From Bdellovibrio reynosensis (lineage in GTDB: Bacteria > Bdellovibrionota > Bdellovibrionia > Bdellovibrionales > Bdellovibrionaceae): a stretch of DNA of 64,000 bases. The position numbers and the translations under genes are program-made. The DNA lies in assembly GCF_022814725.1 (NCBI RefSeq), contig NZ_CP093442.1, positions 2,418,001-2,482,000 on the forward strand, written 5' to 3'. Below are positions 1 through 64,000 of the stretch, piece by piece. The notes under the pieces were generated by a model, which did not search any database, was not told the DNA's origin, and saw only the letters and a list, made by a program, of their open reading frames with translations. How positions within the stretch are numbered: the stretch's first letter is position 1; each line of letters begins with the position of its first letter.

Positions 1-1308
1 CGAGTCGGATTGAATAATCTTTGGCACTAACGTGTTATAGTTAATTTTTAAATGCAGACCCTTATCTTCCATTAGGTATTTAACTACAGCCAAAGAATCT
101 TCAATTTCACGCACAGGATCCATCGGCGCTTGTTGCACATACAGGCGATTGGTTTCAATCTTTGAAAGATCCAATAAGTCATGAATTAGTGAACCCATAT
201 AGTTACCTTGGCGGTATATGGATTCAACATCATGCCTATCATCCTTTGTTAAATCAGGACTGCGTAAAAGCGCATCGGTAAAACCTAAAATCGCTGATAG
301 CGGAGTTCTAATTTCGTGGCTGGCATTAGCTAAGAACACCGACTTCGCCTGATTGGCCGCTTCGTGCAGATCTCTTTCACGACGAAGGATGTCTTCATTT
401 CTTTTTGCGGTCACATCCCAACAAATCCCCGCCATACGCAGGACTTTACCTGATTTACTTTTTATTGGTTTTCCGCGAATGGCAATGTGGTGATAGGTTT
501 GATCATTTTCTTGAACAATATGCTCTACATCCAAATCCATTTGTTTTTCGATAGCGGGACGAAGAAGAGTTTTTAATTGTTCAGCTCCGCCGGGAAACAA
601 ATTCATATTTCCTTGGCAGTGAAATTCATCGTTCGCTACATCCCAATCCCAGGTTAAAGCTTCGGAAGATTCCATCGACATGCGAAGACGCTCTTCACTG
701 GTTTTTAGTTCCACATCCAAAGCTAAAGAATTCAATACTGAGAAATTTAAATTCCTACTTAAGAAGGTCAGCAAACTTGCATACCCCAAAACTAAGACAC
801 CTAAAACAAGGTGATGAGGCTGATCCGAAGATAAGTATCCAAAGGTCCATCCAAAACACGCCGGCAAAATCACACAAGCTACAGCACGCCGATACGAAAC
901 GTATGTGATCAGTGCACCCGCCATCATACAAGAAAGTACTAGCGCTGTCGTAATTTGCACGACGACTGGCTTGTTTCCAACAATAGCCCCTAAAGCTCCC
1001 CAGCTAAAGCCGGAAATCAGTAGAAAGAAAAACATCAGGTAAAGCCAAATTTTTGTTTCTGCGATGGTGCGAATCTGATCTTTGGTTTTGTGCCACCTTT
1101 TCATTGTGACAACACGAGCGATAACCGAAGAAAGCAAAATCGCAAACCAAATCCCTAAGAACAAAGGACTGACTGAAGTTCGCGAAATGTAAATGTATAC
1201 GAATGAGTTAAGCAGGACCGCAATAAGGCCGCCGACGTTTTGCTGATAAAGCAAATCGACCTTACGAATTTCGAGCTCCAAAGATCCCAGTTTCGTGTTA
1301 TTCGCCAT
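1..1308 (-). CDS. Membrane sensor histidine kinase, C-terminus cut by window edge
   Basis: The gene starts at the ATG at 1308 and runs off the left edge. The translated N-terminus has a short cytoplasmic stretch, then several hydrophobic helices over roughly residues 25-210. A PAS-like sensor segment follows, then a HisKA dimerisation domain whose H-box reads SHEIRTPL around position 317, carrying the phosphoacceptor His. The ATP-binding domain should begin just past the edge. The start is supported by GAAGG five bases upstream. It should autophosphorylate at the membrane and pass phosphate to a regulator, but neither signal nor partner can be read here. A hybrid receiver domain beyond the edge cannot be excluded. 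Confidence 0.88.
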   Translation of the reverse strand, partial: MANNTKLGSLELEIRKVDLLYQQNVGGLIAVLLNSFVYIYISRTSVSPLFLGIWFAILLSSVIARVVTMKRWHKTKDQIRTIAETKIWLYLMFFFLLISGFSWGALGAIVGNKPVVVQITTALVLSCMMAGALITYVSYRRAVACVILPACFGWTFGYLSSDQPHHLVLGVLVLGYASLLTFLSRNLNFSVLNSLALDVELKTSEERLRMSMESSEALTWDWDVANDEFHCQGNMNLFPGGAEQLKTLLRPAIEKQMDLDVEHIVQENDQTYHHIAIRGKPIKSKSGKVLRMAGICWDVTAKRNEDILRRERDLHEAANQAKSVFLANASHEIRTPLSAILGFTDALLRSPDLTKDDRHDVESIYRQGNYMGSLIHDLLDLSKIETNRLYVQQAPMDPVREIEDSLAVVKYLMEDKGLHLKINYNTLVPKIIQSDS

Positions 1309-1405
1309 GACGCCTTCGTCAACTTTAACAAGATAGTATGTCTTTGTTTATGTTGGTGAAGGCCCTAAATTTCAAGTCTTAATCGGAGCTATTGAAATTC
1401 TTAAC

Positions 1406-2491
1406 CTAGTTCTGGCTAGTAGGAGATGCGGTTCTTTTTTTAAGGTCTCTCCACGATTTTCCCTCGCGGGCTTTGCGATCTAACTGAAATCTTTGAACAG
1501 CTTGATTGTGTCCTTTGTAGTCCTCAGAAAACACATGGGTTCCATCGTTTTGGCTTACAAAGAACAGATAGTTACTAGTCTCAGGCTTAAGGGCAGCCAT
1601 GATTGCTTCTTTCCCAGGATTAGCAATCGGTCCTGGAGGCAAACCGTAAATGACATAGGTATTATAGCGAGTCGGTGTAAGAAGATCAGAGCGAGTGATA
1701 TTGATCTCGATTTTACCCGTTGATTCAGCTTTACCGTATATTACGGTTGGATCTGTTTGTAAGCGCATCTTTCTGAGCAAACGATTATGGAACACAGATG
1801 AAATGCGTGGTCGCTCTTCTGGAGCACCGGTTTCTTTTTCAATGATACTTGCTAAAGTCACCACCTGGTGACGATTCCAACCTTGCACCAAAGCATCTGT
1901 TTTTACTTCATCATAAACACGCAGAAAACGTTTCACCATGTTTGAAATTAAAGTACGAGTGTCTGTGTACTTAGTCAGCATGTAGGTTTCAGGGAACAAA
2001 TACCCTTCTAAACTTTCTTGCTGTTCACCTAAAACACTCTTCACAAATTCTGGATCACGAACCAATGAAAGGAACTCAACTGCAGTACCGAAACCTTGTT
2101 TTTGATAAAGATCAGCAATTTCGTATGTGCTAAGGCCTTCACTGACAGTAAAGCTGCGGGCTACACTTTTTCCAGAAATGATAGTTGCTAACACTTCAGT
2201 TGGATACATATTGGTGCGAAGAAGGTATTCACCCACTTTAACTTTAGAACGATCCCCTTTGAAACGCGCATACAAATTAAAAAACATGGCGTTTTTAACC
2301 AGACCTTGTTGTTCAAGTTCTTGAGCAATAGAAGCAAAACCCTTCCCAGGCACTACTTCATACACAACCTCATTCGCCTCAGGGTTTGGAGGTGTGTTTA
2401 AAAAAGTATAACCAAGATAAGCAACCCCCCCGCCGATAGCGATTAGGAGTGCCACTACTGCAATACTTAAAACAACAACTGTCTTTTTCAT
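1406..2491 (-). CDS. mltG: Endolytic murein transglycosylase MltG
   Basis: MltG cleaves nascent peptidoglycan strands at the inner membrane and so limits glycan length. The 361-residue protein has a single N-terminal membrane helix (about residues 5-28), a LysM-like segment and the YceG domain. Family landmarks are EGYLFPETY and the catalytic-Glu motif SIIEKETG (about residues 213-220), followed by LQTDPTVIYG and LPPGPIANPG. Length is normal for the family. Its ATG overlaps the astD stop by one base, so it is translated as the last gene of the minus-strand amino acid operon. Nothing in its function links it to that pathway. Confidence 0.94.
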   Translation of the reverse strand: MKKTVVVLSIAVVALLIAIGGGVAYLGYTFLNTPPNPEANEVVYEVVPGKGFASIAQELEQQGLVKNAMFFNLYARFKGDRSKVKVGEYLLRTNMYPTEVLATIISGKSVARSFTVSEGLSTYEIADLYQKQGFGTAVEFLSLVRDPEFVKSVLGEQQESLEGYLFPETYMLTKYTDTRTLISNMVKRFLRVYDEVKTDALVQGWNRHQVVTLASIIEKETGAPEERPRISSVFHNRLLRKMRLQTDPTVIYGKAESTGKIEINITRSDLLTPTRYNTYVIYGLPPGPIANPGKEAIMAALKPETSNYLFFVSQNDGTHVFSEDYKGHNQAVQRFQLDRKAREGKSWRDLKKRTASPTSQN

Positions 2492-4008
2492 TATTTCATG
2501 TCCAAATTCATGCCCGGCAAAATTTTTGTCGGATCAAAAGGTGTTGGATCTTCTAAGCTTGCCATCGGAACCGTGCAATACTGAATTGCAAAGTGTGCTG
2601 ATGGACGATCATTACCAGATTTTCCCATACCGCCAAATGGTAGTCTTGAGCTTGCACCATTGGTAGTCCTGTTCCAGTTCAAAAGACCTACGCGAGCTTT
2701 AAACAAGGCTTGTTCATAAAGTTCTTTATTCTTAGAAAATAGCGCCATCACCAAGCCATAACCTGTTGAATTCACAATGTTCATTGCTTCATCAAAGTTA
2801 TCACTTTGATATATCGCTACGTTTGGTCCAAAAATCTCACTTTTTTGATAAACACTATTTGGATCAAATTTCTTCACCAAATGGATCGATGGCGTTACAT
2901 AGTAACCTTTGTTTTTTAAATCCAAAGCTTTACCACGCATCAAGCTTTCACAGTTTTCACGATTCGCGATTTCTTGGAAGCGAATGTATTTTTCCACCGC
3001 CCCCGCATTGATCAAAGGACCCATGAAGGTATTTTCTGACCAGTGACCGATAGAAAGTTTTTTCGCAGCTTCGTAAAAACGATCTGTAAATTGTTCCGCA
3101 ATTTTTGGATGTAAAATCACGCGACTTGTACCTGAACAACGCTGTCCAGATGACATGTAAGCGCCGACTAGAGTTTCATAAATTGCTTTATCCATGTCGG
3201 CATCATCCCACACCACAGTGGCGTTCTTACCACCCATTTCAAGTGCAAGAATTTTCCAGTAGTGAGTTAACGTTTCTTGTTTGATTTTTAAACCCACTTC
3301 GTAAGAACCCGTAAATAGAATTCCATCCACGTGTTCGTGGGCAACCAGTCTGCCACCTGCTGCTCCATCACCTTGCACCAAATTGAAAACACCTTTAGGG
3401 AATTGAGCTTTTTCAAAAAGTTCAGCCATAAATTGGCCAACCGCTGGTGTTTGTTCCGAAGGTTTAAAGACTATCGTATTCCCAGCAATTAGTGCTGGAA
3501 TGATGTGGCCATTTGGTAAATGCGCTGGAAAGTTAAATGGTCCAACGACGGCCATCACACCACGGGATCTGTGACGAATCACGCCGTCCACTTGTGGAAG
3601 TGCATTTGGAATTCTTTCTTCTGCAATCAAGTTGATGGATTGATTTAAAGTGATATCAATCTTTGCACCCAATGCTTTAGCTTCAGTCATCGCTTCCCAA
3701 GTGGGTTTACCGGTATCACGGGAAATGATTTGTGCCATTTGATCAGCGTGACCATCAAATAATTCTTTTAAGCGCAAAAGATAATTACGGCGTTCTGCCA
3801 TCGGTAGCATTGCCCAAGCTTGATAAGCTTGTTTAGCTGCCACACAGGCTTCATCTATGTGATCGTGCTTAAAAGGAACTGTCATGACCAGATCATTTAA
3901 ATCAGAAGGACTAATGTCTTTGAATTCACCATCACCTTTGGTGACCGGTACAAAACGGCCATTGATAAAATCACCTTTGTATTTAATGTCAAACAGTGTG
4001 GTAGTCAT
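2491..4008 (-). CDS. astD: N-succinylglutamate 5-semialdehyde dehydrogenase (AstD-like)
   Basis: Oxidises succinylglutamate semialdehyde to succinylglutamate with NAD, step four of the arginine succinyltransferase pathway. It is an aldehyde dehydrogenase of about 505 residues with the general base Glu257 in LEMGGKN and the nucleophile Cys291 in GQRCSGTSR, and FNFPAHLPNGH is typical of the AstD branch. I start it at 4008 (MTTTLFD) rather than at an upstream in-frame Met, because GAGGAAAC lies just before that ATG and the astA stop ends one base away. It sits directly after astA, which supports the AstD assignment over other aldehyde dehydrogenases. Confidence 0.9.
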   Translation of the reverse strand: MTTTLFDIKYKGDFINGRFVPVTKGDGEFKDISPSDLNDLVMTVPFKHDHIDEACVAAKQAYQAWAMLPMAERRNYLLRLKELFDGHADQMAQIISRDTGKPTWEAMTEAKALGAKIDITLNQSINLIAEERIPNALPQVDGVIRHRSRGVMAVVGPFNFPAHLPNGHIIPALIAGNTIVFKPSEQTPAVGQFMAELFEKAQFPKGVFNLVQGDGAAGGRLVAHEHVDGILFTGSYEVGLKIKQETLTHYWKILALEMGGKNATVVWDDADMDKAIYETLVGAYMSSGQRCSGTSRVILHPKIAEQFTDRFYEAAKKLSIGHWSENTFMGPLINAGAVEKYIRFQEIANRENCESLMRGKALDLKNKGYYVTPSIHLVKKFDPNSVYQKSEIFGPNVAIYQSDNFDEAMNIVNSTGYGLVMALFSKNKELYEQALFKARVGLLNWNRTTNGASSRLPFGGMGKSGNDRPSAHFAIQYCTVPMASLEDPTPFDPTKILPGMNLDMK

Positions 4009-4009
4009 T

Positions 4010-5041
4010 TTAGTTTCCTCTGTTGCTGTAATTAAATGGAGCCATGAATACTTCATCACCAATTTCAATTTCTAAAAGCTGGCGAGTTTTCGGAGCAATG
4101 GCCACTTCGTTCCCACGAACATCCGCAGAACCTAGTGACACTTTAAAATCTTCACCCGTTGTCGCAATCAAAGCCTGCTCTTTGTAAGCAGCATCGTTGA
4201 ATTCAGCGACTTTTAAACGTTTACCGTATTTGATGGGCAGAATATCAGTCGTATTTGCCCCGTAATGAGGTCCACCATCAAAAGGATCCACTTCATCTAA
4301 ATATTTAAACCCAATGTTTTCTAAAAGATGTTGTGCGGGTTTAGTAGCCTCACCAACACGGCCTAAAACTAAACGCGCTTTTGAATCTAACAAACACAGA
4401 TAAATATCATCCGGAGGAAACAGGCTTTCGATAAACTCTTTATGGGACTGACTTAAAAGATCTGCCTCTTGATAAGGAAGACCTGTAAACCTGCGCCCTA
4501 AAGCTTCCCAGAATTCACTACGGCCTTCATCAGTTAACGGCGGAGTTAATTCGCAAAGTACACGCTTTTCAAAGCGATCCGGATGTAAAGCCATATACAA
4601 GAATCGGGAAAGACTGATTTGTTTTCCCAGTTTCTCTGGGCGACGACGATATGATTTATCTACTAACAAACCACCAATTTCCGTTGGTCCGTCCCAATCC
4701 AATTGAAAACGTAAAACCTGGTGGATGAAGCCAATTCCCAGATCTTCTGAAAAATGATCTTTCTTTAGAATTTTAAAGAAGCTATGGGGAACATTATCGT
4801 CACCGTGCTTAGCGATGACTAAAGAACTACCCACCACTTGTTTTTCTTCGATGTCTTCAACTACGAATAAATACTCAGCCTTATGCTTAGGAAGTTTTCC
4901 AGCAAAAGACAATTCACTGCGATCTATCTTTTCACCGATGACTTTTTTATCTCCGGGCAGATTCAGCAGATTAAACTGCTTAGCTAGGTCCACTAATTGC
5001 GTTAAATCATCGTATTTTACAGGGCGAATTATGAAACTCAT
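4010..5041 (-). CDS. astA: Arginine/ornithine N-succinyltransferase (AstA/AruG family)
   Basis: Transfers succinyl from succinyl-CoA to the alpha-amino group of arginine, or ornithine in some members. The 343-residue protein carries the family signatures TEIGGLLVD, PEKLGKQISLSRFLYM, ELTPPLTDEGRSEFWEALG and YLDEVDPFDGGPHYGA, and its length is typical. Its ATG overlaps the stop of the upstream M20 gene in an ATGA arrangement, so the two are translationally coupled. As succinylarginine dihydrolase (astB) is not in the window, ornithine may be the real substrate; that is an inference from context only. Confidence 0.93.
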   Translation of the reverse strand: MSFIIRPVKYDDLTQLVDLAKQFNLLNLPGDKKVIGEKIDRSELSFAGKLPKHKAEYLFVVEDIEEKQVVGSSLVIAKHGDDNVPHSFFKILKKDHFSEDLGIGFIHQVLRFQLDWDGPTEIGGLLVDKSYRRRPEKLGKQISLSRFLYMALHPDRFEKRVLCELTPPLTDEGRSEFWEALGRRFTGLPYQEADLLSQSHKEFIESLFPPDDIYLCLLDSKARLVLGRVGEATKPAQHLLENIGFKYLDEVDPFDGGPHYGANTTDILPIKYGKRLKVAEFNDAAYKEQALIATTGEDFKVSLGSADVRGNEVAIAPKTRQLLEIEIGDEVFMAPFNYSNRGN

Positions 5042-6384
5042 AAACAGAACCTTTCGATGACCTTTTTATAGAACTGAATAGCTTTTTCTAAATCCGCTAA
5101 AGCCACATGCTCTTGCGGAGTATGCACGTTGCCTTCGCGCTTGCCGGGCCCGAAGCACACGCAGTCCACTCCGATGCGGGAAAAGATGCTGGCTTCGTTT
5201 GTTGATGCTTGGGTGATGGGACGATCACTTAAACCCATCGCCCTTAATTCATCCAAACACCCTTTAACCAAAATAGAATTCATTTCAGTGCGGAAGGGCT
5301 TTTTATAATTATTAATAATAAAAGTAGCGCCGTTAGATTCACAGACCCGGCGTAAACCTTCCATCCAACCTTCATACACTTCATGGGTGATGACCGGAGG
5401 TAAACGACAAGTGCCGGAAATTTGAATGTCGTTTTCGTTGGTACGAACAAGACCGATATTCAGTGTCGGAGTCGTCGGATAAAAATCTTTATCTTCAAAA
5501 TTCAGGAAATCTTGTTCAAGCGCTTTTACCGCGCGATAGATATTTGCCACTTTTTTGGCAATCGGATCTGGCACCATAGACACCATATCGATTTCTAAGA
5601 AAGCATGGCTTGGAACAGTATTAAAATTAATACCGCCATCCATTTCCATGATGTTCACTGTATCTGGAAGCATCATCAAATATTCAAACAACTTTACAAT
5701 CGCACTTTCACCTAAATGCGGAACAGATGAATGCGCAGCTTTACCTCTAAAAAGTTTACTTTGCGTCGTCGTACTTTCGCGCAAGTTATGATCTTGGCGA
5801 TAGCGCATTTCTTCATCTGAAAAAGGCACACGAATTTCAACGCTTGCAAAACCTTTCGCTGCGTTGATGAGCTGCAAATCACTAGGTTCCCCAATAAGGG
5901 CCATCTTCGCAGCGATTTTATTTTTACGAATCAGCTTTAAAGCACCGGTCATTCCCGATTCTTCACCAAATGTTCCAACTAACACCGGCGGCAGACGCCA
6001 TTTGCTGTCTTTGGGAAAAGAAGCAATCGCTTCAAGCTTACAAAGAAAATCAAGCTTCACGTCAGCAGCACCCAAGCCATAGATCTTTCCATCAATGATG
6101 TGGGCATCAAATGGATTTGCACCATTTTCAGTCCATAACGAAAATGGCCCAGGATCCACAGTGTCTAAGTGAGTCTGAAAAAGAAATTCAGCAGTGGGAC
6201 GCTCTTCTTGTGTACGAGCGATGATGTTCGCATGCTCTAAGTCACCGACGAATTCTTCTTGCTCTTCAACGATAAGACCTTTTTGACGACAAAAGGCCGA
6301 CGCCCACTTGGCTAAATCTCGATTGCCATGGGTGGGCGTGCTATCTATTGCAATTAGCTGTCGGCAAGACTCGATAAAGTCCAA
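5038..6384 (-). CDS. M20-family metallohydrolase, probable N-acyl amino acid deacylase
   Basis: A 448-residue zinc hydrolase of the ArgE/DapE/CPG2 group. Visible metal and catalytic motifs are FQTHLDTVDPG (first His and Asp), GAADVKLD (bridging Asp), TFGEESG (general base Glu pair) and GEPSD; a dimerisation insert occupies the middle. The start is a TTG at 6384 with AAGGAG five bases upstream, directly abutting the aminotransferase stop. Between an aminotransferase and astA/astD, the natural job is removing succinyl from succinylglutamate, the step normally done by AstE, an unrelated M14-type enzyme. A substitution for AstE is inferred; acetylornithine or dipeptide hydrolysis are alternatives. 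Confidence 0.85.
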   Translation of the reverse strand: MDFIESCRQLIAIDSTPTHGNRDLAKWASAFCRQKGLIVEEQEEFVGDLEHANIIARTQEERPTAEFLFQTHLDTVDPGPFSLWTENGANPFDAHIIDGKIYGLGAADVKLDFLCKLEAIASFPKDSKWRLPPVLVGTFGEESGMTGALKLIRKNKIAAKMALIGEPSDLQLINAAKGFASVEIRVPFSDEEMRYRQDHNLRESTTTQSKLFRGKAAHSSVPHLGESAIVKLFEYLMMLPDTVNIMEMDGGINFNTVPSHAFLEIDMVSMVPDPIAKKVANIYRAVKALEQDFLNFEDKDFYPTTPTLNIGLVRTNENDIQISGTCRLPPVITHEVYEGWMEGLRRVCESNGATFIINNYKKPFRTEMNSILVKGCLDELRAMGLSDRPITQASTNEASIFSRIGVDCVCFGPGKREGNVHTPQEHVALADLEKAIQFYKKVIERFCL

Positions 6385-7761
6385 CTACACTCCTTCAAGC
6401 AAAGTTTTTTCAATTGCCTTAAGTGCGATATCGATATCAGCGTCTTCAATGATTGCTGGAACTAAGAAGCGAGCACGCACTGGATCCTTACCGCACGGGA
6501 ATGCGATAACGCCATTGTGATAAAGTTTATTTAGAAATGCATTTACTGATTCTTTTTTTCCATCAAGCGGAGTGAAGGCGATCATCAGACCCATACCACC
6601 CGCATCCTGACAGATGCCTTTGCAAGTCGTTTCATTCAAACGGTTAAAGCCATCGATGAAACGTTTATGAATTTGCGCGATACGACCTTGAGGACCAAGG
6701 AAGCCTTCGCTCAACATATCAAGCATTTCCATACCAGCACAAAGTGACGGAGTCGCTCCCGAGAATGTTCCGGCGATCAAACCTGGTTTTGGATTGTATT
6801 CTTCAGTGTATAAAGTCGCACCAATTTGCGCGGTCTTAGCAATCGTGCAGATATCGATGTATTGACCCAAATCCAAAGTTTCGTAAGCAAAGTATTCACC
6901 TGTACGAGTGAAAGTTTGAACTTCGTCAGCCCAGATCGCGATGTTTTTAGATTTACAGAACTCTAAAAGCGGAGTGAAGAATTCGCGCGGAGCTGCTTGA
7001 TAACCCCCTTCACCTAACATGGGCTCAAAACCGAAAACCGAAATATTGCCTTCATGTTTTGCTACGTGCTCTTTCATCACGTTCAATGCTTTTTCGCCTG
7101 AACGCGGATCACGCTTATCGAAGAAGGGAACACGAAGAACTTCGTGATACTCTGGCAAACCTTGTTTGTAAGCGGGGTTGTCAGTTACTTCAGCCATCAT
7201 TGTTGAACGGCCCGCAAATGCATCTTTAAAACCCATCACAAAACGCGCTGGCGAATTTTTTTGGCGAGAAAGTTTCAGCGCATTTTCATTAGCCATCGTT
7301 CCGCATGTAGCAATCCATGCATATTTCATGCGGCTTTTTTTACTAGCAAGGCCCACAAGTTTTTCAGTGAACAAGCGGTATTCATTGTTTGGTTGCAAAT
7401 TGCCTTGGGTTAAAATGTCAGCCAACGAACCTCTAACTGCTGCTGCCATCACGCGTGGATTAGAATGTCCCATCAAGTGAATGCCGATACCGTTGATCAA
7501 ATCAAGTTTGATGCTGCCGTCTTCAAGCTCAACATAAGGACCGCGACCTGCGCCCGTACCCATGTAAGCATAGTGCAACGGACGACCGCGGAACTGACCA
7601 GCTAGATCGATTTTTTGTTTTCCAGATTCTTTGAATTCATCAAGAGGTGCGCGCACTCCAGAAATTTGCGAATTGATCTTAGTCACTTCGCTGATCAGGT
7701 CTTTGACCATTGTGTTTACTTTTTCTGATTGTCGGATTTGATGACCTACAAGAGAACTCAT
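6385..7761 (-). CDS. Class III PLP-dependent aminotransferase (AstC-like role, lysine 6-transaminase-like sequence)
   Basis: First gene of the succinyltransferase operon. The 458-residue fold-type I aminotransferase shows the PLP Asp in IWADEVQTFTRTG and the Schiff-base Lys309 in CTIAKTAQIGA. The lysine region resembles lysine-epsilon/LAT-type enzymes more than the LGKALGGG form of typical acetylornithine or succinylornithine aminotransferases. Context predicts delta-transamination of N-succinylornithine with 2-oxoglutarate (the AstC step). AAAGG lies five bases before the ATG at 7761; a start at an internal Met (7710) lacks a good ribosome site. Specificity cannot be settled from sequence. 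Confidence 0.85.
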   Translation of the reverse strand: MSSLVGHQIRQSEKVNTMVKDLISEVTKINSQISGVRAPLDEFKESGKQKIDLAGQFRGRPLHYAYMGTGAGRGPYVELEDGSIKLDLINGIGIHLMGHSNPRVMAAAVRGSLADILTQGNLQPNNEYRLFTEKLVGLASKKSRMKYAWIATCGTMANENALKLSRQKNSPARFVMGFKDAFAGRSTMMAEVTDNPAYKQGLPEYHEVLRVPFFDKRDPRSGEKALNVMKEHVAKHEGNISVFGFEPMLGEGGYQAAPREFFTPLLEFCKSKNIAIWADEVQTFTRTGEYFAYETLDLGQYIDICTIAKTAQIGATLYTEEYNPKPGLIAGTFSGATPSLCAGMEMLDMLSEGFLGPQGRIAQIHKRFIDGFNRLNETTCKGICQDAGGMGLMIAFTPLDGKKESVNAFLNKLYHNGVIAFPCGKDPVRARFLVPAIIEDADIDIALKAIEKTLLEGV

Positions 7762-7805
7762 AATACCTTTCGCGGGCGCGCTAGATCGCAGACCCCATTG
7801 TTAGC

Positions 7806-7837
7806 AAACACTTCGAATTCCGTCCGAAGTGGTGTTT
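7806..7837 (-). promoter_or_regulatory. Inverted repeat in the leader of the AST-like operon
   Basis: AAACACTTCG at 7806-7815 is mirrored by CGAAGTG (7825-7831) and GTGTTT across a nine-base spacer. It lies 45-76 bases upstream of the aminotransferase start and could be an operator or a leader hairpin. It does not match the ArgR box consensus as I know it. Function is unknown. Confidence 0.35.
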
Positions 7838-7888
7838 GAAATGCCTAGCTAGTTTACTCCCGGGTCAGGACTAAGACAAGACACGTGG

Positions 7889-7918
7889 TAGACACGGAAA
7901 CACTTTTATCGCTACACT
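7889..7918 (+). promoter_or_regulatory. Sigma70-type promoter for the BatE-like/bamD gene cluster
   Basis: TAGACA at 7889-7894 and TACACT at 7913-7918 are separated by 18 bases. The predicted transcript would start at about 7925, only a few bases before the ATG at 7928, so the first gene would be almost leaderless. No Shine-Dalgarno sequence is visible before that ATG, which agrees. Confidence 0.45.
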
Positions 7919-7927
7919 GAAAAAGCT

Positions 7928-8713
7928 ATGTCGAAATTTAAGTTTCTCTCTGTGTTCGTTCTATTTTTCATTTTGCCCGCTCTTGCATGGTCTCAGAACC
8001 CATCAACAGAACAGGCTTTTAAGCAGGCCACAGAACTTTATTTGAAAAAAGATTACGAAAAAGCGCGCGACGAATTTGCCAAATTGCTAGACCAAGATCC
8101 TAATAACGCAACTATTCTTACTAACCTTGCATTAAGCGAATTTCAGCTGGGGAAAAAACCTCTCGCCATCGGTCTTTTACGAAAAGCTTTGGCATCGGAA
8201 CCGGATTTAGCTACTGCGCAGGCCGGTCTTAAATTCATTCAAGGCCAGCTTCAGGTCAAAGAAGTGCCTCACCAAATCGAAACCTATGAAACTGTGCGCG
8301 CAAACTTGCTGCAACCCGTTCCACTTTTTGCGTATTTAGTCATTTCTGCTCTTAGTTTTTTCGCGATGGGTTGGGTTTTACTTTCTTATGGAGGGCGTCG
8401 AAAAAAGGCCCTTGAAGAAGAAGCTTCTTTGCCGTCATTTCCTGTGATTGGTTTAATTTTAAGTGTCTGCTTCGTCGTCTTTACGACGCTTGCGATCTTA
8501 AAAATTTACGACGCAACAATAATGCGCGGAACCATTATCGATGAAAAAGTTTCCCTGCAAACTGCGCCTGGCGACAACCAAGTTGCGATTCTTGAACTTT
8601 TTGGCGGAATGGAAGTGATTTTACGCCAAACTCAAGACGATTGGGTGCAAGTCACTTACCCTGGAGCCCTTACGGGGTGGATTAAAAAATCCTCTGTGAT
8701 GATGACGCGTTGA
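7928..8713 (+). CDS. TPR and SH3-domain membrane protein (BatE-like)
   Basis: A 261-residue protein with a signal peptide (cleavage after about AWSQ, residue 23), two or three TPR units (residues 28-105), two membrane helices (about 135-155 and 172-192) and a C-terminal bacterial SH3-like domain ending in GWIKKSSVM. The TPR, two-helix and SH3 order matches BatE-type proteins of the Bacteroides aerotolerance family, but no bat operon partners are next to it. It leads a run of three TPR genes. The function is probably a periplasmic or membrane scaffold. Confidence 0.75.
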   Translation: MSKFKFLSVFVLFFILPALAWSQNPSTEQAFKQATELYLKKDYEKARDEFAKLLDQDPNNATILTNLALSEFQLGKKPLAIGLLRKALASEPDLATAQAGLKFIQGQLQVKEVPHQIETYETVRANLLQPVPLFAYLVISALSFFAMGWVLLSYGGRRKKALEEEASLPSFPVIGLILSVCFVVFTTLAILKIYDATIMRGTIIDEKVSLQTAPGDNQVAILELFGGMEVILRQTQDDWVQVTYPGALTGWIKKSSVMMTR

Positions 8714-8747
8714 CAGCTGGTCCTAGACCAAAATATGATTTACTTCT

Positions 8748-9488
8748 ATGCTAAAAACGCTCCGAGTCATAATCATCCTTTCAGTCATGGGACTTTTAGT
8801 TTCGGGCTGCTCAACGACCGAAAAAAACTCCAACACCCCTGAAGGAGCTTTTGCAATTGCAGAAGAATTCGATCAGGGCGAGCGTTATGAAGAAGCCATT
8901 CGCCGTTATACTGAAGTAAAAAACAAATTTCCTTATAGCAACTTTGCTACAAAAGCAGAGTTAGCAATTGCAGATGTTTACTTCAAACAAGAATCCTACG
9001 CTGAAGCCCAAGTTGCTTATCAACTTTTTAAAGAACTTCATCCGACAGCTCCGCAATCAGATTATGTGCAGTTCAGAATTGGTTTAAGTTACTACAATCA
9101 ACTTCCTTCGTCGATTGACAGAGATTTAACTTTGGCAAACGATGCCATCTTAAATCTATCTGAACTTATTAAGAAATATCCGAACTCACAGTACTTGGCT
9201 GAAGCTAAAGAAAAGCGCAGTGCTGCTATTAAGATGTTGGCCGAAAAAGAAGACTATATCGGGAATTTCTATTTTATCCGCAAGGTTTTTGATTCCGCTT
9301 TAAGCCGCTATGAAGGTCTTTATAACAATTATGGCAGGTTGGGGTTTGATGCCCGCGCACTTTCACGAGCAGCAATCAGTGCCCAAAAAATCGGGAACAC
9401 TGAGAAAGCGAAAAAGTACGAAGAATTACTAAAAAAAGACTTCCCCGACAGTAAAGAATTGAAAGCAGCCCAAAAGGAGATCGAGTAA
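8748..9488 (+). CDS. bamD: Outer-membrane assembly lipoprotein BamD
   Basis: BamD is the essential TPR lipoprotein of the BAM complex that inserts beta-barrel proteins into the outer membrane. The 246-residue protein has a lipobox ending VSGC (Cys21), followed by helical repeats over the whole length. Typical BamD stretches are YEEAIRRYTEVKNKFPYS, QFRIGLSYYNQLP, RDLTLANDAI and KYPNSQYLAEAK. Length fits the family. A small palindrome (TGGTC, three bases, GACCA; 8718-8730) precedes the start. It is followed without a gap by another TPR gene. Confidence 0.9.
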   Translation: MLKTLRVIIILSVMGLLVSGCSTTEKNSNTPEGAFAIAEEFDQGERYEEAIRRYTEVKNKFPYSNFATKAELAIADVYFKQESYAEAQVAYQLFKELHPTAPQSDYVQFRIGLSYYNQLPSSIDRDLTLANDAILNLSELIKKYPNSQYLAEAKEKRSAAIKMLAEKEDYIGNFYFIRKVFDSALSRYEGLYNNYGRLGFDARALSRAAISAQKIGNTEKAKKYEELLKKDFPDSKELKAAQKEIE

Positions 9489-10211
9489 ATGAACGCCCTA
9501 CACGATGACATGCTTTCAGAAGCTCGCGGCTATTTCATCAATGGCAATTACAAGATGGCTGAACCTATCTTGAATCAAATGCTATTGCAGAACACTCGCA
9601 ATCCTGAAGTTTATCAGATGCTTGCGACCATTTTTTACGACAAAGGGCAGTTCAGCAAAGCGATTAAAACCTTCCGTCGCGCTTTAGAAATTGATCCTAC
9701 TTACACTGACGCCAGCGTTGGATTGTCTATTATTTTAAATGACTTAGGTAAATACGACGAAGGTAAACAGGTTTTCTTAGATGCCCAATCCCAGCTAGAA
9801 AAGAAATCTGGAAAACAAGATCCGTTTGTTGACGAAAAACTTGCTTCTAAGCACGAAGAACTGGCTGATTTATATTACCAATACAAACGCTATAACGAAG
9901 CTCTTGAGCAATTATTAAAGGCGCAAAAACTTTCCAGCCGCAAAGCTGAAGTAACCATGCGTATTGCCGAAGTTCACGTGCAGTTAGGTCAAACCGAAAG
10001 AGCTGTCAAAGATCTAAAAGGTCTTATTCGCGAGTATCCGCACCTGATTCCAGCTCGCCTAAAGCTTGGGGCTATTTACTACAACTCAAACAATATTGCT
10101 GAAGCCACTGAACAGTGGGAGAATATCCTTATTCGTGATCCGCAACACCCTGAGGCTCTACGCTATTTAAAAATGGCTCAAGCAGCAGGAATTACTTCAA
10201 TAGATTTGTAA
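9489..10211 (+). CDS. TPR-repeat protein
   Basis: A 240-residue soluble protein with no signal peptide, made almost entirely of TPR units (for example FSKAIKTFRRALEIDPTY and PEALRYLKMAQAAG). The ATG immediately follows the bamD stop codon, and the hpt gene starts 13 bases after its end, so it is probably translated from the same transcript. It resembles the tetratricopeptide half of PilF/LapB-type assembly factors only in a general way. No catalytic motif is present. A cytoplasmic scaffold role is inferred. Confidence 0.8.
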   Translation: MNALHDDMLSEARGYFINGNYKMAEPILNQMLLQNTRNPEVYQMLATIFYDKGQFSKAIKTFRRALEIDPTYTDASVGLSIILNDLGKYDEGKQVFLDAQSQLEKKSGKQDPFVDEKLASKHEELADLYYQYKRYNEALEQLLKAQKLSSRKAEVTMRIAEVHVQLGQTERAVKDLKGLIREYPHLIPARLKLGAIYYNSNNIAEATEQWENILIRDPQHPEALRYLKMAQAAGITSIDL

Positions 10212-10224
10212 CAGAGGCAACAAG

Positions 10225-10743
10225 ATGTCACAGCTAAAAGATCAAATGGTTACTTTCCTTACTAACGAAGAAATCAAAGAAATCATTGAAAATTTGGCTG
10301 AGCAAATTGAATACGATTACGACGGTAAAGACGTTGTTTTCATCTGCCCACTTCGCGGTTCCATCCATTTTGCGGCAGACCTTATGCGCAAGGTGGATCT
10401 GCCTCAACAAATCGATTTCGTACACGTTCAAGCCGTTGAAAAAGGCGGAGCGATCAAGATCGTTAAAGACATTTCCGTCAATATCGCTGGCAAACACGTT
10501 CTGATCCTAGAAGAGATCATCGATACAGGCAGAACTTTAAGCTTCTTAAGAAGCCGTTTGTTTGCCTCTGCCCCAGCATCTTTGAAAATCGTGACTTTAC
10601 TTGATAAACCAGCCCGCCGTGAATTGCCAATCAAGGCAGACTACATTGGAAAGACTATTGATGACCGTTATGTAGTTGGGTACGGGATGGATTCCGAAGA
10701 AATCGGAAGAAATTATCCAGATATCTATACTTTAAAAAACTAA
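10225..10743 (+). CDS. hpt: Hypoxanthine phosphoribosyltransferase
   Basis: Salvages hypoxanthine and guanine to IMP and GMP with PRPP. The 172-residue protein carries the type I phosphoribosyltransferase PRPP loop (EEIIDTGRTL, about residues 94-103), the FICPLRGS loop near residue 33 and a KPARRE segment after the flexible loop, followed by DRYVVGYGMD as in bacterial Hpt. Ribosome site AGAGGCAAC is close to the ATG. It is the last gene of the plus-strand TPR cluster. Purine salvage would suit a predator that lives on prey nucleotides, but that is context rather than evidence. Confidence 0.92.
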   Translation: MSQLKDQMVTFLTNEEIKEIIENLAEQIEYDYDGKDVVFICPLRGSIHFAADLMRKVDLPQQIDFVHVQAVEKGGAIKIVKDISVNIAGKHVLILEEIIDTGRTLSFLRSRLFASAPASLKIVTLLDKPARRELPIKADYIGKTIDDRYVVGYGMDSEEIGRNYPDIYTLKN

Positions 10744-10748
10744 GCGGC

Positions 10749-10823
10749 TTAAGAAACTGCGACGTTAACTAAGAACAAAATAACGACACAAAACGCGTAA
10801 AGAAAAACCAGTTGCTTCGGCAT
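10749..10823 (-). CDS. Candidate 24-residue hydrophobic membrane microprotein
   Basis: A short reading frame opposite the hpt-flp gap encodes 24 residues, beginning MPKQLVFLYAF and continuing as one unbroken hydrophobic helix to a TAA at 10749. AGAGGGG lies eight bases upstream of the ATG (10832-10838), and a good sigma70-like promoter sits just above it (10846-10873). The set of promoter, ribosome site and single transmembrane peptide is unlikely to be chance, but codon evidence on 24 residues is weak. Its function is unknown; membrane small proteins often modulate a neighbouring complex. Confidence 0.45.
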   Translation of the reverse strand: MPKQLVFLYAFCVVILFLVNVAVS

Positions 10824-10845
10824 GCTGAAAACCCCTCTACGCGCC

Positions 10846-10873
10846 AATCTAACACAATTAGGACCTTCGTCAA
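10846..10873 (-). promoter_or_regulatory. Sigma70-like promoter for the 24-residue microprotein
   Basis: On the minus strand the -35 box TTGACG (10868-10873) is 16 bases from the -10 box TAGATT (10846-10851). Transcription would begin near 10839, just at the ribosome site of the microprotein. It is divergent from the flp promoter further right. Confidence 0.5.
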
Positions 10874-10973
10874 CTGGTGGGCCCTACCTTGGTCCATGAA
10901 AATCAGCTGATTTAATCTTCGTTTACTGTCTCAGAATGGGCCACATCTGGCTTTGATTTTGTAATGCGTCCTC

Positions 10974-11001
10974 TAAAGAGAATCCCAATATTAGCCGATA
11001 C
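10974..11001 (+). promoter_or_regulatory. Sigma28 (FliA)-like promoter of the Flp/Tad locus
   Basis: TAAAGAGA begins at 10974 and GCCGATAC begins at 10994, with 16 bases between TAAA and GCCGATA. The FliA consensus is TAAA, 15 bases, GCCGATAA, so the -10 element matches seven of eight and the spacing is one base long. It lies 22 bases before the Flp pilin ATG, with an AAGGGGGAA ribosome site between. No better sigma70 promoter was seen in this gap. Confidence 0.6.
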
Positions 11002-11022
11002 GAAAGTTAAGGGGGAAATCTA

Positions 11023-11211
11023 ATGAAGAAGTTATCGAACTTTTCTAAGAAGCTATTGAAGAATCAGTCCGGTCAAGGTGCGACTGAGTACATCCTATTG
11101 CTGGTTGTGGTTGTTGCATTGGTCATTATGTTCAAAGGGAAAATCCAAGAGACCGTAAGCGGAAAGATCGATGAGCTTCAAGGCATGATCGGTCAAGTTA
11201 ACGGAAACTAG
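11023..11211 (+). CDS. flp: Flp-type pilin (class III prepilin)
   Basis: The 62-residue major pilin candidate of the Tad system. A basic leader (residues 1-17) ends in QSG and is followed by QGATEY, placing Glu and Tyr at +5 and +6 after the predicted prepilin-peptidase cut, the hallmark of Flp pilins. The hydrophobic helix YILLLVVVVALVIMF follows and the rest is a short amphipathic tail. AAGGGGGAA precedes the ATG. It would be processed at the inner membrane and polymerised by the downstream ATPase and platform protein. Confidence 0.88.
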   Translation: MKKLSNFSKKLLKNQSGQGATEYILLLVVVVALVIMFKGKIQETVSGKIDELQGMIGQVNGN

Positions 11212-11237
11212 GTCGGCTTCTCCAATCTGGAGGTTGG

Positions 11238-11432
11238 ATGACCATAGAATACGTTCTGTTGCTATTTTGCGTCTTCTTTATTGGGCTAAAAGCTTTCATG
11301 GTAGCCCCAGCGAAAGCTTTTAGAGAATCGGGACCTCGTTTAGGTGCCCGGGTTGAACAGCAATTAGCAACAGGTGACGGCTTTAAACCACAAAATGGCA
11401 ACCATATTGGTTGGAGCGGTAAAGAACAATGA
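11238..11432 (+). CDS. Small pilin-like protein lacking a leader
   Basis: A 64-residue protein that begins MTIEYVLLLF, like a mature Flp pilin (Glu-Tyr then hydrophobic helix) but without a basic leader from the annotated ATG. GGAGG lies four bases before that ATG. The codons just upstream, in frame, read like a leader ending SGG-W and would put Glu at +5, yet contain no usual start codon before an in-frame TAA at 11199. It overlaps the next gene by four bases. It may be a minor pseudopilin or a degenerate pilin copy. Confidence 0.65.
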   Translation: MTIEYVLLLFCVFFIGLKAFMVAPAKAFRESGPRLGARVEQQLATGDGFKPQNGNHIGWSGKEQ

Positions 11433-11689
11433 AACGCGCTGGACTTGATAATAACAAAGGTCAGTTCGTTATCGAGATGGTTCTACTGATGATCGTTTCT
11501 ATTGGCTTTTTTGTGTGGGGAACCAAGCAGCTTCGCGACGGAAAATTCTTCGCCAAGCTTATTGGCGGTTCCTGGCCTGCAATTGCTGGAATGATTGAGT
11601 CGGGAGTTTGGGAAGAGCCTGAAAAAGCTCGCGCCTTACATCCGAATCAAAGAGACCGTTCTTTAACGGTAGACCCAAATGGTGAATGA
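11429..11689 (+). CDS. Minor pseudopilin with class III-type signal
   Basis: An 86-residue protein with leader MKRAGLDNNKG followed by QFVIEM, so a prepilin peptidase cut after Gly11 leaves Glu at +5. A hydrophobic helix (about residues 17-30) comes next and then a soluble tail with no recognised domain. It overlaps the previous gene by ATGA and ends seven bases before the first TadE-like gene. The position points to a minor pilin of the Tad machine. I do not know a named family for it. Confidence 0.7.
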   Translation: MKRAGLDNNKGQFVIEMVLLMIVSIGFFVWGTKQLRDGKFFAKLIGGSWPAIAGMIESGVWEEPEKARALHPNQRDRSLTVDPNGE

Positions 11690-11695
11690 GGGGGC

Positions 11696-12340
11696 ATGAT
11701 AAAACAGAGAGCTTTTCTTAAGCCATTGCAAAACAACCGCGGTATGTTGACTGCGGAGTTTATCTTTTCTCTCGTGCTTTGCGCGGGGCTTTGCATTGTC
11801 TTATTCTCTCTGAACTTCACCTTATCCATGGCAGAAGTAGCACAGTACATCGCCTTTTCTTCTGCTCGCGCCCACGCTGCTGGTCATGTGGATAGTGAAA
11901 AACAAGAACAGCTGGCGCGTGAAAAATTCAATGATCTTATTAACAATCCAGTTTTAAAACCTATCTTCAATAGTGCCGAAGGTGGCTGGTTTAAATTAAC
12001 TGACCTAGAAGTTCGCGGCGGCGGAGCTAGCGGACGCAGCTTTAATGATGAATACAAGACAACCGAAAACCGTATGCCTCAAGTAGGCGTCCGTTTTAAT
12101 TTTAAAGCTCGTATTCTAAACATGAAAGTTCCATTTCTGGGCGCGACTAGTGAAGAACCAGATGCGGGCTTCAACGCCAAGGTCACAGGTCTTTTGATTC
12201 GTGAACCAACCCAAAAAGAATGTCGTGAGTTGCAAATTCGCCAACGTTACACGGCCATTCTAGAATTAGATTCTCGCTATAAAGTTCTAGGCGCTTCGGG
12301 CGCAAGTAAATATCAGCCGATGGAGGATAACGGATGTTAA
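11696..12340 (+). CDS. TadE-like pseudopilin
   Basis: A 214-residue protein. The leader ends NNRG and is followed by MLTAEF, putting Glu at +5 after a cut at Gly16; one hydrophobic helix (about 22-45) and a periplasmic domain of about 165 residues follow. This is the TadE/TadF plan, in which pseudopilins cap or initiate the pilus. The start has GAGGGGG just upstream, and the stop overlaps the next gene by seven bases. The C-terminal Cys-containing tail has no recognised motif. Confidence 0.78.
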   Translation: MIKQRAFLKPLQNNRGMLTAEFIFSLVLCAGLCIVLFSLNFTLSMAEVAQYIAFSSARAHAAGHVDSEKQEQLAREKFNDLINNPVLKPIFNSAEGGWFKLTDLEVRGGGASGRSFNDEYKTTENRMPQVGVRFNFKARILNMKVPFLGATSEEPDAGFNAKVTGLLIREPTQKECRELQIRQRYTAILELDSRYKVLGASGASKYQPMEDNGC

Positions 12341-12825
12341 AACAACGCCGCAAATCCCACATTAGCAATGAAAAAGGCATGGCCGTTTTTGAAATGATTC
12401 CGATCATTGTGGTGATCGTATTATTCTTAAACTTCTCTTTAGGATTCTTTGGTGCGATCCACACTGGCATTCTAAATTCCATCGCCGCTAGAAACTATGC
12501 TTTTGAAACTTTCAGAAACAGAACAAGCCTAGTTTACTTTTCGAATTTGGATTCAAGCCAAACACGCTATGAGTATTCAAAAAGTCAGATGCGTGTTCAT
12601 GGTATTACCGCGGAAAAAGAAACCGGCCAGAAGTGGGTTGCCACCAGCCGACTCATTGACCGCTTTAGTTTTGATAAAAGAGCCGCTGACATCGAAGGCA
12701 ACAGTAAGAATGTCCACTCCGGCATTCGTAACATGTCTGATGGTAGAAATACCACGGTCGGAGTCAATCCGATCTGGATTAAAACTACCTATGGACTGTG
12801 CTTAACATCAACGTGTGGAAGCTAG
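12334..12825 (+). CDS. TadE/TadF-like pseudopilin
   Basis: A 163-residue protein with leader ending NEKG followed by MAVFEM, again Glu at +5 after Gly15. It has a hydrophobic helix (about 20-42) and a periplasmic region beginning with SIAARNYAFETFRNRTS, a TadE-like amphipathic stretch. It overlaps the preceding gene and is followed after 16 bases by cpaB. Four proteins in this locus share the same processing site, so a prepilin peptidase must act on all of them although its gene is not here. Confidence 0.75.
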   Translation: MLKQRRKSHISNEKGMAVFEMIPIIVVIVLFLNFSLGFFGAIHTGILNSIAARNYAFETFRNRTSLVYFSNLDSSQTRYEYSKSQMRVHGITAEKETGQKWVATSRLIDRFSFDKRAADIEGNSKNVHSGIRNMSDGRNTTVGVNPIWIKTTYGLCLTSTCGS

Positions 12826-12841
12826 AAAGAAGTAGGACCTT

Positions 12842-13750
12842 ATGGGATCAAACGAGACTAGAAATTTATGGCTATCCATCGCAGCAGGCGTCTTTGCGAC
12901 TTTCTTGCTTTATAGCTATTCCCAAGAAAAGAAAGCTGAATACGATAAGCGTTTCGGTTCTACAAAACGTGTGGTGGTAGCAAAAGAAGATATCGCTGAA
13001 ATGCAAACGATCTATGACACAATGGTTGAAACTAAAGAGCTTCCTGCTGACTTTATTCAACCCGATGCCATTACGATTCCTGATGAAATCATCGGTAACG
13101 TGGCAGCTGTACCTATTCGTAAAGGTCAGATGGTTTTAAAGAATAACTTATTAACTCCAGGCCCGGATACAGGGATTGCATTGCAAGTGGCTCCTAGTAA
13201 ACGTGCCGTGACGATTCCGGTAGATGAAGTTCGCGGTGTTGCGAAATTAATTCGTCCGGGTGATCGCGTGGATATCTTTGCTGCTGTTGATAACGGTAAA
13301 GGTGTGAATCAACGTCGTGAGGTTTTCACGATGATGTCTGACGTTGTTGTACTTGCAACGGGCGTAAGTGTCGTGAACAACATTCCACGTATGTTTGAAT
13401 TAGATTCTACGGGTAAAAACTTAACTCAGATCGCTTTAACTGGGGACACGAAGTATACAACGATCACGGTTGAAGCGACGCCGAAAGAAGCCCAGGATCT
13501 TTTCTATATTCTTTCAACTGCTCCTGGAAACTTATTCTTTGCTTTAAGAAATCCAAGCGACAGAACCGTTCCGCCGCGCATGCCTAGCTCGACGTCGGAA
13601 TCGGTGATGGGGAAACCTGTTGTGTCGTTCGATGCGGCGCCAGTGGCACCGCCGATTGCTATACCACCAAGACCTGCATTTACACCACCAGTGCAACAAC
13701 AACAAAGGACAGCTCCGCCCGCAAGACGCGGTGGCTTCCAAACGCTGTAA
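12842..13750 (+). CDS. cpaB: Flp pilus assembly protein CpaB/RcpC
   Basis: A 302-residue inner-membrane anchored periplasmic protein with an N-terminal helix (about 8-25), an SAF domain (about 38-100, RVVVAKEDIAEMQTIYDTMV and VPIRKGQMVLKNNLL), and the CpaB core with TIPVDEVRGVAKLIRPGDRVDI. The C-terminus is a proline- and glutamine-rich tail. CpaB proteins couple the secretin to the rest of the Tad complex. The GTAGGACCTT before the ATG gives a modest ribosome site. The gene is followed by the secretin, as in other Tad operons. Confidence 0.88.
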   Translation: MGSNETRNLWLSIAAGVFATFLLYSYSQEKKAEYDKRFGSTKRVVVAKEDIAEMQTIYDTMVETKELPADFIQPDAITIPDEIIGNVAAVPIRKGQMVLKNNLLTPGPDTGIALQVAPSKRAVTIPVDEVRGVAKLIRPGDRVDIFAAVDNGKGVNQRREVFTMMSDVVVLATGVSVVNNIPRMFELDSTGKNLTQIALTGDTKYTTITVEATPKEAQDLFYILSTAPGNLFFALRNPSDRTVPPRMPSSTSESVMGKPVVSFDAAPVAPPIAIPPRPAFTPPVQQQQRTAPPARRGGFQTL

Positions 13751-13812
13751 TAGCACTACTCTGACGGGGGTCAGGGTGTGAAAAAGGTCTTATGGGATTT
13801 TTAGGGGGATTT

Positions 13813-15339
13813 ATGGGACGATATTTTTTAGTTGGACTGCTGCTTAGTCTCTCTTGCGGCCAGCTTGCCTTTGCGCAAGAAGAACTGGTTGCAGAGCCCT
13901 CTCAAGCCACCGCTGATGAAGGTACGGGTGTTTATCGCTCTCGTAAATTTATCAATTTAACTGCGGGGATTGAGCAAGACGAAAAGCTTCCACCTTTACC
14001 GCCGGATATCGAGTTCAAAGGTGATTTCCGTCGTATCGTCGTTGCCTCTTATGCTAAAGACCTTAATATCATCCGCTTCATTCCTAAGTCGGAAGGTTTT
14101 GCAACTCTTACGATCCACGATAAACGTAACGGTAAAATCGTTGCGGAATATCGTATTGACGTAAAGAAAAGCAAGCTCGACAAAGTCGTTCGTGAAATGC
14201 GTGCACTTCTTGGCGATATCGAAGGTATCAACATCAAGATCGTAAATAACAAAGTTGTTGTTGACGGTCAGATCCTATTGCCAAAAGACCTTGCGCGTAT
14301 TTTCAACGTTATTAAACAATTTGAAAATCAAGCTTCTTCACTTGTTACGCTAAGTCCCCTAGCGCAAAAGAAGATTGCTGAATTTATCGCCCGTGACATC
14401 AATAACCCTGAAATCGAAGTTCGCGCGGTAAATGATAAAATCATTTTACAAGGCTGGGCTAACAGTGATGAAGAAGCAAAACGTGCAGAGATCATCGCAA
14501 AAACTTATCTTCCAGACATCATCATCGATGCTGCCGAAGATGGTGGTCCAATTAAAAAGCGTCGTCCCGTGAACGATGGTGTCATCAACCTTATTCAAAT
14601 TAAGGAAGCGGCACCAAAACCACCAGCAAAAATGATCCAGCTAGTGGTTCACTACGTTGAATTGAATAAAGACTACTCAAAAGCATTTAAATTCCAGTTC
14701 ACTCCGGAACTTGGCGATAACTCGCAAATGACTTTCCAAACTGGTGGTGATTCTCCAGGTGGTGTTGTCAGCTCGATCACTGGTACTGTGATGAACTTGT
14801 TACCAAAACTAAACTGGGCAAAACAACATGGTCATGCGCGTGTCCTTGAAAGCACCAGCTTGATTGTTGAAGACGGTAAAAAAGGTGAAATCAAACAAGT
14901 AACCGACCAACCTTACCCAGTCATCGGTAAAGATGGTACGCAAGGTACTGCGTTTGCTTCTGTCGGTATCGTGACGGCTATCACGCCAGTACTTCTTGGT
15001 GAAAAATCAGGAAGCGTTCACATGGAAATGAGCTTTGAAGTATCAAGCTTACTAGGTAACACTCCAGCGGGTGCACCGATCGTAAGTAAAAACCAAATGT
15101 CTAGCACAGTGACTGTCCGTGACCGTCAAAGTGCCGCAGTCGGTGGTTTGATCAGAAATTCTAGTTCAACAGGTTACAATCGTCCTGCTGGACAAAAGAA
15201 TCCGATCATCAGCTTGTATGCATCTAAAGACTTCGTAAAACAACAAAGCCAGTTCGTGGTCTTCGTGACTCCGATTGTGAAAACTTCTGCAAGCTCAGGC
15301 GCTGAGCAAATTAAAAAGAAGTTCCGTTTACGTGACTAA
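13813..15339 (+). CDS. cpaC: Tad secretin CpaC/RcpA
   Basis: Forms the outer-membrane channel for the Flp pilus. It has a signal peptide cut after about FAQ, a pilus assembly N-terminal domain (about residues 45-110), a BON-like/N-domain region (about 115-250) and a secretin domain (about 270-490) with VEDGKKGEIKQVTDQPYPVIG and VTVRDRQSAAVGGLIR. I choose the ATG at 13813 because AGGGGG is four bases upstream and it gives a cleaner signal peptide; the ATG at 13792, seven codons earlier, is also possible. Confidence 0.9.
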   Translation: MGRYFLVGLLLSLSCGQLAFAQEELVAEPSQATADEGTGVYRSRKFINLTAGIEQDEKLPPLPPDIEFKGDFRRIVVASYAKDLNIIRFIPKSEGFATLTIHDKRNGKIVAEYRIDVKKSKLDKVVREMRALLGDIEGINIKIVNNKVVVDGQILLPKDLARIFNVIKQFENQASSLVTLSPLAQKKIAEFIARDINNPEIEVRAVNDKIILQGWANSDEEAKRAEIIAKTYLPDIIIDAAEDGGPIKKRRPVNDGVINLIQIKEAAPKPPAKMIQLVVHYVELNKDYSKAFKFQFTPELGDNSQMTFQTGGDSPGGVVSSITGTVMNLLPKLNWAKQHGHARVLESTSLIVEDGKKGEIKQVTDQPYPVIGKDGTQGTAFASVGIVTAITPVLLGEKSGSVHMEMSFEVSSLLGNTPAGAPIVSKNQMSSTVTVRDRQSAAVGGLIRNSSSTGYNRPAGQKNPIISLYASKDFVKQQSQFVVFVTPIVKTSASSGAEQIKKKFRLRD

Positions 15340-15362
15340 TAGTTAGGCCTTAGTCTCGTAAA

Positions 15363-15402
15363 CGGACCTCCCTTTTCAACCGATAAGGGAAACGGAGGTC
15401 CG
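15363..15402 (+). promoter_or_regulatory. Hairpin that buries the ribosome site of the CpaE-CpaF gene
   Basis: CGGACCTCC (15363-15371) pairs perfectly with GGAGGTCCG (15394-15402), and TTTTC (15373-15377) pairs with GGAAA (15388-15392) across a single C-C mismatch. The GGAGG Shine-Dalgarno of the GTG start at 15405 is inside the stem. This would limit translation of the ATPase unless the stem is melted. No T-run follows, so it is not a terminator. Confidence 0.65.
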
Positions 15403-15404
15403 CA

Positions 15405-17627
15405 GTGGCTATTAATCCAAATTGTAATCTCATTGCCGTGGTTGGTGGTAAAGGTGGCGTAGGTAAATCAGTATTTGCCGCCAACTTTGCCTGCACCATC
15501 ATGTCGGAACTGCGCTCTCAAGTTCTTTTGATTGATGCTGATGCGAAAAGCGTCGGCGATCAGAACGTTATCATGGGCTTAAAGCCGCAAAAGACTTTAA
15601 AAGAACTTACTACTTTCCAAGGCTCTTTAAATTCTCAACCCATGAACACGCTAGTAACCATGCACCAATCGGGCCTTGCATACCTAGGCGCTGTGCGTGG
15701 ACCGGAAGAGTCATTAAATATATCTCCTGATCTATTAGGAAAACTTTTAGAGTTTTTCAGTCGTGCTTACAAGTACGTCGTTGTCGACGTAGGAACTGAT
15801 TTGGGTCCTGCGCAAATGGCAGTACTCCAAGAAGCTACAGCGATAATGATTGTGACAAGCCCTGAAGTTTTGGTGGTGACGCAAACTCAGCGTTTGATCA
15901 ATGAACTTTTGTCAGCGACAATTCCTAAAGATCTTTTCCAGCTGGTTATTAATAAAGCTTCACCAACGGGTTTATCTCCGCAAACAATCTCTAATCAGTT
16001 GCAGTTGCCCTTCTTAGGTGTAATTCCCCAAGACGAAGCGACTTCAATGATGGCTTTACAAAAGTACACGCCTTTTGTGTTAGCGGCACCAAAAGCTCCG
16101 GTGACTGCTTCCTACTATGATATCGCAAGAAAATTAACGGGCGGTATTTTACAACGCCTAAAAACAGTTTCAAAACCAAAGCCGGTTGTTGCACCAACAG
16201 AGGCTGGAGGTGCTGGTACAAATCTTCCTGCAAACGCTAGCGGTATGGATGCGCGGACTTTACTAAAAATCCGTGTGCATAATGAACTTATCCGTACGGT
16301 CGACCTTAAAAAGCTTTTGATCGATGGTAAGCAAGATGAAGGCAAAGAAAAAGAAGTCCGCGAAAAAGCAAAACGTGAAATCACGCTGATTGTTGATAAA
16401 GAAGCTCCTGACGTAGGCCGTGAAGAACGCGGAAAACTTATTAAAGAAGTTTTAGAAGAAGCTTTAGGACTGGGACCATTAGAAGATCTATTAGCTGATA
16501 ACGATGTTTCAGAGATCATGGTGAATGGTTATAAGAAAATCTTTATTGAAAAAAGTGGTAAAGTTCAGTTAAGTCCTGTGACGTTTACTTCCAATGATCA
16601 CCTTCGCCGTATTATTGAACGTATCGTGACGCCATTAGGACGTCAGATCAACGAATCGACTCCGTGTGTGGATGCCCGTCTTAAAGATGGCTCCCGTGTG
16701 AATGCGGTGATTGAACCATTAGCGATTGACGGACCAGCACTAACAATTCGTAAATTTAAAAAGGGCGGTATAACGCCTGAAAAATATATTAACTATGGAA
16801 GCGTCACAAAGAACATGATCGATTTCCTACGCATCTGCGTGGAAAACGGTCTGAACGTGGTGATCTCTGGTGGTACCGGTTCCGGTAAAACATCTTTATT
16901 GAACATGCTTTCAACGTTCATTCCTTCAAATGAGCGTGTGATCACTGTCGAGGACGCGGCCGAGCTTCAATTAGAACAAGAGCACGTCGTGCGCCTTGAA
17001 ACAAGGCCCGCATCAATGGAAGGCACTAACGCCATCACCATTCGTGATTTGATTAAGAACTCGTTACGTATGCGTCCTGATCGTATCATCGTCGGTGAGT
17101 GCCGTGACGGTGCTGCCCTAGACATGTTGCAAGCCATGAACACGGGTCATGATGGTTCAATGACGACGACCCACGCCAACAGCCCGCGTGAGTGTATTGC
17201 CCGTCTTGAAACTCTTTGTATGATGTCGGGCATGGAATTACCTGTGCGCGCGATTCGTGAACAGATTTCTGGCGCAGTGAACTTAATCGTTCAAATCTCG
17301 CGCCTATCTGATGGCAGTCGTAAGATCCTAAGCATCACGGAAGTCGCCGGCATGCAAGGTGATGTTGTTACTTTAGCAGAGATCTTTAGATTTAAAGAAA
17401 CCGGTTACGATAAAAATAGAAAAATCCAAGGGATCTTCCAAGCAACGGGAACAATCCCCAGCTTTATCCAGAAACTCAGTGATAAAGGCGTGGTTATTCC
17501 TCGCGAAATTTTTGCTAATGACCCTAACACCAACAACCCTGCAGCTGCGCAAGCCGCTGCGAAACCACCAATTACTGCAGCGATGCCGAAAATGCCAGGT
17601 GTCGCTCCAGTGAAAAAATCGGGGTAA
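15405..17627 (+). CDS. CpaE/TadZ-CpaF/TadA fusion: ParA-like domain plus pilus assembly ATPase
   Basis: A single 740-residue reading frame. Residues 1-260 form a MinD/ParA-type ATPase with the deviant Walker A GGKGGVGKS (Lys16 and Lys21) and LIDADAKS, as in CpaE/TadZ localisers. After a linker rich in Pro, Ala and Gly, residues about 285-695 form a CpaF secretion ATPase with Walker A GGTGSGKT (489-496), the Asp-box VEDAAELQL, the Walker B region DRIIVGECRD and the His-box TTTHANS. These are normally two proteins. The start is a GTG preceded by GGAGG. It should power pilus extension while being placed at a cell pole. Confidence 0.9.
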   Translation: MAINPNCNLIAVVGGKGGVGKSVFAANFACTIMSELRSQVLLIDADAKSVGDQNVIMGLKPQKTLKELTTFQGSLNSQPMNTLVTMHQSGLAYLGAVRGPEESLNISPDLLGKLLEFFSRAYKYVVVDVGTDLGPAQMAVLQEATAIMIVTSPEVLVVTQTQRLINELLSATIPKDLFQLVINKASPTGLSPQTISNQLQLPFLGVIPQDEATSMMALQKYTPFVLAAPKAPVTASYYDIARKLTGGILQRLKTVSKPKPVVAPTEAGGAGTNLPANASGMDARTLLKIRVHNELIRTVDLKKLLIDGKQDEGKEKEVREKAKREITLIVDKEAPDVGREERGKLIKEVLEEALGLGPLEDLLADNDVSEIMVNGYKKIFIEKSGKVQLSPVTFTSNDHLRRIIERIVTPLGRQINESTPCVDARLKDGSRVNAVIEPLAIDGPALTIRKFKKGGITPEKYINYGSVTKNMIDFLRICVENGLNVVISGGTGSGKTSLLNMLSTFIPSNERVITVEDAAELQLEQEHVVRLETRPASMEGTNAITIRDLIKNSLRMRPDRIIVGECRDGAALDMLQAMNTGHDGSMTTTHANSPRECIARLETLCMMSGMELPVRAIREQISGAVNLIVQISRLSDGSRKILSITEVAGMQGDVVTLAEIFRFKETGYDKNRKIQGIFQATGTIPSFIQKLSDKGVVIPREIFANDPNTNNPAAAQAAAKPPITAAMPKMPGVAPVKKSG

Positions 17628-17630
17628 TGA

Positions 17631-18506
17631 GTGAGTTTTTTATTTAACGAATGGATCATGATTCCGTTATTTGGCATCTGTGTTTTCACGGTCGTCATCC
17701 TTTGGGCTGACAAGGCCATAGCTTGGCTTCATAAACGCAGCTTAGGTCAACGCGATGAAGTTATGCGTTTATTGCGTGTCATGGGCATGGAAGTTGACGA
17801 GCGAAAAATCACGATCTTAATTCTGTTAATGAGTTTCGGTATCGGCGCTTTAGTTTTCTTAGCGTTTTGGCCAAGTGTCCTAGTGGGTTTCTTTATCGGT
17901 GCCTCAGTCACTATCGCCGGTTGGCAGTTGCCACTATTTGCTGTGCGTATGATTTACGAACAACGCTGCAACAAGTTCACCGATCAAATGGTGGATGGTC
18001 TTACAATCATGGCTAACGGTATTAAAGCCGGCTCCAATCCCCAAGAATCAATGAAACGCGTGGTTGAAATCATGGGGAATCCTATGAGCCAAGAATTCGC
18101 CCAAGTTCTTTATCAGATGCAAGTCGGTGATAGTTTTGAAAGTGCATTGAACGATTTGGGAACACGCATCCCACGCCCTGATGTGCAGATGTTTGTAACG
18201 TCGATCAATATCCTAAAAGAAACTGGTGGTAACCTAGCTGAAACTTTCCAGACCATCGTCATAGTCATTCGTGAGCGTCAAAAGGTAGAGAAAAAAATTC
18301 AAGCCATGACCGCACAAGGGATGATGCAAGGGATAATCGTCACCATGATTCCGTTTATCTTAATGGGCGTCTTTATGCTGATTGATCCGGGTTTTATCAA
18401 GCCCATGTTCAGCACAACCCTAGGTCTAGTGTTATTATTCGTCATGCTGGGCCTGCAAATAATCGGTGGCGTAGTAATCAAAAAGCTTGTTACCATCAAA
18501 GTGTAG
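17631..18506 (+). CDS. Tad inner-membrane platform protein (TadB/GspF domain)
   Basis: A 291-residue GspF/T2SSF protein with membrane helices near residues 5-25, 60-105, 245-265 and 270-290, and a cytoplasmic helical domain between them containing MVDGLTIMANGIKAGSNPQESM and LKETGGNLAETF. The start is a GTG three bases after the ATPase stop. Tad systems usually carry two such proteins, TadB and TadC; only one is present here. The order places it last of the Tad genes. Confidence 0.85.
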   Translation: MSFLFNEWIMIPLFGICVFTVVILWADKAIAWLHKRSLGQRDEVMRLLRVMGMEVDERKITILILLMSFGIGALVFLAFWPSVLVGFFIGASVTIAGWQLPLFAVRMIYEQRCNKFTDQMVDGLTIMANGIKAGSNPQESMKRVVEIMGNPMSQEFAQVLYQMQVGDSFESALNDLGTRIPRPDVQMFVTSINILKETGGNLAETFQTIVIVIRERQKVEKKIQAMTAQGMMQGIIVTMIPFILMGVFMLIDPGFIKPMFSTTLGLVLLFVMLGLQIIGGVVIKKLVTIKV

Positions 18507-18519
18507 TTTGTCATGCCTA

Positions 18520-18537
18520 CTCTGGTTTTGACCAGAG
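18520..18537 (+). other. Perfect 7-bp hairpin between tadB-like and RHS genes
   Basis: CTCTGGT and ACCAGAG are separated by TTTG. There is no T-run after it, so it is not a standard terminator. It could stabilise the 3' end of the Tad transcript or be a processing site. Confidence 0.35.
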
Positions 18538-18572
18538 CTTGCTACGATATTTCACGGAAGAGGTATTCACTA

Positions 18573-20225
18573 ATGAAGAAGGCAATTCTTGGGTTCGCTT
18601 TTCTTTTTTCAGCTCAAGCCTATGCGCTTGTAGATATGAAAAATGCCAACTACTCAAATACATGGATTGATATGGATGTTCCCGGAAGTGGCTACGATTT
18701 AAAAATCGTGCGCACTTATAATAGCCGTTCGCTATTTAACGGAATGTTCGGATTTGGCTGGTGTTCTGATTTTGAAACTTCCATGGAAGTGAATGCCGAA
18801 GGAAATATTAAAGTTAAAGAATGCGGCGGCGGCCTTGAAGTCACCTTTTCACCGCGTGAAGTAACTAGAAAAGAAGTTGATGGAACTATCAACTCTATTA
18901 TCAATAAAATGAAAGCTGAAAAGAAAGTGGGTGTGACTGAAGCTTACATCACGTCTTTAAAAACTCAGCTTCTTGAAGATGACAATCTTCGTTCTGACTT
19001 TGCTTCCCGCTACGGAATTAATGTAGCTGTGCGCGAAGGGACGAAGTTCTATGCAAACGGACGTGAAGTAGAACATTTTGTTTTTAACAAAACCCACTAC
19101 ACACGCAATCTTCCTGATGGCAGTGCTCAACGCTTTAGCCCGCAAGGAAAATTGACCCATATCTATGATAAAAATGGTAATTACTTAAAATTTGATTACG
19201 ACAAAGATGTTATTGCGACACTTCAAGATAACAACGGTCGTCGTTTAAACTTTAAGTACTATCAAAACAAAAAAGTTAAGTCTATCACGGGCCCTAACGG
19301 TCTGATGGCTGATTATAAATTCGCCAACCTTGATGATCTTTCATCCGTGAAGAACGCTTGGTTAAAAACTTACACTTACGAATACGACGAGCTTCACAAT
19401 TTAACTAAAGCCGGCTGGCCCGATAAAACTTTCGTAGCTATCAAATACGATAAAAAGAATGACTGGGTTGTGGCTTTTGCTGACCGCGATAAATGTATTG
19501 AGCAATATAAATATGAGTTCTCTGAAAACGACCCGAAAAACCACTACTGGTCGACAGTTAAAAAAACTTGCGGCAAAGAATTGACTGCAGATAACAAATA
19601 CGAATTTTGGCACGATCAACGCAAAGATGGTCAGTACTATTTGCAACGTGTTTTGACTTCAGTTAACGGCAACGTGACTGACATTTCCTATCATCCTGTA
19701 TTTGGCAAACCAGTTTCTATTCGCCGTAATACTGACCGCGTAACATACGAATACTATCCAGATGGTTTAGTGAAAATTAAAGCATCACCTAATGTGCGTA
19801 TGGCATTTGAGTATGATTCTGCCCTTAAAAAAGTAAGCTCTGTTTCAAGCACCTTCTTTAATGAAAAAGGTCAGAAGGCTCTTACCAAAGCCACTCAATT
19901 TAAGTACGACGGTAAAGGTAATTTAGTATTTGCCCAAAATAGCGATGGCCAAAAAATCAATATGACGTACGATAACCGCGGTCGTATTGCTACCATCACG
20001 GATCACGCTAAAAAAGTAGTTAAGATTGAATACGAAGAACGTTATGGCAAACCATCGATCGTGACCCGCCCCGGCTTAGGCACTATCGTAGTTAGCTATA
20101 AGCCAAATGGTGAAATCAATAAGGTAGATAGTAAAGAAGGACCATCTGTGGCGATGCAAGTTGCTAGTACGTTCAATAATTTATTAGATATCATTGCCCC
20201 TGCTACTGCAGAGTTGTATCTATAA
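18573..20225 (+). CDS. Secreted RHS-repeat protein, short form
   Basis: About 550 residues with a signal peptide (MKKAILGFAF to AYA). The N-terminus resembles the RHS-associated DUF6531 module (YDLKIVRTYNSRS, NGMFGFGW), and YD/RHS repeats follow (YDKNGNYLKFDYD, YEYDELHNLTKAGWPD, MTYDNRGRIATITDH). It lacks the RHS core-ending motif and any variable toxin tip, so it is not a standard polymorphic toxin. I start at 18573; an upstream in-frame Met would ruin the signal peptide. A small secreted Cys protein follows 14 bases later. Confidence 0.78.
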   Translation: MKKAILGFAFLFSAQAYALVDMKNANYSNTWIDMDVPGSGYDLKIVRTYNSRSLFNGMFGFGWCSDFETSMEVNAEGNIKVKECGGGLEVTFSPREVTRKEVDGTINSIINKMKAEKKVGVTEAYITSLKTQLLEDDNLRSDFASRYGINVAVREGTKFYANGREVEHFVFNKTHYTRNLPDGSAQRFSPQGKLTHIYDKNGNYLKFDYDKDVIATLQDNNGRRLNFKYYQNKKVKSITGPNGLMADYKFANLDDLSSVKNAWLKTYTYEYDELHNLTKAGWPDKTFVAIKYDKKNDWVVAFADRDKCIEQYKYEFSENDPKNHYWSTVKKTCGKELTADNKYEFWHDQRKDGQYYLQRVLTSVNGNVTDISYHPVFGKPVSIRRNTDRVTYEYYPDGLVKIKASPNVRMAFEYDSALKKVSSVSSTFFNEKGQKALTKATQFKYDGKGNLVFAQNSDGQKINMTYDNRGRIATITDHAKKVVKIEYEERYGKPSIVTRPGLGTIVVSYKPNGEINKVDSKEGPSVAMQVASTFNNLLDIIAPATAELYL

Positions 20226-20239
20226 GGAAAAGGTGGATT

Positions 20240-20530
20240 ATGAAAAAAGTTTTAGCTTTATCCATTTCACTAGTTCTTGGTTTCTCTGTGGTGTCAGTAA
20301 CTTCCTTTGCACAAGAGGATGACTCAAAAAGAACTGTAAATCCAGGCACTGATCCTAACGAAGCTAAAGGGACTCGCGCATTAGAAGCTGAAGTCGCTGC
20401 TCCGGGGTATTGCCCAGAATGTATCGCCAGAATGAAACACGGCCGCATCAACGACGATACAACTTACCGTCCTGCAGGCACTTCTTCCTCACCAAGTGGC
20501 GGAAGCTCTTCGAAAGAGGGAACTCGCTAG
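20240..20530 (+). CDS. Small secreted protein with a CxxC motif
   Basis: A 96-residue protein with a signal peptide (cut after about SFAQ), an acidic middle, one YCPECIARM motif and a Ser/Gly-rich tail. AAGGTGG precedes the ATG. It lies 14 bases after the RHS gene and ends before a terminator, so the two form one unit. I recognise no family; the CPEC pair might bind metal or form a disulfide. Confidence 0.65.
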   Translation: MKKVLALSISLVLGFSVVSVTSFAQEDDSKRTVNPGTDPNEAKGTRALEAEVAAPGYCPECIARMKHGRINDDTTYRPAGTSSSPSGGSSSKEGTR

Positions 20531-20568
20531 TTCCAGCCGCCGTCTAATTATTTGTCACACGCTAACCT

Positions 20569-20602
20569 AAAAAGGCTTTGGGGAACCAAGGCCCTTTTTA
20601 TT
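20569..20602 (+). terminator. Rho-independent terminator after the RHS gene pair
   Basis: AAAAAGG pairs with the complementary CCTTTTT, and inner bases TTTGG pair with CCAAG, around a short loop. The T-run is 20595-20599. It closes the RHS and small Cys protein unit. Confidence 0.6.
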
Positions 20603-20655
20603 TGATCTGAAGACCTCTATATCCCTGTCGTAATCTCATTTTGATACAGAAAAGC

Positions 20656-20671
20656 TGGCACACCCGCTGCA
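20656..20671 (+). promoter_or_regulatory. Sigma54 promoter
   Basis: TGGCAC, five bases, CTGCA: the invariant GG and GC dinucleotides have the required 10-base gap. The predicted start is about 20682, leaving a leader of about 60 bases before the ATG at 20742. Expression would need an RpoN activator. Confidence 0.65.
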
Positions 20672-20741
20672 ATGGAACTCCATTGAGTAGTTTTCTTTAA
20701 CGAACAGTCCTCCTTAGGAAGAGGCGTGATAGGAGTTATGT

Positions 20742-20933
20742 ATGAAAAAGTCTATTAAAGCTGTAGTGATGTTTTCTGTAATCGCATTTTCTGCGGTGAC
20801 ATTTGCCAATCCAAAATGCGCACACAGATTGGCGTCAGGAAAAAACGATATGTTTAAAAATACGAACCCGGTGAAGGAAAGAGTATCTAAATCTTCGACG
20901 GGCACTGAATCCACGAAATCAGGCGTGAAGTAA
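20742..20933 (+). CDS. Small secreted protein under a sigma54-like promoter
   Basis: A 63-residue protein with signal peptide MKKSIKAVVMFS to TFA and a mature part of about 40 residues, basic and rich in Ser, Thr and Lys, with one Cys. AGGAG lies before the ATG. A consensus-like sigma54 promoter is 71 bases upstream and a strong terminator follows, so it is a single-gene transcript. No family is recognised. Confidence 0.6.
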   Translation: MKKSIKAVVMFSVIAFSAVTFANPKCAHRLASGKNDMFKNTNPVKERVSKSSTGTESTKSGVK

Positions 20934-20959
20934 TCCTGAACTAGATCAACCCCCAAAAC

Positions 20960-21007
20960 TGGGAGAGCTCCTATACCCCCGAGGTGGCTCTCCCATTTCT
21001 TTTTTTA
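20960..21007 (+). terminator. Strong rho-independent terminator
   Basis: TGGGAGAGC (20960-20968) pairs with GCTCTCCCA (20987-20995) and is followed by a run of T. It ends the small sigma54-driven gene, and its T-run reaches the stop of the convergent minus-strand gene. Confidence 0.75.
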
Positions 21008-21265
21008 TCGAATCGCTTTCTGGTGAGCACCCTCTTGAAAGCCGCTCACAGTATTTTCGACGCCATCTTTGAGTGTTTTACCAAGACTGCGTAAAGCCAT
21101 GGCCCCACCTGCTGCGGCACTTTGAATGTATTCTGAAACCGTCGAACTTCTTAACCAACGAAATGAATGCTCTTCCATCGAAGTACCGCCGACTTTGACC
21201 TGCATTAGCACGATCAATAGGGCCGTGAAACAAAAGCATTTTAAGATATATTTAAGTTCTTCCAT
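21005..21265 (-). CDS. Small membrane-anchored protein
   Basis: An 86-residue protein with a hydrophobic N-terminal helix (about residues 8-23), an alanine-glycine patch (SAAAGGAMALRSLG) and a short polar tail. It overlaps the end of the CheY-like gene by 14 bases and probably shares its transcript. No family is recognised. It may be an inner-membrane partner of the regulator, but this rests only on the overlap. Confidence 0.55.
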   Translation of the reverse strand: MEELKYILKCFCFTALLIVLMQVKVGGTSMEEHSFRWLRSSTVSEYIQSAAAGGAMALRSLGKTLKDGVENTVSGFQEGAHQKAIR

Positions 21266-21644
21266 GGGTTGATTCTCCTAGATGAGGTAAGACCTTGTGG
21301 ATGGCAGAGATAACTTGATCTTTTGTAAATGGCTTAACGATATAGGCATCAAAACCTGCTTCATAAGCTTTTTGCACCAGGGATTCTTGATCCACAGTAG
21401 AACAGCCGATGATTTTTATTTCAGGATGAAGTTCTTTGATCGCTTTAGCAGTTTCGATACCATTACGAAGTGGCATCACCATATCCAATAAAACTAAATC
21501 GGGCAGGGTATTGTTAACAAGCGCAACGGCTTCATCACCGTTTTCCGCTTCACCGACACATACGCCGCCAGCAGAAGTAATTATATTCTTCAGCAGTTCA
21601 CGTAAAAAAGCGGCATCATCAACAACAGCAAAACGTATCTTCAT
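21252..21644 (-). CDS. CheY-like single-domain response regulator
   Basis: A 130-residue receiver domain with the acidic pair Asp9-Asp10, the phosphoacceptor Asp54 (LVLLDMVMP), the switch Ser/Thr in GCSTVDQ and the conserved Lys in IVKPFTKDQV. There is no output domain, so it acts by binding a partner. No kinase or chemotaxis genes are adjacent; the sensor kinase at the left edge is far away. An overlapping small membrane protein gene lies downstream. Confidence 0.88.
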   Translation of the reverse strand: MKIRFAVVDDAAFLRELLKNIITSAGGVCVGEAENGDEAVALVNNTLPDLVLLDMVMPLRNGIETAKAIKELHPEIKIIGCSTVDQESLVQKAYEAGFDAYIVKPFTKDQVISAIHKVLPHLGESTHGRT

Positions 21645-21688
21645 ACCGCTTTAGAATAGAACTTATTACGACTTTTGATGAGCGGATT

Positions 21689-22855
21689 TTAGTGGCCCCA
21701 ACGATAGCCTAGGGAAAACATGTACAGCGTATTGGTCACGCTGACATTTGAAGGCGTTGAACCAGTACTTGGGTCTGGCAAACTTGCGGTGTCAGCAAAG
21801 ACGTTGCGCTCTACGGTTGTGCCTAAGTTCCAAGTCATCTGACCTTCACGATCAAATTTCCATTCTCCACCGAAATCCAATCCCAAGCGGATTGTATCTT
21901 CAGCAGTTCCTGAATTAATAGCAACGCCCGTTTCACTTTCATCATGTTGTAATCTTGGAAAGAAAGTCCCCCCCATCACCCACGAATAATTCGCGGAAGA
22001 TGGTAAACGTGTTTTCAAACCTATGCCTACGCCAGATGTCTTTAAACGCGCACGAGAAGTATTGTCACTTGGAACTGTCATCTTGTTTTCACTTAAGATC
22101 ACAGAAAATTCCACAGAGTTTGATTTGCGGGAAACACCAAAAAACCTTCTAAAATTAACAGCTAGATCCGTAAATTCATATTTTGCAGGGACGCGGGATT
22201 TATCTGCATCCATAGAATCAACGTCAGCACCCATAGAAAAAAGCATCTGTCCGCTAACACCAATTAATGGCGTAAACCACACTGCCGCTTTGATCTTTAA
22301 AGCATTAAAGAAACTATTGTAATCACGGAAAGAATAATTCGACTGGGAATCGTTATAAATAAGCACCGGAGCGAAATCTAATTCAGCTTTATTGTTCCGA
22401 ATGTCATCGGGATGAACTTGTTCGCGGTAAAAGTCATAGATCTTTTCAGCCTTATTTGAAAAAAGGCTTTCTGCTTGTTCACCAATCGAAGGTTCCTGGA
22501 CCTCTAGTGTAGACTTATCCACAACTGTTTCCACTTTGGTGATTTCAACTTTTTGAGAGATAACGGTTTTGTCTTTTTCAATCTTAGAAGCTTCAGCAGC
22601 TTTCGCAGCTTCTTCTTTCGCAGCAGCAGCCTCTTTGTGGGCTTTTTCTTCCGCAGCTAGTTCAGATTCTTTTAAAGTTCTGACTTTGACTCCATCACTG
22701 TCAGTCACTAGTGCAGTCTCAGACGCAGGCATTCGCTTAGAAGAGGACTTACGAATCTCATAACGACCAGAACTAAAACCTTCTAGACCTGTTTGCGCGA
22801 ACGAAGTCGAGGTCGATAGCAGTGACAAAAGTAAAATAGCAGATGAAGTCTTCAT
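21689..22855 (-). CDS. Secreted outer-membrane beta-barrel-like protein
   Basis: A 388-residue protein with a signal peptide (cut after SFAQ), an alanine, lysine and glutamate-rich probable coiled coil (about residues 65-110), and a C-terminal region of alternating polar and hydrophobic strands ending LYMFSLGYRWGH, as in outer-membrane barrels. It is divergent from another barrel-like gene, with 62-77 bases between the starts. I do not recognise a family and no enzymatic motif is visible. Confidence 0.65.
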   Translation of the reverse strand: MKTSSAILLLSLLSTSTSFAQTGLEGFSSGRYEIRKSSSKRMPASETALVTDSDGVKVRTLKESELAAEEKAHKEAAAAKEEAAKAAEASKIEKDKTVISQKVEITKVETVVDKSTLEVQEPSIGEQAESLFSNKAEKIYDFYREQVHPDDIRNNKAELDFAPVLIYNDSQSNYSFRDYNSFFNALKIKAAVWFTPLIGVSGQMLFSMGADVDSMDADKSRVPAKYEFTDLAVNFRRFFGVSRKSNSVEFSVILSENKMTVPSDNTSRARLKTSGVGIGLKTRLPSSANYSWVMGGTFFPRLQHDESETGVAINSGTAEDTIRLGLDFGGEWKFDREGQMTWNLGTTVERNVFADTASLPDPSTGSTPSNVSVTNTLYMFSLGYRWGH

Positions 22856-22932
22856 ACAAATAATTTCGGCTCTCGGTCTTAATTACTTGATGTCAAATTG
22901 ACCTGTTTTCAGAGGCAGTGCAGAATTATTTT

Positions 22933-24522
22933 ATGAAATCTATTCTTCAGTGTTTTATCTTCGTGTGGATCTGTTTCATTTCTATATTGCCGCCAGCTTT
23001 GGCCCAGACCAATGCCCAGAATGTCTTCGTTAGTGCTGTCGACCAAGACCTGGCAATCAAATCCATCGTCTTAGTTCCCCCGACTGATAATGTGGGTGGC
23101 ATTTACGCAAAACCTGTTGAAGAAGAATTAAGAAATCTTTTAAATGAAGACAAGCAGTGGTCATTATCGCCAATGCCTGCAGATTTAAAAGTAAAACCAG
23201 AACTTTTAGATGAGCGCCCTGAAGATGTTCAGAAAATTTTAAAGTCAGCAAGATCGGAAGCAGCCCTAGCGACAAAAATCATCCGCGGTCCCCGAGGCAT
23301 GTCGATTACGATGACATTGTTCGTGGGACGCGAGGGCTTTCCTCTTTTACAAGAGGCTTTAAGTGAATATAAAGGTTTTGAAACCGCCGAAGTTCGCGGT
23401 GAAGTAAAAAGACTTTTTGAAAATCTAAAATCCCGAATGCCTTTCAGGGCAACAATCCTAAGTCGTCGTGGTCAGCAAGTGACATTAAACTTAGGAAGTA
23501 ACTACGGACTTAAACCAGAAAGTCGCGTGTCGGTTGTACAAATCATCAAAATCAATCGCCACCCAAAATTAAAGATCATGGTCAGCACCGAAAAAGAAGT
23601 TTTAGGCAGAGTAAAACTTTTTAAAGTAGAACCGCATTTAAGTTTCGGTTACGTGGAAATGGAAAAAGATCCAGGCATTATCACGGTAGGTTCGAAAGTA
23701 ATGCCGGATGAATTCGTTAAATACTCGGTACCTGTTACAACCCCATCAGGAAAAGTTTTACAGGATGTTTCAACAAGACCAGATAAAGAAGTAGCCTTCG
23801 GTGAAGACCCACAAGAATGGCTCCCAACAATGCCCCCGCAATACGGGAAAATAGATTTACTTGCAGGGATCGGCAACTACACTCAAAACGCATCACTACC
23901 AACGGAATCCATTAGCGGTAGCAACACCCTTGCACCCAATATCATGGTTCGTGGTGAAATGTGGCTAAGCCCAGAATGGTATGTTGGATTAGTTCTAAGA
24001 CAATCCGTTTTCTCTATCTCTAACGACCTCACAGGATCAGCTCCAAGCTCATTAAATCTTGGAATCGGCCAATACGGCGTGGGTCTTGGCTATAACTTCT
24101 TAATGACCAATGACTTCTTCGGTCCAAAAATCCAAATCTCTGGCGGCTATTTAAACACAAAATTTAGCGTAGACGATAGCAACCCAACAGCCTTCACAAC
24201 CATGAGCTACAGTGGCTTAGTATTTAGCGTCGCAGGGCAAGTACCACTTTCCGAAGAAACTCCGGTAGACATCGGCGGTAAGTTAGATTTCTTCTACAAC
24301 CCTACAGTCTCTGAAAGTAAAACCAGCGGCTCAAGTTCAAGCAGCAGCATTAACGCTTTCAGCTTCTTCTTCGACTATAAACTAAGAACCAGATTCAAAA
24401 TCCGCGGCGAAATCCTAATTGAAAACTACAACTCAAGCTTCAGCGGAACCGGCGAAAGAACAGCTAGCAGCGCCAGCCACAAAATGACAACCCTCTTAGG
24501 CGGAGTTCAATACCTCTTCTAA
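22933..24522 (+). CDS. Secreted barrel-like outer-membrane protein
   Basis: About 529 residues with a signal peptide (MKSILQCFIF to ALAQ), an N-terminal periplasmic domain (about 30-270, with REGFPLLQEAL and SRRGQQVTLNLGSNYGLK) and a C-terminal beta-strand-rich region ending GGVQYLF, typical of barrels. Starting at the GTG at 22918 is also possible; GAGG lies 17 bases before the chosen ATG and only two before the GTG, so neither is ideal. A partner of the divergent barrel gene is plausible. Confidence 0.65.
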   Translation: MKSILQCFIFVWICFISILPPALAQTNAQNVFVSAVDQDLAIKSIVLVPPTDNVGGIYAKPVEEELRNLLNEDKQWSLSPMPADLKVKPELLDERPEDVQKILKSARSEAALATKIIRGPRGMSITMTLFVGREGFPLLQEALSEYKGFETAEVRGEVKRLFENLKSRMPFRATILSRRGQQVTLNLGSNYGLKPESRVSVVQIIKINRHPKLKIMVSTEKEVLGRVKLFKVEPHLSFGYVEMEKDPGIITVGSKVMPDEFVKYSVPVTTPSGKVLQDVSTRPDKEVAFGEDPQEWLPTMPPQYGKIDLLAGIGNYTQNASLPTESISGSNTLAPNIMVRGEMWLSPEWYVGLVLRQSVFSISNDLTGSAPSSLNLGIGQYGVGLGYNFLMTNDFFGPKIQISGGYLNTKFSVDDSNPTAFTTMSYSGLVFSVAGQVPLSEETPVDIGGKLDFFYNPTVSESKTSGSSSSSSINAFSFFFDYKLRTRFKIRGEILIENYNSSFSGTGERTASSASHKMTTLLGGVQYLF

Positions 24523-24553
24523 AAAACAAAGAGCCCGGGTTTCCCCAGGCTCT
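24521..24553 (-). terminator. Terminator of the groES-groEL operon
   Basis: A 10-bp stem (AGAGCCTGGG with CCCGGGCTCT on the minus strand, one G-T pair) closed by a GAAA tetraloop is followed by TTTGTTTTTT. This is a textbook intrinsic terminator just after groEL. Confidence 0.85.
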
Positions 24554-24589
24554 CGTTGAAAGAACGAATGTAATTGCTCTTCGAGCAAA

Positions 24590-26245
<1,656 letters not shown>

Positions 26246-26278
26246 TTAAATTAAATAAAAAATTCAAAAATCGAAAGA

Positions 26279-26581
26279 CTATTGGAACACGCCCAAGATG
26301 TCTTCTTCGCGCATCATTAAGTACTCTGCGCCTTCAAGTTTCAACTCAGTTCCCGCGTATTTGCTGAAAAGAACTTTGTCGCCAGCTTTAACTTCCAATG
26401 GAAGGATTTTACCGTCTTCAGTAACACGGCCTTTGCCAGTTGCTACGATTTCGCCTTTTTGTGGTTTTTCTTTTGCTGTATCAGGGATGAAAAGTCCGCC
26501 AGCGGTTTTTTCTTCTTCCGCCATTCTGCGCACTAGGATTCTATCGTGAAGTGGACGAACGCTAAGTTCAGTTTTAGCCAT
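26279..26581 (-). CDS. groES: Co-chaperonin GroES
   Basis: The 100-residue lid of the GroEL chamber. The mobile loop ([20 protein letters not shown]) and the ending [14 protein letters not shown] are characteristic. CGGAGG precedes the ATG. A sigma70-type promoter is 30-57 bases upstream. No CIRCE repeat is visible between promoter and start, so HrcA control by that element is not supported here. Confidence 0.98.
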
Positions 26582-26610
26582 ATTTGCCTCCGTTTATTAA
26601 TGACGAGGGT

Positions 26611-26638
26611 AATATGAAGCCGGGGGATTTTAAGTCAA
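26611..26638 (-). promoter_or_regulatory. Promoter of groES-groEL
   Basis: On the minus strand TTGACT (26633-26638) and CATATT (26611-26616) are 16 bases apart. The region before it contains a CTTGA stretch like heat-shock promoters, but the rest fits sigma70 better than sigma32. Confidence 0.45.
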
Positions 26639-26724
26639 GGTTGGGCGAGCTATTTTTTTGAAAGGTTCTTAGAAATCACACCGCATCTTATTGTGCGGCG
26701 AGTAAAAATATCGGATTTAGAGAA

Positions 26725-27231
26725 CTATTTTGTAACTTCTTTTCCCATATTAGAAGCACTTGCCGGAAGGTCCGCTGTTGATGCGCCAAATACTGAATTG
26801 GCATAAGCAGTCATTAACTCCGCTACTTCTTCGGGCGTTAACTTTCCCGCAACTTCATTAAAAGCTGATTTCTTATCTTGAACTTTAGTGAGATATCCAA
26901 CGAAGTAATCGGTTACAGAAAGGTCTTTTGCGACTTCAAGGTCATATTGTTCTGCACGTAACAATCTTTCTAATCTTTCTACAGCCATATCTGTGGTTGA
27001 AACAGCCTCTACGGCAGTTTTCTGGCTTAAATTAGGGTCCGTTCCGTGTGCCAGGGTTCTAGTCGCTTTCTTAGAATCAATTTGGGCCTTCAAAGTTAGA
27101 ACTTTGGTTTGCGCCTGTTGAACGCGTTCCGTTTTCCATTCGCGATAGCTTTTCACCTGAGCTCCGGCATTTACCGAAAGCACAGTAACGCTCCAAAAAG
27201 CTAATAGAGGGAGTAATTTATAGATACGCAT
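26725..27231 (-). CDS. Secreted helical protein of unknown function
   Basis: A 168-residue protein with a signal peptide (cut after about NAGA) and a mature part rich in Lys, Gln and Glu that predicts long helices (VQQAQTKVLTLKAQIDSKK, AVERLERLLRAEQYDLEVAK). A C-terminal helix region YFVGYLTKVQDKKSAFNEVA follows. GGAGG is close to the ATG. It could be a periplasmic coiled-coil factor. No relation to the groESL genes downstream is evident. Confidence 0.65.
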   Translation of the reverse strand: MRIYKLLPLLAFWSVTVLSVNAGAQVKSYREWKTERVQQAQTKVLTLKAQIDSKKATRTLAHGTDPNLSQKTAVEAVSTTDMAVERLERLLRAEQYDLEVAKDLSVTDYFVGYLTKVQDKKSAFNEVAGKLTPEEVAELMTAYANSVFGASTADLPASASNMGKEVTK

Positions 27232-27343
27232 CGATCCTCCAGCAGACGTCCGATTGTTCCACGCGGGGTTATTACAAAGCCCGTGCCGGGGCTTAGATGA
27301 CCCATTTGCAATATAAAGGAGTTGAATCCTTGAGGAGGCCTAA

Positions 27344-27469
27344 ATGTGTTACTTTGAGACAAAATTGGCTTGGCAGCTAGCTCGTAAACCAGAGGGCATC
27401 GACGCCAGGCGTCGATCTGGGGATAAAAAAAACCCCAGGGGTTACCTAGGGCTTAAATTTCACAACTAA
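27344..27469 (+). CDS. Candidate 41-residue basic peptide gene
   Basis: The ATG at 27344 is five bases after a perfect GAGGAGG (27332-27338). The frame runs 41 codons to a TAA at 27469, starts MCYFETKLAWQ, and becomes strongly basic. A TATAAA lies 20 bases above the ribosome site, but I see no convincing -35. The coding end overlaps the terminator of tRNA-Asn on the other strand, so part of the sequence is constrained by that hairpin. No family is recognised. Confidence 0.35.
   Translation: MCYFETKLAWQLARKPEGIDARRRSGDKKNPRGYLGLKFHN
27398..27416. repeat. Perfect 9-bp inverted repeat with a single central base
   Basis: ATCGACGCC, A, GGCGTCGAT. Flanking CCAG and CTGG can extend the pairing with a bulge. 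The tiny loop is more typical of a protein-binding palindrome than an RNA hairpin. It sits inside the 41-codon candidate gene. Confidence 0.5.
27425..27452 (-). terminator. Terminator of tRNA-Asn
   Basis: On the minus strand CCCTAGG pairs with CCTGGGG around a short loop and is followed by eight T. It lies just beyond the tRNA 3' end. Confidence 0.7.
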
Positions 27470-27475
27470 AAAAGT

Positions 27476-27551
27476 TGGCTCAGGAGGAGGGACTCGAACC
27501 CCCGACCCAGCGGTTAACAGCCGCTTGCTCTACCGACTGAGCTACTCCTGA
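27476..27551 (-). tRNA. tRNA-Asn (GTT)
   Basis: A full cloverleaf of 76 bases with CCA encoded. Acceptor TCAGGAG pairs with CTCCTGA; the anticodon arm AGCGG-CTGTTAA-CCGCT gives anticodon GTT for asparagine; the T-loop GTTCGAGTC is present. It has its own promoter and terminator. Confidence 0.96.
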
Positions 27552-27567
27552 ACTCGGTGAGGTTCCA

Positions 27568-27596
27568 TAAATAGGGCTTTGCCTGGCTGTTGTCAA
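27568..27596 (-). promoter_or_regulatory. Promoter of tRNA-Asn
   Basis: Minus-strand TTGACA (27591-27596), a 17-base spacer and TATTTA (27568-27573). This is near-perfect sigma70 spacing just above the tRNA. Confidence 0.75.
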
Positions 27597-27611
27597 ACAG
27601 ATTTCAGAAGT

Positions 27612-28064
27612 CTAGGGCGCTTCAAATCTCTTCAAAACTTTTACCAGGCCCGGCGATGAAAAAGGCATCCCCTGAACCCGGAAAATTTCTTTTACCGCGT
27701 CTTTTTCTAAAATCTTTGTTTCACCAGATTCTGAAATAGCCTTAAGAAGCGGGCGATACTTAGGTTCATAATTTTGCTCTTGGCTAAAACTCCCCACCAT
27801 AAGTTCGCACGCGGCCGAAAGATCTTGGGCTGAAGAAAAAGTTTTTAAGACTTCTGAATTTTCAGAGAGAAGTTCAACCTTTACGGTTTTTTCCGGGCAC
27901 CAAGAAAGCAATCGATATTCCCCGCCAACCAATAAACCAATCATGCTATTAGGATCTGCAGCATGCTTTTGTGTTTGAGGAGATTGCAGCGCCTTGATCC
28001 CGTAAAGCACGGCAACAAAGGCAAAAACCAACATCGAGATTTTTAAGATTAAACCTGTTTTCAT
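27612..28064 (-). CDS. Membrane-anchored protein of unknown function
   Basis: A 150-residue protein with one N-terminal membrane helix (about residues 7-25) and an extracytoplasmic domain with two Cys (SWCPEKTVKVELL, AACELMVGSFS) that could form a disulfide. No known domain is recognised. A GCCGATAA element about 90 bases upstream on the same strand (28154-28161) could be part of a sigma28 promoter, but the -35 is imperfect. Confidence 0.6.
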   Translation of the reverse strand: MKTGLILKISMLVFAFVAVLYGIKALQSPQTQKHAADPNSMIGLLVGGEYRLLSWCPEKTVKVELLSENSEVLKTFSSAQDLSAACELMVGSFSQEQNYEPKYRPLLKAISESGETKILEKDAVKEIFRVQGMPFSSPGLVKVLKRFEAP

Positions 28065-28095
28065 TGCACAACTATAAGATCAAAGGGACCGAACA

Positions 28096-28215
28096 ATGTC
28101 CAGCGAAGTGCAGCACGATTTGTTTAGTTCTTCATCGTTAGAAATATTTAATACGTTATCGGCGATGCAAAACGGCGTTTCAAAACGAGCACCCAATGTT
28201 CTTATCAAATTCTGA
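28096..28215 (+). CDS. Candidate 39-residue small protein
   Basis: An ATG at 28096 with AAAGGGA eight bases upstream opens a 39-codon frame (MSSEVQHDLF, then a serine run, ending NVLIKF) to a TGA at 28215. It lies between divergent genes and overlaps a possible sigma28 element on the other strand. There is no conserved motif. It may be non-coding leader sequence. Confidence 0.25.
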   Translation: MSSEVQHDLFSSSSLEIFNTLSAMQNGVSKRAPNVLIKF

Positions 28216-28325
28216 TGAACCCAATTCTCAAAATGAGTCTAAATTTCCGGGCGTCTCATTCACATTCAAAATTTTTTTTACCGATTTCTTTTATTATGGG
28301 CCCCATTATGCCGAGAAGTAAGTAT

Positions 28326-30353
28326 ATGAAAAATCATATTTTATTAGCACTCAGTGTGACGGCTCTTCTTGGTTGTGATCGTTTAGCAATGGATGAAAAA
28401 ACCAAGGTGCAGATTCAATTACCTTCAATAACGCCTTCCTTATCAAAGGCCACTGATGTTTCAGTTGCATCGACTGGTGATGAAACTCGCCCAGTTCCGA
28501 CTGGATTCACAGGCGATCGTCCGATCAACTGTTTTATGATCGCGGCTGGTGGGCCTGAAGAGGCTCTGCAAAGAAACGTGTGCTATAGAAAAAATGATAC
28601 AACTTTTGCGCAAAGAAAAATTGGTATGTGGGTGGGTGGCGCGCCTGCTGGTTCAGCATTATCTTTTGATGTGCCATCCGGAAAAGACCGCGTGATTTAC
28701 GTCATTGGTTTTTACGCTGCCGCAGGTGCATGTAAAGACTTTAAAGTGAATTCATTCCCTGAACATGACGTGATGTCTTCACCTTATCTAGTAGGTGAAG
28801 TCGGCGCTTTAGAGTTAAAACCAGGCGAGACTAAGGATCTTCCAATTAAAGTTTCATTTAGCGAATCAAATCGTTTCGATACTTGCGATGGTCCTGACTT
28901 CCCAGATGATGGACATAGTGATGGTCCAACGGGCCCCGGCACTTCTGCTCCTACGCAATTGCATATTACAAAAGAGTGGTTCCCGTACAATTCATTCACG
29001 ACAGACTCTTGCCAATCTTTTGATCTAGCACTTAAAGATAGTTACGGTCGTCACTCGACCTTCCCTGTAGCCATCACAGTAGCACCTACCATTGAAATCA
29101 ATGGTTCAAGTCAGCCTATTTATAATAGTTGGGAAGAATGTCAGGCAAGCTCTAGCCCTCAATCTTCAATTACGATTCCAGCGTTCCAAGATCGCAAGCA
29201 AGTTGTTTTCAAAACTCCTTATGATCCAACAACCGCAGTTATAAGTGCAGCAGTTACTTCTGCTCCGAATGGTGTGACTGTATTTGGGGCGGGACACTTT
29301 CTAATCTATGATAAAAATGCAACTACTATGGATCTTGAAGGTCCTTGGAGTGTATTACCAGATAACTGCTATCCTTTTGATCTAGTTATTAAAAAAATGG
29401 ATAATGGATCTGTGTATAAGTATTCAGATGAAAATATTAATATAGGTTATGGTGTTAACAAAAAAATCTATTCTACTCTTGCGACATGTCAGTCAAATAC
29501 ATCCCCTATTACGTCCGTGCTAATGCCTAATTCTACGATTCGAAAAACTATTTACGTGAAAGTTAAGCCGATGTCAGATGACCAAGAGCCGATTCAGCTA
29601 CTCGCTGAAGGTGGTGCTTATGATGATGGTTATAAATATATTCATAAAGGACAAGGAACTAACATCGCGAAATATCTCGAGATTCGCGGAAACAATAAGA
29701 TGGGCAGCCTCAATTACTGCTCAAATATGGCACACGAAGTGTTAGTTGTTAACGAATTTCACACTCCAATCGTACTCCCAAGTGCGATGACGGTAAATTT
29801 AAGCACTAACAATAGCGGCATTAGTTATTACAACAATACAGGAGATTGCGGATACGGCACTGGTGCTATCTCTTCAGTAAGCATTCCGGCAGGCAATTAT
29901 AAGGGTGCATTCTTCTCTCGCTTTACAGCCTGGGGAACCCATAACATCATCGTTTCAGCGGCGGGCCTTACTTCGGTAAGTTACCCGGTGATCATAGATG
30001 GCCCTTCGATGATTGAACTTACTCCGATGCTGCCAGGGACATTAAGTAATAATCAGTGTGTGCCAGTGACACTTACAATGAAAAATGCTTCTGGCTCTGT
30101 GGCGCAAGGCATGGGCATGAGCGTGTATCCCAATGTAACCGGCATTCCGGGCCCTTCACTAGGCGGATTCTACAACGACCCGTCCTGCAGCAGTTACCCA
30201 CAAAGTTACCTTTACTGGCCAAGTTCAGGCCCAGCTACAATACAAGTTTACTTTAAAGTAGATAACCAAAGCGGTGGGCCTTTGAATGTAAATGTGCAGG
30301 TGAATTCAAGCGGAACAACGTCACCATCCATCCCAGTCACAGTTAATAACTAA
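28326..30353 (+). CDS. Lipoprotein with tandem Cys-containing Ig-like repeats
   Basis: About 675 residues. I start at 28326 so that the protein opens MKNHILLALSV with lipobox LLGC (Cys17); upstream in-frame Mets give a poor signal. After an N-terminal domain (about 20-200), four similar modules of about 110 residues follow, each starting near an NxC or DSC motif and a hydrophobic strand (SFDLALKDS, PFDLVIKKM, HEVLVVNEF, PVTLTMKNA) and containing a second Cys about 45 residues later. The plan suggests beta-sandwich repeats with one disulfide each, exposed on the cell surface or in the periplasm. Confidence 0.68.
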   Translation: MKNHILLALSVTALLGCDRLAMDEKTKVQIQLPSITPSLSKATDVSVASTGDETRPVPTGFTGDRPINCFMIAAGGPEEALQRNVCYRKNDTTFAQRKIGMWVGGAPAGSALSFDVPSGKDRVIYVIGFYAAAGACKDFKVNSFPEHDVMSSPYLVGEVGALELKPGETKDLPIKVSFSESNRFDTCDGPDFPDDGHSDGPTGPGTSAPTQLHITKEWFPYNSFTTDSCQSFDLALKDSYGRHSTFPVAITVAPTIEINGSSQPIYNSWEECQASSSPQSSITIPAFQDRKQVVFKTPYDPTTAVISAAVTSAPNGVTVFGAGHFLIYDKNATTMDLEGPWSVLPDNCYPFDLVIKKMDNGSVYKYSDENINIGYGVNKKIYSTLATCQSNTSPITSVLMPNSTIRKTIYVKVKPMSDDQEPIQLLAEGGAYDDGYKYIHKGQGTNIAKYLEIRGNNKMGSLNYCSNMAHEVLVVNEFHTPIVLPSAMTVNLSTNNSGISYYNNTGDCGYGTGAISSVSIPAGNYKGAFFSRFTAWGTHNIIVSAAGLTSVSYPVIIDGPSMIELTPMLPGTLSNNQCVPVTLTMKNASGSVAQGMGMSVYPNVTGIPGPSLGGFYNDPSCSSYPQSYLYWPSSGPATIQVYFKVDNQSGGPLNVNVQVNSSGTTSPSIPVTVNN

Positions 30354-30372
30354 AACTGACGACTGAAAAAAT

Positions 30373-30404
30373 AAAAAAAGCCACCATATTCAGTGGCTTT
30401 TTTT
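30373..30404. terminator. Bidirectional terminator between convergent genes
   Basis: GCCAC and GTGGC, with A-run and T-run on the two sides, form a stem that works on both strands. It separates the plus-strand lipoprotein from the minus-strand TPR-barrel gene, whose stop lies in the T-run. Confidence 0.8.
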
Positions 30405-32409
30405 ATTTGCTTAGAATGCTATGAGTATATGTGAAAAGAGCACTTAGCATCGCCTTGTTGTACTTATAAAGTTCAACTTCGGAATTTGCTATAGTGTATT
30501 GAGCTGTAGCGCCCATATTCCATTTTTTCGTAAGATCTTTATTTAAAGAATACGTGAAAGTCATTGTGCTATCGGTACGGGCCGTATCAGCCTCCCCGTA
30601 ACTTTGATTCGCATAATCCCCACGCAGAGTGCCTGTCGACTTCCAGAACGTTGGGTAACTATAGCTCACACCCAAACCCATTCGTTGATAGCGAAAATTC
30701 TTACCATTTGCTTGATTCATGATGTAGCTGATATCTGTTGAAATGGATTTTTCGCCTTTAAGGTCTAACAACTTTGTCGGCGTAATAGTTAATCCATATT
30801 TGTTACCGCTTTGATCATCATCGTCAGAAGATATATCTGCTAGCGATGTATCAATTGAATACTCAAGCTTTCCTGACAAATACAGGTCTCTTTTAACCGG
30901 TGCCGCCAATGTGGTCGTCACCCCGGTTGTTCGCAAGATCTCTGCGCGCGTGCCGCCGGTAGGGCTCATATAAATGGTTCTATAGGAAGGCAAGACATCA
31001 AGGTTGTAGGATCTGCTTTTACCGACGATCTCTAAGTGATACGGTAAGGTCAAAGCTAATTCTAAAGGGTCTGCTGTTTGCAAGGTGGCGTCCCCTTGAA
31101 AGCGCGTATTAGTACTATAGTAGTCAGATACCGCTAGCTGAGCTGCTAAATCTGAATTCAAGCCTTTATAGATATAACCCAATGCACTTGCACCGAAGTT
31201 GGCGCGGAAAGCTTGCACATCTGTTTGTCCATTATTTAAAGCGACATTCAGAATATTTTCGTCGTAAACAGGTCCGGCAAAAAAGGTGAATCTGAAACGT
31301 TCCTTTTTGCTTGCCAAGAAATTTTCCATGCGATCAATTTGATCTAGCATGTCTTCAGCAGCCTTATCCATTTGTGGATCTTTGGAATTATCTAAAACAT
31401 ATTCCATACTCTTGCGAGCTTCTGGGAATTTCTGCTGTTGATATTCAATAGTACCAGCGAAATAAGCAGCCGTTGGACTGAAGTTAGGATCATTTTCGTC
31501 ACGAACTTCAACGAGCGCCTTTAAAGCTTTATCATAGTCTTTAAGCTTTAACTGGTTCAAAGCGATGTAATAGTCTTTTTCAAGCAGCTTATCGGTATCA
31601 ACTTCCGCCATATTTAAAGTCACTAAGGACTTATTATAGTTTTCAGTCTTATATAAGCTAACCCCATAACGGTAAAAGTAAGATTCGTTTTCTGGATCTA
31701 ACTCAATAGCCTCTGAATAAAGCTTTTCTGCAGCTGCATAGTTTTGTTTTACATATTGGGCATCCGCCTTTTTAACTAAGGCCGCCGCTTCATCTTGTTT
31801 TCTTTTCTTTTCAGCTTGGCTAAGTTTTTGTTGTTGCTCTAAAAGCTCAGCTCTTTTTTTCGCTTGCTGTTCTTCTAAGCTGACTTGCACTTGCTCTTGA
31901 ACACGAACTTGTTCGCGAACTTGTTTTTGAATTTGCACCATTTTTTCTTGAGAAAAAACTTCGGCCTTTTTCTTATCTGCCGCTACTGGTGCCGCTTTAG
32001 CTGCAGCTTTTGCTTTAGCCTCAACGTCTCTGGTAATAAAGGCCGCCATTAAATCAGAGTTTTCAAAAAGGTTTACCCTTTGAATCGTGTCTGTGCCTGA
32101 AACGTAAGTGTAATAAGGATTTTTACCAACACCAAAGAACTCTAAAGTTCTTGCCGCTGTATCACCCTTAAAAAAGCTAATAACGAAAAAGCCGCTCCAA
32201 ATTTTTGGATTGGCTTTATTAGGATGAAGTGAAATTTGCGCTATTTTATTTGAATCGACATCGCGAACCCGAACCGTCTGCACATCACCCGTGGCGTTTG
32301 CATCATGCAAGTGAACGACAATTACTTGAGACTGGGCAATCTTTGTATCAATCGCAAAAGACGGCACGGCCAAAAGGAAACTCAGAAGAAAAATCAAAGC
32401 TGCTTTCAT
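30403..32409 (-). CDS. Secreted TPR and coiled-coil protein with C-terminal barrel-like domain
   Basis: A 668-residue protein with a signal peptide (cut after SFA), an N-terminal beta domain (about 20-120), a charged coiled coil rich in Gln, Glu and Lys (about 135-215), TPR units (about 215-340, including YVKQNYAAAEKLYSEAIEL) and a strand-rich C-terminus ending TYTHSILSK. It follows the FecR-domain gene after 28 bases in the same direction and is likely co-transcribed. It is probably an outer-membrane assembly. Function is unknown. Confidence 0.68.
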   Translation of the reverse strand: MKAALIFLLSFLLAVPSFAIDTKIAQSQVIVVHLHDANATGDVQTVRVRDVDSNKIAQISLHPNKANPKIWSGFFVISFFKGDTAARTLEFFGVGKNPYYTYVSGTDTIQRVNLFENSDLMAAFITRDVEAKAKAAAKAAPVAADKKKAEVFSQEKMVQIQKQVREQVRVQEQVQVSLEEQQAKKRAELLEQQQKLSQAEKKRKQDEAAALVKKADAQYVKQNYAAAEKLYSEAIELDPENESYFYRYGVSLYKTENYNKSLVTLNMAEVDTDKLLEKDYYIALNQLKLKDYDKALKALVEVRDENDPNFSPTAAYFAGTIEYQQQKFPEARKSMEYVLDNSKDPQMDKAAEDMLDQIDRMENFLASKKERFRFTFFAGPVYDENILNVALNNGQTDVQAFRANFGASALGYIYKGLNSDLAAQLAVSDYYSTNTRFQGDATLQTADPLELALTLPYHLEIVGKSRSYNLDVLPSYRTIYMSPTGGTRAEILRTTGVTTTLAAPVKRDLYLSGKLEYSIDTSLADISSDDDDQSGNKYGLTITPTKLLDLKGEKSISTDISYIMNQANGKNFRYQRMGLGVSYSYPTFWKSTGTLRGDYANQSYGEADTARTDSTMTFTYSLNKDLTKKWNMGATAQYTIANSEVELYKYNKAMLSALFTYTHSILSK

Positions 32410-32437
32410 AAATTGTCGCTCTATCTAGTTTAAAATT

Positions 32438-33481
32438 TTAATTACCAATTTGCGGTCTTACGATCACACGAGTTTTACCCATTGTATCTCGAATGATATC
32501 TTTCACCGGTGAAGTTGCGTCAGCCGTTGGCGCGCGAGGCATCGTCGTCGTCGGAGCCGCTACAGGCTGCTGACGTACGTCGTTGATCTCTTTTGCCATA
32601 CCGATATCCATATCTTTTTTATCAATCATCGGAGGAGCTGCTTCTTTCACTGGAGGCGGAGCCTCGCCCTGAGCTGTTTTATTTCCACCAGCATCACCGG
32701 CAGGAGCTGAACCTTCACTTGCAGGGTCGCGTTTGCCGTTTTCTTTACCTTCAGGAGATTTGTTATCAGCAGATTTGTTATCACCTGCTGGAGCTGCTTC
32801 GTTAGAAGCTTTTTCGCTGCCTTCTTTGTTTTGGCTCGTAGAAGCACTTTCTACGTCCATTTTTTTAACTTCTTCTTTAGGAAGAGGTTTCGGAGCTTCA
32901 GGAGCTGCATTCGCAGTCGCAGTCGTCATTTCACCTTTTTTAACCATGACTGGAGCGCCAACAACTTGGCCTGCTTTATTAACTGACGCTACTGAAACAG
33001 CGCCTTTAAAAGTTACCACCGAAGTCATTTGCGTGGACGGATCAAATCCCGCAAGGAACTGGGTACCACGAACTCCTGCGACTGCAGTTGGTGTCTTAAT
33101 TAAGAACTTACTTTTTTCGCCATCATAGTTTTGTTGAACGTTGTTACGAACCTTACCTTGCAGCAGATTCAACTGAACGTCTTTTTTGCCTGTGGCAGAA
33201 TCGTTTTGATATTTTGCGATTTGAATTTTGGTGTCAGGATTGACGTTGATAACGTTACGGTCCGCCATCACGATTTTCGCTCTGGAATCGGCTGCAGTAA
33301 TAACTGTATCACCCTCAAAAACTTTCACTCCGACCTTGGCGTCAGTTGTACCTGTTTTTGCGCTTTGAACCTTCACGCTCCCTTTAGTTACCATGAAGAC
33401 GCCGTACATATCGTCGGCAAAAGCAGTTACTTGGAAACTAAGCACCCCAAAGACACACCATGACAAAATCTGATTTTTCAT
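32438..33481 (-). CDS. Secreted FecR-domain protein
   Basis: A 347-residue protein with a signal peptide (cut after about AFA), then a FecR-type domain (about residues 28-185) containing VKVFEGDTVITAADSRAKI, NVNPDTKIQIAKY and TPTAVAGVRGTQFLAGF, the usual FecR signatures. The last 150 residues are disordered and rich in Lys, Glu, Asn and Pro. It lacks the N-terminal membrane anchor of sigma-factor regulators, so it is a secreted variant. The gene directly upstream of the TPR-barrel protein suggests a surface complex. Confidence 0.78.
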   Translation of the reverse strand: MKNQILSWCVFGVLSFQVTAFADDMYGVFMVTKGSVKVQSAKTGTTDAKVGVKVFEGDTVITAADSRAKIVMADRNVINVNPDTKIQIAKYQNDSATGKKDVQLNLLQGKVRNNVQQNYDGEKSKFLIKTPTAVAGVRGTQFLAGFDPSTQMTSVVTFKGAVSVASVNKAGQVVGAPVMVKKGEMTTATANAAPEAPKPLPKEEVKKMDVESASTSQNKEGSEKASNEAAPAGDNKSADNKSPEGKENGKRDPASEGSAPAGDAGGNKTAQGEAPPPVKEAAPPMIDKKDMDIGMAKEINDVRQQPVAAPTTTMPRAPTADATSPVKDIIRDTMGKTRVIVRPQIGN

Positions 33482-33693
33482 TTTTGATCCTCAGTCCTTA
33501 GTTTACGCGAGATGCATTCGGCTTAGAACTGATCCGTTTAGGGTGACTTATTTTTAGACCCAAGTCCGTAATAACCTTAAACAATTACTGATTGATAAGT
33601 TAAATGTACCAGGATGAAGCGGGTAAAAAAATAAAGCTTTGAACGGTGGTTTCTTCAGTTTTTCGTGATTTCAGGGATTTTTGGGGGAGAAAA

Positions 33694-33770
33694 TGGTGCA
33701 CTCGAGAGGATTCGAACCTCTGACCACATGATTCGTAGTCATGTACTCTATCCAGCTGAGCTACGAGTGC
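33694..33770 (-). tRNA. tRNA-Arg (ACG)
   Basis: A complete cloverleaf with CCA encoded. Acceptor GCACTCG pairs with CGAGTGC; the anticodon stem CATGA/TCATG encloses CTACGAA, giving ACG, read as ICG. The T-loop GTTCGAATC is present. A promoter lies just above it. Confidence 0.96.
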
Positions 33771-33787
33771 ACTGTGAAAGAGACGTA

Positions 33788-33816
33788 TTGATAGACTGCG
33801 GCCAGGGAAAAATCAA
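33788..33816 (-). promoter_or_regulatory. Promoter of tRNA-Arg
   Basis: Minus-strand TTGATT (33811-33816), 17 bases, TATCAA (33788-33793). Confidence 0.6.
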
Positions 33817-33914
33817 GCATTCTTGATAAAATTACAATAAGAATTAGCTCAAAACCTTGATTAACGGGTCCCGCTATGGCAGGTTGAATCTTCAGTCGAG
33901 TTTAAACCGACCGC

Positions 33915-34007
33915 GGGAAGGTGGGTGAGTGGCTGAAACCAAGCGTTTGCTAAACGCTCGTACACTCAAAAGGTGTACCGCGGGTTCAAATCCCGCCCTT
34001 TCCGCCA
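33915..34007 (+). tRNA. tRNA-Ser (GCT)
   Basis: A 93-base class II tRNA with a long variable arm and encoded CCA. The anticodon stem AGCGT/ACGCT encloses TTGCTAA, giving anticodon GCT for AGC/AGT serine codons. The acceptor arm pairs GGGAAGG with CCTTTCC using one G-U pair. Confidence 0.95.
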
Positions 34008-34140
34008 TTTTCCTCTGTCGAACTTCTAATCAATCGAAACTTCTTTTCCAAAGACAGCCCATTCTGCGGCTGTAATTCTAATTTTTTAAGACCCCTATGC
34101 TAATTTGCTCCAACAAAACGAAATTATGTTGGAGCAAGCG

Positions 34141-35295
34141 ATGAAGAGCTTATTACTTTTCTTAAGTACGATTTTAATTTCGGCAAACGTTTATGCCGAT
34201 AATTATTCTTGGGGTTTTGAAAAACCAAAAAAAAATACTACGACAAATGGTTGCACTATTTATAACCCGTTTATCGAAGTCGGCGGTGACGATGAGCAGT
34301 CTCCGCAATGGTCCGGAGAATGCAAAAATGGTTTAGTGAGTGGCTGGGGATACATCAGACCTTCAAGATATCTCAGTAAAATGTTCGCAGAATTCAAAGA
34401 GGGTCGTCTGGTTAGTGATGTATTTCTTTACATCTTTGATGAGGACTCCACTTTTTTTGCATATAAGAGCAAAGGAGTATTCAAAAGAGGATTTACAGCA
34501 GCTATCGGTGATTGCAAGGCAAATCCTACCCACGGTCAATCGTGTGCCCGAATCATGGCTGCCCTAAAGAAAACAAATCCTTATCCAGAAGTAAAAACGA
34601 AAGAAGGATGTACGGTCATTGATTCTACACGAATTCTTAAGCGCCATAAAAATCCATCATGGACAGGAAAATGTATTAACGGTCTTGGCAGTGGCCTGGG
34701 CTGGCTGACGTTCGAAGACACAGTCAATGATACAACAAAATACTACAAGCTTTTACTGGAGCTAAAAGAAGGAAAACTTTCTAACAAATATTTCCACCTT
34801 AACAATACTGGGTATGGCGGATTGGAGAAAAGCACCATGAAAATAAATGAGGGGTACGGCTTACACTCGTATGCTTCATGCGATAAAAATCCGGAGTGTT
34901 TAAGAATTGAAAACGCAGAAAAATACGGCATTCCCGGCCAACAAAAACCGCCATTAGTTCCAAGTTCTTCAAGATATGATTCAGGTTCCAACGGTAATGT
35001 TTCAGGCTCGCGTGCAAATACATTCGAGGCGCCTCGCTCATACCTAAAAGGATATGAGGGACCTCTTACTGCTTGTACCGATCAAGCTATTGATGCTGCG
35101 GTTGAGCAGATTCGTCCGCGTTTAAATTTTAATACGCAAGGTATTTGCGACAGTGCCAAGGAAAACGCGAAACTTATGTATTTTATGACTACACTTATAC
35201 AGAAAAGCTGTCCGTACGACCAAGATAAGATTTCTGCCTACGATGAATCTTTTAGGCAATCTTTGGAACTAGAAGAGGGGTCTTGTGTTTACTAA
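34141..35295 (+). CDS. Secreted protein with duplicated MORN-like module
   Basis: About 384 residues with signal peptide MKSLLLFLST to VYA. Two internal modules repeat the pattern W-S/T-G-x-C-x-N-G-L-x-S-G-x-G (WSGECKNGLVSGWG and WTGKCINGLGSGLG), each introduced by GCT(I/V). This resembles MORN-like repeats with a disulfide-forming Cys pair. A third Cys-rich domain at the C-terminus ends with ELEEGSCVY. I start at 34141, seven bases after GGAG; upstream in-frame TTG is unlikely. It stands alone, closed by a terminator. Confidence 0.7.
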   Translation: MKSLLLFLSTILISANVYADNYSWGFEKPKKNTTTNGCTIYNPFIEVGGDDEQSPQWSGECKNGLVSGWGYIRPSRYLSKMFAEFKEGRLVSDVFLYIFDEDSTFFAYKSKGVFKRGFTAAIGDCKANPTHGQSCARIMAALKKTNPYPEVKTKEGCTVIDSTRILKRHKNPSWTGKCINGLGSGLGWLTFEDTVNDTTKYYKLLLELKEGKLSNKYFHLNNTGYGGLEKSTMKINEGYGLHSYASCDKNPECLRIENAEKYGIPGQQKPPLVPSSSRYDSGSNGNVSGSRANTFEAPRSYLKGYEGPLTACTDQAIDAAVEQIRPRLNFNTQGICDSAKENAKLMYFMTTLIQKSCPYDQDKISAYDESFRQSLELEEGSCVY

Positions 35296-35327
35296 AAAAA
35301 GGGCGATTAAGTCGCCCTTTTTTTATT
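35294..35327. terminator. Bidirectional terminator
   Basis: GGGCGA and TCGCCC separated by five bases, flanked by A-run and T-run. It lies between the convergent MORN-like gene and queF. Confidence 0.8.
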
Positions 35328-35351
35328 TTAAAATTTGATCGAAAAAACAAA

Positions 35352-35864
35352 CTAATAAAGCTTAGAAAGCTCCATCGAGTATTTGCCTGGGGCATATTCT
35401 GCCAGGCGCTTTTTATAAAGATCTTGGAAGAACTTATCTTTCGCACTGTAGTTTGCGTAAGGGTAAATAGCAATACCTCCACGCGGAGTAAATTCACCGA
35501 TCACTTCAATGTATTTTGGTTTCATCAACTTCACTAAGTCATCGCAGATCGTTTGCACGCAGTCTTCGTGGAAATCACCGTGGTTACGGAAGCTGAAAAG
35601 GTAAAGTTTTAAAGATTTTGATTCGACCATTTTTTTATCAGCGATGTAGTTGATAAAAATTTTTGCGAAGTCAGGCTGGCGGGTCTTTGGGCAAAGCGAA
35701 GTAAATTCAGTACAAACAAAAGTTGTCCAAGCGACCTTGCCTGGATTTTTGTTATCGAAAGCTTCTAATACTTCTGGGGCGTAAGTCTCAGGGTAATGGG
35801 TTTGGTTTTCACCCAAGGCGAAGGTTTCTAGTTCTTTTGCGTCTCTGCCGGATTTCTTTTTCAT
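35352..35864 (-). CDS. queF: NADPH-dependent 7-cyano-7-deazaguanine reductase
   Basis: Reduces preQ0 to preQ1 in queuosine synthesis for tRNA wobble modification. The 170-residue unimodular QueF has the catalytic Cys58 in FTSLCPKT, the QPDFA and [22 protein letters not shown] signatures and the ending [13 protein letters not shown]. This is the short, unimodular form. It lies 40 bases after the small secreted protein gene and may be transcribed with that operon, but the functions are unrelated. Confidence 0.95.
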
Positions 35865-35903
35865 AGGGCCTTTTTAAAGCAAGGCCCTTAAATTTTCAAT
35901 GGT

Positions 35904-36389
35904 CTACTTATTCTTGCCCTTTTTCTTAGGCGCAGGGGCGGATTGCTCCCCAGTACAGGGCATTTCTTTCACTAGTTTCATTCTAGAATCTAGATCGGGA
36001 TGCAAGGGATCAGCGACTCGCTGTTTTATATCATCCCTCATAAAACGCGCCGTAGATGGCTTGTCTGGAGCTGTCAGCGCCTTTATTTCCTTTTCAGATA
36101 ATAGCGAACTGACTTTGCCTTGATACTCTTTAACCGGTGATAGAATTTTGCCTTTAACAGTGACCGAATTATCTATGAAGACTTCAGCAAGTTCTTCTAA
36201 GTCAGGAGCTAACGTAAACGTGGTTTCGCTCATTGAACCCGGATAAAGCTTCAGTACATTTTTTCCGTCGACTTTTTTAATCACGCCATCAATTTCGTAT
36301 CTGCCGCACTTAAATTTTTCTGCATAACTTTGGCAAGTGGCTAGCAATATCCACACTGCCAACAACGTTTTCCACATTTTCATTTTCAT
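35904..36389 (-). CDS. Small secreted protein in the caspase-like operon
   Basis: About 161 residues. I choose the ATG at 36389 because it overlaps the upstream stop as ATGA, and AGGAA lies nine bases before. It has a signal peptide (MWKTLLAVW to SYA) and a periplasmic domain with Cys near KFKCGRYEIDGVIKKV and MPCTGEQ, ending in a Pro/Lys-rich tail. No family is recognised. Coupling to the clan CD-like gene suggests it is secreted with it, perhaps as inhibitor or chaperone; this is speculation. Confidence 0.6.
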   Translation of the reverse strand: MKMKMWKTLLAVWILLATCQSYAEKFKCGRYEIDGVIKKVDGKNVLKLYPGSMSETTFTLAPDLEELAEVFIDNSVTVKGKILSPVKEYQGKVSSLLSEKEIKALTAPDKPSTARFMRDDIKQRVADPLHPDLDSRMKLVKEMPCTGEQSAPAPKKKGKNK

Positions 36390-37714
36390 AAAACAAAGTT
36401 CCTGCATGGGTTTGGTTTTTTCTCTTGTGCTGAAAAGTGCTGATAAAGTTTTTCATAAACATCTCTTTCAGCTTGGGCCACTTTATCTGCTTCCCAATAA
36501 ATATCATGGGCCTTTTTATCAAACTCAGCTTGTTTTGTTTTCCACTGTTGGAATTCAGGGCTGGAAACCTGTTCTTTATAAGCTTTAAGTTCAGCACTTT
36601 CTTTCTGACTCAGACTGCCAGCCTGAGCCTTTTTTTCAAGTTGTTTATAACCAAACTCCCACTGCTTTAGGCTTCCGCAAAGTTGATAGTTTAAAACATT
36701 TTTACACTTATTTCCGTTATCAATACTGTTGACTGAAACAAAAGATTCTTGAGCATGCTGACGAGCGTTCTCATAGCTCTGCATAGAGGATTCAAGCTTT
36801 TTTATGATGGGCTCAACCTCGGAATCCGTAAGACCCAAGCGTATTCGCGCTTGATGATACAGGCCCTTGTTTTTTTCAATGTCGCGAAGTTGCGAAACTA
36901 GTTTTTTAAAAGGATTCGAATTCACTCCATAACAGTCCTTAGCATCTTGAGCCATTGCTGGCGCAATACTGGTTCTTTCACGCATAGATTCAGATAAAAA
37001 CTGAGTAGCCGCATACGCTTTACGACCCGCTTCTGTTGAAATTTGCGGGGCCCCTGGTGATGGAGCCTTTCGCCCCATTAAAAAAGCCTCTTCAAGATTG
37101 GAACCCTTTTTAATATTTTTTCCAATTTCTTCACCCGCATTTACATAACCGACATTATGAGAAGCTGCAGACACGACACACGTTTTGTCAGAACCTAAAT
37201 TTAACGTCACCCCCGAATGACAGGAATAATCTACGATACCTAACTGAACTCCGTTAGCTTCAGCTAAATCACGAAGCTCTTTTAATTGACCAAGATCAAT
37301 GATTCCATCTGTAGCAGCCACACTGTGCGCAATTTGCGGTGGTTGAGTAGGCAGACCATGGGTTGCAATCGTGACCATCAACTGATCGCCGCTTTTAAGG
37401 TCACCGGACTGAATGCGTTTTTTAAGATTCGCAATTTCATTATTAACATGAAACGCCGTCATCGGTTTATTCTGTCCCTTAGACATAGTATTCGCCAAAG
37501 CTTCTGACTGCGGATGTCCACCATCAAAATAAGAGCGCGAGCTCCAACCACTTTGCGAAGAAAATAAACCGAAATCTTGATAAGTCTTATCAAAAATTGT
37601 TCCCGGGGTTGCTGGTTCACCACCACCCCCGAAAAAAACGACTTCTTTTTTTGCGTAAGCCGAAAAACTAAAAAATAAAAAGAGAAGCCCGAGGGCTGCT
37701 CGTTTAGTTAACAT
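36386..37714 (-). CDS. Secreted caspase-like (clan CD) putative cysteine peptidase
   Basis: A 442-residue protein with signal peptide MLTKRAALGL to AYA. The clan CD dyad is visible: His119 at the end of a hydrophobic strand (MVTIATHG) and Cys165 at the end of another (VQLGIVDYSCHSGV), 46 residues apart, as in caspases, metacaspases and gingipains. The C-terminal half is helical with many Lys, Glu and Gln. It overlaps the upstream lipoprotein gene by 11 bases. The function is probably proteolysis outside the cytoplasm, but activity is not shown and specificity cannot be read. Confidence 0.72.
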   Translation of the reverse strand: MLTKRAALGLLFLFFSFSAYAKKEVVFFGGGGEPATPGTIFDKTYQDFGLFSSQSGWSSRSYFDGGHPQSEALANTMSKGQNKPMTAFHVNNEIANLKKRIQSGDLKSGDQLMVTIATHGLPTQPPQIAHSVAATDGIIDLGQLKELRDLAEANGVQLGIVDYSCHSGVTLNLGSDKTCVVSAASHNVGYVNAGEEIGKNIKKGSNLEEAFLMGRKAPSPGAPQISTEAGRKAYAATQFLSESMRERTSIAPAMAQDAKDCYGVNSNPFKKLVSQLRDIEKNKGLYHQARIRLGLTDSEVEPIIKKLESSMQSYENARQHAQESFVSVNSIDNGNKCKNVLNYQLCGSLKQWEFGYKQLEKKAQAGSLSQKESAELKAYKEQVSSPEFQQWKTKQAEFDKKAHDIYWEADKVAQAERDVYEKLYQHFSAQEKKPNPCRNFVL

Positions 37715-39743
37715 TCTTCATTCCTGAATAACGGGCCATCCAATAAGCATAAAGGTAATCAACTCCTGAATACTCTACACCTTTTGCATGACCACCTTGG
37801 TAAGCAAAACCCTGTTCCTTCCACAAGAAATTACTTGTGAAAGCATTTAATTCAAAGGTTGGGTACTGATATAAACCTTGATAGAAATAGCTTACCGGAG
37901 GTTCCGGTTTTTTAAGCGACTTCCAGAACAATCTAGGAATAGGTGACATACACCAGTCTGGGCGAAGTGAATGATCAATATTCACATCAAGGTTAGGGCG
38001 AGGATAGGGGATTTCTCTTAATCCCCAAACAGATTGCGCAAGTGAAGTTTCAAATTGAAGTTCACTGCTATCGTCTCTGAACTTCCCACCGCGCGTACCA
38101 TGCTTATAAGCAAACGCATATGTTCCAATAGTTTGGAAGTGACGATGAGCTGGTCGATAAGTGATCCAGGCATCAATCAAACGCTCTCGTAATTGATCGC
38201 GGATCTTATTTTTACCTAGTAGATCAGCAAGTACGATGTCGGTGATATCACCAACCATGCTTAGATTGATACCGCTCCAATCCGCAGAACCATTCCAGTA
38301 AAATGTAGTATCAAAACTATAACCAGAAACTTTCGTACGAATGGATGAATAGAACTTTTCAAATTTTTCTTTTGAATCGGTGTTACCGTTGATCCAAGCA
38401 TCAAGCCCGTAAGCTGCAGATTTATTTTGCGGCTTATCTTCCATGATTTGTAGTTTGATCAATTTTTTTGATTTTTCACGAAGGCCATTCCAAATTTCTG
38501 TATCAGTTTTTGGAATCACAAGGCTTGCCCACATGAACCCATGGGTGATCCCCTTAACCATGTCGTTATTTCCGCCTTCTAGCCAGATGAACTTTTCATA
38601 TTTACCTGTACCGCGGTGCCACTTTTCAGAAATCGGTTTTGTTGGATTATAAATAGCAATAGTGCGAGCGAACTCTTCTTCATTTCCGGTGATATCCATC
38701 AACATGATAAGAGCTTTCGTCGCGCGACGAGCGTTTTCTAACGCTTCTTCATTCTTCGTAGTTAAATAGCGCATCGCTTGAGAACCCACATACATACCGG
38801 TCCACAAACTAGCATCACCATCATATGCGTATTCAAGCAAACGACCTTGCGGATCTAAAACCGCATGGGACAGCATGCCTGCTTCATTTAAGTGAAAGTC
38901 ACGGGCGTTCTTTTCAAAACCAGTGGCCTTTTGATCCAATGTCGGGGCATAGGCATTTCTTTTCACGACTGATTCAGTGATGCTGATATCATCGGTGACC
39001 TTATTTACGACACGGATCACGTCGTTATTGTGGCGATAAAATTCAAAGTCCGTCGGATCAAAAACTACGTATGGCTGTTCGTTTTTATACTCAGAGCGAT
39101 CCTTATAGGATTTAACCAATGGATCCTTTTCGTAACCAATATCCATTTTAAACGCTTTTATAACTCCACGAACAATCAATGGGACCTTGTCACCTTTAGC
39201 ATCAAACTTTTTTCGCTCATTGACCCATAAAGGTTTTGTTTCTAAATCACGTCGGGTTGTAATCCATTCTGTATAACTAGAAACTTTTTTATCGCTATAG
39301 TGGCTTGCTAAACCTTGGGGTGAAATTGCAAAACGCGAAACTACATTGATCGAGTTTCTAAAATCCGTAGGATCTCTTTTTACATTGCCAAGTTTTTGAA
39401 TGAAATCGCCTTGACGAATATCATAACTGATTGTCAAAGCGTCCTTTTCAGCAACAGCCTTGCCAGTCCAAACTTCTTGGACCTTTAAACCATCAAAGAA
39501 ATAGTTGATGTAAGTAACTACGCGGACGACATTGAATGTGCCGTCATTGGAACGACGTAATTCAATCTCGCCATTGTATGGACCGCGAGTAGAAGAAGAC
39601 CCTTGCACAAACCAGATTCCTTCCATTCCGCCATTTGCTTGCAACGAAGCGATGTCGCGAGGAATCTGTCGTTCTTTGTGAGAGCATGAATTTAAAATAA
39701 AAAAGCCCAATAAAAAGAGGAATGCACTACAAATAGTTTTCAT
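37704..39743 (-). CDS. Lipoprotein of unknown function, possible alpha-toroid fold
   Basis: A 679-residue lipoprotein with lipobox ending LNSC (Cys20). An N-terminal beta domain (about 35-260) is followed by a helical region in which DASLWTGMYVGSQAMRYL, NARRATKALIMLMDITG and later HRHFQTIGTYAFAYKHG recall alpha/alpha-toroid proteins such as glycan-acting enzymes. I cannot assign a catalytic residue. It is the first gene of a unit with the caspase-like protein and a small secreted protein, all exported. Confidence 0.62.
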   Translation of the reverse strand: MKTICSAFLFLLGFFILNSCSHKERQIPRDIASLQANGGMEGIWFVQGSSSTRGPYNGEIELRRSNDGTFNVVRVVTYINYFFDGLKVQEVWTGKAVAEKDALTISYDIRQGDFIQKLGNVKRDPTDFRNSINVVSRFAISPQGLASHYSDKKVSSYTEWITTRRDLETKPLWVNERKKFDAKGDKVPLIVRGVIKAFKMDIGYEKDPLVKSYKDRSEYKNEQPYVVFDPTDFEFYRHNNDVIRVVNKVTDDISITESVVKRNAYAPTLDQKATGFEKNARDFHLNEAGMLSHAVLDPQGRLLEYAYDGDASLWTGMYVGSQAMRYLTTKNEEALENARRATKALIMLMDITGNEEEFARTIAIYNPTKPISEKWHRGTGKYEKFIWLEGGNNDMVKGITHGFMWASLVIPKTDTEIWNGLREKSKKLIKLQIMEDKPQNKSAAYGLDAWINGNTDSKEKFEKFYSSIRTKVSGYSFDTTFYWNGSADWSGINLSMVGDITDIVLADLLGKNKIRDQLRERLIDAWITYRPAHRHFQTIGTYAFAYKHGTRGGKFRDDSSELQFETSLAQSVWGLREIPYPRPNLDVNIDHSLRPDWCMSPIPRLFWKSLKKPEPPVSYFYQGLYQYPTFELNAFTSNFLWKEQGFAYQGGHAKGVEYSGVDYLYAYWMARYSGMKNVN

Positions 39744-39803
39744 TCCTCTATTATTGTCGAATCAACCCCATGGACAGCAGTCCTGAAGTTGTCAGCCTCT
39801 ACT

Positions 39804-40271
39804 TTAGTATTGGATTCGGTCTAACTTTGCCTGCCATTCTTTGAAAACAGCTAGGGCTTCATCGTGACCGCATTGGATCATCGGCACTTTGCGAAGGGCG
39901 ATCTCCTTAGGAATTTCTTGATAAAGAAAATCATCATCGAATTCGATATCGGCAGCATCTTTACGCGTGTTTGCATAAAAGATTTTATCAATACGTGCCC
40001 AGTAAATTGCGGCAAGGCACATAGGACAAGGCTCGCAGCTGGTATAAATTTCTGCACCTTCTAAACTAAAATTTTTTGCATTCTCGCAGGCATTACGGAT
40101 AGCGACTACTTCAGCATGGGCCGTAGGATCGTTGGTGGAGGTCACTTTGTTCCAACCTTCACCAATGATTTTATCGTCCTTAACAATAACGGCCCCAAAA
40201 GGACCGCCAGCACCGGCTTGCATATTTTTTCTAGAGAGCTCGATGGCTCTTAGCATGAATTCCTTTTTCAT
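39804..40271 (-). CDS. guaD: Guanine deaminase, cytidine-deaminase fold (GuaD type)
   Basis: Hydrolyses guanine to xanthine. About 155 residues with the zinc-binding HAEVVAIRNAC (His and catalytic Glu) and SCEPCPMCLAAIYWARI (two Cys). The C-terminal DIEFDDDFLYQEI segment is the domain-swapped part found in Bacillus-type GuaD rather than in tRNA adenosine deaminase TadA. I start at 40271 (MKKEFMLRAIELS), which fits family length; the next Met (40256) has an AAGGA ribosome site and is an alternative. A TadA-like role is less likely. Confidence 0.85.
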   Translation of the reverse strand: MKKEFMLRAIELSRKNMQAGAGGPFGAVIVKDDKIIGEGWNKVTSTNDPTAHAEVVAIRNACENAKNFSLEGAEIYTSCEPCPMCLAAIYWARIDKIFYANTRKDAADIEFDDDFLYQEIPKEIALRKVPMIQCGHDEALAVFKEWQAKLDRIQY

Positions 40272-40389
40272 AAGGTGGACAATATTGGCCAGGGGATAGG
40301 AATTAGTCAATCCCTACCGATGGACTTTTATTGCCGTTTCACCATGGAATAAAAAAAAAATAGTTATTGGAACCGGTATTAGGGGAGTT

Positions 40390-40890
40390 TTAGTTACGCT
40401 CCCCATGGGTAATGATAATAATCTGATTTGTACTTGCATTCACTGTGACAAAGCTAGTTGCATCAACGCTAGGATACCAATAAGTGTGGGGATCCACTTG
40501 AATATCGCCGAAATATTTTTTCAGCTGCAATAATTCCCAATAATTTTTATCACGGACTCTTAGCAGAGGTTCTAGGTCGCCAAAATCAGCATGACGATTG
40601 ATTTGATTTTCCATAGCACCCAAAAGGTGCTCACGCATAATTTCCCATGAGGTGGGTTTAAGATTGAACTCGTTATATTCAATGATTTCTTCTAAATCGG
40701 ATTGCAGATTTCTTGATGAGCTTTGAAAAACTTCAAAACGAATGCAGGCAAAATCAGGATATCTTTCTTCAACAAATTTGCATTCGGTTTCTAGGGCTTT
40801 AAGAGTGCCAGTATTAGGGATTGGTTTTAGATCAGCAAAGGCGTTTAAAGAAAAGAACAAGAGAAATAAGGCCAGAATTTTTTTTATCAT
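40390..40890 (-). CDS. Secreted protein of unknown function
   Basis: A 166-residue protein with signal peptide (MIKKILALF to AFA) and a mature helical domain with two Cys (TECKFVEERY, FACIRFEVF). The 3' end of the gene contains a GGGGAG/CTCCCC hairpin without a T-run, so it may slow decay. No family is recognised. It lies alone between guaD and the DedA gene. Confidence 0.6.
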   Translation of the reverse strand: MIKKILALFLLFFSLNAFADLKPIPNTGTLKALETECKFVEERYPDFACIRFEVFQSSSRNLQSDLEEIIEYNEFNLKPTSWEIMREHLLGAMENQINRHADFGDLEPLLRVRDKNYWELLQLKKYFGDIQVDPHTYWYPSVDATSFVTVNASTNQIIIITHGERN

Positions 40891-41014
40891 TTTAAATCCT
40901 TTAAAAAGTTTCCGCCTGACTTTGCACTAACGATGCACAAAGCCATTAGAATTAAAACTTTTTAAAGGACGGACTTATCCGAAAGGTCCGACCCACGGAT
41001 AAAAAGGAGTTTTC

Positions 41015-41650
41015 TTAGCGGGCGCGCTGGACTCTAGAAGAAATCCAGGGCCAAACCATTGGTATTAAAGAAACGCCAATCACACCAAAAATAACGATAT
41101 GAAAGTTTCTTTTTACGATCGGCAAGTTCCCGAAAAAATGACCGGCAAGAATGAAAAGAAAAACCCACAAAATAGCACCGACAACGTTGTAGACTACAAA
41201 TTTGCGATAGTTCATTCCACCGATACCAGCTACAAACGGAGCGAAAGTTCTAACAATCGGCGCGAAACGAGCCGCTACGATCGTAAATGGACCCCATTTT
41301 TCATAAAAACTTTGCGTCTGATAAAGGTATTCTTTTTTGAAAAACCGCGATTGCGATTCAAACACCTTCACACCTAAAGTCTTACCGATATGGTAATTAA
41401 CTGTGTCGCCTAAAATTCCTGCGATGGTTAAACTGATAAGTAACAACCAAAGGTTAAGACCATTTTCAACAGTCGTAAACGCACCTAGGGCAAACAACAA
41501 AGAATCACCTGGCAAAAATGGTGTAACAACTAAACCAGTTTCCGCAAAGATGATTAAAAATAAAATGACATAAAGCCAGGGACCAAAAAAGGCGATCCAA
41601 GTAGGGATGTGTTGATCTAAATGTAAAATAATATCGATAAATTCCATCAT
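41015..41650 (-). CDS. DedA-family membrane protein
   Basis: A 211-residue inner-membrane protein with about five or six hydrophobic segments and the DedA signatures FAETGLVVTPFLPGDSLLF and ARFAPIVRTFAPFVAGIGGM, plus YNVVGAILWV. This is the YqjA/YghB-like group, thought to act as lipid scramblases or proton-linked transporters needed for envelope homeostasis. The first two codons are both Met; either could start. The gene is monocistronic. Confidence 0.9.
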   Translation of the reverse strand: MMEFIDIILHLDQHIPTWIAFFGPWLYVILFLIIFAETGLVVTPFLPGDSLLFALGAFTTVENGLNLWLLLISLTIAGILGDTVNYHIGKTLGVKVFESQSRFFKKEYLYQTQSFYEKWGPFTIVAARFAPIVRTFAPFVAGIGGMNYRKFVVYNVVGAILWVFLFILAGHFFGNLPIVKRNFHIVIFGVIGVSLIPMVWPWISSRVQRAR

Positions 41651-41836
41651 AGGTAGCTAACATTAATTTAAAACCCGCTAAGAGCAAGCGATTACTGCTT
41701 TGGGATTAATCTTCTAAGCTCGACTATGCATCTGAATAATTACTCTAAGCTTGCGTAAATACAGCCATATTTTAGACATACCTAGCTATAAAACAAAGTT
41801 TATTTCAGGCACTCTAGTTACATCAAGGGGGCCAGC

Positions 41837-43435
41837 ATGAGCGACCAATTAAAGGCTGAGATCATCACGCCAGATGCAGCTGCGTTTCTAATTTCACTCC
41901 ATGAAAAATTCGACAACCTTAGAAGCAATCTTCTAATTCAAAGAAAGATCCATGCAGAAAGATTTGCGCAAGGTCATCAACCTGATTTTTTAAATCACAC
42001 CTCTGAAATTAAAAATACAGATTGGAAAGTTGCTGATGCTCCCCACGATTTGCGCGATCGCAGAGTTGAAATCACCGGCCCCGCAGAACCTAAGATGATG
42101 ATTAATGCGATGAACTCTGGTGCTAAGGTTTTCATGGCAGACATTGAAGACTCGCTATCACCAAGCTGGAACAATGTCTTGCTGGCACAGAAAGCTCTTA
42201 AGGATGCCGTCAGAAGAACACTAGAATTCAAAACTGATGGAAAAACCTATTCCTTAAATGAAAAGACGGCGACGCTTGTGGTTCGTCCCCGCGGTTTACA
42301 CCTAAGTGAAAAAAACTTTCTGATTCGCGGTCAGCCTATATCCGCTTCACTTTTTGATTTCGGTTTATATTTTTTCCACAATGCCCACGAACTTATCAAC
42401 CGTAATTCCGGTCCCTATTTTTATTTAGCGAAATTAGAAAATCATGAAGAGGCGGCCTGGTGGAATGACGTTTTTAATTTTGCTCAAGACGCTTTAAAAA
42501 TTCCTCGCGGCACAATTAGAGCCACTGTCTTAATTGAAACAATCACCGCTGCCTTCGAGATGGAAGAAATTCTTTACGCCTTGAAAGACCATGCCTCAGG
42601 ATTAAATGCCGGACGCTGGGATTATATTTTTAGTATGATCAAAAAATTCCACGCTCACGATAAATTCATTACTCCGGATAGATCTCTTATCACTATGAAT
42701 ACTCCTTTCATGGATGCCTACTGTCACTTGCTTGTGCAAACATGTCACCGACGCCAGGCTCACGCCATTGGCGGAATGGCAGCGTTCATTCCAAATCGTC
42801 GTGATCCTCAGTTAACGGAAAACGCTTTTAGAAAAGTCGCCGAAGATAAAAAACGTGAGGCCCGCATTGGTTTTGATGGCACCTGGGTTGCCCATCCAGA
42901 TTTAATTCCTGTGGCTGAAGAAGAACTCACTCGCGTTTTAAAAAATGACCCGCACCAAATGCACGCGATTCCACCGCTGATGATTGAACGAGATCAGTTG
43001 CTCAATATTCCGCCAGCCAAAAACCAAATCACTGAAGAGGGTGTCAGATCTAACATTCGCATCAGTCTTTTATATATTGATCGTTGGCTAATGGGAACAG
43101 GGGCTGCGGCCCTCTTTAACATGATGGAAGATTTGGCGACGGCGGAAATTTCCCGCAGTCAACTATGGCAATGGCTGCACCATCAGGTAGAACTTTCCAA
43201 CGGTTGCCGCCTTACAAAAGAAACTTATAAAGAACTTCTTGATGATGAAGTGATGAAACTGATTCCGCTTAATCTTCCGTGCCTGGATGAAGCGATCGAA
43301 TTACTAGATTCGTTAGTGCTCGCACCAGAGTTTCACGAATTCATGTCCATTAGCGCTTATGAAATTTTAAATCAAACGAACGTTAAAGGAGTAATCAATG
43401 ATTTTAAGCAAGGACCTTCAGCATCGCCAGCTTAA
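41837..43435 (+). CDS. aceB: Malate synthase A
   Basis: Condenses glyoxylate with acetyl-CoA to malate in the glyoxylate shunt. The 532-residue protein has isoform A length and signatures: [60 protein letters not shown] and [20 protein letters not shown] lies before the ATG. Its last 38 bases overlap the start of aceA, which couples the two. Expression with aceA allows growth on acetate or fatty acids without carbon loss. Confidence 0.96.
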
Positions 43436-44720
43436 TGAAAATTGGAGCACTGACGATAGATGGAAAGGGATTCAAAGAAATTATACTGCCGAGGACGTAG
43501 TTCGCCTGCGCACGACTCTTCCAGTAAAACACACCATCGCCGAAGTCGGTGCTAGAAAACTATGGGCTTCTTTAAAGGGTGATGGATATCTAAATACCTT
43601 TGGTGCAATGACAGGTGCACAAGCTGTACAAATGGTGAAAGCGGGTTTAAAATCCATTTATCTCAGTGGCTGGCAAGTCGCTGCGGATGCAAACCTATCC
43701 GGTCAAACTTATCCAGATCAAAGCCTTTATCCTTGCAACTCCGTACCATCACTTGTGCGCAGAATAAATAATGCTTTCATGCGCGCCGATCAGATCGCTA
43801 ATCAAACCAATCAAGACGTGAAGGGTGTTGACTGGTATGCTCCTATCGTTGCTGATGCTGAGGCTGGCTTCGGTGGACCATTGCATGCGTTTGAATTGAT
43901 GAAATCAATGATCGAAGCCGGGGCTTCAGGCGTTCACTTTGAAGATCAATTAGCAGCCGAAAAAAAGTGCGGGCACTTAGCGGGAAAAGTTTTAGTTCCA
44001 ACTTCCACTTTCATTCGCTCTTTACAATCAGCACGTTTAGCAACAGATGTTCTTGATGTACCGACAGTGATCGTTGCTCGCACGGATGCTTTAAGCGCTA
44101 CCTTAATGACTTCAGATATTGATCCACTAGATAAAGCGTTCTTAACTGGTGAAAGAACTCCTGAAGGTTATTACGTTATCAAAGGCGGATTAGATTACGC
44201 TATTGCCCGTGCATTGGCGTATGCTCCTTGGGCTGATGTTCTTTGGTTTGAAACTTCAAAACCAGATCTGAAAGAAGCAGAACGCTTTGCTCAAGAAATT
44301 CACAAAAAATATCCAGGTAAGATTTTAGCTTACAATTGCTCGCCATCGTTTAACTGGAAAATGCATTTAAACGATTCGCAAATTGCAGAATTCCAAAGTC
44401 GCTTGGGCGCGCTGGGATATAAATTCCAATTCATCACTTTAGCAGGCTGGCACTTAGTAAATTATCATGCATTTAACTTAGCCCATGAATATGCGGCTGA
44501 AGGTATGACTGCTTACGTACGCTTGCAAGATCAAGAATTCGCGGCGGCCCAAAAAGGCTACACCGCAGTTAAACATCAGGCTGAGGTGGGAACGGGCTAC
44601 TTTGATCAGGTTTTGCAAACAGTAATGGAGGGCAAAGCCTCAACCGGCGCTTTAAAAGGTTCTACGGAAGAGCAGTTCCATCAAACCGTAGAACAACCCA
44701 TAGGCCAAATAAGTAGTTAG
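43398..44720 (+). CDS. aceA: Isocitrate lyase
   Basis: Splits isocitrate to succinate and glyoxylate, feeding malate synthase. The 440-residue protein has the catalytic Cys191 in [14 protein letters not shown], the metal-binding [11 protein letters not shown] segment and [10 protein letters not shown], all typical of bacterial AceA. AAGGAG six bases before the ATG at 43398 supports a start inside aceB. Followed by a strong terminator. Together with aceB it forms a two-gene glyoxylate operon. Confidence 0.97.
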
Positions 44721-44743
44721 AATCTTTAGGATAGTTAGAAACG

Positions 44744-44775
44744 AAAAAAGCCGCTGGTTAAGCGGCTTTTTATTA
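44744..44775. terminator. Bidirectional terminator after aceA and tRNA-Ser
   Basis: GCCGCT and AGCGGC around a five-base loop, flanked by A-run and T-run. It ends the aceBA transcript and also serves the convergent tRNA-Ser(TGA). Confidence 0.8.
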
Positions 44776-44784
44776 AAATCTAAA

Positions 44785-44874
44785 TGGCGGAGAGTGAGGG
44801 ATTCGAACCCTCGAGCCCCGCGAAGGGCTGCCAGTTTTCAAGACTGGTGTATTCAACCACTCTACCAACTCTCC
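44785..44874 (-). tRNA. tRNA-Ser (TGA)
   Basis: A 90-base class II tRNA with encoded CCA. The anticodon stem CCAGT/ACTGG encloses CTTGAAA, giving TGA, which reads UCN serine codons. The long variable arm is GC-rich. It lies downstream of serS, the enzyme that charges it. Confidence 0.95.
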
Positions 44875-44881
44875 GTCGACC

Positions 44882-44910
44882 GTTTTATGGGTTTTGGGGT
44901 GAGTGTTCAA
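44882..44910 (-). promoter_or_regulatory. Promoter of tRNA-Ser (TGA)
   Basis: Minus-strand TTGAAC (44905-44910), 17 bases, TAAAAC (44882-44887). Each box matches four of six bases. Confidence 0.5.
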
Positions 44911-44960
44911 GCAGTGTTTGGCCCTTGACGCCATGCAATACCAAAAAGAAGCAGGCACCT

Positions 44961-46253
44961 TTAGCGGATTTCGGTTCTTCCGCCCATATAGTTTTGCAAG
45001 GCCTTTGGAATTGCGACGCTTCCGTCTTCTCTTTGATAGTTTTCTAGGATCGCGATCAATGTTCTGCCAACAGCTAAGCCGGAACCATTTAACGTATGTA
45101 CGAACTGAGGCTTTCCACCTTGAGGACGGAAGCGGATATTCGCACGTCGAGCTTGGAAGTCTTCAAAGTTTGAACATGAGCTGATCTCGCGGAAGGCGGC
45201 CTGACCTGGCAACCACACCTCTAGATCAAAAGTTTTAGCTGACCCAAAACCCATATCGCCTGTGCATAGAAGCATGCGGCGGAATGGAAGTTCTAAATCA
45301 ATAAGCACTTGTTCAGCGTGACTTGTCAGCTGTTCATGCACTTCGTGGGATTTATCCGGATGACAGAAAGTCATTAGCTCCACTTTATCGAACTGATGTT
45401 GGCGAATAAGACCTTTTGTATCACGGCCCGCACTGCCAGCTTCAGAACGGAAACAAGGGGAGTATGCACAGAAACTTTGTGGCAAATCTTTTTCATCCAA
45501 GATCTCGCCATTATAGTAATTAGTTACTGGCACTTCCGCGGTTGGAATCAAGAAATAATCAGAGCCTTCAAGATGAAAAACATCTTCTTTGAATTTCGGG
45601 AATTGACCCGTACCCAATAAAGAATTGCTGTTCACGATAAATGGCGGAATCATTTCCGTATAGCCGTGTTTCATAGAGTGAAGATCCATCATGAATTGAA
45701 TCAAAGCTCTTTCCATTTGTGCTGCTGCGCCTTTAAGGAAAGCAAAGCGGGTGCCTGTGGTTTTACCAGCTCTTTCAAAATCAATGATGTTTAGGGCTTC
45801 ACCCAATTCCCAGTGTTCCTTTGCTTTAAAAGAAAACTTAGTCGGAGTACCGAAAGATTTTGTTTCCTTATTCTGATCAGCAGAAGAACCCACTGGAACT
45901 GAAGAGTGCGGTTTATTTGGAACAGTTAAAAGCAAATCAGTAACCTCTTGATCTGCTTCAGCGGCTTTCGCTTCAAGTTCTTTTACTTCAGATTTTAATG
46001 TTTCAACTTCAGATAAGATCGCAGACGCATCTTTACCTTCGCGCTTAAGTTTGCCGATCTCGCCGCTTAATTTATTTTGATTGGCTTTGGCTGCTTCAGC
46101 TGTAGCGATCATTTCTTTACGCTTTTTGGAAAGCACCATGATCTTTTCAAGAACTTCAGTTGAAGCACCACGATTGATAAGACCTTGCTTATAATCGTCA
46201 TAGTAAGACGTGCCTGTTTCTGCTTTTTTCTCAAGAAGCTTAATATCGATCAT
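44961..46253 (-). CDS. serS: Seryl-tRNA synthetase
   Basis: Charges serine tRNAs. The 430-residue protein has an N-terminal antiparallel coiled-coil arm (about 25-105) that contacts the long variable arm of tRNA-Ser, motif 2 ([22 protein letters not shown]) split here by its known loop, and motif 3 ([19 protein letters not shown]). Normal length. The ATG has AAAGGAAA upstream. It is separated from the upstream three-helix membrane protein gene by 37 bases. Confidence 0.97.
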
Positions 46254-46290
46254 GTGTTTTCCTTTAACGAACTAGCTGTATCAGATATGC

Positions 46291-46599
46291 CTAAGGCGCC
46301 ACTAGTATATACATTCTCAAAAGCATGGCGACAAGGACGCAGATAAGATCAAAAATCAAAATTTGGGGAATACTTAAACTGCCTAGCATTTTAATGCACA
46401 CAGAAAGAACCACAACCATTACAAACAATAAAGCGAAAGTGCCATAACCGACAAGTTCTTGGCCGATAAGTCCGATGACGAGACCCAAAAGAAGACCCGT
46501 GATAAATCTTAAAGAAAAGTGAAGAAGTGAAACTGTCGTGGTTTTAACTCCGTCTTGAGCGCTGCTTGCGATACCACGCATTCTGTCGCCGATTCCCAT
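46291..46599 (-). CDS. Small membrane protein with three or four hydrophobic helices
   Basis: A 102-residue protein. After a polar N-terminus, hydrophobic segments lie at about residues 28-48, 50-67 and 75-98. AAAGGAGAAG precedes the ATG. It lies between a TPR membrane protein and serS on the same strand. No family is recognised. Confidence 0.65.
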   Translation of the reverse strand: MGIGDRMRGIASSAQDGVKTTTVSLLHFSLRFITGLLLGLVIGLIGQELVGYGTFALLFVMVVVLSVCIKMLGSLSIPQILIFDLICVLVAMLLRMYILVAP

Positions 46600-46619
46600 G
46601 GCTTCTCCTTTTGAACGTC

Positions 46620-49502
46620 CTAGTTGCCACCAAGTCTTAAAATTTTCATCTCTATTTCAGCACGATCCAACGCATTTGGCGAGAGTCCTAAATATTTATT
46701 ATAAGCTGTCGCCGCAGAGCGATTATCCCCGCGCAATTCATAAATGGCCCCTTGCTCGCGATAAATCTCGGCATAACCACTTTCCCGCGCAGATGCCAAT
46801 GCCAACATATCTTCAGCTACATCCATTGAGCCGGATTGTCTGTAACAAGTCGCCGACTTCACATAGATTTCTGCGCCTTGAGGACGCAGCTTCATGGCTT
46901 GAGAGTATTCAGCCGCACATTCAGCATACTGCTTTCTTGCCGTATAAACTTCCGCAGCTAAAATGTAGGAATCAGCAACATTCGGATTTAATTTCTTTTC
47001 CATTTTCGATGCTTCTAGCGCGGTTGTAAAATCCCCGGAAGAAAAGGCCGCTTTACCAATATAATAATGAGTTCGCGGATATTTCGGATTCAAACGCTGG
47101 ACCCTTTTAAACTGTTGAATAGCTTCATCAAACCGGCTTGTTTCTAAATACAGTTTTCCGGCTTGGAAAAGAGCTTCCCCATCTGTCGGATCTAAAATTG
47201 CTGCGTTTAAAAAAGCCTTTAAAGCCTTGTCATTTAAACCTAATGCTTTTTCACTTTCACCTAAACCAAGCCACGCCTTTTTGTTTTTCGGATCTGATTC
47301 AACAACCTTTTCATAAATTTCTTTAGATTGGGTGAAACGATCTTCAGATTTATAAATCTCAGCTAAGGCAATGCGGTAATCCAAGGTATAGGAAAAGCGT
47401 TTGATCAACTCGTTGAGGTAATTGATACCTGAATCCACACCATTGGTTTGCGCTAACATTTTTGCATAGGTGATTTGCGCTTCTGGATTTGTAGCATCGA
47501 TTTCAACAGCCTTGGTTGCATAGCGAATGGCGTCTTTAGCTGCGTTTTCTTTTCTTTCAATTTCTTTTTTATTAATCGGCATAATCGAACGGGCTAAAAT
47601 TCCATTTGCTTTTGAAAGCAAAATAAACGCTTCGATGTCACCGTCATAGGCCTTCACTGAGCGTAAAGCATAGTTAATCGCTCCAGGCATATTGTTTTTT
47701 CTAAACTCTAACATCGAAAGGCCCCGCAATACTTCATAGTTATTCGGCGCTATTCGCGTTGCGTTTGTAAGAATTGTTAATGCACCTATAAAGTCAAAAC
47801 GCTGAGACATATAGTCAGCTTGCAGAACGTAAGCAGAAACTAATTTCGGTTCTGCCTTAATTGCTTTATTAAGCCACTCAATAGCTTCAAAACTTTGATT
47901 AAGCTGCCATAAAGCTTTTGCTGCTTTCATCGCTGCCGTGCCATTTTTAGGATCAACTTCAAAGGCCGCCTTAAACTCTGCTTGCGCTGCTAGATAATCC
48001 CCTTGGCGAATGTACTGGTCACCTAGGTAAAGCAGTTCATTGTTTTTTCCTTTTTCACCTTTAACTTTGTCGTTACCACCCAAACGAATCACTAACTGAC
48101 GAAGCTCACTGTTGTTGGGATTTAAATCAAATCCACTTTGCGCGGCTTCAAGAGCTTTTCCTTTTTCACCACGCAAAAGATAAATCTCGGCTAAACAAGA
48201 ATATCCGTCTGCTAAAGTTAGGGCTGCGACTCTGCCTTTTGCTTCTAACGCTGTTGATAGATAGCTATAGGCTGTGTCTGATTTTTTAAAGCCACGATAA
48301 TCGATAATCCCAGCAAGGATTTTTGCTTCACGATGCCTTGGGTTTTTAGCTAAAACATTTTTTAAAATGCTTGATGCCGTATTAAAATCACCTGTTTCAT
48401 AGGAAACAGCGGCTAATGATACTAAGGGGTTTAGCCATTTATCCCACAGCTGTGATGCCTTTTCATAATATGGGATAGCATTCGTATAATCATGCTCCCC
48501 GCGCAGAAGCTCTGCCTTAAAATCGTAAAGAACTGGCAGTAACGAAAACGGTTCGTTGCTTTCAAGTGTTGCTTCAATCACACCTTTTGCTTCTTTAAAG
48601 CGACCTGAAGTCATGAGCTTTACCGTTTCGCACACTTGTCCAAAGGGACTGATAACGTTTAAGGCTCTTGTTGATTGGGTCATCGTAACAATGGTTTTAA
48701 TATCCTGCGCATCTTGAACGGCAAAGGGCCAAAGCTCTTTATAAACGACACAAAGAAGACCGCGCACCTCTAAATTCATGCCAGAACCTTCAATGATCGT
48801 AACAAGTTTATTCTGCGCCTCTAGGTAGGATTCAAAGGTGTCTTGTTCAATAGAAAAAATGGCTTCGTTTAATTTAACCTTAACCTGTTCTTCAGACATG
48901 GTACTGGTAGATTTTTTTGGCGCAAGTAAGTGAATTTTTGTGCCATCAGAAGGACCTTGTTCCCACAATAAAAACACCGCCGCTAAAATGACAATCACAA
49001 GAACGAATGCTGGCAAACGGAGATTTTTAAAAAGTTCCCCTTTTTCCATATTCTTGATGTTTGATAAATCGATGACCGATTCTGACTTTACGTTCGCAAT
49101 GGGGATAGATGCCGGTTGCACGTTCTGAGGAACGTCATACACATCCACTTTTTGTTTGGATTTTTCAATTTTGATATTCGCAAAGCTTTCTAAAGACGGC
49201 AGAGAATCTTTAGGCTTTTGCTGCGGAGGTGGATGCACGATAACCGTTTCAGCTTCCATCTTTTGCGCTTTTTTTGGATCAACTTCAACGATACCTTCAA
49301 GAGCTTCAAGTAACTTGTCATAAAAAGCGGCTTCTTTAGAAATCAAAGTCCACTGACCGTCGGGAAGTTTTGAGATCATCTCTTGACCCGAAAAAACACC
49401 CTCACCAATCATGCGAAGAATGGCTTCAGTAGAATAAGGGCCCTTAACCTGACCCGTTCGTGTTTTAACAACCCAAGTAACCTGTATGCGCGACATAGAC
49501 AC
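46620..49502 (-). CDS. Large membrane protein with N-terminal GYF-like domain and TPR array
   Basis: A 960-residue protein. Residues about 5-70 resemble a bacterial GYF_2 domain (VKTRTGQVKGPYSTEAIL then GQWTLISKEAAFYD), a peptide-binding module. After a linker, one membrane helix lies near residues 163-182. The rest, about 200-955, is a long TPR superhelix, including GLNDKALKAFLNAAILDPTD and FDEAIQQFKRVQRLNPKY. The plan is a cytoplasmic or periplasmic protein-assembly scaffold anchored at the membrane. It is the first of a run ending with serS. No function can be assigned. Confidence 0.72.
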   Translation of the reverse strand: MSMSRIQVTWVVKTRTGQVKGPYSTEAILRMIGEGVFSGQEMISKLPDGQWTLISKEAAFYDKLLEALEGIVEVDPKKAQKMEAETVIVHPPPQQKPKDSLPSLESFANIKIEKSKQKVDVYDVPQNVQPASIPIANVKSESVIDLSNIKNMEKGELFKNLRLPAFVLVIVILAAVFLLWEQGPSDGTKIHLLAPKKSTSTMSEEQVKVKLNEAIFSIEQDTFESYLEAQNKLVTIIEGSGMNLEVRGLLCVVYKELWPFAVQDAQDIKTIVTMTQSTRALNVISPFGQVCETVKLMTSGRFKEAKGVIEATLESNEPFSLLPVLYDFKAELLRGEHDYTNAIPYYEKASQLWDKWLNPLVSLAAVSYETGDFNTASSILKNVLAKNPRHREAKILAGIIDYRGFKKSDTAYSYLSTALEAKGRVAALTLADGYSCLAEIYLLRGEKGKALEAAQSGFDLNPNNSELRQLVIRLGGNDKVKGEKGKNNELLYLGDQYIRQGDYLAAQAEFKAAFEVDPKNGTAAMKAAKALWQLNQSFEAIEWLNKAIKAEPKLVSAYVLQADYMSQRFDFIGALTILTNATRIAPNNYEVLRGLSMLEFRKNNMPGAINYALRSVKAYDGDIEAFILLSKANGILARSIMPINKKEIERKENAAKDAIRYATKAVEIDATNPEAQITYAKMLAQTNGVDSGINYLNELIKRFSYTLDYRIALAEIYKSEDRFTQSKEIYEKVVESDPKNKKAWLGLGESEKALGLNDKALKAFLNAAILDPTDGEALFQAGKLYLETSRFDEAIQQFKRVQRLNPKYPRTHYYIGKAAFSSGDFTTALEASKMEKKLNPNVADSYILAAEVYTARKQYAECAAEYSQAMKLRPQGAEIYVKSATCYRQSGSMDVAEDMLALASARESGYAEIYREQGAIYELRGDNRSAATAYNKYLGLSPNALDRAEIEMKILRLGGN

Positions 49503-49711
49503 TTGATTCTACTGAGGATTTTAACAAAGGACTATGAACCTGAACGGGGTCTTGAAAGTCCTGTGCTTTCGTCAAGGAAACACCCGAAAAAGTGGTTCCA
49601 AACTAGAACCTAGACCCATTCTGGAATTACCCCTAGTTCCGATTTGAGTGTGGCCAAGGAAGTGGGCGCAGCTCATCTCAAAATAAATGCGCTTCCGCAA
49701 CTGTCTCAAGT

Positions 49712-49727
49712 TGGCACAGCGATTGCT
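49712..49727 (+). promoter_or_regulatory. Consensus sigma54 promoter
   Basis: TGGCAC, five bases, TTGCT: the -24 and -12 elements are intact and correctly spaced. The transcript should start near 49739 and lead directly into the GTG at 49767. Upstream there is room for an activator site but I cannot identify one. Confidence 0.8.
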
Positions 49728-49766
49728 TTAAGGAATAGCGTTAGACGAATTTCCTGGAGTACGTAA

Positions 49767-50165
49767 GTGGTAAGAAACGCATTAATCGCAGTATACATCA
49801 TCATAGTTTTGACCATCTCTGCAGTTGCGCGTGCGGGTGTTCTTCCGAACAATGCACAAGGTGAAGACTTAGTTTCTTCTGGTGAATTGCAAAACTACAA
49901 CTTCAAAACTCACGTTGGTGAGATCGTTGCCTTAGCTGATGGCTCCCTTGTTTTAGCATTGGAAGATCAGCAAACATTCTTCTACGTAAAGGCACAATTC
50001 GATCTGACTCCTTATATTGGTTATAAAGTTATGATTAGCGGTATTGAACTTGAACATCAACTTGCTCCCAACTACGAGCTAGATATTGTGGACCCCCTCC
50101 CTAATATCAACTCTGGGAACAAAGCAGTCGTCTTCTTTGTGTTCGGTATCAGCGAGGTTAGATAA
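49767..50165 (+). CDS. Secreted protein under a sigma54 promoter
   Basis: A 132-residue protein starting at a GTG, eight bases after GGAG. The signal peptide (MVRNALIAVYIII to ARA) is followed by a small domain with GEIVALADGSLVLALEDQQTFFYV and a C-terminal DIVDPLPNINSG, which may be an OB-like beta domain. The gene has its own sigma54 promoter and two strong terminators in tandem, so it is highly insulated. No family name is certain. Confidence 0.68.
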   Translation: MVRNALIAVYIIIVLTISAVARAGVLPNNAQGEDLVSSGELQNYNFKTHVGEIVALADGSLVLALEDQQTFFYVKAQFDLTPYIGYKVMISGIELEHQLAPNYELDIVDPLPNINSGNKAVVFFVFGISEVR

Positions 50166-50182
50166 TAACCTGTGATCATTAA

Positions 50183-50228
50183 GTCTCAGCCCCATCCCCT
50201 CCGCGGGCTGAGACTTTTCTTTTTTTTC
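50183..50228 (+). terminator. First of two tandem terminators
   Basis: GTCTCAGCCC (50183-50192) pairs with GGGCTGAGAC (50205-50214), followed by a T-rich run. Confidence 0.85.
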
Positions 50229-50232
50229 CTAT

Positions 50233-50276
50233 AAAGGCCTACGGACCCCCTCCTGTTAGGCCTTTTTCTTTTTCTC
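50233..50276 (+). terminator. Second tandem terminator
   Basis: AAAGGCCTA (50233-50241) pairs with TAGGCCTTT (50257-50265), followed by TTCTTTTTCTC. A second stem directly after the first implies strong insulation of the sigma54 gene or a very short transcript. Confidence 0.75.
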
Positions 50277-50358
50277 TAAAGCAATGTTTTGCCACAAATT
50301 ACCCAGCAACAAGTTGGTCTGCAGATCCTTACATTAAACTATGTTGATGGAGGTTCGT

Positions 50359-50602
50359 ATGGGCATTATTTGGACAATCATCATTGGATTCTTAGTGGGC
50401 CCTTGTTGCTCGTTTCATCATGCCAGGAAAAGACAAGGCTGGTTTTATTCTTACTACGATTTTGGGTATTTTAGGTGCTGTTATAGGTGGTTACATTGGA
50501 CAAGCTTTGGGTTTCTATACTGTCGGGGAGCCTGCGGGATTTATAATGTCGGTGCTAGGTGCGCTCATCTTGCTTTTCATCGTCGGCAAATTTCGCAAAT
50601 AA
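50359..50602 (+). pseudogene. GlsB/YeaQ/YmgE-family small membrane protein gene, frameshifted
   Basis: An ATG at 50359 with GGAGG five bases upstream starts MGIIWTIIIGFLVG, the usual N-terminus of the transglycosylase-associated GlsB family. After GTGGGC the frame shifts: reading with one base of the CCC run at 50400-50402 removed continues LVARFIMPGKDKAGFIL to the stop at 50602, giving a normal 80-residue protein with two or three helices. As sequenced, the two parts are in different frames. It could be a mutation, a sequencing error, or rarely a programmed shift. These small membrane proteins are associated with stress. Confidence 0.75.
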
Positions 50603-50613
50603 GTAGGACAAAT

Positions 50614-50645
50614 AAAAAAGGGAGTTCATTCGGAACTCCCTTTTC
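50614..50645. terminator. Bidirectional terminator
   Basis: GGGAGTT (50620-50626) pairs with AACTCCC (50634-50640), with A-run and T-run flanks. It lies between the GlsB-type gene and murA. Confidence 0.8.
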
Positions 50646-50665
50646 ATTCGAATTTTCAAAATGAT

Positions 50666-51925
50666 TTATTCTTCAGTGACGCGGCGGATTTTAGCGCCTA
50701 GTGCTGATAACTTATCTTCAAGTTTTTCGTAACCGCGATCCAAGTGATAGATACGGTTTACAACTGTTTCACCACCGGCAACCAAACCTGCTAACACAAG
50801 TGAAGCACTTGCGCGTAAGTCTGTTGCCATCACTGGAGCACCGGTTAATTGACCTGGGCGACCGTGAACAACGGCCACTCTAGTTTTAGGAACGATGTCA
50901 GCACCTAAACGAATCAATTCTTGAACGTGCATGAAGCGATTTTCAAAAACTGTTTCAGAGATCACACTTGTTCCTCTTGCTACAGTCATCAAAGCCATAA
51001 ACTGAGCTTGAAGATCTGTTGGGAACATTGGATGCGGAGCTGTTGTGATGTCTACAGCATCCCACGCGTCAGTTTTATAAACTGTCATAGTGTCTTTAGT
51101 CGTATCAATTTTAAATCCAGCTTCACGCATTTTAGAGATCAGAGCTTCTAAGTGCGCTGGAACGCACTTTTCAACAGTCACTTGACCGTGAGTGATTGCA
51201 CCCGCGATCAAAAGTGTTCCTGCCTCAATACGGTCAGGCATGATTGAATGTTCGGCTGGTTTTAATTTTTCAACGCCATCAATAGTGATAACACTTGTAC
51301 CGTGACCAGAAATCTTCGCACCCATTTTGATTAGGTATTCAGCTAGATCTACGATCTCTGGTTCTTTTGCCGCATTTTCTAAAATCGTGCGACCTTCAGC
51401 AAGTGTTGCTGCCATCATGATGTTTTCAGTTCCGCCAACAGTTACTGTTTCAAACAGGAATGTAGAGCCTTTTAATTTTTTAGCATTCGCTTGAACGTAA
51501 CCTTCTTTTTGCGAGATCTCTGCGCCTAAAGCCTTAAAGCCTTCAAGATGCAAATCAATCGGACGGCTCCCGATCGCACAACCACCAGGTTGAGAAACCA
51601 CAGCTTCGCCGTATTTAGCTAAAAGAGGACCCATGCACAAGAAGCTTGCGCGCATTTTACGAACTAAGTCGTAGCTTGCTTCATAGCTTTGTAAGCGAGT
51701 CACGTTCACACGAAACTTATCGCCGTCCCAGCGAGTTGTGCAGCCTAGGCTTTCAAGAAGTGCGGCTGTTGACTCGATGTCTTTTAATTTTGGAACGTTT
51801 GTAAATACGTGCTCACCCTCTGCAAGCAAAGTTGAGAACAATAAAGGAAGAGCAGCATTTTTTGCGCCACTCGTAGCGACCGTACCTTGAAGTGGGCCAT
51901 TGCCCATGACTACCATTTTATCCAT
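50666..51925 (-). CDS. murA: UDP-N-acetylglucosamine 1-carboxyvinyltransferase
   Basis: Transfers enolpyruvate from PEP to UDP-GlcNAc, the first committed step of peptidoglycan synthesis. The 419-residue protein has the two-domain EPSP-synthase-like fold and the PEP-reactive Cys116 in QPGGCAIGSRPIDLHL, so it belongs to the fosfomycin-sensitive class by this residue. KNAALPLLF near the N-terminus and DLRASASLVLAGL near the end are family landmarks. Its ATG overlaps the prmC stop by one base. Confidence 0.97.
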   Translation of the reverse strand: MDKMVVMGNGPLQGTVATSGAKNAALPLLFSTLLAEGEHVFTNVPKLKDIESTAALLESLGCTTRWDGDKFRVNVTRLQSYEASYDLVRKMRASFLCMGPLLAKYGEAVVSQPGGCAIGSRPIDLHLEGFKALGAEISQKEGYVQANAKKLKGSTFLFETVTVGGTENIMMAATLAEGRTILENAAKEPEIVDLAEYLIKMGAKISGHGTSVITIDGVEKLKPAEHSIMPDRIEAGTLLIAGAITHGQVTVEKCVPAHLEALISKMREAGFKIDTTKDTMTVYKTDAWDAVDITTAPHPMFPTDLQAQFMALMTVARGTSVISETVFENRFMHVQELIRLGADIVPKTRVAVVHGRPGQLTGAPVMATDLRASASLVLAGLVAGGETVVNRIYHLDRGYEKLEDKLSALGAKIRRVTEE

Positions 51926-52800
51926 TAGGTTTCTCCACGAATGACTCTATCATGACCTGAAAGGTCTTTGGTTACACTGATTTCGTTAAATGTTCTTAAG
52001 CTTTCAAAGTGCTCTTTCGATGCATGGCCTTGGGTCATTCCCATTTCCATAAGCATGATGCCGGGATGATTTAGACTTGAAGCATATTGTTTTGACCAAT
52101 TTTTTATAAGCGCCAATCCATTATCATCAGCATACAGCGCTGAAGCCGGTTCAAATTTTTTAACATTGGCTTCAACTTGTGAATCATCATGGGCAATGTA
52201 GGGCGGATTTGAAACTAAAACGTCCACCTTATTACTGCCCACAAAGTCTTTGTAAGCTGACAGAACGACATCAGCATTTGCTGCATCGGTGTGAATGAAA
52301 CGAACGCGATCAGAAACTTCTAAACTTTGCGCATTTCTTTGCGCGACTTCCAGGGCTTTTTCGGAAAGATCTACTGCGATCAATTTTGCTTCAGGGAATT
52401 CTTTTAATAGACTTAAACCAATACAGCCAGAACCACAGCCTAAATCAATAATGCCTAAGTCGGTTTTTTTTGATTTGCCCCATTCAACTACTTCTTCAAC
52501 TATATGTTCTGTTTCAGGGCGGGGAATTAAAGTTGAAGAATTCACTTCAAAGCGGCTTTTATAAAAGTCGCGATAGCCTAGAATGTAAGCGACAGGCTCC
52601 CCTTGGGCGCGACGACGAACAAGTTCTCTTAAAACTGCCAGTTCATCTTCTTTCATGGGCTGATCAAAACGCAAATATAGCTGGATACGCTCTAGCTTTA
52701 AACCATGGGCTAACAACAGCTCAGCATCAAGACGGGGCGTCTCGAATTTTTTCTCTTTAAAGAACGCTGTTGTTTTATCTAAGATCTCTTTTAGTTTCAT
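51925..52800 (-). CDS. prmC: Release factor glutamine methyltransferase PrmC
   Basis: N5-methylates the glutamine of the GGQ motif in release factors. The 291-residue protein has an N-terminal helical domain and a SAM-binding fold with DLGCGSGCIGLSL and the substrate motif NPPY in VSNPPYIAH. It abuts prfA, its substrate gene, without an intergenic base, as in many bacteria. RPETEHIVEEVV is a further PrmC signature. Confidence 0.95.
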   Translation of the reverse strand: MKLKEILDKTTAFFKEKKFETPRLDAELLLAHGLKLERIQLYLRFDQPMKEDELAVLRELVRRRAQGEPVAYILGYRDFYKSRFEVNSSTLIPRPETEHIVEEVVEWGKSKKTDLGIIDLGCGSGCIGLSLLKEFPEAKLIAVDLSEKALEVAQRNAQSLEVSDRVRFIHTDAANADVVLSAYKDFVGSNKVDVLVSNPPYIAHDDSQVEANVKKFEPASALYADDNGLALIKNWSKQYASSLNHPGIMLMEMGMTQGHASKEHFESLRTFNEISVTKDLSGHDRVIRGET

Positions 52801-53877
52801 CTATTGTGCAGAGGTTTGCTTTTTTAAAGCCTCTGCTTGAAAGTTAGCAACGAGTGGATCAATCAGCAACTCAAATGAACCATTCATGACTTGGTCTAGC
52901 TGATGGATCGTCAAGCCGATACGGTGATCGGTGATACGCGTTTGCGGGAAGTTGTAAGTACGAATACGTTCAGAACGATCACCAGTTCCGATTTGCTCTA
53001 AACGGGCATCCGAAGCTTCTTTACGAACTTTTTCGTCTTCGATTTGTTGCAATTTAGCGTAAAGGATTTGGAAAGCGCGCTCTCTATTTGAAGATTGCGA
53101 TTTACCTTCCTGACACTTTACTTCAAGGCCCGTAGGAAGATGCACGACACGAACCGCAGATTCAGTTCTGTTCACCGACTGACCACCAGCACCTTGGGAG
53201 CGCATAGTTTCAATACGAACATCAGACATTGGAATCTTGATTTCGTTCACTTCAACTTCTGGGATGACAGCCACTGTTACGGTGGAAGTATGGATACGTC
53301 CCGCTGCTTCGGTCTTAGGAACTCGTTGCACGCGGTGAACGCCTGATTCGTATTTCAATTTACTGAATACAGAATCACCAGTAACGCTGGCGATGATCTC
53401 TTTAGCTCCGCCGGCATTGCCTTCAGAATAAGAAATCATTTCTACTTTCCAACCTTGAGAAGATGCATAGTGACCATAGCCACGGAACATCTCGTCAGCA
53501 AATAATGCCGCTTCGTCACCGCCGGCACCCGCACGAATTTCTAAGATAATATTCTTTTCGTCGTTAGGGTCTTTCGGTATCAGAGCGATTTTTAATTGCT
53601 GTTCTAGTTCTGGTAAAGCAGCTTCCAGCTCTTTAACCTCTTCACGGATCATTTCACGCATTTCTGGATCTTGTTCCGCAGTCAGAAGTTCTTTGCTGGC
53701 TTTTAAATTTTCGGTTTTCTTTTTAAAATCGCGATAAGGGATGACAATCTTTTCTAGATTTCCCAATTCTTTCATCAAAGCGCGGTACTGAGTTTGATTT
53801 GAAGCAATATCGGGTCTTTGAAGAGCCAGATTGACTTCTTCATAACGAGATTCCACCTCATTCAATTTTGAGAACAT
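52801..53877 (-). CDS. prfA: Peptide chain release factor 1
   Basis: Recognises UAA and UAG and triggers peptide release. The 358-residue protein has a helical N-terminus, the peptidyl-hydrolysis GGQ motif in [16 protein letters not shown], and the RF1 tail [18 protein letters not shown]. Its length and lack of a frameshift site rule out RF2. The gene heads prfA-prmC-murA and is separated from rpmE by hairpins. Confidence 0.96.
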
Positions 53878-53938
53878 GCGAACCGCCTCTAGATCTATTG
53901 GTATTTCAAGATGATTTTCTAATTTGCCAACACTGGAA

Positions 53939-53998
53939 ATGAAAATGCGGTTCGAATGATGAACCGCATTTCATACACGAAGATCCTCCGAACGGAGG
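53939..53998 (-). terminator. Two hairpins after rpmE
   Basis: AAATGCGGTTC (53943-53953) pairs with GAACCGCATTT (53961-53971), an 11-bp stem, with a moderate T-rich tail on the minus strand. A second stem CCTCCG/CGGAGG lies at 53985-53998, just after the rpmE stop. Confidence 0.6.
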
Positions 53999-54006
53999 CC
54001 CGAAAT

Positions 54007-54252
54007 TTATTTCTTGCCGTAACGTTTTTTGAAACGATCGATACGACCTTCAGTATCCATCACACGTTGTTTACCAGTGAAGAAAGGGTGAGATGCAGAA
54101 GAGATCTCAACTTTGATCAATGGATATTCTTTGCCGTCTTCCCATTTAACTGTTTCGCTAGAGTGAAGAGTTGAAGTTCCCAAGAACGAGAAGTCGCAAG
54201 AGATGTCTTTAAATACTACTGTATTTACTTTTGGATGTAGGTTTTGTTTCAT
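54007..54252 (-). CDS. rpmE2: Ribosomal protein L31, type B
   Basis: An 81-residue L31. The stretch [20 protein letters not shown] is diagnostic. It has a single Cys (ISCDF) rather than the CxxC pair of zinc-binding L31, so it is the zinc-independent form. Such forms usually replace the zinc version when zinc is scarce, but here it lies in a housekeeping translation cluster (prfA, prmC, rho), and may be the only L31. Confidence 0.93.
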
Positions 54253-54586
54253 GACCTGATTCCTTCTAAAAAATTTAACCTATGGGTCTGTTAAGATGTA
54301 ACGGTTTAACACAGCGGGTCCCCCCTGTCGAGAACTAATCGCTGCTTTTTTTGGCAGCGGGGCGGGCTTTCAGGCAATCTTTAAGTTCAGGCTTATCGTC
54401 GTAATATCATATATTTAGCTTTAGCTGGTGGGTGTTGCTGTAGCAGTATTTGCGGTGCAGTTCTTAGCAAGAGATCCAGACCCTTTGCCCTCTGGGGAGG
54501 ATTTGCTTTTTAGCCTCCGGCCCTCGGGAAAGTTGCAGCTGAAAACCCAAAACTCCATGCTGGGGCCATTAACAGGAGGACTTTTT
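54253..54586. other. Gene-free stretch between rpmE2 and a small secreted protein
   Basis: On the minus strand it should contain the rpmE2 leader. CGCTGC and GCAGCG enclosing a T7 loop (about 54341-54359) form a stem without terminator features. The stretch 54421-54586 has open frames on both strands with Ser-, Pro- and Gly-rich translations and no ribosome site; I do not call either. No RNA gene is recognised. Confidence 0.4.
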
Positions 54587-54955
54587 ATGAAGTACTTATT
54601 TATGGCCGCCACACTTTTCGGATTTTCTTCGGCCCATGCGGAAAGCATTTACTGTGCTTTTAATGACGTTAATTTAAAAGCGACTTACAGCTCTGAAACA
54701 AACAAGGTCACGATCGTGGCTCCGTCTGGTGAAACCCATGAGCTAAAGGGCACACTATATTTTCAGAAAAATGGAATTTTAAAAATTACGGCTGAAGGAA
54801 TCACTGAACACTTGTTAGTGGATACGACTTCCACATTCCACGATAAAGTCACAGACTCCATTTATCCATTCAAGGTCACGGCGGTTGCCGCTAGCACTTC
54901 CCTTACTGGGGGATGTGAAACGGACGAACTAAAAAGGGCTCAAAGAATTCCATAA
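54587..54955 (+). CDS. Small secreted protein
   Basis: About 122 residues starting at the ATG at 54587, seven bases after AGGAGG. It has a signal peptide (MKYLFMAATLFG to AHA), a compact beta-rich domain (SIYCAFNDVNLKATYS, THELKGTLYF) and two Cys, so one disulfide. A larger in-frame start upstream is not used. It stands alone with its own terminator. No family is recognised. Confidence 0.68.
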   Translation: MKYLFMAATLFGFSSAHAESIYCAFNDVNLKATYSSETNKVTIVAPSGETHELKGTLYFQKNGILKITAEGITEHLLVDTTSTFHDKVTDSIYPFKVTAVAASTSLTGGCETDELKRAQRIP

Positions 54956-54985
54956 AAAAAGGGAGTCATGAAGACTCCCTTTTTA
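54954..54985. terminator. Bidirectional terminator
   Basis: GGGAGTC (54961-54967) pairs with GACTCCC (54973-54979), flanked by A-run and T-run. It ends the secreted-protein gene and rho. Confidence 0.8.
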
Positions 54986-55006
54986 GTTTTTAATTTATCA
55001 AAAAAA

Positions 55007-56719
55007 CTACGACGGACCTGACATTGCTTTTAGGAAGTCCGTGTTGGTTTTCGTGTTTTCCACTTTATCCAACAAGAATTCCATCGCATCGATTGGATTC
55101 ATCGGAGCAAGAACTTTTCTTAGGATCCACAGACGGTTTAGATCTGCTTTTTCAACTAACAAGTCCTCTTTACGAGTTCCAGATTTGTTGATGTCCATGC
55201 ATGGGAAGATACGTTTTTCCATAAGCTTACGATCTAAGTGAATCTCAGCGTTACCAGTACCTTTAAATTCTTCGAAGATAACCTCATCCATGCGCGAACC
55301 AGTATCGATAAGTGCAGTTGCGATGATGGTTAAAGAACCACCCTCTTCGATATTGCGGGCAGCACCGAAGAAACGTTTTGGTTTGTGAAGAGCATTTGAA
55401 TCCACACCGCCCGATAAAATCTTACCAGATGGAGGAACAACTGTGTTGTAGGCACGAGCCAAACGAGTGATGGAATCTAGCAAGATCACCACGTCATGTT
55501 TGTGCTCAACCAAACGTTTCGCTTTTTCGATAACCATCTCTGCAACTTGAACGTGGCGAGTTGGTGGCTCATCGAAAGTTGACGATACAACTTCACCTTT
55601 TACGGTTCTTTGCATGTCAGTTACTTCCTCTGGGCGTTCATCGATTAGAAGAACGATCAATTTTACTTCAGGATGATTGTTTGTGATCGCATTAGCGATT
55701 TGTTGCATAAGAACGGTTTTACCTGTTCTTGGCGGAGCAACGATAAGCGCACGCTGACCTTTTCCTAAAGGAGCCATCAAATCCACAACGCGAGTCGTGT
55801 ATTCACCAGGGCTGTGTTCTAGTTTAAGTCTTTCATTTGGATAAAGCGGCGTTAAGTTGTCGAAAAGAATTTTATCTTTTCCGTTTTCAGTTGTTTCAAA
55901 GTTCAATGAATCAACTTTTAGAAGAGCGAAGTAACGTTCGCCTTCTTTTGGCGGACGAACTGTACCTGTAACAGTATCACCCGTTCTTAAGCCGAAGCGG
56001 CGGATTTGTGACGGGCTTACGTAAATATCATCCGGACCTGGAAGATAGTTATAATCTGGAGAACGCAAGAAACCATAACCGTCTGGCAGGATTTCTAGAA
56101 CACCAGAACCATAAATGTCCTGACCCAATTTTGCTGCACGCTTAAGAATTTCAAAGATCATGTCCTGACGACGAAGACCGGCAGCGTTTTCGATTTTAAG
56201 TTTTGTCGCAAGCTCTGTCAGCTGCGTGATGTTTTTAGACTTTAAGTCCTTAGAAGATAACCACGTTTTTTCTTCATCCGTTAACTGGATATCCGCTAAA
56301 TCGATATTTTCAGTTTGTGCTGGAGCATTTGAATGATCGTCACCAGTTGGTTGACCTTCGTCTCTGCGGTCATGTCTGAAGTCACGGCGTTGATTGTTTT
56401 GTCTGTCATGGCGGTGTCCGCCTCTGTCGCCTCTGTCTCTGTCCCCACGGTCACGATTGTCTCGATTGTGCGGGCGGAATTCTCTACGTTGATGTTGTTG
56501 TGGGCGATCTTGTCTTGGTGCCTGCGCCGGTGTTTCTGAAGTGGAGGGAGTTGATTCGCTTGGCGCGCTAGCGGCAGGGGCAGGGGCAGCTTCAGGAGCT
56601 GGAGTTGCGGCTTGAGGAGCTTCTGCAGGAGCTGCAGCAGCAGTTTCTTCTGTGGTAGCTTTCGTACGGGTACGTTTTTTTACCACCTCAACGCCTTGTT
56701 GATCTTTTGGTTCAGACAA
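55007..56719 (-). CDS. rho: Transcription termination factor Rho with disordered N-terminal extension
   Basis: The 570-residue hexameric RNA helicase. The conserved core (about 155-570) has the Rho N domain, an RNA-binding OB fold ([19 protein letters not shown]), Walker [13 protein letters not shown], Walker [16 protein letters not shown] and the Q-loop. The first 150 residues are extra: Ala/Pro/Glu-rich, then an Arg/Asp/Gly-rich run. The start is a TTG at 56719 with AGGAG eight bases upstream. Extended Rho proteins are known in several phyla, and such tails may bind RNA or phase-separate. Confidence 0.95.
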
Positions 56720-57135
56720 ACAGATTCTCCTTGTAGGATTTAATAAAGAAAATAAAGAACGAAAAAAAGAATGATCCGATTGGATGACTAAGTTCTGGTC
56801 CCACTGTCCTAAAGGGCCCTACTTTTGTCAACCGAAAATCTTTTTTGGGGTTTAGGCCGAATTTCTTTCAGTATCTCAACTTGAGACATTTTGGCCTGCA
56901 CCTTCGCTTTAGAACATATGAATCGTCTAGTTGATTAAATTCTTAGCAGGCCCGAGGAAGCCTTTATGGTCAAGTTTATTAAAAGTGACCGATTTTCAGG
57001 TGTTTAAATATGAGTCGAGCCAAGTCTGGTTTTCAAAATTTTTGCGCTGATTTAATGAAAATGACCCAGACTTGCTATTAATTTTTCGTAAAGAAATCCG
57101 AAAAGTTAATATCCAATAAGCATAAGGAGTCTATC
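56720..57135. other. Long intergenic region between rho and a PilZ gene
   Basis: On the minus side it should hold the rho leader, with AAGGAG near 56730 and a T/A-rich spacer. A palindrome TCTCAA-C-TTGAGA lies at 56874-56886. On the plus side a 23-codon frame (57010-57081) with a weak AGGTG site precedes the PilZ gene, but I do not call it coding. I see no clear promoter or RNA gene. Confidence 0.4.
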
Positions 57136-57504
57136 GTGGAGGATACTTTACAAGTTCCGGCACCAAGAACCCCTCTAAACCTCGAAGTTTCATTTAAGCG
57201 CAATTACGCGCGCGATGAAGCTAAAGGCACGCTTAAAAATATTAGCATCACTGGCGCCTTTTTGGAGTTTACTGGTGGCGAGGTTCGCCCAAATGAAAAG
57301 CTAAACCTGATTTTTGTTGTCGCAGGACGCGAGCGCAAAGTTGCCGCTCACGTTATCTGGACCAATTCACAAGGTTGCGGAGTTCGATTCAAACCTGTGA
57401 ATAATCGCGATGTGCAAATCGTTGATGATTTAATTTATTTCATCGAAAACAATCGCGACGAACGCCGTTCAGTATTTGATACAATCCTTAAAAAAGTATC
57501 TTAA
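57136..57504 (+). CDS. PilZ-domain protein, candidate c-di-GMP receptor
   Basis: A 122-residue single-domain protein. SFKRNYARDEAKGTLKNIS with DxSxxG-like ITGAFLE and the later GCGVRF are PilZ elements; the RxxxR that clamps c-di-GMP is imperfect (KRNYARDE), so binding is uncertain. The start is a GTG at 57136 after AAGGAG. It is monocistronic, with a strong terminator. Confidence 0.8.
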   Translation: MEDTLQVPAPRTPLNLEVSFKRNYARDEAKGTLKNISITGAFLEFTGGEVRPNEKLNLIFVVAGRERKVAAHVIWTNSQGCGVRFKPVNNRDVQIVDDLIYFIENNRDERRSVFDTILKKVS

Positions 57505-57532
57505 TTAACACTGAACAAAGTTTCTAAAAAAC

Positions 57533-57570
57533 AAAAGAGCGAGTGGATAACTCGCTCTTTTTATTTTTTC
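57533..57570 (+). terminator. Terminator of the PilZ gene
   Basis: AAAAGAGCGAGT (57533-57544) pairs with ACTCGCTCTTTT (57550-57561) around GGATA. Confidence 0.85.
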
Positions 57571-57587
57571 AGCATATCCACGAGCCA

Positions 57588-57710
57588 AGGTTGGCGAGAA
57601 GGGTCCAAGCGCAAGGCGGAAGCCTCTTCCCGCAGCGCAGGTGTGGCAGCGCCACATCGGAGCGAGGACAAGAGGTTTCCAACGCAGTCGATTGGGCCCT
57701 TATCGGCGAC
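57588..57710. repeat. Long imperfect hairpin element, GC-rich
   Basis: The two arms are imperfect inverted repeats: TTGGCGAGAAGGGTCCAA (57591-57608) matches the complement of TTGGGCCCTTATCGGCGA (57692-57709), and GGAAGCCTCTT (57618-57628) matches the complement of AAGAGGTTTCC (57670-57680). An inner stem TGTGGC/GCCACA lies at 57642-57655. The element fills the gap between the PilZ terminator and the stop of the LysM gene and is richer in G and C than its flanks. I find no second copy in the window. It could be a mobile-repeat relic or a structured RNA. Confidence 0.6.
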
Positions 57711-57713
57711 CGC

Positions 57714-59087
57714 CTAAGTACCAACGTGGGTGTTGTCTAGTCCCTGCTGTTCAAGCTCTCTTTGTTTTCTTTTCTTTCTCATTACAATCAGAATCGCAAG
57801 ACCGGCTGCTGCTAAACCAACTACACCCAAAGCCATCGTTGTGTCTTGATCCATTCCTTGCGGAGCTTCTTCTTCAGCAAATTGAGGTGCAGGTGCTGGA
57901 GGATTCACTGCCTCTGGTGGAGGTGGTGGTGGCGGAGCCATCTCTTGCGCTACGTCTGGTGGTGGAGGCGGAGGCATGTCCATTCCAGCTTGCTCTTGTG
58001 GCATTGGTGGAGGAGGAATTTCCTGTTGTGCTTGTTGAGGCATTGCTTCTTGGGGAGGAGCTGGTACAGCCGGAGCTTGCGGCTCGGAAGCTGCGATTTC
58101 TTGAGAAGGAGCTTGCGGTTGTGCCGGAGCTTGAGCCATTTGGCCGCCTCTCCAGTAACGAAGCTCAGTGCCTTCAGAAATTGAACCTTTAGATTCTACA
58201 GAGTTACTTGCCCAAACTTCTTTCCAAGCATTGTCGTAACCAAGAATTTCTTTAGAAACTTTTTTAATGTCATCGCCCGGCTTAGCAACATAAACCTCAG
58301 GGGCCATTCCGTTATCTTCGTAGAAAGTAATTACTTTTGAAGCATCATCAGGACGGTTTGGCGAGTTGTAATAAACTTTGTCACCAGGTTTTACCGCGCG
58401 AGATTGTAAAAGTGGATTTCCTTTTTTGATCTCTTTAGTTTTGTCAGCGCCATAAATCATTTGGCTGATACCTTTTAAAGTGTCACCTGGGCGCGCGAAG
58501 TAGATCGTATTATATAAAGTGTTTCCAACTTTCCAAGGAGCTGTTGCCACTTTTTGCAAAGGAGATGAAGCTTTTTTAGGAGCTGGTTCTTCTGAGGCCG
58601 CTGTTTCAGTTCTTGATTCGGGTTCAGCTGCTGGAGCAGAAGGAGTTTCATCAACTACAGTTGTTGAAGAATCAGCAACGGTCGCAGGGGCAGGTTCAGT
58701 CGCAGGAGGAGCTTCTGCGAATGGATCAGCTGGCAAAGTCTCTGTTGTCGTAGCAACATCTGTTTTTTCAGTCGTCGCTAAGTCGTCACCTAAAGTTTCT
58801 TCTTTAGTAGTAGTCGCAGTTTCAGTAGTTGTCGTTGTTTCAGCAGGAGCTGCGGCGATGGATTCAGGAGCTGGAGTTGTTTCACCTAAAGCTTCTTCTG
58901 GAAGTTGATCGCTAGCTAAAGAATCATCAGCGACATCAAGAGCTTCATCACCTTCCAATTTTTCTAAGTCAGCAGAATCTACATCGGCTGCAACCTCAGT
59001 ATCGGCTGCGCTGTCTTTGGACGTACAGCTTGTAGTCTGGAAAGCCAGAGCTGAACACGCTAATAAGATCAGAAGTTTTTTCATCAT
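57714..59087 (-). CDS. LysM-domain lipoprotein-like protein with Pro-rich tail and C-terminal helix
   Basis: A 457-residue protein. The N-terminal signal ends near TTSC (Cys21), an imperfect lipobox. Next comes a long acidic Thr/Ala/Pro-rich linker, then two LysM domains (about 190-250, with IYFARPGDTLKGISQMIYG, and about 255-300, VYVAKPGDDIKKVSKEILG) that should bind peptidoglycan, a Pro/Gln-rich region and a hydrophobic helix near residue 425. The plan resembles FimV-like polar hub proteins, but no assignment is made. A leader palindrome and a sigma70-like promoter precede it. Confidence 0.75.
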   Translation of the reverse strand: MMKKLLILLACSALAFQTTSCTSKDSAADTEVAADVDSADLEKLEGDEALDVADDSLASDQLPEEALGETTPAPESIAAAPAETTTTTETATTTKEETLGDDLATTEKTDVATTTETLPADPFAEAPPATEPAPATVADSSTTVVDETPSAPAAEPESRTETAASEEPAPKKASSPLQKVATAPWKVGNTLYNTIYFARPGDTLKGISQMIYGADKTKEIKKGNPLLQSRAVKPGDKVYYNSPNRPDDASKVITFYEDNGMAPEVYVAKPGDDIKKVSKEILGYDNAWKEVWASNSVESKGSISEGTELRYWRGGQMAQAPAQPQAPSQEIAASEPQAPAVPAPPQEAMPQQAQQEIPPPPMPQEQAGMDMPPPPPPDVAQEMAPPPPPPPEAVNPPAPAPQFAEEEAPQGMDQDTTMALGVVGLAAAGLAILIVMRKKRKQRELEQQGLDNTHVGT

Positions 59088-59110
59088 TTGTTCATCCTTG
59101 AGTGATGCTA

Positions 59111-59127
59111 TGAAACATACTGTTTCA
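59111..59127 (-). promoter_or_regulatory. Operator-like perfect palindrome in the LysM gene leader
   Basis: TGAAACA, TAC, TGTTTCA lies about 10-26 bases after the predicted transcription start and before the ATG. Its size and position suit a repressor dimer or an RNA hairpin. The regulator is unknown. Confidence 0.45.
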
Positions 59128-59143
59128 CTTAAGCCTTACTAAC

Positions 59144-59172
59144 AATTTAAACAGAAGATAAAGGTCAGGCAA
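59144..59172 (-). promoter_or_regulatory. Promoter of the LysM gene
   Basis: Minus-strand TTGCCT (59167-59172), 17 bases, TAAATT (59144-59149). Confidence 0.45.
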
Positions 59173-59218
59173 ACACTAAAGAAGTCACTGGACTTTGGAT
59201 GGAAACCAGACTGTTTCG

Positions 59219-59677
59219 CTATTTGATTTTTAACTTACTACCAACTCTTATCTTATTTTTTGCAAACCAACCCTTATTCATTTCAAGAGCGTATTTTGCT
59301 GGTAATGAACTTGGGTAGGAGGGCAACATTGTGTCGGTAACTCCTTTTCCAGACTTCATTTCCTGAATATCGATCAGCTCTCCGTCCTTATTAAAGTAGG
59401 CAATAGCTAAATCAATCAAAGTATTCTTCATCCAAAAGAATCTTGTCTCTTCATTTTTAAAGATAAATAACATGCCGTCGTTTTCGGCAAGTGTGTCTCT
59501 ATACATAAGTCCACGCTCATGCTGAGCGGGAGTTTCAGCAACTTCCACAACCAAGGTCTTGCCACCAAGAGTGATATTCTTTTTGGGAAATTCAACCGCG
59601 AAGCTCGATAAAGAAAAAGCTAAAACTAAAATGAGTGCGGAACATTTATTTACGAAGCATTTCCAAAGCAACGCCAT
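59219..59677 (-). CDS. Secreted DUF192-family protein
   Basis: About 152 residues. I start at 59677 (MALLWKCFVNK), six bases after AAAGGGG; an earlier in-frame Met is at 59701. It has a signal peptide (to SSFA) and the DUF192 fold with VEVAETPAQHERGLMYRDTL, GMLFIFKNEETRFFWMKNTLIDLAIAYF and YALEMNKGWFAKN, covering the family core. The function of the family is unknown. The gene overlaps the end of ppx by about 32 bases, so it is coupled. Confidence 0.9.
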   Translation of the reverse strand: MALLWKCFVNKCSALILVLAFSLSSFAVEFPKKNITLGGKTLVVEVAETPAQHERGLMYRDTLAENDGMLFIFKNEETRFFWMKNTLIDLAIAYFNKDGELIDIQEMKSGKGVTDTMLPSYPSSLPAKYALEMNKGWFAKNKIRVGSKLKIK

Positions 59678-60554
59678 AGCGAACCCCTTTAGTAGAAACA
59701 ACCATGCCGGGCAGATTTAATGAATTAATCACTGCTAGCAAAATAGATGTCCCTGCAAAAATGATATCTGCTCGGCCCCCGAGTTGATACTTAGATTTTT
59801 TTTCCTCTACTGTGGTATTGGCAAATTCATTCACCCAGTAATCAAGGCGTTCTTTTGGCAAGAAATAGCCATCCACCTTCTTTTCATCAAAGCCGCCGAT
59901 TTCAATAGCAACTAAGGAAGTGGGTGTTCCGGCAACAGCTATAATTTGATCGATCTTTTCTTTTTTAATTTCTGCGATAACCGATTTAATTTCTTTTTCG
60001 ATGTGTTCCTGCAGGGCAGCTTTTTCTGAAGCAAGAACCGGCTGCGTTGAAATAAACTTTTCAGTTAATCGTACTGCGCCGATATTCAAACTTTCCCCAA
60101 AAAGGATTTGATCTCCGCGACCGGAAATAAGCTCGGTAGAACCACCGCCAACATCGATAACGAGTGAAGTACGATTCTGGTGATTAAGTCCGGCTGTAGC
60201 ACCTTGATAGGTGATGCGGGCTTCATCCTCCCCAGGAATAATTTCAATAGGAATTCCAAGGTCAGCGCCGATTTTGAATAATTCGCCACCGTTTTTTGCA
60301 TCACGGGCCGCTGAGGTTGCCATCGCCAAGATGACGTCTACGTTGTGTTTATCGATTTCTTGTTTAAATTCGCTTAAGCACTCGCGCGCGCGAACTAGTG
60401 CATCAGGATGAAACGCTCCGGTTTTATCAACCCCTTGACCCAGGCGAACGACTTTTACTAAGTCGGCATGGACTTGTGTAATTCCCTTTTCGCCACCTTC
60501 AGCAATCAGACACAAGAAAGTGTTCGTACCAAGATCAAGAGCTGCAACCTTCAT
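59646..60554 (-). CDS. Ppx/GppA-type exopolyphosphatase or pppGpp phosphatase, short form
   Basis: A 302-residue single-module member of the actin-like ASKHA fold with DLGTNTFLCLI, the GEDEARITYQGA motif and DVGGGSTELISG for phosphate binding. The short form lacks the C-terminal helical HD domain. It may hydrolyse polyphosphate or pppGpp. Its ATG overlaps the gatB stop by one base, so it is translated after the amidotransferase genes. Confidence 0.9.
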   Translation of the reverse strand: MKVAALDLGTNTFLCLIAEGGEKGITQVHADLVKVVRLGQGVDKTGAFHPDALVRARECLSEFKQEIDKHNVDVILAMATSAARDAKNGGELFKIGADLGIPIEIIPGEDEARITYQGATAGLNHQNRTSLVIDVGGGSTELISGRGDQILFGESLNIGAVRLTEKFISTQPVLASEKAALQEHIEKEIKSVIAEIKKEKIDQIIAVAGTPTSLVAIEIGGFDEKKVDGYFLPKERLDYWVNEFANTTVEEKKSKYQLGGRADIIFAGTSILLAVINSLNLPGMVVSTKGVRYGVALEMLRK

Positions 60555-61987
60555 TATTTCAACTTCTCCTGAAGAATTTTATTCACGAGTTCAGGATTCG
60601 CCTGACCTTTAGAAGATTTCATCACGGCACCGACAAAGAAACCAAACAAATTCTTTTTCTTTCCGGACTTATGATCTTCAACGGTTTGAGCGTTAGCTGC
60701 TAAAACTTCTTCCACAATTTTTTCAATCGCCGCAGGATCAGAAATTTGCACAAGTCCCTTTTCTTTCACCACGACCTCAGGATCTTTTCCTGATTCCCAC
60801 ATTTCTTGAAAAACTGTTTTAGCGATTTTTCCAGAAATAGTGCCGTTATCGATAAGAGCGATCATGCGCCCCAATTGTTCAGGCTTAATCGGGGATTCAG
60901 TGATGGGCTTATTTGCTGAATTTAATTCGCGCAAAAGCTCTGTCATAATCCAGTTTGCAGAAGACTTATAGTTTTTCGAAACCTTCGCAGTTTCTTCGTA
61001 ATAATCAGCAAGTTGCTTTTCTGAAGTTAAAACTTTCGCATCGTGCTCTGGCAGCGAGTGTTCGGCTTGGAATCTGTTCGCGCGAGCAATTGGCAATTCT
61101 GGCAATTCGCTTTTAAATTTTGCGATCATCGCATCCGTCACGATCACCGGAAGCAAATCAGGGTCTGCAAAGTAGCGATAGTCTTGCGCGTCTTCTTTCG
61201 TGCGCATAGAGAATGTGCGATTTTTATCCGGATCCCATAGTCTTGTTTCTTGGATGATCTTATCACCGCGCTCTACAACGTCGATCTGTCTTTCGATTTC
61301 ATATTCAATTGCTTTTTCGACGAAACGGAAAGAGTTGACGTTTTTAATTTCAACTTTCGTTCCAAATTGCGGAGCCCCAACTTTACGAACGGAGACGTTG
61401 CAATCACAGCGCATGGAGCCTTCTTCAAGATTGCCATCGCAAACATCAAGATAGCGAACGATTTGATGGATAGTTCGGCCGTATTCCGCAGCTTCAGCCG
61501 GAGATCTTAAATCCGGGCCGGTGACGATTTCTAGTAAAGGAATCCCCGCACGATTATAATTAATCAAGGTATAATCGCCGTGGTGATTTGATTTACCCGC
61601 GTCTTCTTCCATATGAGCGCGAGCGATGGAAATAGTTTTTTCCTCACCGTCTAACTTGAATGTCACTGAGCCATTCTCGCAGATAGGTTGGTCGTACTGA
61701 GAAATTTGATAGCCCTTAGGCAAATCTGGATAGAAATAGTTTTTACGCGCAAAAACCGATTTCCTGCGAATATCACAACCTAAAGCAAGCCCGGTTTTAA
61801 TCGAGTATTCGATGGCTTTTTTATTTACCACTGGCAAAGTACCGGGCATTCCCACGCTGACAGGTGTTGTGTTTTCGTTATCGCCAGCATTGAAGGTTGT
61901 TTGTGCAGGACAAAACATTTTTGAAGCTGTGCTTAGTTGTACGTGAATTTCAATACCAATGACGGCTTCATATCCTCTATACGACAT
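60554..61987 (-). CDS. gatB: Aspartyl/glutamyl-tRNA amidotransferase subunit B
   Basis: Kinase and tRNA-binding subunit of the GatCAB enzyme that converts misacylated Glu-tRNA(Gln) or Asp-tRNA(Asn) to the correct species. The 477-residue protein starts YEAVIGIEIHVQLSTASKMFCP, with ICENGSVTF, YNRAGIPLLEIVTGPDLRS and DPDLLPV and a C-terminal YqeY-like domain. It overlaps gatA by 11 bases. The presence of this enzyme implies that direct charging of tRNA-Gln and/or tRNA-Asn is absent or supplemented. Confidence 0.97.
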   Translation of the reverse strand: MSYRGYEAVIGIEIHVQLSTASKMFCPAQTTFNAGDNENTTPVSVGMPGTLPVVNKKAIEYSIKTGLALGCDIRRKSVFARKNYFYPDLPKGYQISQYDQPICENGSVTFKLDGEEKTISIARAHMEEDAGKSNHHGDYTLINYNRAGIPLLEIVTGPDLRSPAEAAEYGRTIHQIVRYLDVCDGNLEEGSMRCDCNVSVRKVGAPQFGTKVEIKNVNSFRFVEKAIEYEIERQIDVVERGDKIIQETRLWDPDKNRTFSMRTKEDAQDYRYFADPDLLPVIVTDAMIAKFKSELPELPIARANRFQAEHSLPEHDAKVLTSEKQLADYYEETAKVSKNYKSSANWIMTELLRELNSANKPITESPIKPEQLGRMIALIDNGTISGKIAKTVFQEMWESGKDPEVVVKEKGLVQISDPAAIEKIVEEVLAANAQTVEDHKSGKKKNLFGFFVGAVMKSSKGQANPELVNKILQEKLK

Positions 61988-63449
61988 GGGGATGTTTTCC
62001 TTTCACCGATGAAGCGGATTCTAAGGCAAAAGCCACGTCCAACATTTTTTGTTCTTCAAAGTGACATGCGGTTAATTGAATACCGATTGGCAGGCCGTCT
62101 TGGGATAATCCAAATGGCACGCTCATTCCCGGTAAACCCGCGAGATTTGTAGAGGTCGTAAAGATATCGTTTAAATACATTTCTAAAGGATCATCAATGC
62201 GTTCACCGAGTTTAAATGCCGGTGCTGTTGTAACCGGGCTTAAAATCACGTCGCATTTTTTGAACGCCTCTAAATACTGATTGGTGATCAGGCGGCGCAC
62301 TTGGCCAGCTTTGTTGTAGTAAGCATCATAGTAGCCACTTGATAAGCAGTAAGTGCCAAGCATAATACGACGCTTTACTTCTGCACCAAATCCTTCGCCG
62401 CGAGTTTTTCCGTAAAACTCATCAAGCTCGATGGCTGAAAGATTTTTAAAGTCTGCTCGGTAGCCGTACTTCACACCATCATAGCGAGCTAAGTTTGATG
62501 AGGCTTCACTAGCGGCAACTAGGTAATAAACCGGAACCGCCATCTCGGTAAGTGGAACAGAAACTTCAACAATCTCTGCCCCCATTTGTTTTAAAGTCTC
62601 TATGGATTTTTCCACAGTCTTTTGCACATCTGGATGAAGGCTTCCTGCCATGTTTTCTTTTTTTATACCGATCTTAAGGCCTTTGATATCAGACTTCAGA
62701 CTTTTGCTCCACGCCGGCACTTGTTTTTGCGTGGTTGTCGAATCGTTTTCGTCAAAACCAGAAATAACTTCTAGGGTAAGGGCTGCATCTTTCACACTTG
62801 ATACCATGGGCCCCGCTTGATCTAACGAAGACGCATAGGCAATGATACCGTAACGACTTACACGGCCATAGGTTGGTTTAACACCGACAATCCCACAGAA
62901 GCTTGCTGGCTGACGAATAGATCCACCGGTATCAGTACCGATTGTTCCAGCGACTAAGCGTGCTGCTTGTGCCGCTGCTGATCCACCAGATGATCCACCA
63001 GGAACACATTCTAAGTTCCATGGATTTTTCACTGATCCATGAAATGAAGTTTCATTTGATGAACCCATAGCGAATTCATCTTGATTCAATTTTCCTAATA
63101 CAACCACACCCGCCTTTTTTAAGCGCGCAACCACCGTTGCATCATAGGGCGGAATAAAGTTTTCTAAAATCTTAGAACCCGCTGTGGTTCTAATGCCTTT
63201 AGTACAAAGCATTTCTTTAATTCCAAAGGGCACACCAGCCATCGGACCCACGTCTTCACCTTTAGCAATGCGCGCATCAATTTCCGCGGCATCGCTTAAA
63301 GAGTTAGGATTGATGGAAGTAAAAGAATTTAATTTTCTATCCAAAGTTTCAATACGTGTCTGAAAGTGTTGCGCCACTTCCTTTGCACTTACTGATTTAT
63401 TTTTTACGGCATCAGCAATTTCACTGATCGAGGCAAATGTTAAATCCAT
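61977..63449 (-). CDS. gatA: Glutamyl-tRNA amidotransferase subunit A
   Basis: The amidase that releases ammonia from glutamine for GatB. The 490-residue protein has the amidase signature GGSSGGSAAAQAARL with the Ser-cisSer-Lys triad, GTDTGGSIRQPASFCG and the substrate loop. Length is standard. It lies between gatC, 11 bases upstream, and gatB, with which it overlaps. Confidence 0.97.
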   Translation of the reverse strand: MDLTFASISEIADAVKNKSVSAKEVAQHFQTRIETLDRKLNSFTSINPNSLSDAAEIDARIAKGEDVGPMAGVPFGIKEMLCTKGIRTTAGSKILENFIPPYDATVVARLKKAGVVVLGKLNQDEFAMGSSNETSFHGSVKNPWNLECVPGGSSGGSAAAQAARLVAGTIGTDTGGSIRQPASFCGIVGVKPTYGRVSRYGIIAYASSLDQAGPMVSSVKDAALTLEVISGFDENDSTTTQKQVPAWSKSLKSDIKGLKIGIKKENMAGSLHPDVQKTVEKSIETLKQMGAEIVEVSVPLTEMAVPVYYLVAASEASSNLARYDGVKYGYRADFKNLSAIELDEFYGKTRGEGFGAEVKRRIMLGTYCLSSGYYDAYYNKAGQVRRLITNQYLEAFKKCDVILSPVTTAPAFKLGERIDDPLEMYLNDIFTTSTNLAGLPGMSVPFGLSQDGLPIGIQLTACHFEEQKMLDVAFALESASSVKGKHPHVV

Positions 63450-63460
63450 TTTTTTAGTCC

Positions 63461-63742
63461 TTAAACAACAGGTGGAACTTTAAATAGGTTGCCAGCACGC
63501 GAAGGAGCGTTGGCCGTCATATCTTCAGCGGTGAAACTTTGTTTCACTTCATCTTCCCGCCAATAGGCTTCAATTTCCGTGGGAGTGATCAGAGGCTCTA
63601 AGCCTGCGGTATTAATTTTTGAGATCTGCTCAAAGTGACCTAACGCCTTGGCCAGTTGTGTGCTGTATTCTTCAGCTTCCTGGTCGCTTACATGTAAACG
63701 TGCAAGCTTGGCGATATGCTCAATGGTTTTCTTGTCAATCAT
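63461..63742 (-). CDS. gatC: Glutamyl-tRNA amidotransferase subunit C
   Basis: A small stabilising subunit of GatCAB, about 93 residues. The protein from MIDKKTIEHIAKLARL to LFKVPPVV is the full GatC family. I start at 63742 because AAGGAG is eight bases upstream; the ATG at 63748 is too close to it. The first gene of the gatCAB-ppx-DUF192 run, divergent from ligA. Confidence 0.93.
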   Translation of the reverse strand: MIDKKTIEHIAKLARLHVSDQEAEEYSTQLAKALGHFEQISKINTAGLEPLITPTEIEAYWREDEVKQSFTAEDMTANAPSRAGNLFKVPPVV

Positions 63743-63848
63743 GGGCATTTCTCCTTCACAAAAAATAAAAGTAATCAAAAAACATAACTCAGTCACTCTT
63801 AGGGCGATGCATCTTTTCCAGACTGGACCTTAATGATAGATTCCATGC

Positions 63849-64000
63849 ATGTCGAAAAAGCGCCACGAAGAGCTCAAGAAGATTATTTCCCACCATGACT
63901 ACCACTATCACGTCAAGGACAGTCCACAGATCTCAGATTACGAGTATGATCAACTCTTCAGTGAGCTATTAAAAATCGAAGCTAGCGAAAAGAATTTAGA
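63849..64000 (+). CDS. ligA: NAD-dependent DNA ligase LigA, N-terminal fragment
   Basis: The frame opens at 63849 with MSKKRHEELKKI, followed by DYHYHVKDSPQISDYEYDQL, which matches the Ia domain of bacterial LigA that binds NMN. The gene runs off the window. LigA seals nicks using NAD in replication and repair. No ribosome site is strong here, so a slightly different start is possible. Confidence 0.88.
   Translation, partial: MSKKRHEELKKIISHHDYHYHVKDSPQISDYEYDQLFSELLKIEASEKNL

What the first reader, a model, noticed from the sequence alone, without database searches (positions are those of the whole stretch)
35904..39743. Operon of exported proteins built around a caspase-like peptidase
A 679-residue lipoprotein, a clan CD-type protein (His119, Cys165) with a signal peptide, and a small secreted Cys protein overlap end to end. 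All are exported. This looks like an uncharacterised secreted system, possibly acting on prey or self envelope proteins.
Basis: partly seen in the sequence, partly recalled or inferred. Interest (0 to 1): 0.58.

Follow-up and report, generated by a model that had tools for sequence, protein, structure and literature searches.

The report
Secreted caspase-like protease with paired partner
A Bdellovibrio genome carries a previously unnamed exported caspase-like protease beside a small exported partner protein, and the two genes travel and evolve together across the whole phylum, which suggests that the partner controls the protease and perhaps protects the cell from it.

Summary
The three ORFs exist as described. 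The 442-aa protein is a convincing clan CD (caspase/legumain-fold) peptidase: the predicted structure matches legumain, caspase-6, metacaspases and MALT1 (VIA Z 14.6-16.1), and His119 and Cys165 are kept in 92 of 93 relatives of 400 aa or more. No Pfam, NCBIfam or PDB sequence model names it. The lipoprotein occurs in 23 of 24 genomes of the genus, 12 of them with no protease at the site, so it is only a neighbour. The real unit is protease plus small protein. In Bdellovibrio they are present together (11 genomes) or absent together (12) between the lipoprotein gene and queF. Across the phylum the small protein lies beside 85 of 93 relatives, on either side, and their trees agree better than any of 1000 within-genome partner swaps. 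The small protein is OB-like with a conserved Cys pair; its best, weak, structural match is Potempin A, an inhibitor of a co-encoded secreted protease. Best reading: a secreted protease with its own exported inhibitor (self-protection protein). The pairing is shown; inhibition is inferred. HD100-type strains lack the pair, so it is accessory to predation.

The parts
36386..37714 (-). Exported clan CD (caspase/legumain-fold) cysteine peptidase, 442 aa; catalytic His119 codon at 37358-37360, Cys165 codon at 37220-37222; conserved C-terminal N-x-C-x-x-[FI]-x-[LF] end
   Evidence: ORF; His/Cys numbering; model pLDDT 82.9, pTM 0.78; fold matches; dyad in 92 of 93 relatives
35904..36389 (-). Small exported partner protein, 161 aa (167 aa from the ATG at 36407), predicted OB-like fold, Cys28/Cys145 pair, [ST]-x-S-[EQ] loop at 52-55; proposed inhibitor/self-protection protein
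   Evidence: ORF; pairing; model (pLDDT 71.8); fold matches; conservation
36386..36389 (-). ATGA overlap: start codon of the small gene and stop codon of the peptidase gene (translational coupling likely)
   Evidence: sequence; gaps across 85 pairs mostly -22 to +15 nt
37704..39743 (-). 679-aa lipoprotein: upstream neighbour, same strand, 11-nt overlap, probably co-transcribed here, but not a member of the pair
   Evidence: in 23 of 24 genus genomes, 12 of them with an empty site; no Pfam match above cut-off
35352..35864 (-). QueF (preQ1 synthase), fixed downstream flank of the cassette
   Evidence: TIGR03139 158.2 bits against cut-off 86.9; synteny
39804..40274 (-). Cytidine/deoxycytidylate deaminase-family protein, upstream flank
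   Evidence: PF00383; synteny

Best explanation
The unit is a two-gene module: an exported clan CD cysteine peptidase (His119/Cys165) and its own small exported OB-fold-like partner. Most likely the partner binds the mature peptidase in the periplasm or at the surface and holds it inactive until it is released onto its target (prey or environmental proteins, or envelope proteins), so that it works like a protease-inhibitor or effector-immunity pair. Shown: fold similarity of the model, dyad conservation, export-type N-termini, close adjacency, joint presence and absence, and partner-specific co-evolution. Inferred: proteolytic activity, physical binding, inhibition, and the place of action.
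For: Peptidase: VIA Z 14.6-16.1 over about 175-200 residues to legumain, caspase-6/-7, metacaspases and MALT1; the first 16 Foldseek rows are all caspase-type structures; dyad in 92 of 93; 15 of 93 relatives match Peptidase_C13 and 10 of 93 Peptidase_C14 at E <= 0.1. Pairing: both in the same 11 of 24 genus genomes; partner beside 85 of 93 peptidases of 400 aa or more, order 50 downstream and 35 upstream; all 86 profile hits among 2158 ORFs of 100 regions lie beside a peptidase; both in 61 of 368 phylum genomes, peptidase only 10, partner only 14; tree distances correlate at r 0.741, above all of 1000 within-genome partner shuffles (mean 0.666, maximum 0.718). Reverse test: of 29 partner ORFs outside those regions, 17 have an adjacent peptidase-profile ORF at E <= 1e-3 and 20 at E <= 1, including divergent DHG...C-x-GG proteins, one of which (L241) passes the Pfam C13 cut-off. 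Inhibitor role: the best fold rows of the partner are Potempin A (Z 5.7-5.9); potempins are described in PMC7296668 (passages) as small lipoproteins that inhibit the co-expressed protease; conserved disulfide-capable Cys pair and a conserved loop motif; precedent in the same genus, the periplasmic self-protection protein Bd3460 encoded after the peptidase Bd3459 (PMC4686830, passages).
Against: No binding or activity data. Potempin Z 5.9 lies inside the range common for OB folds (other OB-type domains score 4-5.4 in the same list), and no Foldseek row of either model reaches E <= 0.001. 8 of 93 peptidases have no recognised partner, and 9 of 29 extra partner ORFs have no recognised peptidase beside them. 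The partner is not faster-evolving than the peptidase in Bdellovibrio (46-64% against 40-55% identity to the window protein), where an arms-race inhibitor might be. An activator, foldase or secretion adaptor would give the same genomic pattern.
Confidence: 0.5

Rival explanations
1. The small protein is an activator, foldase or secretion/targeting adaptor: the peptidase cannot fold, mature or be delivered without it.
For: Same adjacency, co-occurrence and co-evolution; the partner is at least as conserved as the peptidase in the genus; a conserved loop motif (Ser54 in 81 of 86) fits a binding surface of either kind.
Against: Best fold rows are an inhibitor family, though weakly; 8 of 93 peptidases stand without a recognised partner.
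Confidence: 0.27
2. The two proteins form a stable complex in which the partner is substrate, scaffold or subunit; the enzyme may be a ligase or transpeptidase (as some legumain relatives are) that works on the partner or on the conserved Cys-containing C-terminal tail.
For: Legumain and plant asparaginyl ligases are among the closest folds; conserved C-terminal C-x-x-[FI]-x-[LF] (Cys437 in 92 of 93) and a conserved SE/SQ loop in the partner.
Against: The structural alignments run to residue 442 in every listed row, which suggests that the tail belongs to the core sheet rather than being a sorting signal; no second substrate family travels with the pair.
Confidence: 0.12
3. Three-gene system: lipoprotein, peptidase and small protein act together.
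For: Overlapping reading frames in the window and fixed order in the 11 genomes with the pair at this site.
Against: Lipoprotein present without the pair in 12 of 24 genus genomes, and it is not beside the pair outside this locus.
Confidence: 0.06
4. Pseudoenzyme or binding protein with a caspase fold and no catalysis.
For: No activity data; Pfam families do not recognise the window protein.
Against: His and Cys kept in 92 of 93 members down to about 14-30% identity, with Asp162 and Gly168 also at 92 of 93.
Confidence: 0.05

Closest known systems
Clan CD peptidases: legumain (C13), caspases/metacaspases/paracaspase (C14)
   Same: Fold of the model (VIA Z 14.6-16.1); His-Gly then Cys after two hydrophobic strands; D-x-S-C-[HYF]-S-G close to the metacaspase D-x-C-H-S-G (motif recalled)
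   Different: Window protein matches no C13 or C14 model. Asp lies at C-3, not C-2; position C-2 is mostly hydrophobic (F 25, L 22, M 10 of 93; D 2), so the acidic S1 residue known from Arg-specific members (recalled) is missing there. About 190 mainly helical residues precede a conserved Cys-containing C-terminal end.
Potempin/KLIKK protease pairs of Tannerella forsythia
   Same: Small exported protein next to a secreted protease gene; OB-like fold (Potempin A rows at top, Z 5.7-5.9); partner specific to its neighbour (potempin text: PMC7296668 passages)
   Different: Potempins are described there as lipoproteins that precede their protease; here most partners lack a lipobox (10 of 86 with one by a crude pattern) and order varies. 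KLIKK proteases are metallo- or serine enzymes (recalled), not clan CD. No sequence relation was seen.
Bd3459/Bd3460 endopeptidase and ankyrin self-protection protein of B. bacteriovorus
   Same: Exported peptidase gene followed by a gene for an exported protein that inhibits it in the predator periplasm (PMC4686830 passages)
   Different: Unrelated folds: peptidoglycan DD-endopeptidase and ankyrin repeats there, clan CD peptidase and OB-like protein here; inhibition is proven there and only inferred here.
Staphopain-staphostatin pairs (recalled)
   Same: Secreted cysteine protease co-encoded with a small specific inhibitor
   Different: Papain-like enzyme, cytoplasmic inhibitor, Gram-positive; recalled only, not tested here.

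Membership tests
Clan CD (caspase/legumain fold) | Caspase-type alpha/beta fold | tested here: met
   Model pLDDT 82.9; VIA Z 14.6-16.1, rmsd mostly 2.8-3.4 over about 173-203 residues, to legumain, caspases, metacaspases, MALT1; Foldseek best E only 1.3e-3, but the first 16 rows are caspase-type. Strand order was not traced residue by residue.
Clan CD (caspase/legumain fold) | His (followed by Gly) then Cys dyad, in that order, after hydrophobic strands | tested here: met
   92 of 93 relatives
Clan CD (caspase/legumain fold) | Cysteine-dependent endopeptidase activity | not testable with these tools
   needs an assay
Pfam Peptidase_C13 / Peptidase_C14 | Match above the curated cut-off | tested here: not met
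   Window protein: no hit at E <= 1 to either. Relatives: 15 and 10 of 93 at E <= 0.1; partnered divergent protein L241 passes C13 (28.1 against 22.8 bits).
Potempin-type OB-fold protease inhibitors | OB fold | tested here: inconclusive
   Potempin A Z 5.7-5.9 is best but below the level that stands clear of common OB folds; model pLDDT 71.8
Potempin-type OB-fold protease inhibitors | Gene directly beside the cognate secreted protease | tested here: met
   85 of 93
Potempin-type OB-fold protease inhibitors | Lipoprotein | tested here: not met
   No usual lipobox in the window protein (sequence); lipobox-like pattern in 10 of 86 (crude pattern)
Potempin-type OB-fold protease inhibitors | Inhibits the co-encoded protease | not testable with these tools
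   needs an assay
Anti-phage defence systems (PADLOC) | Match to a defence model | tested here: not met
   no hits for the three proteins

The most novel reading that the evidence does not exclude
Bdellovibrionota hold a diversified, previously undescribed repertoire of secreted clan CD proteases, each leashed by its own cognate exported OB-fold inhibitor: an OB-fold inhibitor class acting on caspase/legumain-type enzymes, expanded to four or more pairs per genome, whose loss or gain tunes what the bacterium digests without harming itself.
Probability: 0.42. Interest if true: 0.75.

Novelty: new variant of a known kind. Interest (0 to 1): 0.6.

Why it matters
If true, it adds a peptidase family that public models do not name, found by its partner rather than by its own sequence, and gives a direct handle (the partner) on unannotated proteases of predatory bacteria and their relatives. 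It also extends the self-protection idea known from Bd3459/Bd3460 from peptidoglycan enzymes to protein-cutting enzymes, and would supply natural inhibitors of caspase/legumain-fold enzymes. The paralogue-specific co-evolution makes the claim directly testable with mixed and matched pairs from one genome.

Tried and rejected
Sequence-only naming failed: Pfam, NCBIfam and PADLOC give nothing for the window peptidase and partner, and the PDB sequence search gives only chance-level rows (GSU0716, 3bij, appears at E 0.37 over the His-Cys stretch, suggestive only; that GSU0716 is caspase-like is recalled). Mobile-element or phage origin: no match of the peptidase in viral contigs, phages or plasmids. 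Lipoprotein as enzyme: no Pfam match above cut-off, one weak PDB row, so it was left undefined. Third partner: neighbour clustering shows only lineage-local synteny. The genome-contig scan used one strict pattern and found only 6 loci, so it says nothing on absence outside the phylum; occurrence outside Bdellovibrionota is untested.

Gain or loss in the genus: a lipoprotein+QueF tree needs 5 changes, 3 of them forced by well-supported branches; long branches make finer reading unsafe. Because the site is the same in all 11 genomes, repeated loss is my preference, not a proof.

Limits of the counts: the phylum search scored at most 4 candidates per genome, so paralogue numbers are lower bounds. 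Three weak peptidase places (G347, G354 contig 72, G357) were not fetched. Of 105 peptidase-profile ORFs, 12 under 400 aa were dropped before the 93. Signal peptides and lipoboxes were judged by eye and by a crude pattern, not by a trained predictor. A motif pass for neighbours missed some upstream genes because of its distance filter; one search gives the counts used here. Identity of the genomes is inferred from size against the table seen in PMC11656739: window genome 3,582,323 bases, B. reynosensis LBG001 3.582 Mb; G001 HD100; G007 Tiberius; G004 SSB218315; kdesi is named outright.

Literature: Bdellovibrio with caspase, clan CD, legumain or metacaspase, and Bdellovibrionota with caspase-like (listings only), gave no paper on this family in the held open-access library. 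'Already described elsewhere' is not excluded.
Full report
OBSERVATION. Three minus-strand ORFs lie end to end at 39743-35904: 679, 442 and 161 aa. Overlaps are 11 nt and 4 nt (ATGA). The flanks are a deaminase-family gene and queF.

WHAT THE 442-AA PROTEIN IS. Pfam and NCBIfam give no match worth the name, and PDB sequences give none. A model from 8 sequences (window plus relatives found in named genomes) has pLDDT 82.9 and pTM 0.78. Foldseek's first 16 rows are caspase-type proteins (SAVED-CHAT, caspase-9, a C11 protease, caspase-4, -11 and -1, MALT1, metacaspase 9), though the best E is only 1.3e-3. VIA-align gives Z 16.1 for legumain (198 residues, 2.9 A), 15.7 for procaspase-6, 15.6 for metacaspase 4 and 15.4 for MALT1, well above the 7-8 that the tool names as typical for models without a clear match. 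Among 93 relatives of 400 aa or more, His119, Gly120, Asp162, Cys165, Gly168 and Cys437 are each in 92, Cys179 in 93 and Cys261 in 91; His119 and Cys165 are together in 92. Fifteen of the 93 match Pfam Peptidase_C13 and ten Peptidase_C14 at E <= 0.1. So clan CD is well supported, but the window protein fits neither the C13 nor the C14 model. The aligned range reaches residue 442 in all rows listed, so I infer that the conserved C-terminal tail completes the core sheet after about 190 mainly helical residues; this was not traced in coordinates. Position C-2 is mostly hydrophobic, which argues (inference, from recalled determinants) against a metacaspase-type Arg/Lys preference.

WHAT BELONGS TO WHAT. 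In the genus (24 genomes) the lipoprotein is in 23. Peptidase orthologues in the deaminase-lipoprotein-peptidase-small-queF order are in 11, and the small protein in exactly these 11; in G017 the order is split over two contigs. In the other 12 genomes with the lipoprotein its gene is followed directly by queF. The 24th, G022, carries a divergent pair elsewhere. The lipoprotein is therefore a neighbour and the two-gene cassette is the unit. A lipoprotein+QueF tree needs 5 changes, 3 of them forced, which I read as an old cassette lost several times, both genes together.

ACROSS THE PHYLUM. A profile of 15 members hits 18 of 143 genomes of the class and 71 of 368 of the phylum. I fetched 99 regions besides the window and searched the 2158 ORFs of these 100 stretches. 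An iterated profile of the small protein gives 86 hits, all beside a peptidase ORF. Of 93 full-length peptidases in 59 genomes, 85 have the partner adjacent on the same strand, 50 downstream and 35 upstream, mostly with overlaps or short gaps. Flipped order with kept adjacency argues for a functional tie beyond inherited synteny. A whole-genome search with the partner profile finds it in 75 of 368 genomes: both 61, peptidase only 10, partner only 14, neither 283 (the genomes are related, so the Fisher value there is not a probability). I then fetched the 30 partner places that lay outside my regions. Of 29 partner ORFs, 17 have an adjacent peptidase-profile ORF at E <= 1e-3 and 20 at E <= 1. 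Several are divergent, with DHG and HCFGGG- or CFSGG-type motifs, and one passes the Pfam C13 cut-off. Nine have none recognised; one of these is at a contig edge (L223), and one (L244) is overlapped by a large ORF with a YTDHGGP motif.

CO-EVOLUTION. For 84 pairs the peptidase and partner tree distances correlate at r 0.741. Swapping partners among paralogues within each genome, which keeps species history, gives mean 0.666, sd 0.017, maximum 0.718 in 1000 shuffles, none as high. Seventeen genomes have two to four of these pairs.

THE PARTNER. The model (pLDDT 71.8, pTM 0.64, 7 sequences) is a small beta-rich, OB-like fold. The best VIA rows are Potempin A of Tannerella forsythia (Z 5.9, 5.8, 5.7), then a NigD-like protein and OB-fold nucleic-acid-binding proteins at 5.4 and below; Foldseek lists OB-fold proteins and superantigen-like OB domains, none at E <= 0.001. 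That is a common fold and a weak ranking. Cys28 and Cys145 are in 84 of 86 each, Ser54 in 81, Glu or Gln at 55 in 81. Potempins are described as small lipoproteins next to KLIKK proteases that inhibit the co-expressed protease (PMC7296668, passages). Bdellovibrio itself has a proven exported peptidase plus exported self-protection protein, Bd3459/Bd3460 (PMC4686830, passages), and those authors expect that more effector-immunity pairs can be located.

MECHANISM. Export of both, binding in the periplasm or at the surface, inactivity inside, action outside or after partner loss. Only the genomic pairing, fold similarity and dyad are shown. Inhibition is the reading that best joins the fold hint with the precedents; an activator or foldase role is the main rival, and no computation here separates them.

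BIOLOGY. That paper notes that kdesi was assembled against HD100 and may be incomplete; the pair is unlikely to be an artefact of that reference, which lacks it. The pair is therefore accessory to predation. No phage, plasmid or viral-contig match was found.

VERDICT. A real, widespread, unnamed two-gene module; new variant of a known kind (clan CD peptidases; protease with co-encoded control protein).

Noticed in passing
37704-39743: 679-aa lipoprotein in 23 of 24 genus genomes, about 41-75% identical, dense in invariant Trp/Gly/Tyr/Arg residues, without a Pfam family above cut-off; a conserved protein of unknown role fixed next to queF.
   Followed up: partly
L034:5164-8797; L162:1-2038; L181:577-4488: Peptidase-partner-peptidase arrangements and a locus with two peptidases around two partners, as if pairs duplicate as units.
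   Followed up: partly
L225, L226, L230, L231, L235, L237, L238, L240, L241, L250: Divergent partner-linked proteases with DHG-type and C[FYH][GSA]G-type motifs, some closer to legumain (C13), most not caught by the main profile in the phylum search: a second branch of the same pairing.
   Followed up: partly
L193 (G157), L033 (G063), L222 (G150): Broken copies of the peptidase gene, which suggests active turnover of pairs.
   Followed up: no
L209:3047-4276: The only one of 93 relatives that has lost both catalytic residues (Glu for His, Ala for Cys); no partner recognised beside it.
   Followed up: no
34105-35295 (+): Exported Cys-containing protein with two similar blocks (W-[ST]-G-[EK]-C-[KI]-N-G-L), without a Pfam match, convergent to queF.
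   Followed up: no
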